A stretch of DNA of 39,028 nucleotides from an uncultured bacterium (GTDB lineage: Bacteria; Cyanobacteriota; Vampirovibrionia; Gastranaerophilales; Gastranaerophilaceae), in the NCBI GenBank assembly GCA_902796925.1, contig CADBQW010000011.1:1-39028 (forward strand), read 5' to 3'. Within the stretch, counting starts at the first letter, position 1; each line of letters starts with the position of its first letter. The notes below the pieces were generated by a model that did no database searches, was not told the DNA's origin, and saw nothing but the letters and a program-made list of their open reading frames with translations. This document shows positions 1-39,028 of this stretch, one piece after another. Both the position numbers and the translations under genes were made by a program.

Positions 1-1
1 T

Positions 2-763
2 ACCACAATGGGTATAATAACAGCCGACGGAACACCAATGATTTTGGTTTATTCACCAAAGTGCACACCGTTAGAACAGGAAAAGACCTATACTTGGTCA
101 ACGGTGGATAACAAACCTGAAACAAACGCAACAACGAATTGCGTGAGTGCAATTATGGATATAAACGGTCATAAGAGACCAAACAGAATCGGTCAGGATG
201 TGAGAACATTAAATTCACTATTTGGGTATGTAAAAGCAAACTCAGCAACCTTCGGGACATTAAGCGAATCAGATTGTAAACGACTAAAGAACAAATTAGG
301 AATCAATTGGTGTCCTGCTTCCGGGTATTCTGATTACTGGGGCGGTGCAGTAAAGTATTGCCATGACAGAGGACTACACCTACCTAGTGAACAAACCCTT
401 GCAACCTTAGCGGGATCAATATATGGCAGAAGTGATATAACCCCAAAGACAGTAATATCTTCAATAAACTATGCAAAGACATACTGGGGTGATCAAGGGG
501 ATAAAACATGTGAACAGATATGGAGATCTAGAGGATGGGGAGATGCAGATCAAGTTATATGTATAGACAGTGGTACAAACAACAATATGGGACAAAACGA
601 CAGTACTTCTTCTGTTTCTCAGCTCAATTACAATGAAGCTTGGTCCCGTGTTGAGTCGTCTGCAACTAAAGCTGGGATGAGAAATATTCATTCATATCTC
701 AGCTATTATTATGCAAGTTCTCGCAACAGCTCAGCCTTCACGGCTTTATGTGTCGGAGATTGA
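2..763 (+). CDS. Pilin-like (type II secretion/type IV pilin family) protein, C-terminal part
   Basis: The reading frame is open to the left edge, so the N-terminus (prepilin peptidase site and hydrophobic helix) is missing. Counting from the first ATG at 8, residues 51-65 hold a D-I-N-G then P-N-R-I-G-Q-D-V motif, preceded by an A-D-G-T strand. The partial gene at the right end of the window has the same two elements, which is the basis for the family call. About 185 residues rich in Cys, Trp, Tyr and Ser follow, ending in A-L-C-V-G-D. This looks like a secreted, possibly disulfide-bonded variable domain. It is likely a minor pilin or pseudopilin carrying an exported head domain. The product is uncertain without its N-terminus. 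It converges on tsaD. Confidence 0.6.
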   Translation, partial: TTMGIITADGTPMILVYSPKCTPLEQEKTYTWSTVDNKPETNATTNCVSAIMDINGHKRPNRIGQDVRTLNSLFGYVKANSATFGTLSESDCKRLKNKLGINWCPASGYSDYWGGAVKYCHDRGLHLPSEQTLATLAGSIYGRSDITPKTVISSINYAKTYWGDQGDKTCEQIWRSRGWGDADQVICIDSGTNNNMGQNDSTSSVSQLNYNEAWSRVESSATKAGMRNIHSYLSYYYASSRNSSAFTALCVGD

Positions 764-850
764 TTCTGTGAGGAGTCGGGCCGTAAGGTGTTGTATACTG
801 AGGGCAATAGGTAACAGGAATGCTAATAATAAATTAAATAATAGCCACAG

Positions 851-1894
851 TTATTTTACCCTTGAAAATACTTCTACATTTATATCATCAAATGTATTAG
901 TATTAAAATAAGCGCAGGCGGCTACCATTGCGGCGTTATCAGTGCAGAATTTCATAGGCGGTGCGTATACTTTATAACCTTCATTTTCAAGGCTGAAAAT
1001 TTTCTTTCTTATTTCTGAATTTGCAGCTACCCCTCCTGCAATTACAACTTGCTTATAATTGGTTTCAGATAAAGCTTTTTTTACTTTGTTCAAAAGTGTT
1101 GAAGACACACATTCCTGAAAGCTTGCACAAATGTCGGCAACCGGTAAATCTTTGTCGTTAAATGATTTTACAAGTCTTAAAACTGCAGTTTTCAGGCCGC
1201 TAAAACTAAAATTAAAGCCATCAACACGCGCTTGCGGCAAACTAAAAGCGAGAGGGTTGCCTTCTTGCGCCATTTTATCAAGTTTTGGACCCCCCGGATA
1301 TGGTAGACCAATTAAACGTGCAACTTTATCATAAGCTTCACCAACTGCGTCATCTATAGTTTCCCCAATTATTGTTTGTTTTGAGTAAGACTCAACATCA
1401 ATAATTTGAGTATGTCCCCCGCTTACCAACAATGCCATAAATGGTGGTTTTAAATCGGTGTCAATATAGTTTGCACAAAGATGTGCATTAAGATGGTTTA
1501 CCCCAATAAAAGGTTTATCGTACGCCAGAGCCAGAGTTTTAGCTGCGTTTAACCCAACAAGCAAACACCCTACCAATCCCGGACCGACGGTTCCCGCAAA
1601 AGCTGTAATATCTTTTCCTGTAAGTCCGGATTGTTGAAAAGCTTCTTCGATTACAACATTTATTGCATCGAGATGTTCCCTTGCTGCAATTTCAGGGATT
1701 ACCCCTCCAAATTTTGCGTGAGTTTTTATTTGTGATGCAACAATATTTGCAACAACCTCACGCCCATTTTTTACAATCGCACAAGCCGTTTCATCACAGC
1801 TCGATTCTATTGCCATTATGTAATTATCTTTGCCTGAGTTTTCTCCAATTTCTACGGGAGTATTTGAGAAAAGTGTGTGTCTTGTCATTTTCAT
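851..1894 (-). CDS. tsaD: tRNA threonylcarbamoyladenosine modification protein TsaD
   Basis: TsaD transfers the threonylcarbamoyl group to A37 of ANN-decoding tRNAs, working with TsaB and TsaE in the cytoplasm. Visible family motifs are I-E-S-S-C-D-E-T-A near residues 29-37, the metal-binding N-H-L-N-A-H (His134, His138), S-G-G-H-T at 158-162 and C-T-D-N-A-A-M near the C-terminus. The length of 347 aa is normal. The open frame reaches 2125, but that would run deep into obg on the other strand. I chose the ATG at 1894 (Met-Lys-Met) because a TATAAT box lies 6 nt upstream. An ATG about 26 codons in, just before the I-E-S-S-C motif, is an alternative. The gene is divergent from obg. Confidence 0.95.
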   Translation of the reverse strand: MKMTRHTLFSNTPVEIGENSGKDNYIMAIESSCDETACAIVKNGREVVANIVASQIKTHAKFGGVIPEIAAREHLDAINVVIEEAFQQSGLTGKDITAFAGTVGPGLVGCLLVGLNAAKTLALAYDKPFIGVNHLNAHLCANYIDTDLKPPFMALLVSGGHTQIIDVESYSKQTIIGETIDDAVGEAYDKVARLIGLPYPGGPKLDKMAQEGNPLAFSLPQARVDGFNFSFSGLKTAVLRLVKSFNDKDLPVADICASFQECVSSTLLNKVKKALSETNYKQVVIAGGVAANSEIRKKIFSLENEGYKVYAPPMKFCTDNAAMVAACAYFNTNTFDDINVEVFSRVK

Positions 1895-1900
1895 AGTATT

Positions 1901-1906
1901 ATTATA
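1901..1906 (-). promoter_or_regulatory. -10 box of tsaD, leaderless geometry
   Basis: On the minus strand TATAAT ends 6 nt before the tsaD ATG, so transcription would begin at or next to the start codon. No Shine-Dalgarno sequence is present, and no good -35 box is visible at 17 nt. This supports the 1894 start. Confidence 0.5.
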
Positions 1907-1928
1907 ATATAAAAACGAAAAGGTAACT

Positions 1929-3212
1929 ATGCAATTTGTAGATAAATCAAAAATAAGAGTAATATCCGGAAAAGGCGGCAACGGTCTTGTGGCTTGGCGC
2001 CGTGAAAAGTTTGTGGATAAAGGCGGTCCTGCGGGTGGTGATGGCGGAAACGGCGGTGATGTATATTTAGTAGCAGATGAAAATATGTCTACATTGATGG
2101 ATTTTAAGCACAAATCTGTATACAAGGCAAAGCCCGGCGAAAACGGCGGAAATAAGAATTGTTATGGGGCAAATGCGCCCGCACTTTTCATAAAAGTTCC
2201 TGTAGGTACTGTTGTAAAAGACTGCAAAAACGGAAAAATTATTGCCGATTTGACACAAGATGGTCAAAAAGTTTTAGTAGCAAAAGGAGGTAGAGGAGGT
2301 AGAGGAAATGCAAAATTTGCCACCCCGCAAAAAAGAGCCCCTCAATTCTGTGAGCCAGGGGAACCCTCTATTGAACGTGAATTATTTTTGGAATTAAAAC
2401 TTATTGCAGATGTTGGCCTATTAGGGATGCCAAACGCCGGGAAATCCACTTTTATATCACGTGTAAGTTCAGCAAAACCTAAAATTGCAGATTACCCTTT
2501 CACAACACTTATCCCTAATCTTGGTGTAGTAAAAAAGCCTTCGGGAGATGGTTTTGTTATTGCAGATATTCCGGGATTAATCGAAGGTGCAAGTGAAGGC
2601 GTTGGACTTGGGCATGATTTTCTGCGCCATGTTGAACGTTGTCGTTTTCTTATCCATATTGTTGACGGCACAGAAGAAAATCCTTTTGAAAATTATTTAA
2701 AAATTAACAATGAATTAAAAAAATATTCCGACAAACTTGCTAATTTATACCAAATTATAGCAATAAATAAGATGGATTCGATTCCTGAAATCAGACAGAA
2801 AGAATTATTGAATGAATTCAGCGGAGAATCAGAAAATATATTTATGATTTCCGCGGTAACAGGTGAAAATGTCGACAAATTGATTAATTTCACTTCGCAA
2901 AAAGTTGATGAAATTGAAAAACCCGAATCTGATATCATAGTAGAAGAAGACTTGGATGCATACAATAATGATGATAGTGAGTTTGATATTCAAAAAGTAG
3001 CTAAGGATACCTTCATTATATCAGGAGGTAAAATTAACCGTTTAGCATCAGTAACCGATACAAGAAATTCTGAACAGGTAATAAGGTTTCAAAATATTCT
3101 AAAAGGCATGGGTGTTTTTGATAGATTAAATAAAATGAATATTCAAGACGGAGATACAATAATTGTCGGAGCTTTGGAGTTTGAATATTATAAAGACGAA
3201 TTCTACGGATAA
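1929..3212 (+). CDS. obg: GTPase Obg/CgtA
   Basis: Essential ribosome-associated GTPase involved in 50S maturation and stress control. Order of domains: glycine-rich Obg fold (1-158); G domain with G1 G-M-P-N-A-G-K-S (166-173), G3 D-I-P-G (213-216), G4 N-K-M-D (280-283) and G5 S-A-V (308-310); acidic linker (about 335-355); and a C-terminal OCT domain. At 427 aa it is the long, OCT-containing form typical of Firmicutes and cyanobacteria, not the shorter E. coli type. The ATG follows an AAAAGG ribosome binding site at about 1918-1923. It is divergent from tsaD with a 34-nt gap, so their promoters overlap. Confidence 0.97.
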   Translation: MQFVDKSKIRVISGKGGNGLVAWRREKFVDKGGPAGGDGGNGGDVYLVADENMSTLMDFKHKSVYKAKPGENGGNKNCYGANAPALFIKVPVGTVVKDCKNGKIIADLTQDGQKVLVAKGGRGGRGNAKFATPQKRAPQFCEPGEPSIERELFLELKLIADVGLLGMPNAGKSTFISRVSSAKPKIADYPFTTLIPNLGVVKKPSGDGFVIADIPGLIEGASEGVGLGHDFLRHVERCRFLIHIVDGTEENPFENYLKINNELKKYSDKLANLYQIIAINKMDSIPEIRQKELLNEFSGESENIFMISAVTGENVDKLINFTSQKVDEIEKPESDIIVEEDLDAYNNDDSEFDIQKVAKDTFIISGGKINRLASVTDTRNSEQVIRFQNILKGMGVFDRLNKMNIQDGDTIIVGALEFEYYKDEFYG

Positions 3213-3288
3213 AAAAGATAAGTTAACAATTTAAAATTTCGACACTTGTATTATATAAAATATAATTTTTCCATGATAGACTTATAAT

Positions 3289-5136
3289 ATGAAAAAAGGG
3301 GTATGTTTAGTATTGACTGTAATTTTATGCGCTTTGTTATTAAAGTCGTGTATTCGCAGAGATAATTTTTCGGAGATTCAAACCGGTAATTCGTCTGAAA
3401 TAACCGAAGTTTTGAATACTGAATTTCCCCAAAATTCTAAAACGGTTACAATAAATGGAGTTGAATACCTTCAATCACAAGCCCCTATCGGAAAGTTTGG
3501 CGGAGATTTGGTGACATCAACTATAGGTGAAGGGCCAAAAACATTTAACCCATTTAATGCAAAGGATAACACTTCTGCAACGATGGCCGAAATTATGTAT
3601 GATGGGCTCGTTACAACGCATCCGAAAACAGGTGAGGTAATTCCAAAACTGGCAAAGGCATTTAAGATAAGCGGAAACAATTATATTATAGAGCTTCGCA
3701 AGGGTATAAAATGGTCCGACGGAAAAGAAATCACAGCTGATGATGTTATTTTTACTTGGAGGGATATAATTTTTGCGGGATACGGAAACACATCAACCCG
3801 CGATTCAATGGTTATTGCCGGGCAGCTACCTACTGTTGAAAAGCTAGGCGAATATGAGGTTAAATTTACAACACCTCAGCCTTTTGCTCCATTTTTGAGA
3901 CTGCTCGCCACTCCTATTGCTCCGAAACATATATTTGAACCGGCTGTAAAAAAAGGAAAAGAATATTTTGATACGTTTTTGTCTACAAATACTAATCCGG
4001 AAAGTTTTGTAATTTCCGGGGCCTTCAAATTACAAGAATATATCCCAGCCCAACGAGTTGTATTTGTTAGAAATCCAAACTACTATGAAATTAATCTTGA
4101 AGGGAAAAAACTACCATATCTTGACAGATTAGTATACTTAATCGTTGGTGATATAAACAATGAAGTTTTAAAATTTGAAGGCGGTGAACTTGATGTCATC
4201 GGTCTTCATGGTGCAAATGTAGCGAGATTTAAGGAAAGAGAAAGCTATTCAGATTACAAAATATATAATATTGGACCCGATACAGGTACAATGTATCTTT
4301 CAATGAATTTAAATACAAGAAAGGATTCAAAGGGAAAATTTTATGTTGACCCAATCAAGCAAAAATGGTTTGGCGATTTGAATTTTAGGCGAGCTGTGGA
4401 TTACGCAATAGATAGAAAAAATATGGTTTTAAATGTTGCAAATGGTTTGGGTTTACCGCTTTTTACCCCTGAAACATTAAATTCTATATTTCTTAATAAA
4501 GATTTGAAACCATATGATCGAAATACAAATAAATCTCGCGAACTGTTAAAACAATCAGGTTTTTATTGGGATAGCAACAATAAATTATATGACAAGTTTG
4601 GTAACAGGGTTGAATTTAATCTTTACACAAATGCCGGAAATACAGAACGCGAAGCCATAGGGGTCATGGTAAAACAAGATCTGGAAGATTTGGGAATGAA
4701 GGTTAATTTCAAACCCATAGAATTCAATTCCCTGGTAAATAAACTTGTTTCAACACCGGATTGGGACATGGTGATAATGGGCTTTACAGGGTCACCTTTA
4801 GAACCTAACGGAGGAAAAAATGTTTGGCTTTCCAACGGGACTTTACATTTGTTCAACCAGAGACAGCCTGATGAATACAATTCGCCGAAATTGCCTTTTG
4901 AACAACGTCTTGATTATTTGATGGAACAGGGGGCTTTGGTCATAAACTTTGATGAAAGGAAAAAATATTACGATGAATATCAAAAAATAGTTTATGACGA
5001 AAAACCTTTTATATATTTGTATTCTCCAATAAGAATTAGTGCAATAAGGAAGAAATTCGGGAATATTTATCCAAGCGAACTTTCCGGAATAACATATAAC
5101 CTTGAGGAAATTTACATAAAGGACAAAAACAGATAA
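3289..5136 (+). CDS. Oligopeptide/dipeptide ABC transporter substrate-binding lipoprotein
   Basis: Solute-binding family 5 (OppA/DppA type), which captures peptides in the periplasm for import. The N-terminus is a lipoprotein signal: M-K-K, a hydrophobic stretch, then L-L-K-S-C with the lipidated Cys at residue 21. The body shows family features such as G-P-K-T-F-N-P-F-N near residue 82 and Y-D-G-L-V shortly after, and 615 aa is normal for the larger members. It begins a coupled operon: its stop overlaps the next start in TAATG. A plausible promoter is TCGACA (3239-3244), 16 nt, TATAAT (3261-3266). Substrate specificity cannot be read from the sequence. Confidence 0.93.
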   Translation: MKKGVCLVLTVILCALLLKSCIRRDNFSEIQTGNSSEITEVLNTEFPQNSKTVTINGVEYLQSQAPIGKFGGDLVTSTIGEGPKTFNPFNAKDNTSATMAEIMYDGLVTTHPKTGEVIPKLAKAFKISGNNYIIELRKGIKWSDGKEITADDVIFTWRDIIFAGYGNTSTRDSMVIAGQLPTVEKLGEYEVKFTTPQPFAPFLRLLATPIAPKHIFEPAVKKGKEYFDTFLSTNTNPESFVISGAFKLQEYIPAQRVVFVRNPNYYEINLEGKKLPYLDRLVYLIVGDINNEVLKFEGGELDVIGLHGANVARFKERESYSDYKIYNIGPDTGTMYLSMNLNTRKDSKGKFYVDPIKQKWFGDLNFRRAVDYAIDRKNMVLNVANGLGLPLFTPETLNSIFLNKDLKPYDRNTNKSRELLKQSGFYWDSNNKLYDKFGNRVEFNLYTNAGNTEREAIGVMVKQDLEDLGMKVNFKPIEFNSLVNKLVSTPDWDMVIMGFTGSPLEPNGGKNVWLSNGTLHLFNQRQPDEYNSPKLPFEQRLDYLMEQGALVINFDERKKYYDEYQKIVYDEKPFIYLYSPIRISAIRKKFGNIYPSELSGITYNLEEIYIKDKNR

Positions 5137-6107
5137 TGGATATTTTAAGATACATACTCAAGCGCATATTGCAAACGATACCACTTCTTATTCTGGTATC
5201 GTTGATAAGTTTTTTTATAATAAGGTTGAGTCCAGTAGACCCTCTCGCTGAATTAAGACTTAATCCGTCTATCTCTCAAGAGACCTTGGAAAAAGAGAAA
5301 ATCCGTCTTGGGCTTGATAAACCAATTATTGTACAGTATGGATTATGGGCAAAGTCATTTGTAAAGGGCGATTTAGGCGTAACATCAAACGGTGAGCAGG
5401 TTAGTGTAAAGCTTAAAGAAAGAATTCCTAACACCCTACTTTTAACGGTAATTGTTATATTTTTGTCATGGATTGTGGGAATACCATTAGGTATTCTCGC
5501 CGCAATAAATTGGAAATCCTCTTTTGACAGAATTTTAACGGTTTTAACGAGTATAGGCATGGCTATACCATCATTTTTCTTTGCGGTACTGCTGTTATTG
5601 TTTGCAGTAAAAACAGGTTGGTTTCCTATCGGAGGACTTACCAGTTCAAATTTTTCAGCCATGAATTTTGGGAATAAATTTTTGGATGTGACAAAACATT
5701 TGATATTACCGGTAACAGTGCTATTTACTATTTCTCTTGCCGGTTTACAAAGACAGATGAGAGGAAATCTTCTTGATGTTTTGGATAGTGATTACGTAAA
5801 ATTTGCCAGAGCCAAGGGAGTAAGCGAATATAGTGTAATCTGCAAACATGCACTAAGGAATGCCGTGAATCCACTTATAACTCTTTTAGGTTTTGAATTC
5901 GCAGGATTGTTAAGCGGAGCGGCATTGACAGAATACGTGTTCCAATATCCCGGACTTGGAAGATTAATATTAGAGGCTGTTTTGAAATCAGATATAAATC
6001 TTGTAATGGCATCATTGATGATTGGGGCGGTCATGTTGATTTTAGGAAACCTCTTATCGGATATTCTTTTAATTATTACGGATCCTAGAATTCGAGGTGC
6101 AAAATGA
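5136..6107 (+). CDS. Peptide ABC transporter permease, DppB/OppB type
   Basis: Inner-membrane permease subunit that forms the peptide channel together with the following gene. It begins with a typical Y-I-L-K-R-I-L-Q-T-I-P first membrane helix and has about six hydrophobic segments. The cytoplasmic EAA loop, which contacts the ATPase, lies around A-R-A-K-G-V-S through R-N-A-V-N-P-L. The length of 323 aa is standard. The start overlaps the upstream stop (TAATG) and its own stop overlaps the next start (ATGA), so all three genes are likely translated in a fixed ratio. Confidence 0.95.
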   Translation: MDILRYILKRILQTIPLLILVSLISFFIIRLSPVDPLAELRLNPSISQETLEKEKIRLGLDKPIIVQYGLWAKSFVKGDLGVTSNGEQVSVKLKERIPNTLLLTVIVIFLSWIVGIPLGILAAINWKSSFDRILTVLTSIGMAIPSFFFAVLLLLFAVKTGWFPIGGLTSSNFSAMNFGNKFLDVTKHLILPVTVLFTISLAGLQRQMRGNLLDVLDSDYVKFARAKGVSEYSVICKHALRNAVNPLITLLGFEFAGLLSGAALTEYVFQYPGLGRLILEAVLKSDINLVMASLMIGAVMLILGNLLSDILLIITDPRIRGAK

Positions 6108-7171
6108 TTAAAGAAGTTCTTCAACAGTTATGGAAAGATAAATACGCAAAAATTGCACTTATGGTTTTGGGAGTAATATATTTTGCGTTGCTTTTTGCTG
6201 ATTTTCTTGCACCTTATACAAAGGATTTCTCTGATAGAACAATGGCGTACGTTCCTCCGTCAAAGATTTTCACTATTGACGAAAATGGCAAAATTTCGAG
6301 ACCTTATACTTATAATTACATTAGAGACTTTGATGGTGAAAACCTCAGAATAACGTACCGACTCGACAGAAGTAAAAAATATTATATAAAGTTCTTTTCC
6401 AGCGGGCAGCAATACAAATTTTTAGGATTAATACCATCACGATTGCATTTGTTTACAACCGATGATGACGGTCGAATTTACCTTTTGGGAACAGATATCA
6501 ACGGACGTGATGTATTTTCCAGAATACTTTTCGGCGGCAGAATTTCAATGACAATAGGTTTTTTAGCTCTATTGGTGCTTTTTCCGATTGGACTCATATA
6601 TGGGGGAATATCCGGATATTTTGGGGGAAAAACTGATATTATAATGATGCGTATTGCAGAGGCTGTTATGTCAATACCAAGTTTTTATCTTTTAATCATT
6701 TTGGCATCAATATTACCTTCAGGCATGACCAGTATACAGAGATTTATGCTTATTGTTATAATTCTTGCACTAATTGGTTGGGCAGGTTTTGCGAGAGTTG
6801 TTCGCGGGATGGTACTTTCTGTAAAAAATCAAGAGTACGTTCAAGCTGCACGTGCCATTGGGGCAAGCGATTTGAGAATAATCTTAAAACATATACTACC
6901 TCAAACCACAAGCTTTGTTATAGTTGCAATAACTCTTTCTGTTCCATCATATATTTTATCAGAATCAGGATTGAGCTTTTTGGGGTTGGGAATTCAGCAG
7001 CCGGATGCCAGTTGGGGGAATATGCTAAAAGAAGCTCAAGAATTCACGAATATAGTATCCCGACCTTGGCTCTTAACCCCTGGTTTTCTCATATTTATCG
7101 CGGTATTATGCTTTAATTTAATTGGTGATGCCGTAAGAGATGTTCTTGATCCTAAAAGTAAAATTAGATAG
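6104..7171 (+). CDS. Peptide ABC transporter permease, DppC/OppC type, with extended periplasmic loop
   Basis: Second permease subunit of the peptide importer. After the first membrane helix (about 16-34), the usual short link to the L-G-T-D-x-x-G-R-D-V motif is replaced by roughly 75 extra residues (51-127) with aromatic, strand-like sequence. L-G-T-D-I-N-G-R-D-V-F-S-R at 128-140 and the EAA loop (A-A-R-A-I-G-A-S) are intact. Related insertions occur in some family members, so this is a variant and not damage. No ATP-binding subunit follows. The next gene is convergent, so the ATPases must be encoded elsewhere. Confidence 0.94.
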   Translation: MIKEVLQQLWKDKYAKIALMVLGVIYFALLFADFLAPYTKDFSDRTMAYVPPSKIFTIDENGKISRPYTYNYIRDFDGENLRITYRLDRSKKYYIKFFSSGQQYKFLGLIPSRLHLFTTDDDGRIYLLGTDINGRDVFSRILFGGRISMTIGFLALLVLFPIGLIYGGISGYFGGKTDIIMMRIAEAVMSIPSFYLLIILASILPSGMTSIQRFMLIVIILALIGWAGFARVVRGMVLSVKNQEYVQAARAIGASDLRIILKHILPQTTSFVIVAITLSVPSYILSESGLSFLGLGIQQPDASWGNMLKEAQEFTNIVSRPWLLTPGFLIFIAVLCFNLIGDAVRDVLDPKSKIR

Positions 7172-7190
7172 TTAGATTGTACGATTTGTG

Positions 7191-8354
7191 TTATTCAAAT
7201 TCAAAATTATTTTCTTCATCAGTTTTTTTGAATTTAGTATTTTTTAACCTTACTTTTTCATTTTTCTTTTGAATTTTATCAGGAAGCTTTCTGTAGGCAT
7301 TGTCTATTGAAACTTTTGCGAGAGGTTTTCTTGTTCGCTTATCGTAAAAAGTTAGCCAAAATTTTCTATTTACATTATCTACAGCAAAGGAAATTTGTCC
7401 CAGAGCCTTATCCCCCGGGTTAAGTTGCTTGAACATTAATTTTGTACTTCCAAATACGGAAGGATGAAATACTGCGTTATAATCGTTTATTAGCGCGAGA
7501 TCCAATCCGGAAAAAGTTTTGTCTGACATATTTGAGATTAAAATTGTCAAAGTTATTGTATTAACATCGCCGAAGGGATCTTTTTCATGTCTTATATCAG
7601 AGATTTGAACCTCCAGTCCGGGATATGTCAATTCGTGCTGCATCAAGGCTTCTTCCCTATATACAGGTAATGATACAGATTTATTTATTTTTATTCTTAT
7701 TTCGTCGCCCGGAGCTATTAGAACGTCGTTCCCTTTTCTTATGAGGGCCATTCCCAGACCTATAGCTCCGCCAACAGCGGCGCCACCTGCAAGAGTATAA
7801 CCATTTGATGCAATAGCAGCCTCTATACCGAGCCAATTCAAAGCCATAATGCCGCCAAGAGCACCTCCTGCAACAGTATAGCCAACATCTTGTACCGCTA
7901 TTTTTGCAGCTTGTGTAACCGGGTGCATTTTGGTAGACATCCTTCCTTCTATAGGGATTTCTCTACCATCCGGAGTTATCAAATAATCGAAATCCAATGA
8001 TATAGAAGCAGGGCGGCCAAGACGTTTAGCCTCTGTTTTTTGTAGAATTTTTCCATGAGCTATTGTGCCTTTGGGAATAATTATACCTTTACCACCTTTG
8101 ACGTCACCTGTAACTTCCGCAAAAAATTCGTCTCCTTCAAAATTCAAATTAGAATCAAGGACCTGAGAAACAGTCATATTAATAACATCGTGTCTATCAA
8201 GCTCCTCAACTTTTCCTGTGAACAGTTCTTCTTCGATTTGTTTTTCAAATCGTTCTGATTTTTCCGCATACCCTTTTAACGGCTCATTCGATAATGCGGG
8301 TAAATTAATTATTAAAAAATTCAATAACAGGAAAATTGAAATAATCTTTTTCAT
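7191..8354 (-). CDS. Secreted protein with a VirB10/TrbI C-terminal-domain-like core
   Basis: No recognised product name. A clear Sec signal peptide spans 1-22. Residues 55-137 read like the VirB10/TrbI barrel: two strands, then I-P-K-G-T-I-A-H-G (93-101) and I-T-P-D-G-R-E-I-P-I (126-135). A glycine/alanine-rich hydrophobic pair of segments (160-203) follows, at the place where VirB10 carries its antenna helices, then A-P-G-D-E-I-R-I-K-I-N (214-224). About 130 further residues form a beta-rich C-terminal domain ending in a Lys-rich tail. A shorter paralogue lies at 17786-18481. No type IV secretion genes are nearby. I infer an envelope protein, perhaps outer-membrane associated. It has a near-perfect promoter 6 nt before the ATG. 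Confidence 0.6.
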   Translation of the reverse strand: MKKIISIFLLLNFLIINLPALSNEPLKGYAEKSERFEKQIEEELFTGKVEELDRHDVINMTVSQVLDSNLNFEGDEFFAEVTGDVKGGKGIIIPKGTIAHGKILQKTEAKRLGRPASISLDFDYLITPDGREIPIEGRMSTKMHPVTQAAKIAVQDVGYTVAGGALGGIMALNWLGIEAAIASNGYTLAGGAAVGGAIGLGMALIRKGNDVLIAPGDEIRIKINKSVSLPVYREEALMQHELTYPGLEVQISDIRHEKDPFGDVNTITLTILISNMSDKTFSGLDLALINDYNAVFHPSVFGSTKLMFKQLNPGDKALGQISFAVDNVNRKFWLTFYDKRTRKPLAKVSIDNAYRKLPDKIQKKNEKVRLKNTKFKKTDEENNFEFE

Positions 8355-8360
8355 AACAGG

Positions 8361-8388
8361 ATTATATATTATTTAAGGAAAAAATCAA
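8361..8388 (-). promoter_or_regulatory. Sigma-70 type promoter of the VirB10-like gene
   Basis: On the minus strand: -35 TTGATT (8388-8383), 16-nt spacer, -10 TATAAT (8366-8361). The ATG starts 6 nt after the -10 box and there is no Shine-Dalgarno sequence, so a leaderless transcript is predicted. Confidence 0.65.
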
Positions 8389-8456
8389 GAATTCAACATT
8401 ATTTAATCAACCTTGCGGGGAATTTATTAATCATTTTTTCATCTGATAATTGTAAA

Positions 8457-8945
8457 ATGTTAAGGAAAAACTTATTTATACTTATAATACTATCAGTTTT
8501 TTTGAGTCAAAGTGCGTATTGTGATGATTCCCAAAAAGATGTATTAATAAAGAGTATTTTGACCAAGTTTTCTGATTACAACATTACAATTAATGATACG
8601 CCGAGAGGTATTGTAACAAGTTTTCCTGAAAATGTAATTTTTGAAAATAATTCAATTAAATTGAGTTGCTGTGGGGAATTAATACTTTCTCAAATAGGAC
8701 AAATTTTAAATTCAATTGAGAATTCTTGCACAATAGAAGGTCATTCTTCAAGATTTAAAGGATTGGAAGCATTTGAGGCATCAATTATGAAAGCGGATGT
8801 TGTAGGACAATATTTAATAACGCAAAACCCAAATTTGCAAAACAGAATCTTTACTGTCGGATTAAGTGATTTTGAACCGATAGAAGCAACTGAAAACAAC
8901 AATAGGATTGATATTGTATTTTTCGCTTACGAACTTATGCGATAA
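8457..8945 (+). CDS. Exported OmpA-like protein with degenerate peptidoglycan-binding motif
   Basis: Signal peptide 1-22 (hydrophobic, ending S-A-Y-C). Residues 57-156 follow the OmpA/Pal/MotB C-terminal fold: a first strand, a helix L-I-L-S-Q-I-G-Q-I-L, then I-E-G-H-S-S (93-98), a long helix, G-L-S-D-F-E-P-I (135-142) and N-N-N-R-I-D-I-V (147-154). In true members the G-H-T-D Asp and an Arg in the following helix bind diaminopimelate. Here these positions read Ser and Lys, so peptidoglycan binding may be lost. At 162 aa it has no barrel or lipidation signal. A GATAAT box ends 6 nt before the ATG. Its 3' end overlaps the sigma factor gene by 11 nt, convergent. Confidence 0.65.
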   Translation: MLRKNLFILIILSVFLSQSAYCDDSQKDVLIKSILTKFSDYNITINDTPRGIVTSFPENVIFENNSIKLSCCGELILSQIGQILNSIENSCTIEGHSSRFKGLEAFEASIMKADVVGQYLITQNPNLQNRIFTVGLSDFEPIEATENNNRIDIVFFAYELMR

Positions 8946-9759
8946 TTTTTTGTTGAAGTCGTTGAGTACGTTCTTCGCTAAGAATATTCTTCAACTTCAT
9001 AATTCCTTGAGCATGAATTTGGCAAACTCTTGATTCAGACATATTCAAAGTCCCGCCAATTTCTTTCATAGTCATATTTTCCTGATAGTAAAGAACGATT
9101 ACAATTCTTTCTCTTTCCGGTAATCTTTTCAATGCGTCTTGCAAAGCCTCCTCGACATTTTTTTCTTCCATTTTTTCTTGGGGATTGAGTTTGTACGTGT
9201 CTTGAACTGTATCTATAATTTCGTAACTATCATCTGCAGTCCCGCGTTTTTCATATAAGGAAGTTATGGTTGTGTCTTCCGAGAGAATTTTCATAATTTT
9301 ATCGGGGTCGATATTCACAGCTTGCGCAATTTCTTGAGTTGTTGGCATGCGACCAAGTTTTTGTTTTAGTTCTTCTTGAGCGTTTTTAATCGCTTTAATT
9401 TTAACCCTTAAACTTCTCGGCAAAAAATCTTCTTGTCTTATTCTATCAATAATAGCACCGCGAATTCTTATAAGTGCATAGGTTTCAAATCTGGTATTTT
9501 TCTGTGCTGAAAATTTTTCAACAGCATTAATTAAACCTTCAACACCATATCCTGTTATATCGTCGACCGAAACTGTAGCAGGCAAAGTAACCTTTATACG
9601 CCCCACAACATATCTTACCAGATATAAATACTGAACAATCAGTTCATCTCTGGTTTCTTTGACTTTATTTGAAAGGTACTTTTCCCAAAGCGAAACCAAT
9701 TCATCTTGAGAAAGACGTTTTATTTTGCTATAATTTGTAGATTCCAAGCCCTCAGTCAT
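8935..9759 (-). CDS. RNA polymerase sigma factor of the FliA/WhiG (sigma-28) family
   Basis: Alternative sigma factor. Region 2 is seen in the R-F-E-T-Y-A-L-I-R-I-R-G-A-I-I-D stretch followed by R-Q-E-D-F-L-P-R-S, characteristic of sigma-28 proteins. Region 3 follows, and region 4 ends in a helix-turn-helix (M-T-M-K-E-I-G, S-E-S-R-V-C-Q-I-H). The frame can be extended 4 codons to a TTG at 9771, but I prefer the ATG at 9759, giving 274 aa. No anti-sigma factor (FlgM) or flagellar gene is in the window, so its regulon is not evident here. A TATAAA box lies about 25 nt upstream. Confidence 0.9.
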   Translation of the reverse strand: MTEGLESTNYSKIKRLSQDELVSLWEKYLSNKVKETRDELIVQYLYLVRYVVGRIKVTLPATVSVDDITGYGVEGLINAVEKFSAQKNTRFETYALIRIRGAIIDRIRQEDFLPRSLRVKIKAIKNAQEELKQKLGRMPTTQEIAQAVNIDPDKIMKILSEDTTITSLYEKRGTADDSYEIIDTVQDTYKLNPQEKMEEKNVEEALQDALKRLPERERIVIVLYYQENMTMKEIGGTLNMSESRVCQIHAQGIMKLKNILSEERTQRLQQKIIA

Positions 9760-9845
9760 TAATTTGCCCAAATATTTTTTTATAGTTGATGTAACCCATC
9801 CAAGTCACTATTTTATTTTACTGAATATTTACCTAAAGACATCAT

Positions 9846-10526
9846 TTAAAAGGTTGAATTTGTGAGAGCTTTGAATATTTCAAAAATTTTTCCTTTGAGA
9901 TTCTGAACGGGTATGTTTTCATCAAGCTCTAGAGTAATTGTTGGAATCTTACGTTCCACGCCGGACCATGTTCCAAAACTACCCGGTGTTGGATAACCAA
10001 TACTTTCTTCAACGGGGTAATCAATAATACTTGATATAATTTCGCTAATTTCTCTCGCCGGACCATCAAAGTTTACAACCTTGTATGGGGCGTGAATTGT
10101 TAAAATTATAGACGGATTATATTTTTCTATAATATTTATTAAAAATTGGGTTTCAGTCTCAGAAGCCGGCGAGGAGCCTCCGTAGTATGATGTTGATGGA
10201 TCATTACAAGTGGCATTATCCCCCAGATTTTCCCCCCAATTTTGAGTAGGAAAATTTCTGTTTAAATCTACCCCATTGGCATTAGTTCTAATGTTAAGTT
10301 GCAGCCCGTCAGGGTTTAGACAAGGAACAAAGAGGAGGTTTGTACTATGCTTTGAATAGTTTTCGATATACTTTTCAATTAACCATTTACCTTGAGGTTC
10401 ATCCCCATGAACAACCCCCACAATTAAAGGAATTCCGGTTGACCTTTTACCTAACTGTACAAGTTCAAGATTATTTCCTAATTTTGTTTTTCCTTTTTCT
10501 AAGACCTTCAATTTATTACATCCCAC
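9846..10526 (-). CDS. M14 family zinc carboxypeptidase (MpaA-like)
   Basis: Metallopeptidase with the M14 signature: zinc ligands in H-G-D-E (His40, Glu43) and T-I-H-A-P (His145), substrate-binding D-L-N-R-N-F-P (Arg90) and a C-terminal T-L-E-L (Glu200) as likely catalytic base. It lacks a signal peptide, so it is cytoplasmic. The closest functional analogue is murein tripeptide amidase MpaA, which cleaves gamma-D-Glu-DAP bonds in cell wall recycling, but this substrate is inferred. The start is a GTG lying 19 nt inside the upstream DciA-like gene; a TTG at 10511 is an alternative. The overlap implies coupled translation. Confidence 0.85.
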   Translation of the reverse strand: MGCNKLKVLEKGKTKLGNNLELVQLGKRSTGIPLIVGVVHGDEPQGKWLIEKYIENYSKHSTNLLFVPCLNPDGLQLNIRTNANGVDLNRNFPTQNWGENLGDNATCNDPSTSYYGGSSPASETETQFLINIIEKYNPSIILTIHAPYKVVNFDGPAREISEIISSIIDYPVEESIGYPTPGSFGTWSGVERKIPTITLELDENIPVQNLKGKIFEIFKALTNSTF

Positions 10527-10840
10527 TTTTTGGCATCAAATCTAAAATCTTTTACGCTCATATTTAAAGACTTTGCATAAGGCTCAAATTTTTTGAGAAG
10601 CTGAAGTTTTTTTAGCAAAAGTTCTTGGGCTACGATATTATTTTCGCACGCTATAACCATTATGCCATTTGGCGCCATCGCGTATGGTTTTGATTTTTTA
10701 GCCAATTTATTACCTGCAACTTTTTCCCAAAATTTATAAAGATTGTTGCGGGTAATAGCTCTTTTTATCTCTCTTTTCTCCAGCATTTCTTCAATCAGAG
10801 AGGCACCGTCGGTGAAGTTTGTATATTCTATTTTCTTCAT
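10508..10840 (-). CDS. DUF721/DciA-like protein
   Basis: Short 110-aa protein with the DUF721 pattern: Y-K-F-W-E-K-V-A-G near residues 46-54, then a polar beta segment ending G-I-M-V-I-A-C-E-N-N, and a helix A-Q-E-L-L-L. DUF721 includes DciA, the helicase loader used by bacteria lacking DnaC or DnaI, so a role in DnaB loading is possible but inferred. The ATG follows a strong GGAGGT ribosome binding site (10848-10853). It is divergent from nrnA and overlaps the downstream peptidase gene. Confidence 0.75.
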   Translation of the reverse strand: MKKIEYTNFTDGASLIEEMLEKREIKRAITRNNLYKFWEKVAGNKLAKKSKPYAMAPNGIMVIACENNIVAQELLLKKLQLLKKFEPYAKSLNMSVKDFRFDAKKWDVIN

Positions 10841-10878
10841 ATTTAGTACCTCCGAACATTTTGTGGTAATATAAAGAA

Positions 10879-11844
10879 ATGGATTTCGACAATTTAAATA
10901 ATATCATAAAATTCTCCAAAAAAATATTAATTATCTCACATGTTAATCCCGACGGGGATACTATAGGATCAATGCTTGCGATGTATAATATTATTCTGGA
11001 GACATTCAAAAAACACACTGACATGCTTGCAGTTTCAAAGGTTCCTGAAATTTATAAATTTTTGCCTAACACAAGATATATAAAGCAACTTGATGAAATC
11101 GATAAATCTATGGTTTATGATCTTGTTATAAACGTTGATATTGCGGCAAAAGATAGAGCTGGTGAAGGGGAAATATTTTTTGATAGAGCAAAAAATACCG
11201 TAAACATTGATCATCATAAAACTAATATTGGCTATGCTGACCTTAATTTTATAACCCCTGAAAGGTCTTCTACCGGTGAAAATTTGTTTTATATGTTTAA
11301 ATCTCTTGGCTGGAATATTTCTCTTGACACCGCAAAGTGCTTATATGCAGCAATACTTACAGATACAGGTTCATTCAGATTTGACAATACCAAACCTGAA
11401 ACTTTAATTGCCACTGCTGAACTTATAAGAATAGGGGTTCCTGTAGTTGAAATGTACAAGAAAATTTACGAATCTGATTCAAAAAATCTTGTGCAATTTC
11501 AAGGTTACTGTGTTAGCAAGGCAAAATTTTTACGAGATGATAAGATAGCATACACAATTGTCTTTAAAAAAGATATGGAAAAATTCAGTGCAAACGATGA
11601 ATGTTTTGAAGGTTTAACAGAAAAACTTCGTGCTATAGTTACGACAGAGATTGCTTTTGTAGCAAAAGAGATGAAATCAGGATTTACGAAATTTTCTTTC
11701 AGAAGTAAGAATATAGATGTTGCAGAAATTTGTGCAATATTTAATGGCGGCGGACATAAATTTGCCGCCGGCTGTACTATCAAAGCAAAACCGGAAGATG
11801 CCGTAAAAATGGTTTTAAAAGAAATTGAGAGAAGGAATTTTTAA
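10879..11844 (+). CDS. nrnA: DHH family bifunctional oligoribonuclease/PAP phosphatase NrnA
   Basis: Degrades nanoRNAs from the end and dephosphorylates 3'-phosphoadenosine 5'-phosphate. The N-terminal DHH domain has S-H-V-N-P-D-G-D (His21, Asp25, Asp27), Asp87 and the name-giving D-H-H-K at 111-114. The C-terminal DHHA1 domain carries G-G-G-H-K-F-A-A-G near residue 293. The length of 321 aa is typical. A TAATAT box ends 6 nt before the ATG and there is no Shine-Dalgarno sequence. The yihY-like gene follows 6 nt after the stop, so the two are probably co-transcribed. Confidence 0.93.
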   Translation: MDFDNLNNIIKFSKKILIISHVNPDGDTIGSMLAMYNIILETFKKHTDMLAVSKVPEIYKFLPNTRYIKQLDEIDKSMVYDLVINVDIAAKDRAGEGEIFFDRAKNTVNIDHHKTNIGYADLNFITPERSSTGENLFYMFKSLGWNISLDTAKCLYAAILTDTGSFRFDNTKPETLIATAELIRIGVPVVEMYKKIYESDSKNLVQFQGYCVSKAKFLRDDKIAYTIVFKKDMEKFSANDECFEGLTEKLRAIVTTEIAFVAKEMKSGFTKFSFRSKNIDVAEICAIFNGGGHKFAAGCTIKAKPEDAVKMVLKEIERRNF

Positions 11845-11850
11845 AGATAC

Positions 11851-12741
11851 ATGACTTGGAAAGGTTTTATAAGAGGTTTTAAACGACTTATTATAGCTAT
11901 AGTAAAAAACGATTTCTACGGAATGGCCGCGGAAATGGGTTTTATGATGGTTTTGGGAATTTTTCCTTTTATGTTCCTTTTGATGTCGTTTTTTGGTTGG
12001 CTCGGAAATAAAACTTCAATAGGCCCGATTTTAAGATTTTTGAGTGCAATAATGCCGGAACAGGCGGTTAACCTAATTATAACCGTCTTGTCCGAAGTCA
12101 TGATATTTTCCAAAGGAAGGCTTTTTGCAATAATCGGAAGTATTGTTATTTTATTCTTGTCTACAAATATTATGGCTGTAATATTAAAAGGGTTGAACCG
12201 GGCTTACGATGTTGAGGAGACAAGGAGTTTTGTTTACACAAGAATTCTCTCTTTTGTTATGCTTCTTGTAAATGTTCTTGTATTATTTTTGAGCATTAAC
12301 CTTATTGTCTTTGGAAAATTGTTAATCCATCTTTGTCAGACTTATTTTGGCATGAATGATCATATGGCTATTATATTATTGACATTAAGGTGGCCGGTTG
12401 CTTTTGCAGCATTGTTTTTGTTGGCATTCTTGAGTTATTATATATTGCCGGATTTGAAAGGTAACGAAAAATTCAAAATGAAGTCTGCACTGTGGGGAAC
12501 GCTTTTTTTCTGTACGCTTTGGTTGGCCGGCTCCTGGGGTTTTTCGATATATGTAAACAACCTTGGAACATACAATATGGTTTATGGCACAATTGGTGCT
12601 TTTGCTGTTCTGATGATGTGGTTGTATTATACATCAATCCTAATCCTTATAGGTGCGGAAATTAATTCACAAGTATACAATACCCTCAATCGTAAAGCTC
12701 AAGAAATCCAAAATGATCTTGACGAATTAAAGAAAAATTAG
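11851..12741 (+). CDS. YihY/virulence factor BrkB family inner-membrane protein
   Basis: Polytopic membrane protein of 296 aa with about six hydrophobic segments. Family landmarks are N-D-F-Y-G-M-A-A-E-M-G-F near residue 20, the central Y-Y-I-L-P-D-L-K, and near the C-terminus Y-G-T-I-G-A-F-A-V-L-M-M-W-L-Y-Y followed by L-I-G-A-E-I-N. The family was once misnamed RNase BN, and its biochemical function is still unsettled. It sits directly behind nrnA and its stop is only 3 nt from the end of the convergent coiled-coil gene. Confidence 0.93.
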   Translation: MTWKGFIRGFKRLIIAIVKNDFYGMAAEMGFMMVLGIFPFMFLLMSFFGWLGNKTSIGPILRFLSAIMPEQAVNLIITVLSEVMIFSKGRLFAIIGSIVILFLSTNIMAVILKGLNRAYDVEETRSFVYTRILSFVMLLVNVLVLFLSINLIVFGKLLIHLCQTYFGMNDHMAIILLTLRWPVAFAALFLLAFLSYYILPDLKGNEKFKMKSALWGTLFFCTLWLAGSWGFSIYVNNLGTYNMVYGTIGAFAVLMMWLYYTSILILIGAEINSQVYNTLNRKAQEIQNDLDELKKN

Positions 12742-12744
12742 TTA

Positions 12745-14550
12745 TTAATAGAATCGAGACCTTCTGTTTGCAACCATGCTTACAAGGCGGCTTGCACGCG
12801 AACTCATTACAAAGTTTCCGTTAGACCTCCTTCTTCCATAGTACCCCATAGGGTTTGTAGAGTATTGTTGCGGCATTATCGCAGCAGAAGAATTTAAGGA
12901 AGTTGATAAGCCTGATGCTAGTTTATCTATATCTTTAAATGCATCCTCATTTTGCTTTTTGAGTGATTTTATTTTTTCTTCCGTTGCCTCTGCAAAGTCA
13001 GACATAAGCTCTTTTCTTGTAGCTTTTATTTCTTGAGCAGTTTTGGTTTCTGCTTTTGTCTTTATATCTTTGTATGCCTCAGTAGCATCAGTAATACGTT
13101 TATTTTCACCATCAACACCGGCAAGTAAATCTGCTTGAACAGCTTTTATAGTCTGCTTTTTAGATAAATCACCAATAGCACCGTTACCGTCTTTTCCAAC
13201 TATTTCTTTTGCATCTTTCATCGCTTTCAATTTGTTTTCTGCATCTTCAACTTTTGTATTAATAGATTTCATTTCGGCCTCAAAACCTTTTGTGCTCTTT
13301 ATTGCTGCAGAACCGGCCTGAATAGCACATGCTGAACTTTGCAATGCTGCAGCCCAATTTCCGTCAGCAACATTGGCTGCCGTTTTGGCTACATTTGCCG
13401 TACAAACCCCATATTCACCTACGGTTTTAGCGGTATATCCGATTTTTTCCGCCCACTCGCCTGTTACTATTAGTGCGGTGGCCAGACTTGATGCTATACC
13501 CAGAGTGCTTCCTGCAAGTGCATTACCCGCGACAATTAATCCTGTACCAACAAGTTGTAACGCTTGTCCGCCCTGTTGTACAAGGGTAGAATACTTTTCT
13601 GCTTCATTTGCGAAATGTAAGAAGTCATTATTTTCAGCTTCACTTGCTTTCATCGATTCTTGCATTCTTAGTTGATTTTGGTAGAACGCATTTTGAGTTC
13701 TGTTCATGTTGCTGAGAGAATGGAGACATCTCATATTAAGCGTTTTAATTTTTGCGCCATATTGTTCTCCGATACTCAATTTTGACTCAAGTTGAGCCTC
13801 AAGAGATTCGAGTTCAGAAGCGTTGTCTCCGGCATTCCCGGATTTCTTTGGTATTCCTGATTTGTTTTCGTTTTCTCCGGCAAGAGTCAAAGAATAAACA
13901 CTCTTATTAAATCCATTCTCGTCAAAGTTATTTGATTCTTGCAACATTTTTATTTGTGATTGAATAGATTCAATCTCTTTAGAATTTCGATCTGCATCTT
14001 TTATTGTTTTTTCAAGTTCTTTTTGGTCTTTTTTATATTCAGTTTGCTCTCTTTTTAATTGTTTTTCAAAATTCTTTTGCTGTTTTTTAATATCTTTCTG
14101 GTCTTTTTGAGCCTGAACACTCATCTTTTCGGAAATTTTGGCATTATTTTGAGCGGTAGCTGAATATTCTTTGCTTTCCTCTGTTTGCGACTTAATTTTT
14201 TCGCCTTGAGATTTGACATCGGAAATTTTAGACTTTGCGTTATTTTTATTTATATTTAAACTGTTTTCCAATGATTTGTTGGATTTAGAATTTGTGGTTC
14301 CGTTAGTTAAGTTGTTATTAGAAGGAAATGGGTCATGGTGCTTGTTATTAACAGTTTTTTGAGTTGTTTTACTATTTGAGCTAACCATGGAAAGACTATT
14401 TTCTAAAGAAAAAATAGAACCATTTTTACTCATAGCTTTTTGCTCAGGAGTTTGAGTTTTTTGTGCAGAAGAGGTAGATACAGGTTTTATTTGCTGTATC
14501 TTCTTATACATCTCTAAATTAACTTGTTGATTATTTAAACCAACTGCCAT
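12745..14550 (-). CDS. 601-aa coiled-coil protein with a central hydrophobic region, function unknown
   Basis: Not recognised. The sequence shows a polar Ser/Asn/Lys-rich N-terminus (1-105), Lys/Gln/Glu-rich coiled coils (about 106-205 and 245-320), a hydrophobic hairpin-like stretch (about 325-365), an Ala-rich segment (370-418), another coiled coil (420-545) and a basic tail with four Arg clusters (573-599). There is no signal peptide. This coiled-coil, two-hydrophobic-segment, coiled-coil order resembles type III secretion translocators such as IpaB/SipB. That is topology only, and no secretion genes are present. The ATG follows a GGAGAG site. Its leader and promoter resemble those of two small genes in this window (18696 and 28908). 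Confidence 0.75.
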   Translation of the reverse strand: MAVGLNNQQVNLEMYKKIQQIKPVSTSSAQKTQTPEQKAMSKNGSIFSLENSLSMVSSNSKTTQKTVNNKHHDPFPSNNNLTNGTTNSKSNKSLENSLNINKNNAKSKISDVKSQGEKIKSQTEESKEYSATAQNNAKISEKMSVQAQKDQKDIKKQQKNFEKQLKREQTEYKKDQKELEKTIKDADRNSKEIESIQSQIKMLQESNNFDENGFNKSVYSLTLAGENENKSGIPKKSGNAGDNASELESLEAQLESKLSIGEQYGAKIKTLNMRCLHSLSNMNRTQNAFYQNQLRMQESMKASEAENNDFLHFANEAEKYSTLVQQGGQALQLVGTGLIVAGNALAGSTLGIASSLATALIVTGEWAEKIGYTAKTVGEYGVCTANVAKTAANVADGNWAAALQSSACAIQAGSAAIKSTKGFEAEMKSINTKVEDAENKLKAMKDAKEIVGKDGNGAIGDLSKKQTIKAVQADLLAGVDGENKRITDATEAYKDIKTKAETKTAQEIKATRKELMSDFAEATEEKIKSLKKQNEDAFKDIDKLASGLSTSLNSSAAIMPQQYSTNPMGYYGRRRSNGNFVMSSRASRLVSMVANRRSRFY

Positions 14551-14633
14551 TAAAGCTCTCCAAATATTTGCTCTCTAAATAGATAAAAAAATTTAGGAAA
14601 GCTTGATTTCAGGCAATACAATAATTGTTACAT
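14551..14633 (-). promoter_or_regulatory. Upstream control region shared with two small genes
   Basis: Reading the minus strand: ATGTAACA (14633-14626), 15 nt, GAAATCAA (14610-14603), then AGAGAGC (14576-14570) and a GGAGAG ribosome binding site (14561-14556), 5 nt before the ATG. The first two blocks occur with the same 15-nt spacing upstream of the 56-aa gene at 28908. Confidence 0.55.
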
Positions 14634-14666
14634 TTTTTAATAATTTATCATTTGTGAATTCATAAC

Positions 14667-14699
14667 AAAAGGACTCGCATATTTAAGCGAGCCCCTTTG
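14667..14699 (-). terminator. Probable terminator of the 170-aa gene
   Basis: Imperfect inverted repeat AAAGGACTCGC / GCGAGCCCCTTT around an 8-nt AT loop, about 50 nt past the stop of the gene at 14748. The T-run that follows on the minus strand is short. Confidence 0.6.
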
Positions 14700-14747
14700 T
14701 TGGTTAATTGGTTAGTTTAATTATAGGGTTAAATTTTGTTTTAGATA

Positions 14748-15260
14748 TTACCCTTTACCGTAGAACTGCTGAATTCCTTTATCGCGTTCTTGTTTTGCTT
14801 CGGCAAGTTCATGATCTATCATTGCTTTTTGAGCATTTAATTGTTCTAATTCTTGTTGAATTTCTTGTTCCTGTTCATTCATAAGAGCTGCTTCTTGTTC
14901 TTTTGCAACTTCTCTTTGCTGTTTGTAGAAGTTTTGGAACATTTGGTTCATAATCAACTGTTGTTGTTGAGGGGGAACCTGTGCCAATTGCATTTGCATC
15001 ATTGGCATTGCTTGTTGCATTTGTGCTTGGGCATTAGCCATCGCAAAACTGTGAGCATACTGCATATACATAGTCTGTCTGCCCATCATGCCTGCAGGAG
15101 CGTTCATCATATCATTCAATGATATCGAACCGTCTGCAATTTGTGTTGAATACTTCTGAAGTTTTCTTCGCTTCTGGTGAAGTTTCAATATCTTGCTGCT
15201 GATGTCGAACTGCTCACGAGTCAATTGCCCAATTAATGCACTGTACATTAATACTGACAT
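14748..15260 (-). CDS. 170-aa Gln/Met-rich coiled-coil protein, function unknown
   Basis: Not recognised. Residues 1-48 are a predicted helical segment with a basic patch (H-Q-K-R-R-K). Residues 51-112 are extraordinarily rich in Met and Gln, including runs such as P-M-M-Q-M-Q and P-P-Q-Q-Q-Q. Residues 113-165 form a Glu/Gln coiled coil. It has no signal peptide or membrane segment. The ATG follows an AGGTGG site. It lies between clpP and the 601-aa coiled-coil gene on the same strand, but with its own terminators on both sides, so it is a single-gene unit. A run of AGGTT repeats precedes it. Confidence 0.75.
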   Translation of the reverse strand: MSVLMYSALIGQLTREQFDISSKILKLHQKRRKLQKYSTQIADGSISLNDMMNAPAGMMGRQTMYMQYAHSFAMANAQAQMQQAMPMMQMQLAQVPPQQQQLIMNQMFQNFYKQQREVAKEQEAALMNEQEQEIQQELEQLNAQKAMIDHELAEAKQERDKGIQQFYGKG

Positions 15261-15269
15261 TTTTCTACC

Positions 15270-15320
15270 ACCTATAACCTTTTTAACCTAACCTTTGTAA
15301 GTAAACCTTTTATAACCTAC
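15270..15320 (-). repeat. Cluster of five AGGTT repeats in the leader of the 170-aa gene
   Basis: On the minus strand AGGTT occurs five times in about 45 nt, followed by the AGGTGG ribosome binding site; two copies read AGGTTATA. Spacing between starts is roughly 10, 14, 5 and 9 nt. They could be protein-binding sites or repeated weak ribosome-binding sequences. Confidence 0.5.
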
Positions 15321-15330
15321 CTACATTTAT

Positions 15331-15368
15331 ATAAAAACATGCAACTTTAAGAAATTGCATGTTTTTAT
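15331..15368 (-). terminator. Rho-independent terminator downstream of clpP
   Basis: Perfect 14-nt inverted repeat ATAAAAACATGCAA / TTGCATGTTTTTAT with a 10-nt loop, 24 nt after the clpP stop. The stem has A-tracts on both sides, so it could act in both directions. Confidence 0.75.
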
Positions 15369-15392
15369 GAGTTTTGTAAAGTTTTGTTAATA

Positions 15393-16010
15393 TTACTTTG
15401 TTGGAGTCTTTTCAACAACCTTATCGATAAGTCCGTATTCAAGGGCTTCTTGGGCTGACATGTAATGGTCACGTTCGCAGTCATCTTTAACCTTATCAAA
15501 CGGTTTGCCGCAGTTGTCAGCAATAATTTGGGTTAACATATTTTTCATACGCAAGATTTCTTTAGCTTCAATTTCGATATCTGTTGCTTGGCCTTGCGCC
15601 CCGCCCAGTGGTTGGTGAATCATGATTCTGGCTCCCGGTAATGCCATTCTCTTTCCTTTTGTTCCCGCACTTAACAAAAATGCGCCCATTGATGCAGCTT
15701 CTCCCAGGCAAATTGTGCAAACATCTGATTTTATAAGATTCATCGTATCATATATAGCCAAACCTGCCGTTATAACTCCGCCCGGAGAATTTATATATAA
15801 CATAATATCTTTTTCAGAATTTTCGCTATCCAATAACAAAAGTTGTGCAACAACAGAATTGGCCACATCATCATCAATTTCTGTTCCTAAAAAGATAATT
15901 CTTTCTCTTAATAGTCTTGAAAAAACATCAAAAGATCTTTCTCCTCGGCTTGATTGTTCAACAACTGTAGGTACGTAATTCATTATTCTTAAATATTCAT
16001 TTTTGTTCAT
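15393..16010 (-). CDS. clpP: ATP-dependent Clp protease proteolytic subunit
   Basis: Serine protease that forms the barrel of ClpXP/ClpAP. The catalytic triad is visible: Ser107 in A-A-S-M-G-A, His132 in M-I-H-Q-P-L-G-G and Asp181 in E-R-D-H-Y-M-S. The length of 205 aa is normal. The start at 16010 has a strong AGGAGAG site; a Met at residue 10 (M-N-Y-V-P) matches the N-terminus of many homologues but lacks such a site. TATAAT lies upstream on the minus strand near 16037-16042. It stands alone, without clpX, and is divergent from the rqcH-like gene. Confidence 0.97.
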
Positions 16011-16137
16011 AAAATTTCTCTCCTAATTTAAGTACATTATATTACAAAATATAAATTATGTAAATTAGGTAAAATTTGTATTGATTAATTATCATTTATA
16101 AAATAAAATATATAATAGACACGAGAGAATTAAGAAG

Positions 16138-17721
16138 ATGATAACATTTGATTACCTCACATTAAAAGCTTTTGCTAAAGAAAATGAAGAATTTTTTGCC
16201 GGTGCAAGAATCCAAAAAATTCAGCAGCCGTCAAGACGTGAGCTTATTCTGGGTATTCGTAAAGGCAGCAAAGCAAAAAAATTGTATATAAATATAAACC
16301 CTCAATTTTATCATATGTGTTTCATCTCCGGGATGAACGAAGTTAAAAGAAATATAACAATTCCGGATAAACCTCCAATGTTTTGTATGCTTTTAAGAAA
16401 ATATATAGAAAATTCAACAATAAATTGTGTAAAAATTCCCAATTATGAAAGAATTTTTGAAATCTACATTGATACATACAATGAATTAGCCGAAAAAATT
16501 CAATTGTGTTTGGCGGTTGAATTGATGGGAAAATATTCAAATATTATTTTATATAACACATCAACAAAAAAGATTATAGGTTGCGCCCATAACGTTAGTG
16601 AACAAAAAAGTTCAGTTAGGGAGATGTCAGGAACACTACCCTACGTTTATCCACCCCAACAGGATAAACTTGATGTTTTGGAATTTGAAGGCATACCTAA
16701 TTATGATAAATTAAAAGATACTTTCCTCGGGTTTTCAACTCAATTGCAAAAAGAATGCAAACATAAAACTCTTGATGAAATTAAGGACATGTTTAGGTTG
16801 AAAAAGATTTCGCCTAATATTTCTTATAATTATTCAGAATATTCTATTTTTTACAAACCTGAAAGTCTGATGAAACTCTCAGTAAGCGACATGATAGATG
16901 ATTACTATTCTTATTATATTGAACAAAATAATATAAAGATTCTTAAATCGGATTTGTTGTCTATTGTGAATGCAAAAATTAAAAAATTAGAAAATTCTAC
17001 ATTAAAAATTCAATATCGATTAGAGCAGGCAAAAGATGCTGAGAAATTTCGACTATATGGGGATTTGTTAATGGCAAATTTATTTAATCTAAAAGATTAC
17101 TCACCTTTAGTCGAAGTTTTTGATTATGAAAATAATAAAAATATAAGGATATTTTTAGATCCGCAAAAAAGTTTAAAAAATAATGCAAACGATTTTTATA
17201 AACTTTATAACAAATCTAAAAAAACTCTGACACATTCCATTGAAATGTATGAGAGAATAAAGCTTGAACTTGAATATTGTGAACAATTGAAGTATTCAAT
17301 AGCTTGTTCTGAAACTTTTGGTGAAGTTTATGATATAAAACTTGAGATTCAACCTGAGCGACAGAAACCAACACAAGAAAGGAAGTCTTACGAACCTATT
17401 CGGACACAAATCGACGGATACGATGTTTACATAGGTAAAAATAATCGTCAAAATGATTATATTGTTTCAAAATTAGCCAAAGATGATGACTTGTGGCTTC
17501 ACGTTCATAACTGCGCAGGATCACACGTTTTATTAAAATGCTCAAATCCCCAAGAATCAACAATTCTTGCCTGCGCAAAACTTGCAAAAAAATATTCGAC
17601 CGCAAGCCAATCTGCAAAAGCAGGGGTTATATACACTGCAGCCAAAAATCTTAAAAAACCACATAAATCCCCTATGGGTTACGTTACATACAGGGGAGAA
17701 AAAGAAATTGTTGTTGATTAA
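16138..17721 (+). CDS. rqcH: NFACT family protein, RqcH-like ribosome quality control factor
   Basis: RqcH binds stalled 50S subunits and adds C-terminal alanine tails to nascent chains; the family was earlier called fibronectin-binding protein. The N-terminal NFACT-N domain starts M-I-T-F-D-Y-L-T-L and includes G-A-R-I-Q-K-I-Q-Q (22-30). A central coiled coil lies around residues 270-310 and 340-390. The C-terminal NFACT-R domain has D-D-L-W-L-H-V-H, G-S-H-V-L-L, and P-M-G-Y-V-T-Y-R-G-E-K near the end. Residues 104-105 read Glu-Arg where family members have the functional Asp-Arg pair. The length of 527 aa is slightly short. TATAAT lies near 16112, with a GAGAG site before the ATG. Confidence 0.88.
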   Translation: MITFDYLTLKAFAKENEEFFAGARIQKIQQPSRRELILGIRKGSKAKKLYININPQFYHMCFISGMNEVKRNITIPDKPPMFCMLLRKYIENSTINCVKIPNYERIFEIYIDTYNELAEKIQLCLAVELMGKYSNIILYNTSTKKIIGCAHNVSEQKSSVREMSGTLPYVYPPQQDKLDVLEFEGIPNYDKLKDTFLGFSTQLQKECKHKTLDEIKDMFRLKKISPNISYNYSEYSIFYKPESLMKLSVSDMIDDYYSYYIEQNNIKILKSDLLSIVNAKIKKLENSTLKIQYRLEQAKDAEKFRLYGDLLMANLFNLKDYSPLVEVFDYENNKNIRIFLDPQKSLKNNANDFYKLYNKSKKTLTHSIEMYERIKLELEYCEQLKYSIACSETFGEVYDIKLEIQPERQKPTQERKSYEPIRTQIDGYDVYIGKNNRQNDYIVSKLAKDDDLWLHVHNCAGSHVLLKCSNPQESTILACAKLAKKYSTASQSAKAGVIYTAAKNLKKPHKSPMGYVTYRGEKEIVVD

Positions 17722-17785
17722 ACAACTGCAAAGGCTAATATATCATTTACCCTTGTAGCTTGATATATAATAACTTTCACAAAAC

Positions 17786-18481
17786 CTATAAAACCGGGAT
17801 ATCAATCGGTTGTAGAAGAATTACCTTTAAAATATCCCCTTTTTTCAAGTCAAATTCTTCGCCCTTTTTAATTGCATCAACAATACCGTCACCAAGATAA
17901 TATGCACCACTGCCTATTACGCCACCTATTGCGCAAATCGGAACGGTTAATATTCGCAGATACCCTCCGGCAACATCAGAAGCTATATCATTTCCCCATT
18001 TTGTGGAATTTTTGGTTATGTCGACTGTGGTCTTCCAATTTTCTTTCAGTGCATCAGTATAATGTTCGTTTCTGACAAGCCCGCCGTCAAAAGACACATC
18101 AGACCTTCCGATAATAGAAAGCTCCATAGGTATCTGTCGCCCGTTTGGGGTTACCACGTGATCAAAATCTAAATATAATACCGCACCTCTTGAAAGTCTC
18201 CTTGCCGGTTTAATTCTCTTTATTGAGCCCCTTACAAGTGACCCCATCGGCAAAATTACATCTTTATCCGCTTTCTGATCTGTTATAAGTATTGCGGAAA
18301 AATCAGAATTTTCGACGGTATTTAATGTTGAGACAGGACTCATCATTTGAAGTTCAAATTCAGTTCCCGCCGGAATTCTCTTTGTTTTCGCCTTAGCATT
18401 AAATGGTGTTGCCGCCATAACATTGCTGATAGTCAATGCTAATGCTGTAATTATAGTCATTATTTTAATCTCTGTTTTCAT
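17786..18481 (-). CDS. Secreted VirB10/TrbI-like paralogue, short form
   Basis: Shorter paralogue (231 aa) of the protein at 7191-8354. Signal peptide 1-24 (ends V-M-A-A). Then I-P-A-G-T-E-F (36-42), S-D-F-S-A-I-L (59-65), L-P-M-G-S-L-V-R-G (77-85) and V-V-T-P-N-G-R-Q-I-P-M (109-119), the same spacing as in the longer protein and in VirB10/TrbI C-terminal domains. A hydrophobic Gly-rich segment (175-200) precedes the final strand G-D-I-L-K-V-I-L-L. It lacks the extra C-terminal domain of the longer copy. An AAAGGAG site precedes the ATG. Function is unknown; an envelope location is inferred. Confidence 0.6.
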   Translation of the reverse strand: MKTEIKIMTIITALALTISNVMAATPFNAKAKTKRIPAGTEFELQMMSPVSTLNTVENSDFSAILITDQKADKDVILPMGSLVRGSIKRIKPARRLSRGAVLYLDFDHVVTPNGRQIPMELSIIGRSDVSFDGGLVRNEHYTDALKENWKTTVDITKNSTKWGNDIASDVAGGYLRILTVPICAIGGVIGSGAYYLGDGIVDAIKKGEEFDLKKGDILKVILLQPIDIPVL

Positions 18482-18580
18482 AAGTCTCTGCTCCTTTATA
18501 ATATTTCACAACATTTTATAACAAATTTTCAATTGTTGCAAGTATTATTCTTGCCCACGATAAATAATACAGCTATAATA

Positions 18581-18695
18581 TGTAAACTTATGTAAACATT
18601 TTTATATAAATAGTATATAAAAAGTCAATAATTTTGAGTTCGTAGTTTTTATAAATATGTAAGAGAGAGAAAATAAATTTTGAGAGAGGTTTAAG
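18581..18695 (+). promoter_or_regulatory. Upstream control region of the 58-aa gene
   Basis: Contains ATGTAAAC (18590-18597), a TCAATAATTTTG block (18625-18636), AGAGAG (18662-18667) and a GAGAGAGG ribosome binding site (18682-18689), 6 nt before the ATG. The order matches the region before the 56-aa gene, with a longer first spacer. Confidence 0.5.
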
Positions 18696-18872
18696 ATGGC
18701 TCAGTTGTTATTATTTAAAGATACCGTAACAGATACTTACAAAACCACATCCGAAGCTATAAAAAATGTTAAATTATCTGACAAAATGATAATAAGAAAA
18801 TCTTTGGTAGACCTAATGAAGGAGTCCTTTTTCAGGGGTTCAAACCGTTACGGGTACAATTTCATTGCATAA
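18696..18872 (+). CDS. 58-aa small protein, function unknown
   Basis: Small ORF with a strong GAGAGAGG ribosome binding site. The product is predicted mostly helical, starts M-A-Q-L-L-L-F-K-D, has charged central segments and ends R-Y-G-Y-N-F-I-A. It has no signal peptide and no membrane helix. The N-F-I-A tetrapeptide also occurs in the 56-aa protein at 28908, whose leader (GAGAGG then T-T-x-A-G before ATGGC) is nearly the same. A terminator-like hairpin follows at 18938. I infer a real, separately expressed gene. Confidence 0.65.
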   Translation: MAQLLLFKDTVTDTYKTTSEAIKNVKLSDKMIIRKSLVDLMKESFFRGSNRYGYNFIA

Positions 18873-18937
18873 GAAAAGAAATTTCGTTGAAGATCATATT
18901 TAGGAAAAGGGTTAAAAATGTGTGCAAGAAAACGAGG

Positions 18938-18960
18938 AGCCGGTTTTAAACCGGCTTTAT
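18938..18960. terminator. Bidirectional terminator-like hairpin between two small genes
   Basis: AGCCGG, 7-nt AT loop, CCGGCT: a GC-rich stem in an AT-rich setting. It lies 65 nt past the 58-aa gene and 20 nt past the convergent 44-aa gene, so it may serve both. T-tracts are weak on both strands. Confidence 0.55.
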
Positions 18961-18979
18961 AGAAAGGATTAGAATTATA

Positions 18980-19114
18980 CTAACATGCAAAAAATAAAAA
19001 TGCAAACATAAAACAGAGTGATATGGAGCTGAATACAAACCACGCATGCATCACAGGATGCTGATAACTCCAAATTTCCTTGATGGTTGTGGCAGTATCT
19101 GTAATCATTTGCAT
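18980..19114 (-). CDS. 44-aa single-span membrane protein, function unknown
   Basis: Small ORF on the minus strand with an AGGAG ribosome binding site 10 nt before the ATG. The N-terminal half is polar (M-Q-M-I-T-D-T-A-T-T-I-K-E-I-W). Residues 24-44 form a Phe-rich hydrophobic helix ending in Cys at the very C-terminus. A Met at residue 3 is an alternative start. The composition and good ribosome binding site argue for a real gene. It sits between the 58-aa gene (convergent) and the U32 gene (divergent). Confidence 0.6.
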   Translation of the reverse strand: MQMITDTATTIKEIWSYQHPVMHAWFVFSSISLCFMFAFLFFAC

Positions 19115-19189
19115 TATTTATTTTCTCCTAAAACTCTCTTAACATATCCTATTATCATTATTTATAAAATTACGACATCACCTAATTGG

Positions 19190-19218
19190 TTGATTATTTG
19201 TAATCTTTCGGGTATTAT
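19190..19218 (+). promoter_or_regulatory. Promoter of the U32 family gene
   Basis: -35 TTGATT (19190-19195), 17-nt spacer, -10 TATTAT (19213-19218). The start codon at 19227 lies 8 nt further and there is no Shine-Dalgarno sequence, so a leaderless mRNA is predicted. Confidence 0.6.
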
Positions 19219-19226
19219 CTTAGTGT

Positions 19227-20477
19227 ATGATGAAACCCGAATTGTTAATGCCTGCGGGCAATCTGGAAAAATTAGAATATGCGATTAAGTATGGTGCTGA
19301 TGCAGTATATTTAGGGGTTGTTGATTTCAGTTTGAGAGCGATGCGGAAAGGCTCTCTTATAACAATGGAAAACCTTAAAGAGGCTGTCGACTTGGCGCAT
19401 AAATTAGGAGCAAAAGCTTATGTTACCATAAACATTTTTGCTTTTAACAAAGACATTGAACTTTTAAAGAAAGTTTTGCCGGTATTTAAGGATGCTAATC
19501 CGGATGCATTTATTGTCAGTGATTTTGGGGTTTTCAAAATTTTAAAAGAAGCGATGCCGGAAATTCCTTTGCATGTAAGTACTCAAACAAATTCACTAAA
19601 TTATGAGTGTGTAAAATTTTGGAAAGAACTAGGCGCTTCGCGGGTTATTTTAGCAAGAGAACTTTCCATTGAAGATATAGCCGAAATAAGGCATGAAGTT
19701 CCGGATATTGAACTTGAAAATTTTGTTCATGGAGCTCAATGTATGTCATTTTCGGGGCGGTGTCTATTGAGTGATTATTTTACAGACGGGGAACGCGGAG
19801 CAAACCATGGAAACTGCTATCAGCCTTGTCGTTGGAGTTATGAATTGGTATCAAAAGACAGGGATAGCGCCCAATGTGAAATTATTGATACACCGCGAGG
19901 GTCACACATAATGAGTACGAAAGATTTGTGTCTCGTAAAATACATTCCGGATTTGATTAAAGCAGGATCTGATTCATTAAAAATTGAAGGCAGAACAAAG
20001 AGTCTTTATTACGTTTCAGCAGTGACAAAGGTTTATCGTAAGGCTATTGATGATGCCTATGAAGACCCGGAAAATTTTGATGGTGAAAGATATTTTCAGG
20101 AATTATTAAAAGTGGGTAACCGTGGGTATACAACGGGGTTTGCCCTGGGTGAGCATCCTACTGACGGGTATAGCTATGACATATCATCAGGTTTGGCAGG
20201 TGCAGACTTTTTGTTTGAATTTATAGGTGACAAAAGAGATGATTATTATCTCGTAAAAATAAAGAATAAAATCAATTTAAATGATAAAATTGAGATAATA
20301 TCTCCCTCTGAGCAGTTTTGCGCCAATATTACAGAAATAAGAAACGGCGATTTTGATGAAATACCTGTTGGAAATACTAATGATGAAGTATTTGTAAAAT
20401 TCACAACAGCTCCGCAAGAATACAGATATGCACTGGCAAGAACAATAGGTATAAAAAATCCTAGAAAGGACAATTAA
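19227..20477 (+). CDS. Peptidase U32 family protein, TrhP-like tRNA hydroxylation protein
   Basis: Members of this family (TrhP/YegQ, RlhA) act in prephenate-dependent hydroxylation of RNA pyrimidines rather than in proteolysis. The N-terminus P-E-L-L-M-P-A-G-N (4-12) and Y-G-A-D-A-V-Y-L-G (22-30) begin a TIM-like barrel. The U32 signature is at 165-179 (E-N-F-V-H-G-A-Q-C ... S-G-R-C). Cys172, Cys179, Cys197 and Cys201 are candidates for a metal or Fe-S site. Two adjacent Met codons, 19227 and 19230, can serve as start. The HAD phosphatase gene follows with no gap. The exact tRNA target is inferred. Confidence 0.88.
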   Translation: MMKPELLMPAGNLEKLEYAIKYGADAVYLGVVDFSLRAMRKGSLITMENLKEAVDLAHKLGAKAYVTINIFAFNKDIELLKKVLPVFKDANPDAFIVSDFGVFKILKEAMPEIPLHVSTQTNSLNYECVKFWKELGASRVILARELSIEDIAEIRHEVPDIELENFVHGAQCMSFSGRCLLSDYFTDGERGANHGNCYQPCRWSYELVSKDRDSAQCEIIDTPRGSHIMSTKDLCLVKYIPDLIKAGSDSLKIEGRTKSLYYVSAVTKVYRKAIDDAYEDPENFDGERYFQELLKVGNRGYTTGFALGEHPTDGYSYDISSGLAGADFLFEFIGDKRDDYYLVKIKNKINLNDKIEIISPSEQFCANITEIRNGDFDEIPVGNTNDEVFVKFTTAPQEYRYALARTIGIKNPRKDN

Positions 20478-20957
20478 ATGTTTTTAAAACCTGATTACAA
20501 TTTAAAAAAAGTATTTGATATAAATTTAGACGAGCTCAAAGCAAACGGAACAAAGATTATTTTGTTCGACTTAGATAGTACATTAATGGCCTCAAAAAGT
20601 GCGACGTATTCTCCTGAGATAAAAGAGTGGTTAAGTAATGTAAGAAAAGATTTCCAAATAGCAATTGTCTCAAATAATAATAATACTGACTATATAAATA
20701 AGGTAAAATCTATAACGGATTTTCCTGTACTATTTGAAGCCTGCAAACCTTGTGCAGGGAAGGCCAAAGAGTTTTTGACTTCCCTCGGTTTTGAACCAAA
20801 AGAAGCTGTTTTAGTTGGCGACAGACCTTTAACAGATATTTGGTGTGGCAAAAAGCTTGGATGTAAAACCATTTTAGTTGATTCTATAACTGCTGAAACA
20901 GAAAATATTCCAACTAGAGTTGTCAGAAAAATAGAGAGATTGTGCATCAAAAATTAA
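20478..20957 (+). CDS. YqeG family HAD IIIA-type phosphatase
   Basis: Haloacid dehalogenase superfamily phosphatase of 159 aa. Motif I is D-L-D-S-T-L with nucleophile Asp31 and Asp33; motif II is S-N-N; a Lys lies in A-C-K-P-C; motif IV is V-G-D-R-P-L-T-D. Family members are implicated in phosphatidylglycerophosphate dephosphorylation or related roles; the substrate here is unknown. The ATG starts immediately after the U32 gene stop, with AGGA just upstream inside that gene, so the two form an operon. Confidence 0.88.
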   Translation: MFLKPDYNLKKVFDINLDELKANGTKIILFDLDSTLMASKSATYSPEIKEWLSNVRKDFQIAIVSNNNNTDYINKVKSITDFPVLFEACKPCAGKAKEFLTSLGFEPKEAVLVGDRPLTDIWCGKKLGCKTILVDSITAETENIPTRVVRKIERLCIKN

Positions 20958-21036
20958 TTTTTTCATTAAAGATGACAGGGCAGTTATTTTGGTGTAAGAT
21001 TATTTTGGTTATCTTAAAGTAGGGTATATATTTATT

Positions 21037-23253
21037 ATGAAATCTGAATTTATAAGTAATTTAAAAGACAAGCTGATGTTGTTACAATCTAAACAAACAT
21101 TGGCATTTTTAATTTTTACGGTAGCTTTGACTTGTGTAATTTCTTCACAAAACTTTTTCTTCCAAAGTATAATTGATAACGGAATAAGTAAACGCGATAT
21201 AATTGCGCAAAAAACTTTGACAGTTGTTGATACTCAAAGAACCGAGCAGCACAAAAAAGACCTCGCACAAAAGGTTGAACCGATATTAGCACCAGCCGAA
21301 GATGAGTTCATAAAAACCAATTTGCAAACATTGCAATCGTCTATTACTCAAATAAGAAAAAAATCTGCAGATACAGAAACTAAAAAGTCTGAGGTAAGTG
21401 TACTTTTTGATTTATCCGACAAGGATACAAAAGATTATATTGTTGAGTTTTTTTTGAATGTTGATGACGCCAGTCTCAAAGAAGTTTTTGACAAATCCAT
21501 TTTAACATTAAACAACATTCTACAAAAGGGAATAACGGAAAAAGAATACGAAAAAGGTAACATAGACAGAATTATAAGAACTAATATGATACCGAATGTT
21601 TCAAGGCGTCAAGTTTCTTTAATTACGGCAATGCTTGAGCAGGTAATAGTGCCGAATCTTGTGGTTGACGAATTTGCAACAGAGATAGCAAGAAAAAATG
21701 TTCAAAATTCGGTAAAGCCATATGAAACAGTTTTTCAAAAAGGGGAAAAGATCTTATTTGAAGGGGAGCCCGTTACGAGGGTAAAACGAGATGCTCTAAG
21801 ACTTGCAGGATATAATATATACGAACTAAATGCTCTTGGTATTTGTACATTATATATTCTTGTATTTATATGTACTTTGTTATTCCTTGTTTATATGAAA
21901 CTTTTTGAAAAAACATTACTTGAGAAGAATCACATGTTGATACTTGCAGTATTGGTGATGATGATAACAGGCATTGCGGCGGTTGTTCCTGTAGGTACAA
22001 GCCCTTATGTGCTTCCGATACCGGCTCTCGTAATTATAGTATCTATTTTTACAAATCCAAGGGTATCATTTGTTTTGACCGCAATGACATTGGTGCTTCT
22101 GTCATTTGGGTTTCAATATGACGTGCAGTTCTTAACCACATTTTTGTTATTAAGCTTGTTTGCTGCGGTATCTATGGCAAAAATAGAATATGCAAAACGT
22201 GTAGACCTGCTAAAAGCCGGTGTTGCTATTGCTTCAGCCGGGGTGGTTTTAGTCGCATCATTACATTTTATGGAAAAGTGTTTGATAGATGTCGATAGGA
22301 TGTTAATAATAAAAAATATCGTTTTCATTGCAATTAATGGGCTAATAAGTTCTATTATTGCACTTGGTACATTACCGATGTTTGAAAATATATTCAAAAT
22401 CGTGACACCGTATGGACTTGCTGAACTTGCAGATCCGAATCAACCTTTGTTAAAAAGATTATTCAAGGATGCCCAAGGAACTTATAACCATAGTTTAATG
22501 GTCTCAAGTCTATGTGAAGCTGCGGCAGAAGCAATTGGGGCCGATCCTGTTTTGGCTCGGGTTGGAGCTCTATATCATGATATAGGTAAATTAAAGCGGC
22601 CAATGTTCTTTGTAGAAAACCAATCTTATTTCCAGATTGGAAACCCTCATTCAAATTTGGATAATCCAAGACTGAGTAAAATGGTTATAACGGCGCATAC
22701 AAAAGATGGGTTGGAGTTAGCCAAAAAATATGGGCTCCCTCCTATAATAAATAATTTTATAACCCAACATCACGGAGAAAGTTTAGCCAGTTATTTTTAT
22801 AATCAAGCACTTCAGGATGAGGGAATTGAAAACGTAAGTGAAGAACAATTCCGTTACACCGGGCCAAAGCCAAATATGAAAGAAACGGCGATATTAATGC
22901 TTGCAGACGCAGTTGAAAGCGCCGTACGTTCAATGAAAAATCCGACATCTGAAGATATTGATGCCGTTATTGATAAAATTATCGTTGAACGGCTAAATGA
23001 CGGTCAACTTTCGGATAGTCCGTTGACTTTGAAGGATATAAAAGTCATTGCTACGACTTTTAGCAAGATGTTGAGAGGAATGCGCCACGAGCGTATTAAA
23101 TACCAAGAAAATGTTATGGAAGAATTAAAAAAAGAGCGAATTAATATTCCGAAAAGAGTTTTCGATGCGGACCTTGAACAAAAAATTAAAGAACTCGAAG
23201 AAGGGGCTTCCTCAACTGATTTATCAAAGGATAAAGACGATAATGCAGATTAA
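21037..23253 (+). CDS. pgpH: 7TMR-HDED/HD domain phosphodiesterase PgpH-like (c-di-AMP hydrolase)
   Basis: Membrane phosphodiesterase of 738 aa. Order: first membrane helix (about 20-38), large extracytoplasmic 7TMR-HDED domain (40-265), a block of seven membrane helices (about 270-445), then a cytoplasmic HD domain with L-Y-H-D-I-G-K (His514, Asp515), H-H-G-E and L-A-D-A-V-E. The acidic C-terminus ends D-K-D-D-N-A-D. Homologues (PgpH in Listeria, YqfF in Bacillus) break c-di-AMP to pApA. TTGGTT (21005) and TATATT (21027) may be its promoter, very close to the ATG. It overlaps ybeY by 11 nt, as in the phoH-pgpH-ybeY-dgkA clusters of many bacteria. Confidence 0.93.
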   Translation: MKSEFISNLKDKLMLLQSKQTLAFLIFTVALTCVISSQNFFFQSIIDNGISKRDIIAQKTLTVVDTQRTEQHKKDLAQKVEPILAPAEDEFIKTNLQTLQSSITQIRKKSADTETKKSEVSVLFDLSDKDTKDYIVEFFLNVDDASLKEVFDKSILTLNNILQKGITEKEYEKGNIDRIIRTNMIPNVSRRQVSLITAMLEQVIVPNLVVDEFATEIARKNVQNSVKPYETVFQKGEKILFEGEPVTRVKRDALRLAGYNIYELNALGICTLYILVFICTLLFLVYMKLFEKTLLEKNHMLILAVLVMMITGIAAVVPVGTSPYVLPIPALVIIVSIFTNPRVSFVLTAMTLVLLSFGFQYDVQFLTTFLLLSLFAAVSMAKIEYAKRVDLLKAGVAIASAGVVLVASLHFMEKCLIDVDRMLIIKNIVFIAINGLISSIIALGTLPMFENIFKIVTPYGLAELADPNQPLLKRLFKDAQGTYNHSLMVSSLCEAAAEAIGADPVLARVGALYHDIGKLKRPMFFVENQSYFQIGNPHSNLDNPRLSKMVITAHTKDGLELAKKYGLPPIINNFITQHHGESLASYFYNQALQDEGIENVSEEQFRYTGPKPNMKETAILMLADAVESAVRSMKNPTSEDIDAVIDKIIVERLNDGQLSDSPLTLKDIKVIATTFSKMLRGMRHERIKYQENVMEELKKERINIPKRVFDADLEQKIKELEEGASSTDLSKDKDDNAD

Positions 23254-23752
23254 TATATTTAGCGAAAATATATATAATTCAATAGAACTTGACGAAAAAA
23301 AATACATAGATATTGCAAGAGAAATTCTTAAATATTACATTTCAAAACCGGATATTTATGAATTATCTTGTCTTAATAATCAAGATTATGATACTTTATC
23401 ATTTGATATTTTGTACTGCGATAATGTTAAAACCCATCAAATAAATAAAGAATATCGGAGCAAAGATTATCCTGCAGATATAATAACATTTGCAATATTT
23501 GCCGATACAGATGAAAATTCAAGGTTTATTTTTGACGGTGAAATAAACCTTGGTGAGATAATAATTTCTCTCGATGGAGTCAGAGAGGAAGCTCAAAAAG
23601 CAGGAAAGACAAATGAACAAGAGTTGATTTTCTTAATAAGTCATGGGATTCTTCATCTTCTGGGTTTTGATCATCAGACGATGAACGACTATGAATTTGT
23701 GGTAAACTTGCAAAATGAAGCTATTAAATCGTTAAAGTTAGGTAAAAATTGA
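23243..23752 (+). CDS. ybeY: Endoribonuclease YbeY (16S rRNA maturation)
   Basis: Zinc-dependent endoribonuclease for 16S rRNA 3'-end processing and ribosome quality control. The signature H-G-I-L-H-L-L-G-F-D-H supplies His134, His138 and His144. The open frame extends upstream to 23165, but the ATG at 23243 has an AAAGGA site and yields the normal 169 aa, beginning M-Q-I-N-I-F. It overlaps the pgpH stop and is followed after 1 nt by dgkA, so the three are one operon. Confidence 0.95.
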   Translation: MQINIFSENIYNSIELDEKKYIDIAREILKYYISKPDIYELSCLNNQDYDTLSFDILYCDNVKTHQINKEYRSKDYPADIITFAIFADTDENSRFIFDGEINLGEIIISLDGVREEAQKAGKTNEQELIFLISHGILHLLGFDHQTMNDYEFVVNLQNEAIKSLKLGKN

Positions 23753-23753
23753 T

Positions 23754-24128
23754 ATGAGTAAATACAAAGCAAAAGGGGTAAAAAATTCATTCAAGAATGC
23801 GCGAAAAGGCGTTGGTGCGGCGCTTAAATCTGAAATAAATATAAGAATTCATATTCTTATCGGAATATTTGTGTTTATTTTAGGTATGCTATTGGATTTG
23901 AGTTTGACAAAGTTATGTATTTTGCTATTGATTATATCAATGGTAATTTCAACAGAAATGATTAACACTGCGATTGAATTCACAATAGATTCAGTTTTTC
24001 ATAACAAGTATTCACAATTAGCCGGATTGGCGAAAGATATCTCAGCGGGGGCGGTTATGCTTGTAGCAATAACATCAGTTATAATAGGGTTTTTGATTTT
24101 TATACCTGAGATTATAAAATTGTTTTAA
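23754..24128 (+). CDS. dgkA: Diacylglycerol/undecaprenol kinase
   Basis: Small integral membrane kinase of 124 aa. It carries the family motif S-T-E-M-I-N-T-A-I-E (Glu68, Asn71, Glu75) and A-K-D-I-S-A-G-A-V near residue 93. Membrane helices lie at about 32-49, 52-74 and 98-120. In Gram-positive-type lineages this enzyme phosphorylates undecaprenol for cell wall precursor recycling; which lipid is used here cannot be read from sequence. It is the last gene of the pgpH operon and is followed by a strong terminator. Confidence 0.94.
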   Translation: MSKYKAKGVKNSFKNARKGVGAALKSEINIRIHILIGIFVFILGMLLDLSLTKLCILLLIISMVISTEMINTAIEFTIDSVFHNKYSQLAGLAKDISAGAVMLVAITSVIIGFLIFIPEIIKLF

Positions 24129-24141
24129 TATATTACCATGC

Positions 24142-24184
24142 AAAATAGCCGAAAGATAAGAAATATCTATCGACTATTTTTTAT
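24142..24184 (+). terminator. Terminator of the pgpH-ybeY-dgkA operon
   Basis: Long inverted repeat of about 17 bp with two mismatches (AAAATAGCCGAAAGATA opposite TATCTATCGACTATTTT), a 5-nt loop and a following T-run, 13 nt after the dgkA stop. Confidence 0.85.
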
Positions 24185-24198
24185 AAATTTAAAATATT

Positions 24199-24879
24199 CT
24201 ATATAGCTGTAATTTCTTCTTTTACAACGTCAGAACTTTTGGCTTGTTCAACAACTTGCGCATTAGTTTTGTTAACTTCTTCAACTTTAACTTCCACAAC
24301 CGAAGAAGGAGTTGGTGCAGCCTTAACTTGAGAAGAAGGAACAACCTTTGCCTGCACGGAGCTTGCCGGAACTGACTTAGCTGCGATTGCTTTTTTTGCT
24401 TCAACTACAGCGGCATCAGGATATTTCTTCTGGTAATTGTAATCTGCCATAATTTTATTGACAAACCGTTTAGTTTCCGCAAAAGGAGGAACCTGTCGGT
24501 TATACCTTTTTACATTGCCGGGACCTGCATTATATGCAGCCAATGCAAGTTCTGTTGAACCAAACATTTTGTACATATTTTTGTAATACATAATACCGCC
24601 TTTAATGTTGTCGTTCAAAGAATAAGGATTTAATCCCATTCTTCTGGCGGTAGACGGCATAAGTTGAAATACTCCAACTGCGCCGTGGCAACTTTTCGCA
24701 TTATGTCTAAAGCCTGATTCTGTCTTTGCAATACTTAGTGCAAGAGCAGGATCAACCCCAAGAGCAATTGCGTGTTTCACTATTGTTGCCTTCACTGTCT
24801 TTACATCAGTCGCATTTGAGGGCATTTGCGCACCAAAAAGCATAACCAATGTAATAGTTAATAGCAATAGTTTCTTCAA
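24199..24879 (-). CDS. Exported lytic transglycosylase (SLT domain)
   Basis: Peptidoglycan-cleaving enzyme. Signal peptide 1-23 (ends S-N-A). The SLT domain covers about 30-150 with catalytic Glu54 in K-T-E-S-G-F, then G-V-F-Q-L-M-P-S-T-A (69-78) and A-Y-N-A-G-P-G-N-V (115-123), so the domain is complete. Residues 155-226 are an Ala/Val/Lys/Ser-rich low-complexity tail, possibly a wall-spanning linker. The start codon is TTG, supported by AGAGGA 8 nt upstream and by the signal peptide it begins. The gene converges on the dgkA operon terminator. Confidence 0.92.
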   Translation of the reverse strand: MKKLLLLTITLVMLFGAQMPSNATDVKTVKATIVKHAIALGVDPALALSIAKTESGFRHNAKSCHGAVGVFQLMPSTARRMGLNPYSLNDNIKGGIMYYKNMYKMFGSTELALAAYNAGPGNVKRYNRQVPPFAETKRFVNKIMADYNYQKKYPDAAVVEAKKAIAAKSVPASSVQAKVVPSSQVKAAPTPSSVVEVKVEEVNKTNAQVVEQAKSSDVVKEEITAI

Positions 24880-25190
24880 AATTTAATCCTCTAAGTTGTA
24901 AATTGGATATCCCCTGAAACAAAAGATTAATCGTTTTACCTTTTAATTTAACTTCTCCCCGAAAAGGTTTGAAGAACGTTTCTTGGAATAGTTTATATAT
25001 ATATATTATTACAAAAAAATTTTTTTTCAAGTTAGAAACCTAAATTTTAGACAATTGGCCAAGAGAGAGTCTTGCTATTATAGGCTATAAAGCTATTGTA
25101 ACAAAATTTATACAAAAGTGGCAAATTTTATTTTTACGGGAGTTAAAGCTTGATGTTAACTATTTTAGAAAAGAAAGGCATTAACAAATT
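24880..25190. other. Divergent intergenic region, AT-rich
   Basis: About 310 nt between the transglycosylase and the 406-aa gene. It holds A/T homopolymer runs around 25004-25028, a small hairpin CAAGA/TCTTG near 25058-25072, and TTGTAACAAAATTT at 25096-25109, 81 nt before the 406-aa start. I see no gene in it. Confidence 0.6.
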
Positions 25191-26411
25191 ATGATTATCA
25201 ATTTAACTTCCTCTCCCTCTTTTGGACAAAATTACAAGAATAGTGTGACATTTGGTTCCAAAAATCCAAAATTATTTGAGAAAAAAGTTAATATTTCAAA
25301 AATAAAAATATTGCAAAACCCGTATGATGATAAATTTGCAATGGTTTTTCCGGAAAAGGAAGAAGAATTTAGTGCAGCTAAATATATTTTAAGAGAAATT
25401 TGGATTCCATTGAAACGATATATCAAATTACAGAATGACAAGGCAAGAAAATTGGCTGATAATGCAAGTTCTGAAATCATAAAACGTTTTGAATCCGAAA
25501 TTAACAGAGAAGCAAAGATGAATCCGGAACCGTTAAAAAAATTGGAAGATATTAAAAATTTAGAAAAATTATATGTTGATAATAAGGTTATTACTCTCGG
25601 ATCGTTAGATAGTTATGCTGATAAAGTCAGAAAATTTAACATGAATCCCGATGGAAAATATACGCCTGAAGAATTACTAAAATTCATTGAAAGCGGCAAA
25701 CCGCCTGTCAAAGAACAAGTTGCGAAAAAAGTCTCAACACCTGTTGTTATCGTAAAATCAAAACCTAAAAATGTACCTGCTCTATCAAGCAGATTAAAGA
25801 ATGAATTCATTGCAAAGCTTGAAAAACAATACGAAGAAGCATTACTGAAGAATTTGAACGTATATTATGATGCAGATAAACAGGCCCCTCTTACAAATCA
25901 GGCACGTATGTCCGTTTTGGATGGAAATGTAGGATTGTTTAAAAAGTATCCGGAAATAGTTACACAAGATCTTATTAAGATTTATGGTAAAATTGATCAA
26001 AGAGTAGTTGAATATGTCGATAAAATTAATAAAACAGACTTGTATGCCTTGGGTGAACATTGGGAAGACATGGCAGTTATGGAAACTCAACTTAAGTATA
26101 TAAGCAATGACATAAAGGGAGTCAAGCAAGCTCTAATAGAAAATCCTGATAACAAATCTACACAAACAACCTATAAAACCTTACTAAAAGCATTTAAAAT
26201 ACTAAAGAAAAATTATGAAAGCGCAGTAAAGAAAAGTATTAGATATGAGGGTTATAACAGAAGGCGTGTTGAAAAAGCAGGTTCTCTAATGGAATATAAA
26301 TACCTGACCGACAACAATCCGGTATTGAATAAGCATAAAGAATTATATGCTCTTATGAAATCTAATAACGGACAACTTACTGAAGAACAATGGGCAAAAA
26401 TTATTAAATAA
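25191..26411 (+). CDS. 406-aa helical protein with N-terminal FG motifs, function unknown
   Basis: Not recognised. The N-terminus reads P-S-F-G-Q-N-Y (8-14) then V-T-F-G-S-K (19-24), two Phe-Gly strand-like repeats. The rest is charged and mostly helical, with Lys/Glu-rich likely coiled coils and a short Pro-rich linker (about 172-201). There is no signal peptide and no membrane span. It may be cytoplasmic, or exported by a route that uses the FG-containing start; the second is speculation. An AAAGG site precedes the ATG. A perfect terminator follows and is shared with the convergent 748-aa gene. Confidence 0.75.
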   Translation: MIINLTSSPSFGQNYKNSVTFGSKNPKLFEKKVNISKIKILQNPYDDKFAMVFPEKEEEFSAAKYILREIWIPLKRYIKLQNDKARKLADNASSEIIKRFESEINREAKMNPEPLKKLEDIKNLEKLYVDNKVITLGSLDSYADKVRKFNMNPDGKYTPEELLKFIESGKPPVKEQVAKKVSTPVVIVKSKPKNVPALSSRLKNEFIAKLEKQYEEALLKNLNVYYDADKQAPLTNQARMSVLDGNVGLFKKYPEIVTQDLIKIYGKIDQRVVEYVDKINKTDLYALGEHWEDMAVMETQLKYISNDIKGVKQALIENPDNKSTQTTYKTLLKAFKILKKNYESAVKKSIRYEGYNRRRVEKAGSLMEYKYLTDNNPVLNKHKELYALMKSNNGQLTEEQWAKIIK

Positions 26412-26427
26412 TTTAAGTTAAGCTGAT

Positions 26428-26465
26428 AAAATGGATTGTCTATACAAGGACAATCCATTTTTTTA
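26428..26465. terminator. Strong bidirectional terminator
   Basis: Perfect 13-bp stem AAAATGGATTGTC / GACAATCCATTTT with an 8-nt loop and T-run, 17 nt past the 406-aa gene and 33 nt past the convergent 748-aa gene. A-tracts on the left side let it work for both strands. Confidence 0.9.
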
Positions 26466-26497
26466 TCTCATAGCAGTTATCTAAAAGTAAAATAGTT

Positions 26498-28744
26498 TTA
26501 TGAATTAAGAACCTTCATTGTTTCTTGTATTGCCGATTCAGATCTTGCGAGGGCATCATCTCCGGGTTTTGTATCATACGAGTTTGTTTGAACACCCTGC
26601 GGTGACGGCATATAGCCTCTTGCCGGTTCAATATCGCCCGCTTTGACAGGTGTTGGAGACGGAAGATAACTGTACGTTTTTGCATTTGCCGGCTCTTGTG
26701 ATTGGAACCCTTGCTGAGCTTGGGTTGCTTGAGGTTGTTGAGCTGGAGTTCTGTACTTATCTAACATGTTACCGCCATTTTGTTGTTGTTGTGCCTGTTG
26801 TTGAAAGGCTTTTTGCATTTCGATTAGTCTCGCCTGCTGTTCAGGAGTGAGTTCACCTTGTTTGGGTTCTTCTTCTTTTCCTTCGTCAAGAACGGAATGT
26901 TCAGGTTTTCCGAATATTTTGTGACATCCTTTTACTACGGTATTTCCGATTAGCGGCATAAGTGTTGCCATACAGAATATAAATCTGAATGCAGAACCGC
27001 CAAATTCTTTCGCGTAGAATTTCGGATTTCTAAATACATTTTTGAATAAGTTTCCTATTCCTTTAGGGGTAAATTCAATCTTTTCAATAGCATGTTTAGA
27101 ATATGGTCTTATTTGTCCTAAGCCTATTGTTGTAATCTGTCCTATCTTACGGGCAATACGCGTAAAGATATTTTTACCTTTTGGTAAACCTGCAGAACCT
27201 TTTTTGTATGCTTTTTTTCTAAAATCTTTTAAGTCTTGATAAGATTTTTTCCACGCATCCTTACTTTCAAATTCAGCGGCTTTGGCTTTTGCGTTATGTT
27301 CATTAACCATATTTTTATATTGTTTAACTTCATCTTTAGTCATACCAATGTTCTGAAGGTCACCGATCTTGTAAAGTGCTTTTATAGCAAAAGGCATACA
27401 TGCAAAGAATGCAACCAATTCTGTTAATCTTTCTGCAAATGTTGCGACTTTATCACCTTTTTTGGCCTGAGCAGTTCTTATTACCGCTTCGGCTAAGAAC
27501 CATGCCTGAATAATTGCAACCAACTTACCGCCGGCTACACGGTTCGTTGCACCTTCGAGAATGATATTGCCATATTTGCCGAAAGCTTTACCCAAAGCCG
27601 ATTTTGGCGCGTGTGTTGCAAGGTTTGTATCTTTCATAACTTGAGCGAGTTTGGCATCTTTTTCCCAATTGCCCAATTCTGCAACAAGTTTATTTCTGTA
27701 TTCTGACATGTATACATTACGACCGCGAACGAATCCCTTAAATCTATGCCACCAATTACCGGTTCCGTGAGTATATCTGCGGCAATACATACTATTATCT
27801 GCTTCGTTAAGTGCTTTAAGAACATCAGGCATTTTTTCTTGAATATTTTCTTCAATATGTTTCCAATGTTTCAAACTCTTATAACCTGAAGCCTTTGCTT
27901 TCATGTTTTGAAGCACTTTAAACTTGTCTGCAGGATTTGTTATTGCTTGGAATTTCTCTAAACTATCAATTCCACCAAAACAATACTTTCCATTGCCCGG
28001 TTTTGACAGAAGTTGAAATTCGGCTTCCTGAATAACATTTAATTGAGCTTCGCTTATACTGGCAGATTTGCCAGGATTCAATTTCGTTTTTAATTTTTCC
28101 CAAAAACCGGACTGTCCCGAGGCCGCATCATATTTAGTCCGTACTTCTTCAATGAACTTTTTATCTGCACCGTAACAATCCAAATCCTCTGGGAATTGTA
28201 CACTTTCTAAAAATCCATTCTGAACTTGCGGATAATCAAACAATTGTATGCCCTTCATTCCGTTTGCTTGACCTTTTACCATATCCAATTCAGGACTTGT
28301 GATACCATCGTTTAAACTCCTATATATTGCAGAATTGTCGTAGATTTTTTTGCGAATTTGCGATTTGTATTCACTGATTTTAGATCTTAAATTTTTAAAC
28401 CAATTTGCCTTTCCAAGTCTGCTATTATTAAATGAATTTGTAATTTTGTCTCCTGCATTAGTAAGTTTGTATTCAATAGTATCTTCGTAATTTCCGCGGC
28501 ACCTTTGAGCAAACTTATCCATACCGTAGCCAAGACCAACCATTATGGGAGCTGCAACCGCCATTTGTAATGCTGGATTTATCTCTGAAAGCTGTGATGC
28601 ACGGTTGCCAACATACGAATCTTGAATCTGCTCTTGCAACTGCTTTGGCATATCTTCAACACCTTGCATAGGCTGTCCGTTTTGCCCCACTTGAGCACGC
28701 ATTCCGGTTAAATTTGGCTGAGTATTTACATCAAAATTTTCCAT
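26498..28744 (-). CDS. 748-aa membrane-associated protein, function unknown
   Basis: Not recognised. No signal peptide: the N-terminus is Gln-rich and polar. Hydrophobic segments lie at about 58-75 (flanked by Gly), 405-424, 440-460 and 584-604, separated by long basic helical regions. The C-terminal 120 residues are Gln/Pro-rich low complexity (runs such as A-Q-Q-Q-Q-N) with two Y-x-P-S-P repeats (693-697 and 711-715). The ATG follows AGGAGA. Composition resembles the Gln-rich proteins at 12745 and 14748, although I see no real alignment. It is divergent from the 56-aa gene. Confidence 0.75.
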   Translation of the reverse strand: MENFDVNTQPNLTGMRAQVGQNGQPMQGVEDMPKQLQEQIQDSYVGNRASQLSEINPALQMAVAAPIMVGLGYGMDKFAQRCRGNYEDTIEYKLTNAGDKITNSFNNSRLGKANWFKNLRSKISEYKSQIRKKIYDNSAIYRSLNDGITSPELDMVKGQANGMKGIQLFDYPQVQNGFLESVQFPEDLDCYGADKKFIEEVRTKYDAASGQSGFWEKLKTKLNPGKSASISEAQLNVIQEAEFQLLSKPGNGKYCFGGIDSLEKFQAITNPADKFKVLQNMKAKASGYKSLKHWKHIEENIQEKMPDVLKALNEADNSMYCRRYTHGTGNWWHRFKGFVRGRNVYMSEYRNKLVAELGNWEKDAKLAQVMKDTNLATHAPKSALGKAFGKYGNIILEGATNRVAGGKLVAIIQAWFLAEAVIRTAQAKKGDKVATFAERLTELVAFFACMPFAIKALYKIGDLQNIGMTKDEVKQYKNMVNEHNAKAKAAEFESKDAWKKSYQDLKDFRKKAYKKGSAGLPKGKNIFTRIARKIGQITTIGLGQIRPYSKHAIEKIEFTPKGIGNLFKNVFRNPKFYAKEFGGSAFRFIFCMATLMPLIGNTVVKGCHKIFGKPEHSVLDEGKEEEPKQGELTPEQQARLIEMQKAFQQQAQQQQNGGNMLDKYRTPAQQPQATQAQQGFQSQEPANAKTYSYLPSPTPVKAGDIEPARGYMPSPQGVQTNSYDTKPGDDALARSESAIQETMKVLNS

Positions 28745-28810
28745 TAACTACTTTTCTCCTATATAAATATAAAACCCTGAAAACCATGAAAATTGCTATA
28801 TTTTAGCATT

Positions 28811-28907
28811 TGTAAAGTTATGTAACAAAATTTCCAAATTATGAAATCAATAATATTGTATATACTTTATATATATACAGAGAGCGAATTAATAAGAGAG
28901 GCTTGAG
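28811..28907 (+). promoter_or_regulatory. Upstream control region of the 56-aa gene
   Basis: ATGTAACA (28820-28827), 15 nt, GAAATCAA (28843-28850), then AGAGAGC (28879-28885) and a GAGAGG ribosome binding site (28896-28901), 6 nt before the ATG. The blocks match those before the 601-aa gene, with the same 15-nt spacing, and also the region before the 58-aa gene. Confidence 0.55.
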
Positions 28908-29078
28908 ATGGCAGTTGCAAATTTAAAAAAGATTGACAAACATTTGAAAGATATGTATCAAAACCAGGTTACAACTCCGGCTGTTCCTCAAGAACCCTAT
29001 GTTGACCGTTCAGAAGTGTTATTTGCTCAGATGAATTTCATCGCAATGGCAAATAAAGAAGCTTTACATTTAATTTAA
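28908..29078 (+). CDS. 56-aa small protein, function unknown
   Basis: Small ORF with a GAGAGG ribosome binding site and its own strong terminator. The product starts M-A-V-A-N-L-K-K-I-D, has a helical first third, a Pro-containing middle (V-P-Q-E-P-Y, 26-31) and a helical end with N-F-I-A (43-46). It has no signal peptide or membrane helix. It shares promoter blocks and leader with the 58-aa and 601-aa genes. Function unknown. Confidence 0.65.
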   Translation: MAVANLKKIDKHLKDMYQNQVTTPAVPQEPYVDRSEVLFAQMNFIAMANKEALHLI

Positions 29079-29122
29079 CTAAACATATTAACTCCAATTA
29101 ATTTTTCCCCTACAAATTTTAT

Positions 29123-29152
29123 ACCTGATATTTAAAATATCAGGTTTTTTTT
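29123..29152 (+). terminator. Rho-independent terminator after the 56-aa gene
   Basis: ACCTGATA / TATCAGGT stem with an AT loop followed by eight T residues, 44 nt after the stop and just before the uvrC promoter. Confidence 0.88.
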
Positions 29153-29163
29153 ATTTATTTTTC

Positions 29164-29192
29164 TTGTCAGAATATTTTACAAGGTGTATAAT
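29164..29192 (+). promoter_or_regulatory. Consensus sigma-70 promoter of uvrC
   Basis: -35 TTGTCA (29164-29169), 17-nt spacer, -10 TATAAT (29187-29192). The ATG at 29200 is 7 nt downstream, so the start site should coincide with the start codon and the mRNA should be leaderless. This also shows that the frame extending back to 29164 is not coding. Confidence 0.8.
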
Positions 29193-29199
29193 AGACGTT

Positions 29200-30870
29200 A
29201 TGAATGATAATTTACGCCAAACGTTAAAATTACTTCCAAGCCTTCCCGGATGCTACATATATTATGATAAAAATGATGAAGTAATATACGTTGGCAAAGC
29301 TAAACTTCTAAAACGCAGGGTTATGAGCTATTTTAATAAAAAGCATCATGATAGCGTAAAAGTTGAGCATCTTGTGGCACAAATTGTCAGATTAGAGTAT
29401 ATAATTACAAACACAGAAGTTGAAGCTCTAATTTTAGAGAACCATTTGATAAAAAAATATAAACCCAAATATAATATTTTATTAAAGGATGATAAAAAAT
29501 ATCCTTATTTTTTGATTACAAAAGAAGATTTTCCACGCATTACAGTAGTCAGAAAAAAGAACATGAACCCTGAAAAGGGGCGCTATTACGGGCCTTATAC
29601 TGATGTTCGGGCAATGTATGCCACCCTTGATTTTCTAAAAAAAATATTTCCTTTAAAGCAATGTCGAACTCCAAAATTTAAAACTCGCCCTTGTCTGTAT
29701 TATCAAATAGGGCGGTGTCTCGCACCTTGTCAAAAATTAGTTACAAGTGAAGAATACCAAAACCTCGTTCATCAGGCAGAACTCTTTTTATCCGGCAGAC
29801 AAACTGAATTGATGAAACAATTAATGGAGCAAATTCAAAAATACTCTGATACTGAGCAGTTTGAAAAAGCTGCACGTTTAAGAGACAGTTATTTAGACCT
29901 TAAAAAGACTCTTGAAAAACAAAAAGTTGTCTATGAAAATACAAAATTGAATGAAGATATAATATCGGTATTGAATGAAGACGGGCTTATTGTAATACTT
30001 ATTCTCATGGTAAGAGAAGGTCGGCTAATTGATAAAAAAGATTTTGTATACGATTGTGAGGAAACCGATAAAATTGAATTTTTTACAACATTTTTTAAAG
30101 AATATTATGCAAATTTGAACTTGGAATTTCCCGATAGAATAGTCTCTGACACCCTTGAAGAAGTCGGAGAAAAAGCATTATACGAGGAATGGTTAGAAAT
30201 TCTTGCTAAAAAGAAAGTAAAAATAAGCTATGGAAAATCCACTCAAGGTAAAGAACTCCTATCTCTTGCAAATAAGAATGCACAAAATACAATGAATAAC
30301 GCAAAAATTAAGAAAATGACCGAAATTAGAAACGATTTTAACGAAATAGGCTCATATTTGGCTGAAATTTTACATCTTAAGAATTTCCCATCCAGAATGG
30401 AATGTTACGATATATCTCACATCCAAGGGACAAATACAGTAGCCTCAATGGTAGTATTCATAAATGGCATAAGTAAAAAATCCGAATATAGAAAGTTCAA
30501 GATTCGAACAACAGAAGGAAAACCGGATGATTTTATGTCAATGAAAGAGGTGCTTTCCCGCAGGTTCAAAAGACTCGGTGAAAAAGGTTGGGAAAAACCT
30601 GATTTAATCATAATTGACGGCGGTAAAGGACAGTTATCTTCAGTTATGGAAATAGTTAATGAAATGGGAATAACAGGTATAGATTTTGTCAGTTTGGCAA
30701 AGAAAAACGAAGAAGTATTCCTACCGGGAAAATCAAAACCGATAATTATCCCAAGAAACTCCAGCGCGCTTTTCCTTTTCCAAAGGATTCGTGACGAATC
30801 TCACAGATTTGCCATAACCTTTCATAGAAATCTCCGCTCAAAATCAATGACTAAAAATCCGGCAAAATAA
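29200..30870 (+). CDS. uvrC: Excinuclease ABC subunit C lacking the C-terminal HhH domain
   Basis: UvrC makes both incisions in nucleotide excision repair. Present are the N-terminal GIY-YIG nuclease (G-C-Y-I-Y-Y to V-I-Y-V-G-K-A-K, about 18-36), the Cys cluster C-L-Y-Y-Q-I-G-R-C-L-A-P-C, the UVR segment that binds UvrB (F-E-K-A-A-R-L-R-D) and the RNase H-like nuclease (E-C-Y-D-I-S-H-I-Q-G; I-I-D-G-G-K-G-Q). It stops at 556 aa, soon after H-R-F-A-I-T-F-H-R-N, where normal UvrC (about 600 aa or more) continues into a helix-hairpin-helix pair. The opposite strand codes for nrdG from 4 nt beyond the stop, so no remnant lies downstream. Confidence 0.93.
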   Translation: MNDNLRQTLKLLPSLPGCYIYYDKNDEVIYVGKAKLLKRRVMSYFNKKHHDSVKVEHLVAQIVRLEYIITNTEVEALILENHLIKKYKPKYNILLKDDKKYPYFLITKEDFPRITVVRKKNMNPEKGRYYGPYTDVRAMYATLDFLKKIFPLKQCRTPKFKTRPCLYYQIGRCLAPCQKLVTSEEYQNLVHQAELFLSGRQTELMKQLMEQIQKYSDTEQFEKAARLRDSYLDLKKTLEKQKVVYENTKLNEDIISVLNEDGLIVILILMVREGRLIDKKDFVYDCEETDKIEFFTTFFKEYYANLNLEFPDRIVSDTLEEVGEKALYEEWLEILAKKKVKISYGKSTQGKELLSLANKNAQNTMNNAKIKKMTEIRNDFNEIGSYLAEILHLKNFPSRMECYDISHIQGTNTVASMVVFINGISKKSEYRKFKIRTTEGKPDDFMSMKEVLSRRFKRLGEKGWEKPDLIIIDGGKGQLSSVMEIVNEMGITGIDFVSLAKKNEEVFLPGKSKPIIIPRNSSALFLFQRIRDESHRFAITFHRNLRSKSMTKNPAK

Positions 30871-30874
30871 AATG

Positions 30875-31360
30875 TTATGAAACTAAAGCCAAAGAACCAT
30901 TTAAAGATTCTTTCACTTTTATAACACGTTGATTTGCACTGCCCACCCAGTGTAGATTGTTATCCTTCAATGCTTCTATAAATTCACCTTCAGCAACAAC
31001 ATCTATATCTTCAATACCGTCAAGATCTTTTATTTGTTCCCAACTGTATCCTGTATATAACCAGATTGTTTTTTCAGGATACAATTTTCGACATTTTTTT
31101 ACAAGTCTAAAAACTTCATCCCTATTTCCGGGGAATAAGGGATCTCCACCGCTAAAAGTAATCCCGTCAATGTATGGCTTATTTAATGCCTCGAAAAGCT
31201 CATCTTCCGCCGCACTATCAAATGGTAATCCGCCATTTTCATCCCACGTTATCGGGTTTTGACAATTCTTGCAGTGATGGTTGCAACCGGAAACCCAAAG
31301 TACAACGCGAATTCCCTCACCATTTAACATATCTTGTTTTGTTATATCATGGTAATTCAT
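30875..31360 (-). CDS. nrdG: Anaerobic ribonucleotide reductase activating protein NrdG
   Basis: Radical SAM enzyme that installs the glycyl radical on NrdD. The cluster-binding C-N-H-H-C-K-N-C motif (CxxxCxxC) is at about residues 26-33, and F-S-G-G-D-P-L-F is the usual SAM-contact GGD/E stretch. The length of 161 aa is typical. It follows nrdD on the same strand with a 14-nt gap, so the two are one operon. It is convergent with uvrC, with only 4 nt between the stops. Confidence 0.95.
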   Translation of the reverse strand: MNYHDITKQDMLNGEGIRVVLWVSGCNHHCKNCQNPITWDENGGLPFDSAAEDELFEALNKPYIDGITFSGGDPLFPGNRDEVFRLVKKCRKLYPEKTIWLYTGYSWEQIKDLDGIEDIDVVAEGEFIEALKDNNLHWVGSANQRVIKVKESLNGSLALVS

Positions 31361-31374
31361 TATAAAATACCTTA

Positions 31375-33648
31375 CTACATACTCACTCTATCTGCAATTT
31401 CTTCCATTTTAGCAGCATTTAAACGTGTATCACCTTTTACTCGTGAATACGACAGATATCCGTTCATTCTATCTATTTTAGTAAGATTTTTGCTGCCACA
31501 TTTAGGACAAACATCCATGCTCAATTCCTGATGACCGCAATCATCACAATAAGCCAGAGACAAGTTAACCCCTTCATAAAAACCCTTATCCATTGCGCGT
31601 CTAATCAAAGTTTCAACGGCTTTAGTGTTGTAAGATATAGGATATTTTACATATTGAATCTTTCCGCCGTTCAAAAGCTCCCAGAATCTTCCTTCCAAAT
31701 CCTGCTTTTCAACCGGTCCGATTTTTTCTGAAACATGACAGTGGAAACTATTTGACACGTAGCCTCTGTCTGAAACCTTGTCTATAATTCCGTATTTCTT
31801 TCTGAACTGTTTTATTTGCAATCCACAGAGGTTTTCAGCAGGAGTTCCATATATAGCGTAGAGGTTCCCGTCAGCCTCCTTGAATTCATTTACTTTTTTA
31901 TTGATGTATCTCATAACTTCAAGTGCAAACTCACCGTCTTCAACAAGAGATTTTCCATTATACAACTCTTGAAGTTCGTTCAATGCAGTAATTCCGAAAG
32001 ATGCAGTTGAAGCTTTTAGAACCGGCTTAATCTTGTCATGAATACCCAGATGCCCACCGTAAAATCCGCCTTCACAAAATCCCAACGGATTAATTGATGC
32101 GCGCATTTCACCAAGATATTCGTAAGTCCGTTTGTGAAGTTCTCGAATCATTTCCATATAATAATCCAGAACCTCATAAAAATCTTTACCCTCTTTTTGA
32201 GATTTTTCATAAATCATCGGAAGGTGAAGGCTTATTGCGCCAATATTAAATCTCCCGACAAATATCGGTTTATCATCTTTATCGGCAGGGTTCATTCCGC
32301 CACGCTCATACCAAGGTGACAGGAATGCGCGGCATCCCATCGGAGAAATTACACGTTTATATTTTTTATACATGCTTGCGATATAACCTTCACCTGATAG
32401 GGACAACCAATCCGGATACATTGATTTTTTGGAACATTCAACGCCGGCATAGAATAATTCTTCTAACTCTCCACCTTTTCCATGAAGTTTTTCATCATAT
32501 AAGAAAACTATTTTAGGGAATAATACAGGTTTCTTGCATTCTTTTTTACCTTGACCGCCTTTTCTTACATCAAGCATAACCAAAGATGCCATACGTTCAA
32601 ATCTTTTTGTACCAAGTCCTGTTGTAACGGTAATGAACGGGTAGTCACCACGGCTTGAAGCAACAGTATTAAACTTGTATTCCCATCCCTGAAATCCGTC
32701 ATGAAAATCCTTTTCAACGTCTTTTATGGCAATTTCTTCTGCTTTTTTAGGGGAAACACCCATTTCAAGATATTTGTCATAATTTGTTTTAAATGTTTTT
32801 TCTGCGTAAGGTGCGAGGATTTTATCGACCTCAGGAACAGTGAAGCCACCATATTGCTGACTTGCTGCCGCCATAACAATATCACCGATAACATCAAATG
32901 CTACGTTAAGAGATTTTGGTTCATTATACCAAAGGTTTCCCATTTCAAAACCACCTTTTAAAACATTCGCAACGTCAAAAAGGCAGCAATTCATTGTGTC
33001 ACGTCGTGCCGACATATCATGAATGTATATATATCCATCTCTCACTGCTTGAAGTTCGGGTACTGTTAAAAAGAATTTTTTGTAAAGCTCTTTATTTAAT
33101 TCATTTAATACCAAAGACCTTTTTGTAGAAACAAGTGCCGAATCGGCATTAGAATTTTCCTTGTCTCCTATATACATGATTTTTTGGCTTTCTTGATATA
33201 CTTTATCAAGCATTTTTACAAAGTCAATTTTGTAATCGCGATAGTTCCTATAGCACTTTGCGACTTTTGGGTTGAATCTTTCGAGTGCATTTTCAACAAT
33301 GCAGTGCATTTTAAATATATCAACTTCTTTTTCGCCTTCTCTCAAAACGCTATTATCTACAAGGTTGCAAATGTTATTTATATCGTTATCAGAAAATGTA
33401 ACCAAACTTCTGGCCGCAGATTTCTGTATAGCAGCAACAACTTTTTCAATATTGTAATCTTCCAGAGTACCGTCTTTTTTAACAATTTTAATTTCACTCA
33501 GTTTTAAATTCTTAACCGGTTCTGACATATACTTTGCATTAAGTGCAGGTGACAATGATTGCGGTTTTGACACCTTTGATGCTGTTTCCGATTTTTGACT
33601 TTGATACGTATTTAAGTCTACTACCCTGTCTTGTAATATGTTTTGCAT
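31375..33648 (-). CDS. nrdD: Anaerobic (class III) ribonucleoside triphosphate reductase NrdD
   Basis: Glycyl radical enzyme that makes dNTPs without oxygen. After a 45-residue leader comes an ATP-cone (about 50-145, starting I-K-I-V-K-K-D-G). The catalytic core includes D-T-M-N-C-C-L-F-D-V. The C-terminus has four Cys for zinc (C-D-D-C ... C-P-K-C) and the glycyl radical loop R-M-N-G-Y-L-S, a variant of the usual R-V-x-G-Y-L. An AGGAG site precedes the ATG. About 100-240 nt upstream is a likely cobalamin riboswitch, which would repress the gene when B12 is available. That makes sense if the cell also has a B12-dependent reductase, not seen here. Confidence 0.95.
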   Translation of the reverse strand: MQNILQDRVVDLNTYQSQKSETASKVSKPQSLSPALNAKYMSEPVKNLKLSEIKIVKKDGTLEDYNIEKVVAAIQKSAARSLVTFSDNDINNICNLVDNSVLREGEKEVDIFKMHCIVENALERFNPKVAKCYRNYRDYKIDFVKMLDKVYQESQKIMYIGDKENSNADSALVSTKRSLVLNELNKELYKKFFLTVPELQAVRDGYIYIHDMSARRDTMNCCLFDVANVLKGGFEMGNLWYNEPKSLNVAFDVIGDIVMAAASQQYGGFTVPEVDKILAPYAEKTFKTNYDKYLEMGVSPKKAEEIAIKDVEKDFHDGFQGWEYKFNTVASSRGDYPFITVTTGLGTKRFERMASLVMLDVRKGGQGKKECKKPVLFPKIVFLYDEKLHGKGGELEELFYAGVECSKKSMYPDWLSLSGEGYIASMYKKYKRVISPMGCRAFLSPWYERGGMNPADKDDKPIFVGRFNIGAISLHLPMIYEKSQKEGKDFYEVLDYYMEMIRELHKRTYEYLGEMRASINPLGFCEGGFYGGHLGIHDKIKPVLKASTASFGITALNELQELYNGKSLVEDGEFALEVMRYINKKVNEFKEADGNLYAIYGTPAENLCGLQIKQFRKKYGIIDKVSDRGYVSNSFHCHVSEKIGPVEKQDLEGRFWELLNGGKIQYVKYPISYNTKAVETLIRRAMDKGFYEGVNLSLAYCDDCGHQELSMDVCPKCGSKNLTKIDRMNGYLSYSRVKGDTRLNAAKMEEIADRVSM

Positions 33649-33754
33649 AAAAATCTCCTTTTTTTAAAAAGGCAGAAGTCATGGACCTTACTACAATCTT
33701 TTTAAAAAACTATGCCCAATTTCCTGTCTCGAGGTATATAATTCATCAGTTTAA

Positions 33755-33885
33755 GCATTCCGACTATCTCAAAAAATTTTTTGAGGTCTCATATAAGCAT
33801 GCTCCCACAAGCTATATATCAACACGGTTGCGGACCAGCGGATGATTTTCGCATCTCTTTCCCTAAACTGTCCTTTTATTTTACT
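33755..33885 (-). ncRNA. Probable cobalamin riboswitch upstream of nrdDG
   Basis: Reading the minus strand: GGGAAA, then the hairpin GATG-CGAAAAT-CATC that matches the conserved GGTGNNAAATCC-like arm, then CGCTGGTCCGCAACCGTG, a close match to the core GGNCCCGCCACTGT of B12 riboswitches, and finally TGAGACCTC, a partial B12 box. An 18-nt palindrome CTCAAAAAATTTTTTGAG (33768-33785) overlaps the 3' part and may form a regulatory stem. Boundaries are approximate. A covariance-model search was not possible. Confidence 0.68.
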
Positions 33886-34057
33886 ACAAAATTTAAAAAC
33901 ATGGAATACATTAAAAAAAATTTACACATTTGGATTTAGATTACTTTATTGAGACCTATAGGCAATAAGATAAAACTTTCTACCTAGCCCATTTTGCGCC
34001 TGAAACTTTATTGAAGGACAATTAAAATGATCATGTAAAGTTTCAAGGAGTTTAGTT
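33886..34057. other. Divergent region between the nrdDG riboswitch and the 52-aa gene
   Basis: Contains an AT-rich stretch likely to carry the nrdDG promoter, and toward the right the inverted repeat and ribosome binding site of the 52-aa gene. A three-codon ORF (ATG ATC ATG TAA, 34027-34038) lies inside the repeat. No longer gene is visible. Confidence 0.5.
34001..34045 (+). promoter_or_regulatory. Leader inverted repeat before the 52-aa gene
   Basis: Perfect 10-nt inverted repeat TGAAACTTTA (34001-34010) / TAAAGTTTCA (34036-34045). It ends where the AAGGAG ribosome binding site (34045-34050) begins. It could control access of ribosomes, or be a protein-binding site. Confidence 0.55.
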
Positions 34058-34216
34058 ATGAAAAAGATTGGAACAGTAATCGGAATAGTCATTATCCTTG
34101 TGTTTATAGCAGGAGTTGTGACTTCAATATATACAATTGCGAACATGGACAATACCTTGCCAAAGAACAGTTGTGAGGTTTGTACGACAGAACCGTGCCC
34201 GTGCTATATAAAATAA
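34058..34216 (+). CDS. 52-aa membrane protein with a Cys-rich tail, function unknown
   Basis: Small ORF with an AAGGAG site 7 nt before the ATG. Residues 1-28 form an N-terminal membrane helix or uncleaved signal (M-K-K-I-G then Ile/Val-rich). The tail has four Cys as C-E-V-C (39-42) and C-P-C (47-49), ending Y-I-K. If the tail faces the periplasm, it could bind metal or form disulfides; this is inference. The next gene is convergent after 10 nt. An antisense frame over the same bases (33946-34152) lacks such support. Confidence 0.65.
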   Translation: MKKIGTVIGIVIILVFIAGVVTSIYTIANMDNTLPKNSCEVCTTEPCPCYIK

Positions 34217-34226
34217 AAAGTTAGGC

Positions 34227-35060
34227 TTAATAGTTAATATCTCTGAGAGCCTTAAATATTTTATCGGTAATATATTGGATATACTCTTGCGAGACCATTC
34301 CGTTAATTACGGCATCAGCTATTGGGTAAGCAGGTCTTATGTAGCGTTGCGCCGTCTTATTGACATCTGCAAATTGCAAATCCGCAGCCTCGCCTGTTTT
34401 GCCTCTTGATGCCGCTCTTTTATACCAACGTTCTTTTATAACTTCTAGCGGTGTGAAAACGTAAACTTTTACATCCATAATGTCTCTGACACCTTCGTTC
34501 AAAACGTATAAACCTTCTGTCAAAACTACTTTGGCAGGTTTTTTAACTTCACCGTTTGGATTTGAAACACAAGTAACAAAATCGTATTTTGGAGAAATTA
34601 TAGCTTTACCCTCCTTAAGATCTTTCAGATGGCTTTTCATAAGTTCCAGATCAATTACATCAGGGGTATCAAAGCTAAATCCTGTTTTAAATAAGGCTTC
34701 ATAACTACCTGCTTCTTGAAGTTCTTTTGAGGTATCTTTATAGTAATCGTCACAACGAATTACGGTATAAATCCCTTCACGTTTATCTTTAACACAAGCA
34801 TGTATAGTGTTATCAACAAAAACAGTTTTTCCCGAAGCACTTTCCCCGGTAATTCCAATAAGAAAAGTTTTCTTCTTTTCTTGGACAACTTTACGTGCTA
34901 TGTTTAAAATTAAATTGTCTGAAATATGCAAAAACAAAGGTTGTTCTTCTTTTTTATCTTCTTCAAGAATTTTATTAAGAACATTCACAATAGTGGATAT
35001 TACTTCCATGTCCCGTCTGTTTGTATAGTAATCATAACCTGTTAATTGAAAATCTGACAT
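34227..35060 (-). CDS. Uridine kinase/phosphoribulokinase family P-loop kinase
   Basis: The P-loop G-I-T-G-E-S-A-S-G-K-T lies at 69-79, followed by R-C-D-D-Y-Y-K-D (base/sugar-binding region) and L-T-E-G-L-Y-V-L. These are features of the Udk/PRK superfamily. The first 65 residues are an extra N-terminal helical segment absent from short uridine kinases. At 277 aa it is longer than E. coli Udk (about 213 aa), so the substrate may differ. The ATG follows AAGGAT. TTGTAACAAAATTT lies 72 nt upstream on the minus strand (35146-35133), as before the 406-aa gene. Confidence 0.85.
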   Translation of the reverse strand: MSDFQLTGYDYYTNRRDMEVISTIVNVLNKILEEDKKEEQPLFLHISDNLILNIARKVVQEKKKTFLIGITGESASGKTVFVDNTIHACVKDKREGIYTVIRCDDYYKDTSKELQEAGSYEALFKTGFSFDTPDVIDLELMKSHLKDLKEGKAIISPKYDFVTCVSNPNGEVKKPAKVVLTEGLYVLNEGVRDIMDVKVYVFTPLEVIKERWYKRAASRGKTGEAADLQFADVNKTAQRYIRPAYPIADAVINGMVSQEYIQYITDKIFKALRDINY

Positions 35061-35297
35061 TTGCTATCCTTACCCCTCTTTCAATATACATAACATTGTA
35101 ACTTAAAGGAAAAATTTTTTCTCTTGTATGCTAAATTTTGTTACAATGAATTTACAGTTTCGTTGTGAAATATATTATTCAAAACTCTTGCAATTATAAA
35201 AATTTGTGCAATAATACAATTGTGAAGTTAAGGGCTTACGAGAAATATCCCGTATCCGAAGTTTAAACCCTTAGGGAAGAAAGATTACATTCAATAG

Positions 35298-38200
35298 ATG
35301 GGTGTTGAGAAATTTAATTACAAGTTTATAAAAGAAAATGCCTCTGCCGGTAGTTGGCGCAGAGGGTACGAATACCATTTGAAAGATATGGTGTTTGATT
35401 CTTATCCTGAGAAAAATTTTTATATGGCAAAAGTTAAGGGGAATTTTCAGGATCATTATAATACGGATTTAATATTTAAGAAGAATAAGGTAGAGGCAAG
35501 ATGTAATTGCCCGCTAAAAGAAATGTGGTGTAAACATGCCGTTGCCGTTGCTCTAAAAGCTATTGATGAGCATGCCTATGAGGACTGGCTTGAGACAAAA
35601 TTCGGGATAGAATCTAGTTTTCCTGATGAAAACACTTCATTAGATCATGAACCCGAAGGTGATTTTATATTCCATTTTAATTCAAAAAGAAAGGTAAATT
35701 TTTTCTCTATACTTGTTCGTTCCCGTAAAACAGGAAAAGTTGTTCGTCAGATAGAACCGATACTTAGAGAATACATTGAAGAACAAAAAAAAGATTCATT
35801 TTCCTTTATGAATGAGGCAAGAACTGCTGAATTAGAAATTTTTAAACTGTTATTAAAAATTTCACGACAAGACAAAAAAGCAGGATGGTATGATATTCCT
35901 ATAACTAAGTTTGCTCCTGTTTTTGAGACGCTATCTCACGTTGAAGAAGTTCTTGATGAAAAAACAAAACAACGATTAGAGTTTACTAATGAAAAATGGA
36001 AGCTGGTATTAAAGGTGAATGCTGCACAAGGCGGAAACCTTCAATTGTATCTTGAGTGGGTTAGACCAGATAGTGATGAAATATATCCGTTTGAAGAAGT
36101 AAGGTATTTTTCCCGTCATCTTAAATGGGGTCGTTACAAAAATATAATTTTCCCTACGAATATTTCTGTTAATACATTACCGCAGAACATTACAAAATCG
36201 ACCTTTACGGACTTGAAAGAAAATGAAGGCGGTAAATTTATATATGAAGAATTACCGAAAATTCAAAAAGAGATGGATGTAATTGTTGACGAAAACATTA
36301 GTAATTTGATGCTAAATGCTCGTTTACCGAAAAAAATTGTCACCCTTGGAATTGATTATGACCAATCACTTAAAGCATCCTTGGAATTTGATTATGACGG
36401 AGTGAGAGTACCTTATTCAAAATCCGGAGACAAGGCTCAATATATAACCGTCAAAAAAGAGGATCTGATTTATTGGGTCAAAAGAAATATTCAACACGAG
36501 CAAGAAGCATACGCTATGCTTTTGGCATGTAAATTTGTTCCTATGCAAACTAACAACCTGGCCTTAGAAAAAGAAAATGCCATAGATTTTTATAATTACT
36601 ACAAGAATCAAGCCGGAGAAGACTGGGTTTTTGAAGAAAAAGATGATATGTCATTTTTCAATATATTACCAACTCCTTTCAAAATGTGTGCCAAAATAGA
36701 TTTCTCTCAAGAATCCAAAGATAGTTTTGAAATATCTTTATACGGTCAAGCCGGAGACGAAATTATTGATTTTGACGAAGTTTATGAAACTATTCAAAGC
36801 GGAGAAAAATATAGCAGAATAAGAAGTTTGGGATTTGTAGAATTTCCTGCTCAAAATATTTATGCAATGATGCGAGCTTTCAATTCTTTCGATGTATACA
36901 GAACTCCTGATAACAAGTATACCGTTAAAACATATCGTGCCGGACTAATTAATGAATTAAAGAATTTGGATGTGGAACTTGTTTTGAGCGAAGAATTCGA
37001 GGCGTTTTGGCAGCAGATGTCTACTTTCTCAACCGTGGGAGACCTTACAATGCCGAAAGGTGTTCACGCTGATTTTCGTGATTACCAGAAAAAAGGTATC
37101 GGCTGGCTTTGGTTTATGTACAAGTACGGTTTGAACGGAATTCTGGCAGATGATATGGGTCTCGGTAAAACCTTGCAGGCACTTACCCTTTTACAAAAAG
37201 CAAAAGAAGAAGAAGGGCCTAAGCCGACACTTGTTATTTGTCCTACAACAGTTGTTTTTAACTGGGAAACCGAAATTCAGAAATTTGTGCCTGATTTAAC
37301 TTGTTTAAAAATTGCAGGACCGGAAAGAAAGTCTTTATTTAAAAAGATTAACGAATACGATGTTGTAATAACAAGTTATGCCCTAATTCGTCGAGATGTG
37401 AAACATTTTAAAGATATAAACTTCAGATATATAATACTCGATGAATCTCAAAATATTAAAAACGCAATATCTCAAACAGCTCAGGCTGTGAAAGAATTGC
37501 AATCTGATCATAAACTCGCACTTTCAGGTACACCTATTGAAAATAAATTGGAAGAATTATGGTCAGTATTTGACTTTTTAATGCCGGGATTTTTGTTCAA
37601 TATTGCAGAATTTAACCAACGATATGTTCGACCAATTATGGAACGGCAAGATAAAACCGTTGAAAAACGCTTAAAACTTCAGATTTATCCGTTCATATTG
37701 CGCCGTATGAAACGCGATGTTGCAAAAGATTTGCCGGATAAGGTTGAAAACGTTGCATACTGCGAACTTACTGACGAACAAAGAGACTTTTATCTACAAG
37801 TTCTTGATAGCACTAAAGAAGAACTATTTAAATCTATCGAGCAGAACGGACTTGAAAAGAGCAGGTTATCAATATTCTCTGCATTGCTTAGATTACGTCA
37901 AATTTGCTGTCATCCGAGACTTTATGATAAAGATGATGTTAAACATATACTTTCGTCAGGTAAATTTGAAAAACTTAAAGTTATGCTTGAAGAAATTATT
38001 TCAGAAGGTCACAGAGTTCTTCTATTCAGCCAGTTTGTCAACATGTTGGATATCGTAAAGGATTGGCTTGACCGTGAAGGTATAAGATATGAATATTTGA
38101 CAGGTAAAACTAAGGATAGAAAAGCTGCCGTTGAAAACTTTAATACAAACTCCAATATTCCGATATTCCTCATAAGCCTAAAGGCCGGAGGTACCGGTTT

Positions 38201-38468
38201 GAACCTGACAGGTGCAGATTACGTTATTCACTACGACCCATGGTGGAATCCTGCCGTAGAAGACCAAGCAACCGACCGAGCATACCGTATCGGACAGAAA
38301 AAGAAAGTCTTTGTATATAGGCTTATTACCAAAAATACTGTTGAAGAAAAAATTCAAAAACTCAAGACGATTAAACGCGACCTGGTTGATAGCGTAATTT
38401 CTGTCGATAGAAATATTACAAAATCATTGACCCTTGATGATATCAAAGAAATTTTCTCGGTTGATTAA
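35298..38468 (+). CDS. SWIM zinc-finger SNF2 family helicase
   Basis: Large DNA-dependent ATPase of 1056 aa. An N-terminal SWIM finger C-N-C-x6-C-K-H (Cys69, Cys71, Cys78, His80) is followed by about 500 residues of the bacterial SNF2-associated region. The SNF2 motor starts near 590: motif I D-D-M-G-L-G-K-T (about 618-625), motif II D-E-S-Q (715-718), motif III L-S-G-T-P, and the C-terminal helicase lobe with S-L-K-A-G-G-T-G-L-N-L and D-R-A-Y-R-I-G-Q. Such proteins remodel protein-DNA or RNA polymerase complexes; the target is unknown. No strong ribosome binding site is adjacent; AGGGAAGAAAG is about 20 nt away. Confidence 0.92.
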   Translation: MGVEKFNYKFIKENASAGSWRRGYEYHLKDMVFDSYPEKNFYMAKVKGNFQDHYNTDLIFKKNKVEARCNCPLKEMWCKHAVAVALKAIDEHAYEDWLETKFGIESSFPDENTSLDHEPEGDFIFHFNSKRKVNFFSILVRSRKTGKVVRQIEPILREYIEEQKKDSFSFMNEARTAELEIFKLLLKISRQDKKAGWYDIPITKFAPVFETLSHVEEVLDEKTKQRLEFTNEKWKLVLKVNAAQGGNLQLYLEWVRPDSDEIYPFEEVRYFSRHLKWGRYKNIIFPTNISVNTLPQNITKSTFTDLKENEGGKFIYEELPKIQKEMDVIVDENISNLMLNARLPKKIVTLGIDYDQSLKASLEFDYDGVRVPYSKSGDKAQYITVKKEDLIYWVKRNIQHEQEAYAMLLACKFVPMQTNNLALEKENAIDFYNYYKNQAGEDWVFEEKDDMSFFNILPTPFKMCAKIDFSQESKDSFEISLYGQAGDEIIDFDEVYETIQSGEKYSRIRSLGFVEFPAQNIYAMMRAFNSFDVYRTPDNKYTVKTYRAGLINELKNLDVELVLSEEFEAFWQQMSTFSTVGDLTMPKGVHADFRDYQKKGIGWLWFMYKYGLNGILADDMGLGKTLQALTLLQKAKEEEGPKPTLVICPTTVVFNWETEIQKFVPDLTCLKIAGPERKSLFKKINEYDVVITSYALIRRDVKHFKDINFRYIILDESQNIKNAISQTAQAVKELQSDHKLALSGTPIENKLEELWSVFDFLMPGFLFNIAEFNQRYVRPIMERQDKTVEKRLKLQIYPFILRRMKRDVAKDLPDKVENVAYCELTDEQRDFYLQVLDSTKEELFKSIEQNGLEKSRLSIFSALLRLRQICCHPRLYDKDDVKHILSSGKFEKLKVMLEEIISEGHRVLLFSQFVNMLDIVKDWLDREGIRYEYLTGKTKDRKAAVENFNTNSNIPIFLISLKAGGTGLNLTGADYVIHYDPWWNPAVEDQATDRAYRIGQKKKVFVYRLITKNTVEEKIQKLKTIKRDLVDSVISVDRNITKSLTLDDIKEIFSVD

Positions 38469-38492
38469 GATATTTGTGATAACGTCATTAAA

Positions 38493-39028
38493 TTACCATG
38501 GATAGTCATCTTTTATTTTCCAGCCGTCATACTCTATTTTTCGTGCACACCAAAGACCTGAACTAGTACCTTTAGAACAATAGGTTCGCATATAATTTAG
38601 ATCATTTCTATCGATAGTTTCAGGATATGGGGTAACATAACCCTTTTCATTTATTGCAAACACAAATACGTCTCGGCCAAACCTGTTTGGACCTTGTGGA
38701 CCGTTTAAATCGATTTTAAATATTAGCAAATTAAGTATATAATTGTAATCTAGCTTAATAAGTGTACCGTCTGATAGCCTAAAAGGATGAGAAGTTTCAT
38801 CAATTAAAGAGTAACCATGGGTTGTTACACTATCGGTGTATTTCCAAGGCCACATACTTTTGTAACCACAAGAAGAATAGGTTGAACAGATTTTAGAAAC
38901 TTTCATATAAGGAATTAAGTATTGATTGCTAAAATCATCATATGTAAAATTGCTGTCAGGTTTTGTCCACTCAGAATAGTCCCCGTTAGCTGTTTGAGAA
39001 ATTTTCATGGCCTGATTGAGCTCACTCA
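38493..39028 (-). CDS. Pilin-like (type II secretion/type IV pilin family) protein, N-terminus cut by window edge
   Basis: The frame stays open through the right edge (S-E-L-N-Q-A before the first visible Met), so the N-terminal helix is outside. Counted from the ATG at 39008: Y-L-I-P-Y-M-K-V (30-37), paired Cys (41 and 47), S-D-G-T-L-I-K-L (79-86), D-L-N-G-P-Q-G-P-N-R-F-G-R-D-V (100-114), and a C-terminal C-x9-C (144 and 154) ending in a Trp-rich tail. The D-x-N-G / P-N-R-x-G-x-D element also occurs in the partial gene at the left edge. It is likely a pseudopilin or minor pilin, 171 or more residues. It is convergent with the SNF2 gene. Confidence 0.65.
   Translation of the reverse strand, partial: SELNQAMKISQTANGDYSEWTKPDSNFTYDDFSNQYLIPYMKVSKICSTYSSCGYKSMWPWKYTDSVTTHGYSLIDETSHPFRLSDGTLIKLDYNYILNLLIFKIDLNGPQGPNRFGRDVFVFAINEKGYVTPYPETIDRNDLNYMRTYCSKGTSSGLWCARKIEYDGWKIKDDYPW

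Follow-up and report, generated by a model that had tools for sequence, protein, structure and literature searches.

In the solved type IV secretion systems (T4SSs), the channel through the outer membrane is made by the two-helix bundles of VirB10 (PMC3297438, PMC6536674). A T4SS has been proposed for Vampirovibrio (PMC4451040), and Melainabacteria are reported to have lipid A genes together with SomA/B porin homologues (PMC4040986). Closest to the present subject are the TrbI-like proteins described as ancestral to cyanobacteria, with four in the inferred ancestor, and named there as conjugation proteins (PMC3141437). They share the phylum and the Pfam label of the family treated here, any identity of the genes being by label alone, and the passages on them do not set apart free domains, SLH fusions and motor clusters (PMC3141437). 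Within the open-access literature (subscription journals lay outside this scope), no account was found in which free VirB10 domains accompany a Tol/TonB cluster, nothing joined VirB10 with Melainabacteria, and nothing concerned free VirB10 in cyanobacteria. Papers on VirB10 with TonB, ExbB or ExbD were, by title or abstract, for the most part genome surveys, reviews or T4SS papers, and those on TonB-dependent proteins and Melainabacteria were, by title, about the gut or nutrition.

Here we describe two genes, P0001 (387 aa) and P0002 (231 aa), from an uncultured member of the Gastranaerophilaceae, gut bacteria of the non-photosynthetic cyanobacterial class; the window is the whole 39,028-nucleotide stretch that was analysed. 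With moderate confidence, we favor the reading that both encode exported, free-standing VirB10/TrbI C-terminal domains that serve the envelope without a T4SS, as outer-membrane modules of which some are worked by Tol/TonB motors. Use of the VirB10 domain outside type IV secretion is supported by the evidence below, the domain itself being already known from T4SSs. What is new, as read from gene content, is a paralogue pair encoded with Tol/TonB motor genes. The features of the two window genes are collected in the table.

Table. Features of P0001 and P0002 in the window, with residue ranges, nucleotide positions and basis of assignment
Feature	Residues	Position	Strand	Description or basis
P0001 gene		7191..8354	-	secreted; VirB10 C-terminal-type domain + C-terminal Ig-like (DUF4352-like) domain
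P0001 signal peptide-like N-terminus	1-22	8289..8354	-	sequence reading; model helix 2-21
P0001 VirB10 C-terminal-type domain	47-235	7650..8216	-	VIA-align Z 10.3-11.1, hhalign E 1.9e-6
P0001 shared element IPKGT...TPDGREIPI	94-135	7950..8075	-	kept in orthologues
P0001 hydrophobic Gly-zipper hairpin at VirB10 antenna place	149-206	7737..7910	-	two predicted helices, pLDDT <50
P0001 C-terminal Ig-like domain	240-357	7284..7637	-	VIA-align
P0002 gene		17786..18481	-	secreted protein consisting of the VirB10-type domain alone
P0002 VirB10 C-terminal-type domain	31-231	17789..18391	-	VIA-align of predicted model
P0002 insert, fold not resolved	124-203	17873..18112	-	pLDDT <50

The original prediction, made from the sequence of the window, held that two secreted paralogues share a motif and resemble the VirB10/TrbI barrel. 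Both open reading frames are real, and the common element stands in register, reading IIPKGT...TPDGREIPI in P0001 (P94, G96, P128, G130, R131, P134) and ILPMGS...TPNGRQIPM in P0002 (P78, G80, P112, G114, R115, P118), and in each protein the second P lies 34 residues after the first, as the predicted equal spacing implies. A GD or SD strand before the element, a Gly-rich hydrophobic insert and a final strand (PGDEIRIKI in P0001, KGDILKVIL in P0002) were likewise found in both. P0001 matches P0002 at E about 2e-11 in a search of their own genome, and a comparison of their orthologue profiles gives E 9e-25 across 175 columns; judged by these comparisons, the two are certainly paralogues, their likeness lying far past chance. 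The signal peptides were read by eye from the sequence and coincide with an N-terminal hydrophobic helix in the models, and across the family a strongly hydrophobic N-terminal stretch occurs in 132 of 140 open reading frames, a set that includes duplicates.

A Pfam scan of 28 window open reading frames at E 0.001 revealed no type IV secretion family, in agreement with the prediction, and searches of Pfam, NCBIfam and PHROGs with P0001 and P0002 themselves gave nothing useful. At the same threshold, Pfam also left several other frames of the window without a match: 8-763 (251 aa), 12745-14550 (601 aa), 14748-15260 (170 aa), 26498-28744 (748 aa) and 38493-39008 (171 aa). Divergent from P0001 lies a gene (8457-8945) for a secreted OmpA/MotB-like protein, whose OmpA domain scores 27.4 bits against a cut-off of 27.2.

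Structure prediction followed by fold searching placed both proteins with VirB10. The AlphaFold2 models carry the VirB10 C-terminal fold, and the predicted succession of strand, element, insert and final strand agrees with VirB10 in the order of strands, the place of the insert and the strand that closes the domain. For each model, the 20 best Foldseek matches were without exception VirB10, CagY, ComB10, TrwE or TraF chains, with a best E of 5.9e-6 for P0001. In VIA-align comparisons, residues 46-235 of P0001 gave Z 10.3-11.1 to TraF, CagY, Xanthomonas VirB10 and TrwE, while P0002 reached Z 12.0 to CagY, 10.8 to ComB10 and 10.2 to TraF; its VirB10/CagY/TraB/DotG-type rows span Z 7.5-12.0, and the next row drops to 4.1. 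Mean pLDDT is 70 for P0001 and 62 for P0002, whose input alignment consisted mostly of P0001 orthologues. The additional C-terminal domain of P0001 gave Z 10.3 to YcdA, 8.9 to YjhA and 8.5 to ApaG; by its predicted fold it may belong with the YcdA/YjhA/DUF4352 Ig-like domains, although its match to Pfam DUF4352 is weak and not significant (E 0.064, 14 bits vs 25.9). Because solved VirB10 structures were among the training data of AlphaFold2, profile comparison offers the more independent line of evidence.

At the profile level, the proposed relation to VirB10/TrbI emerged for P0001 orthologues and not for the P0002 profile alone. Comparison by hhalign of 25 P0001 orthologues with nine plasmid VirB10/TrbI proteins gave E 1.9e-6, probability 90% and score 55.4, in an alignment that reaches the last strand of the domain; with reversed columns E was 0.26, and in 40 column shuffles the score rose no higher than 22.3. 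A profile of the whole family performed similarly (E 1.1e-6). The P0002-orthologue profile reached only E 0.027, with a score of 23.5 vs 23.3 for shuffles, and since its model also rests on an alignment of mostly P0001 orthologues, the link of P0002 to VirB10 runs through P0001.

With a threshold as lax as E 10, Pfam TrbI (PF03743, cut-off 35 bits) matched neither P0001 nor P0002, and it gave 0 matches over their own genome. Among relatives the model is closer to reach: in sister species, two close paralogues that are free proteins some 250 aa long (L114, L115) pass the cut-off with 37.6 and 37.4 bits and are matched by the family profile at about 1e-60, and in per-genome searches P0001 orthologues match TrbI at E 8.9e-6 (G037) and 1.2e-4 (G023). 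Of 194 genomes sampled from the phylum, 89 have a TrbI match at E 0.01 and 16 have one that exceeds the cut-off. A paralogue in the genome of the window (L086:1400-2146) matches NCBIfam T4SS_ComB10 at 7.3e-6, far below the 300-bit cut-off of that model. In a PDB sequence search with the family profile, nothing was significant: ComB10 ranked 4 at E 0.25, and an OmpA-family chain stood ahead at 0.079.

Could the resemblance be that of a convergent beta-domain unrelated to VirB10? The shuffle-level score of the P0002 profile, the lack of a TrbI match in either protein and the rank of ComB10 in the PDB search would be expected on such an origin. Set against it are profile E values of about 1e-6 with clean controls for P0001 and the family, paralogues that exceed the TrbI cut-off, strands that run in the same order with the insert at the same place and the same final strand, and top fold matches that are exclusively VirB10-type; this profile, Pfam-paralogue and fold evidence largely refutes convergence, which we consider very improbable. 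Structural kinship of the family with VirB10 is near certain. Neither of the two results named beforehand as counting against the original prediction, models without the VirB10 barrel or profiles unrelated to TrbI, was obtained. The original prediction had left open whether the proteins are derived from or convergent with VirB10; kinship is the better supported of the two, while the outer-membrane location that it also suggested is one that we infer.

In a quick tree, nine T4SS proteins and 44 family rows were split by a branch with support 100, and the P0001, P0002 and OpA groups (the last being the first gene of a clustered pair described below) are each confined to one side of a branch. As 22 of the 50 inner branches have support below 80, the tree carries no claim on the order of subfamilies or on whether VirB10 or the free family came first. 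One alignment (A4) omitted one 654-aa row of 83 distinct family rows, and another (A6) used 44 of the 80 P0001 orthologues.

The free proteins differ from VirB10 in architecture and company. VirB10 has an inner-membrane anchor and a proline-rich periplasmic arm, whereas P0001 and P0002, as read from their sequences, have neither, a signal peptide-like segment being followed by the domain. In T4SSs, VirB10 has VirB4 and VirB9 as partners, which the free family goes without: VirB4 (PF03135) was detected in 1 of 99 related genomes and not in the genome of the window, and VirB9/CagX (PF03524) exceeded its cut-off in 0 of 99. Weak VirB9/CagX matches below the cut-off occur in 8 of 99 genomes, and the five examined sit in frames of 128-167 aa. 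These short proteins, from relatives within the order (L255-L259; L255, 160 aa, scores 32.2 vs 34.2 bits), are possibly free VirB9-like domains as well.

The family itself is nearly universal among relatives. With P0001 as with P0002 as query, all 99 of the 99 related genomes yielded members. Within the order, 78 of 82 genomes have a P0001 orthologue that matches at E 6.2e-80 or better, the matches in G005, G029, G056 and G078 being weaker, and 79 of 82 have a P0002 orthologue at E 3.3e-22 or better. The family profile detects 6 copies in the genome of the window and 7 to at least 13 in the other genomes listed from the same family; of 194 genomes sampled from the phylum, it detects members in 120. 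A fold is also assigned here to order-wide Gastranaerophilales genes that Pfam and NCBIfam leave unnamed.

This distribution bears on the idea that the genes are the remnant of a lost conjugative system, or plasmid cargo, for which the plasmid T4SS proposed for Vampirovibrio, a member of the same class, offers a precedent (PMC4451040). With 78-79 of the order's 82 genomes holding orthologues, VirB4 in 1 of 99, orthologous clades apart from plasmid VirB10 at branch support 100, and no family relative confirmed among viral contigs, such an origin is rejected as extremely improbable.

No conserved operon surrounds P0001 as it stands in the window, since, of 80 named loci, no more than 2 show any of its window neighbors beside it. 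In those loci (L165-L244), P0001 is followed by a Penicillinase_R (BlaI/MecI-type) gene in 70 of 80 and a 123-aa gene in 69 of 80, and the former does not follow it in the window. P0002 has no strongly conserved neighbor; the most frequent, a TPR protein, accompanies it at 10 of 20 loci. Elsewhere in the same genome, a 311-aa paralogue is followed on the same strand by genes for a VWA-domain protein and a multi-pass membrane protein (L087:337-4578, contig C49).

When 14 matching phylum-level genomes were searched again, most of the members listed were free proteins, about 210-450 aa long, and several of the members begin with three SLH repeats; one further match (L317, 163 aa) spans only the Gly-rich part and was not relied on. 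A fusion of three SLH repeats to a VirB10-like domain is also encoded in the genome of the window (L085:5721-7001, contig C59). Others (L316, L318, L320, L321, L323) extend the occurrence of such fusions over Gastranaerophilales and oxygenic cyanobacteria; SLH was assigned by Pfam for L085 and L320 and by eye for the rest.

In most family groups, the insert is richer in glycine than in the T4SS set, with group medians of 15-29% Gly vs 11%; the exception is OpA, at 11%. Median GxxxG counts per insert are 0 in the T4SS set, 4 for P0001, 2 for P0002 and 8.5 for OpB, the second gene of the clustered pair. The P0001 insert itself has 20% Gly, four GxxxG and a maximal 19-residue hydropathy of 1.71, and that of P0002 has one GxxxG and a maximum of 1.63.

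The main alternative is a reading in which the homology is the same and there is no pore: the proteins would be outer-membrane/peptidoglycan scaffolds or tethers, in which the hairpin only anchors and an SLH or Ig-like domain does the work. The peptidoglycan-binding SLH fusions in the same genome and in oxygenic cyanobacteria, the Gly-zipper matches given by the family insert and the OmpA-type gene adjoining P0001 in the window fit this role, as do motor genes in the cluster below that are at least as Tol-like as Exb-like, Tol systems pulling on the envelope rather than importing. Several paralogues, however, lack any tether domain, and the VirB10 two-helix insert is described as the T4SS outer-membrane pore former (PMC3297438, PMC6536674). 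We regard a purely structural role as possible, if somewhat doubtful.

The cluster lies on another contig of the same genome (L086:737-4992, contig C22), where two VirB10-type genes (737-1336 and 1400-2146) are followed, on the same strand, by genes of TonB/TolA and TolQ/ExbB type and two of TolR/ExbD type; the Pfam matches are TonB_2 at 2.5e-13, MotA_ExbB at 1.5e-28 and ExbD at 3.5e-24 and 4.4e-27. The same gene order recurs in 17 selected loci of the taxonomic family and is complete in 16; in the remaining one (L276), two extra open reading frames separate the TonB and ExbB genes and no ExbD follows. The 20 loci examined had been picked for matches to clustered-type paralogues (17) or at class level (3, none with the cluster), so that 16 of 17 does not describe a random sample. 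With these 17 excluded, the 120-locus set contains the cluster in L086, L099, L101, L327, L328 and L329. Three of these represent other families of the order (L327-L329), with both VirB10-type genes only in L329, and L101, from the same class outside the order, has one VirB10-type gene and one ExbD. In at least 30 of 99 genomes, that of the window included, a family match precedes a TonB_2 domain on the same strand by at most 2 kb, typically about 1 kb, and TolQ/ExbB and TolR/ExbD genes come next in the loci that were read. Among the matches listed, typed family-TonB_2 pairs number 31, all but one of them (G091, 6.7 kb) spaced by 2 kb or less.

TonB and Tol systems usually have TonB-dependent receptors or Pal/TolB as their outer-membrane partners. 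Receptor plug domains were found in 15 of 99 genomes and barrels in 16, together 16, and receptors were undetected in the other 83; the genome of the window has neither domain, nor did P0001 or P0002 match the plug and beta-barrel domains of Pfam. TonB_2 itself occurs in 98 of 99 genomes. As TonB_2-type proteins number several per genome, most without a tested outer-membrane partner, adjacency in the cluster is an association only. By NCBIfam scores, the motor genes are placed between Tol and TonB: the TolQ model gives 104 bits vs 66 for ExbB, TolR 76 vs 58 for ExbD, and the TonB-type gene passes the TonB C-terminal model and not that of TolA. Within the VirB10-type pair, OpA is without a hydrophobic insert (median 46.5 residues, hydropathy -0.18) and OpB has one, so the pair seems to combine a partner that enters the membrane with a soluble one, and not every family member can pierce a membrane.

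In the working that we propose for exported VirB10-type modules, Sec export would be followed by lateral packing of the beta-domain, copy against copy, on the periplasmic side of the outer membrane. The Gly-zipper hairpin, at the position of the VirB10 antenna, would then enter the membrane to give an oligomeric patch or pore. Because the insert has pLDDT below 50 in both models, membrane entry is the inferential part of this scheme, and ring formation in T4SSs also uses VirB7 and VirB9, the latter not found here over its cut-off; on balance, an outer-membrane assembly with the hairpin in the membrane seems slightly better than an even prospect. For the clustered paralogues, the inner-membrane half of VirB10 that is missing here might be supplied in trans by the proton-driven Tol/TonB motor, P0001, with its extra Ig-like domain, and P0002 being motor-free or separately served members. 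It is a tentative and rather unlikely proposal that, in these mostly receptor-free bacteria, a proton-motive-force motor works or gates an outer-membrane complex of free VirB10 domains; P0001 and P0002 do not lie in motor clusters, and the coupling idea reaches them by analogy only.

Compared with known systems, the window proteins agree with VirB10/TrbI/ComB10/TraF (PF03743) in strand order, the IPxGS...PDG element, the place of the helical-hairpin insert, the closing strand and the fold. Genes of the kind found in TonB-ExbB-ExbD and TolA-TolQ-TolR systems here directly follow a VirB10-type pair, and the cluster allows a direct test of where TonB/TolA exerts its pull in diderm cells that have no TonB-dependent receptors. 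If a motor does act on the pair, the membrane pore and the energy-sensing arm of VirB10 would be separate, proton-driven parts, and P0001 and P0002 would by analogy be widespread sister complexes built in the same way. T4SSs are where the alpha-helical pore that VirB10 forms in the outer membrane is known, and about 6 to 13 free copies were detected per small genome here; if the favored reading of free-standing outer-membrane modules is true, the VirB10 domain would be a general envelope module and a candidate source, or second life, of the T4SS outer-membrane core.

Follow-up and report, generated by a model that had tools for sequence, protein, structure and literature searches.

Introduction

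RpaB is a light and redox regulator of Cyanobacteria, and the Gastranaerophilales (Melainabacteria) are non-photosynthetic relatives of the Cyanobacteria from animal guts.

The cyanobacterial protein recognizes the HLR1 box, KTTACAWW-N2-KTTACAWW (PMC13421787, PMC11633204), which lies at -66 to -45 for activation and over the transcription start site for repression (PMC13421787). Homologs of RpaA, RpaB and NblS have been reported in Melainabacteria (PMC3787301, PMC4040986, PMC5877343), with the suggestion of another function (PMC3787301) or of ancestral features (PMC4040986). In their accessible portions, these reports, which share both regulator family and lineage with the system described here, present the genes without a binding site or target set. 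Searches of the freely accessible literature returned no RpaB target set for Melainabacteria, and a co-mention of HLR1 and Melainabacteria in one paper only, in an unrelated sense.

The window analyzed here is a stretch of 39,028 nucleotides representing one contig of a 1.57-Mb draft genome. Its initial annotation proposed that three genes, encoding products of 56, 58 and 601 amino acids (aa), form a small regulon under an unnamed regulator. The comparisons reported below support a shared promoter and regulon, as far as sequence can, and allow RpaB to be proposed as the candidate regulator; "small" does not hold, since dozens of such promoters are present in the genome.

Results

The ordered blocks ATGTAACA and GAAATCAA are present, as originally described, upstream of the 56-aa gene (28819, plus strand) and the 601-aa gene (14633, minus strand), separated in both cases by 15 nt and followed in both by AGAGAGC and a GAGAG ribosome-binding site. 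By chance, the two blocks in this order and spacing would be expected ~1e-4 times in the window, and they are seen twice, before two unrelated genes. The 58-aa gene carries ATGTAAAC (twice), TCAATAAT, AGAGAG and GAGAGAGG in the order claimed, with a gap to the block of 27 nt instead of 15. The upstream element had been correctly reported in its second half, and its first TGTAA half-site (28811) had been overlooked, as had TATACTTTATATATA (28861-28875), the most conserved element, and a fourth gene, encoding a 748-aa protein.

Comparison of orthologous promoters revealed the full design, which recurs across numerous genera in three gene families unrelated to one another. It comprises a direct repeat, WWTGTAAM-NN-WWTGTAAM, a TGAAAT or GTCAAT block located 15 nt (56- and 601-aa genes) or 27 nt (58-aa gene) further on, and TTTATATA exactly 18 nt past the block, leading into AGAGAG. 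The corresponding features of the window are compiled in Table 1, where counts in orthologous promoters were controlled with dinucleotide shuffles of the upstream regions.

Table 1. Coordinates of predicted promoter elements and genes in the window, with their conservation.
Feature	Position	Strand	Sequence and conservation
HLR1-like site, 601-aa gene, degenerate first half (TATTAAAAAATGTAAC)	14627..14642	-	Relaxed HLR1 in 10/11 orthologous promoters; shuffles 0.00
TGAAAT block, 15 nt past TGTAAC	14606..14611	-	N15 in 8/8 measured 601-aa orthologs
TTTATCTA core and AGAGAG leader, 601-aa gene	14571..14587	-	N18 to TTTATA in 7 orthologs, N19 in 1
601-aa coiled-coil protein gene, central hydrophobic region	12745..14550	-	Relatives in 11/25 family genomes
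HLR1-type direct repeat, 58-aa gene	18579..18597	+	ATATGTAAACTTATGTAAAC; relaxed HLR1 in 10/18 orthologous promoters
GTCAAT block, 27 nt past HLR1-type site	18624..18629	+	N27 in 10/11 and N18 to TTTATA in 13/13 measured orthologs
TTTATAAA core and AGAGAG leader, 58-aa gene	18648..18667	+	
58-aa protein gene, C-terminal NFIA	18696..18872	+	Relatives in 21/25 family genomes
748-aa protein gene, divergent from 56-aa gene	26498..28744	-	Divergent and adjacent in 78/78 loci where a relative was found
TTTATATT core, 748-aa gene promoter	28755..28773	-	
AGCAAT block, divergent promoter	28788..28797	-	Block-N18-TTTATA on minus strand in 50/81 loci
HLR1-type direct repeat (WWTGTAAM-NN-WWTGTAAM), 56-aa gene, shared with divergent 748-aa gene	28809..28826	+	TGTAAAGTTATGTAAC at 28811-28826
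TGAAAT block, 15 nt past HLR1-type site	28842..28847	+	TGTAAM-N15-TGAAAT in 77/81 orthologous promoters; shuffles 0.00
TATACTTTATATATA, predicted core promoter / initiation region, 56-aa gene	28861..28875	+	81/81 orthologous promoters; shuffles 0.00
56-aa protein gene, two predicted helices	28908..29078	+	Orthologs, pN << pS

For the 56-aa gene, 113 candidate stretches of Gastranaerophilales-type contigs were collected and 80 kept; the closest named records among the carriers are largely Candidatus Gastranaerophilales or Melainabacteria genomes. The direct repeat is found in its strict form in 59 of the 81 orthologous promoters and in a relaxed form in 78 (0.00 and 0.25, respectively, in shuffles), the first half-site being degenerate in about a quarter of them. 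TGAAAT-N18-TTTATA is present in 80/81 loci (shuffles 0.00), with TATACTTTATATATA at a constant 13 nt from TGAAAT. Read in the opposite direction, the same box precedes, in 50/81 loci, an RKCAAT-type block that is joined by N18 to TTTATA; on this 748-aa side the gap from box to block is 13 or 24-25 nt in most loci. Orthologs of the 58-aa gene present the arrangement TGTAAM-N27-GTCAAT-N18-TTTATA.

The blocks are thus kept at exact spacings upstream of orthologs of the 56-, 58- and 601-aa genes. These data bear on the notion that the likeness of the promoters reflects a recent duplication of the leader, or merely an AT-rich genome, without common regulation. The window has a G+C content of ~35%, so that AT-rich blocks are easily found, and several short words are common to the three leaders. 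Dinucleotide-shuffled upstream regions, however, yield essentially no matches, and the architecture is not confined to one gene family or genus but is found in three unrelated families across many genera. Moreover, the spacings remain constant while the sequences between blocks have freely diverged, which points to function rather than recent copying. We therefore consider this explanation extremely improbable.

A separate feature of the 56-aa promoters is that their top-conserved element (core in 81/81) lies within an imperfect palindrome of the GTATATACTTTATATATAC type at 28859-28879. From its sequence, it is possible that a second factor binds at the start site of these promoters.

Both small open reading frames show strong suppression of amino-acid changes relative to silent ones (pN 0.10-0.18 versus pS 0.66-0.78 for the 56-aa gene; 0.16-0.29 versus 0.62-0.82 for the 58-aa gene), which, together with their widespread orthologs, identifies them as real genes. 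The NFIA tetrapeptide noted in both tiny products is invariant across each of the two families; it is internal in the 56-aa family and sits at the extreme C-terminus in the 58-aa family. The AlphaFold model of the 56-aa protein contains two helices, with moderate confidence (mean pLDDT 78), and a fold search with this model gave no structural match. Neither the 56-, 58- nor 601-aa proteins match Pfam or NCBIfam, and a PDB profile search with the 601-aa family returned no credible match, only weak coiled-coil ones (E >= 0.07). Searches for Rfam families and tRNAs found none in the window.

The occurrence of the direct repeat was assessed genome-wide by pattern searches against reversed-pattern controls. 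WTGTAAM...TGTAAM pairs peak at a period of exactly 10 bp, with 19 instances versus a mean of 2.9 at other periods (Poisson P ~3e-10), and the period-10 sites are preferentially intergenic (17/19 versus 7/22 at other periods; Fisher P 3e-4). The strict site pattern matches 15 times in the genome of the window versus once for the reversed control, a count in which, as in the other genome-wide searches, some compositional effect may remain, and enrichment extends to almost every one of the 25 family genomes. Of 100 sites in stretches from five to six genomes (those in overlapping stretches being counted twice), 93 fall between genes, and the long target open reading frames start at a median of 87 bp downstream of the site.

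The core downstream of the repeat is similarly overrepresented. Within the window, (TGAAAT or RKCAAT)-N17..19-TTTAT[AC][AT] matches four times, at the promoters of the 56-, 58-, 601- and 748-aa genes only, and its stricter N18-TTTATA version is seen three times versus 0.2 expected in random sequence. In the whole genome, the core alone, with HLR1 not required, has 29 + 5 matches versus 1 + 0 for the reversed controls. A relaxed HLR1 lies within 60 bp upstream of 14 of these 34 matches (chance ~0.15% each), and 13 of the 14 show gaps of either 14-17 nt or 27 nt, which differ by roughly one turn of the helix; a recognizable half-site is absent from 12 of the 34, some of these 12 being within coding sequence. 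A genome-wide search for TTTATAWA followed by AGAGAG gave four locations only, two of them being promoters of the window. The third shows the complete TGTAAC-N15-TGAAAT arrangement; in the fourth, an AGCAAT block is placed at N18 and is preceded at a greater distance by TTTACA repeats. The blocks do not occur at background frequency; the counts exceed their controls in the genome-wide, window and shuffle comparisons alike.

Genes downstream of the genome-wide cores are mostly lineage-specific. Among 53 predicted targets from six genomes, most have no match in Pfam or NCBIfam, and the only known family to recur, in two genomes, is that of a SpoIIIAA/R3H-type ATPase. One recurrent target family predicted in four genomes (L293, L314, L329, L330 and L351) is characterized by the N-terminus MG(L/M)SASQARLLSITAR; the one member tabulated has no Pfam or NCBIfam match, and our impression is that the amphipathic N-terminus recalls flagellin-type ends.

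HLR1 also defines a second class of promoters in four genomes (G039, G019, G016 and G011; sites L289, L291, L292, L293, L318, L329, L330, L336, L340, L342 and L344), in which a TATAAT-like element lies ~28 nt past the box. Directly after this element, around the expected transcription start, these promoters carry tandem repeats of the (ATAGG)n, (ATAGC)n or (ATATG)n type, the sequence of which suggests that they could be phase-variable by repeat slippage.

These two promoter classes are relevant to the proposal that what the genes share is chiefly a promoter for a dedicated alternative sigma, for instance one of the FliA/WhiG type, the HLR1-like repeat being an accessory site or upstream element. 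The (RKCAAT or TGAAAT)-N18-TTTATATA core is unlike TTGACA/TATAAT, it accounts for 34 genome-wide matches versus 1 control, some of them without a clear HLR1, and a FliA/WhiG-type sigma gene is located in the same window (8938-9759, minus strand; 239 bits, cut-off 189.6). Nonetheless, the sigma-28 -10 element GCCGATAA has no exact match in any of the three promoter families, and TAAA-N13..17-GCCGATA is found in 0/110 promoters. Furthermore, the presence of HLR1 before ordinary TATAAT promoters indicates that it acts independently of the TTTATATA-type core. A dedicated sigma factor as the main explanation hence appears unlikely to us, although the two proposals are compatible, since the core at which RpaB acts could be recognized by an alternative sigma. 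Given the absence of GCCGATAA from all three families, the idea that the FliA/WhiG sigma alone explains the promoters was rejected.

The direct repeat WWTGTAAM-NN-WWTGTAAM is the reverse complement of HLR1. In the window, strict HLR1 matches are located at 28809 and 18579, and the 601-aa gene matches with a degenerate first half only. The genome encodes three OmpR-type regulators. One of them (G000:C52, encoded outside the window) scores 359.5 bits against the NCBIfam RpaB equivalog model NF045944 (cut-off 330), with the other two far below the cut-off; it is ~70% identical to cyanobacterial orthologs, and 16 of the 17 positions of its recognition helix agree with cyanobacterial RpaB.

It is nevertheless conceivable that a different OmpR-family regulator, C109 or C24 (one of which is probably RpaA), is what binds the TGTAA repeat. 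Three such regulators are available in the genome and OmpR-type proteins generally bind direct repeats 10-11 bp apart, but C52 alone passes the RpaB cut-off, its recognition helix is nearly that of cyanobacterial RpaB and the motif matches the RpaB box. Binding by C109 or C24 in place of RpaB is accordingly judged very unlikely.

The strict site is also enriched in 10 PsaA/B-positive cyanobacterial genomes, with 58 sites versus 5 reversed controls. In three genomes of the same class and another family, RpaB is present (66-67% identity) and the strict site is not enriched, suggesting that the circuit may be differently shaped, or lost, in other branches. The position of Cys59 is occupied by Thr in 5/5 Gastranaerophilales RpaB proteins and by Cys in 3/3 cyanobacterial ones. 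According to a review (PMC13421787), a C59A substitution excluded direct redox sensing by Cys59, and the replacement by Thr is hence a difference of the regulator, not of its site. On the assumption that the -10 element is TATACT, the box would be positioned at approximately -64 to -47, or at approximately -71 to -54 if it is TATATA.

Discussion

Together, these results make it likely that the 56-, 58- and 601-aa genes, along with the 748-aa gene, are members of an RpaB/HLR1 regulon in the Gastranaerophilales, a reading drawn from orthology, motif identity and conserved promoter geometry. Phosphorylated RpaB would bind the HLR1-type direct repeat that lies upstream of each gene, its TGTAAM half-sites being spaced by 10 bp, as a head-to-tail dimer that presumably forms when the protein is phosphorylated. 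By analogy with cyanobacterial low-light genes, bound RpaB may then activate, rather than repress, RNA polymerase at the adjacent core, the fixed geometry of which is TGAAAT or RKCAAT, 18 nt, TTTATATA, then a start region that continues into AGAGAG, and lastly a GAGAG ribosome-binding site. The gap between site and block is ~13-17 nt or 24-27 nt; as these two classes differ by about one helical turn, the regulator should remain on one face of the DNA. Signal input may be provided by the NblS-type kinase reported for the group.

The proposed system resembles the cyanobacterial RpaB/HLR1 regulon in having an orthologous regulator, as assessed with a curated model, and the same direct-repeat box of 18 bp, which is reverse-complemented with respect to the genes. 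If TATACT is the -10 element, the box would also lie at a distance upstream of the promoter comparable to that of activated cyanobacterial HLR1 targets. It differs in that the host is non-photosynthetic and its RpaB lacks Cys59, in that the predicted targets are mostly lineage-specific proteins instead of photosystem or high-light genes, and in the characteristic TTTATATA core with fixed geometry. With FliA/WhiG (sigma-28) systems it shares the presence of a sigma gene in the window, but none of the three families has a TAAA/GCCGATAA promoter.

RpaB, like RpaA and NblS, has been known in Melainabacteria since 2013; the present analysis adds the predicted site, the exactly spaced promoter class and the list of putative targets. 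A broader reading, which we advance tentatively, is that the RpaB-HLR1 circuit might predate oxygenic photosynthesis, or at least be independent of it, and that in these dark gut relatives it could serve as a global regulator with its own promoter class, distinct from TTGACA/TATAAT, before dozens of lineage-specific genes, several tiny proteins included.

The predicted site, promoter class and targets, which constitute a first concrete target list, would make the role of RpaB without photosynthesis directly testable, and they bring dozens of genes without a name, together with two tiny proteins that are conserved, under a common regulatory label. The promoter design may likewise be usable for expression work in these uncultured bacteria.
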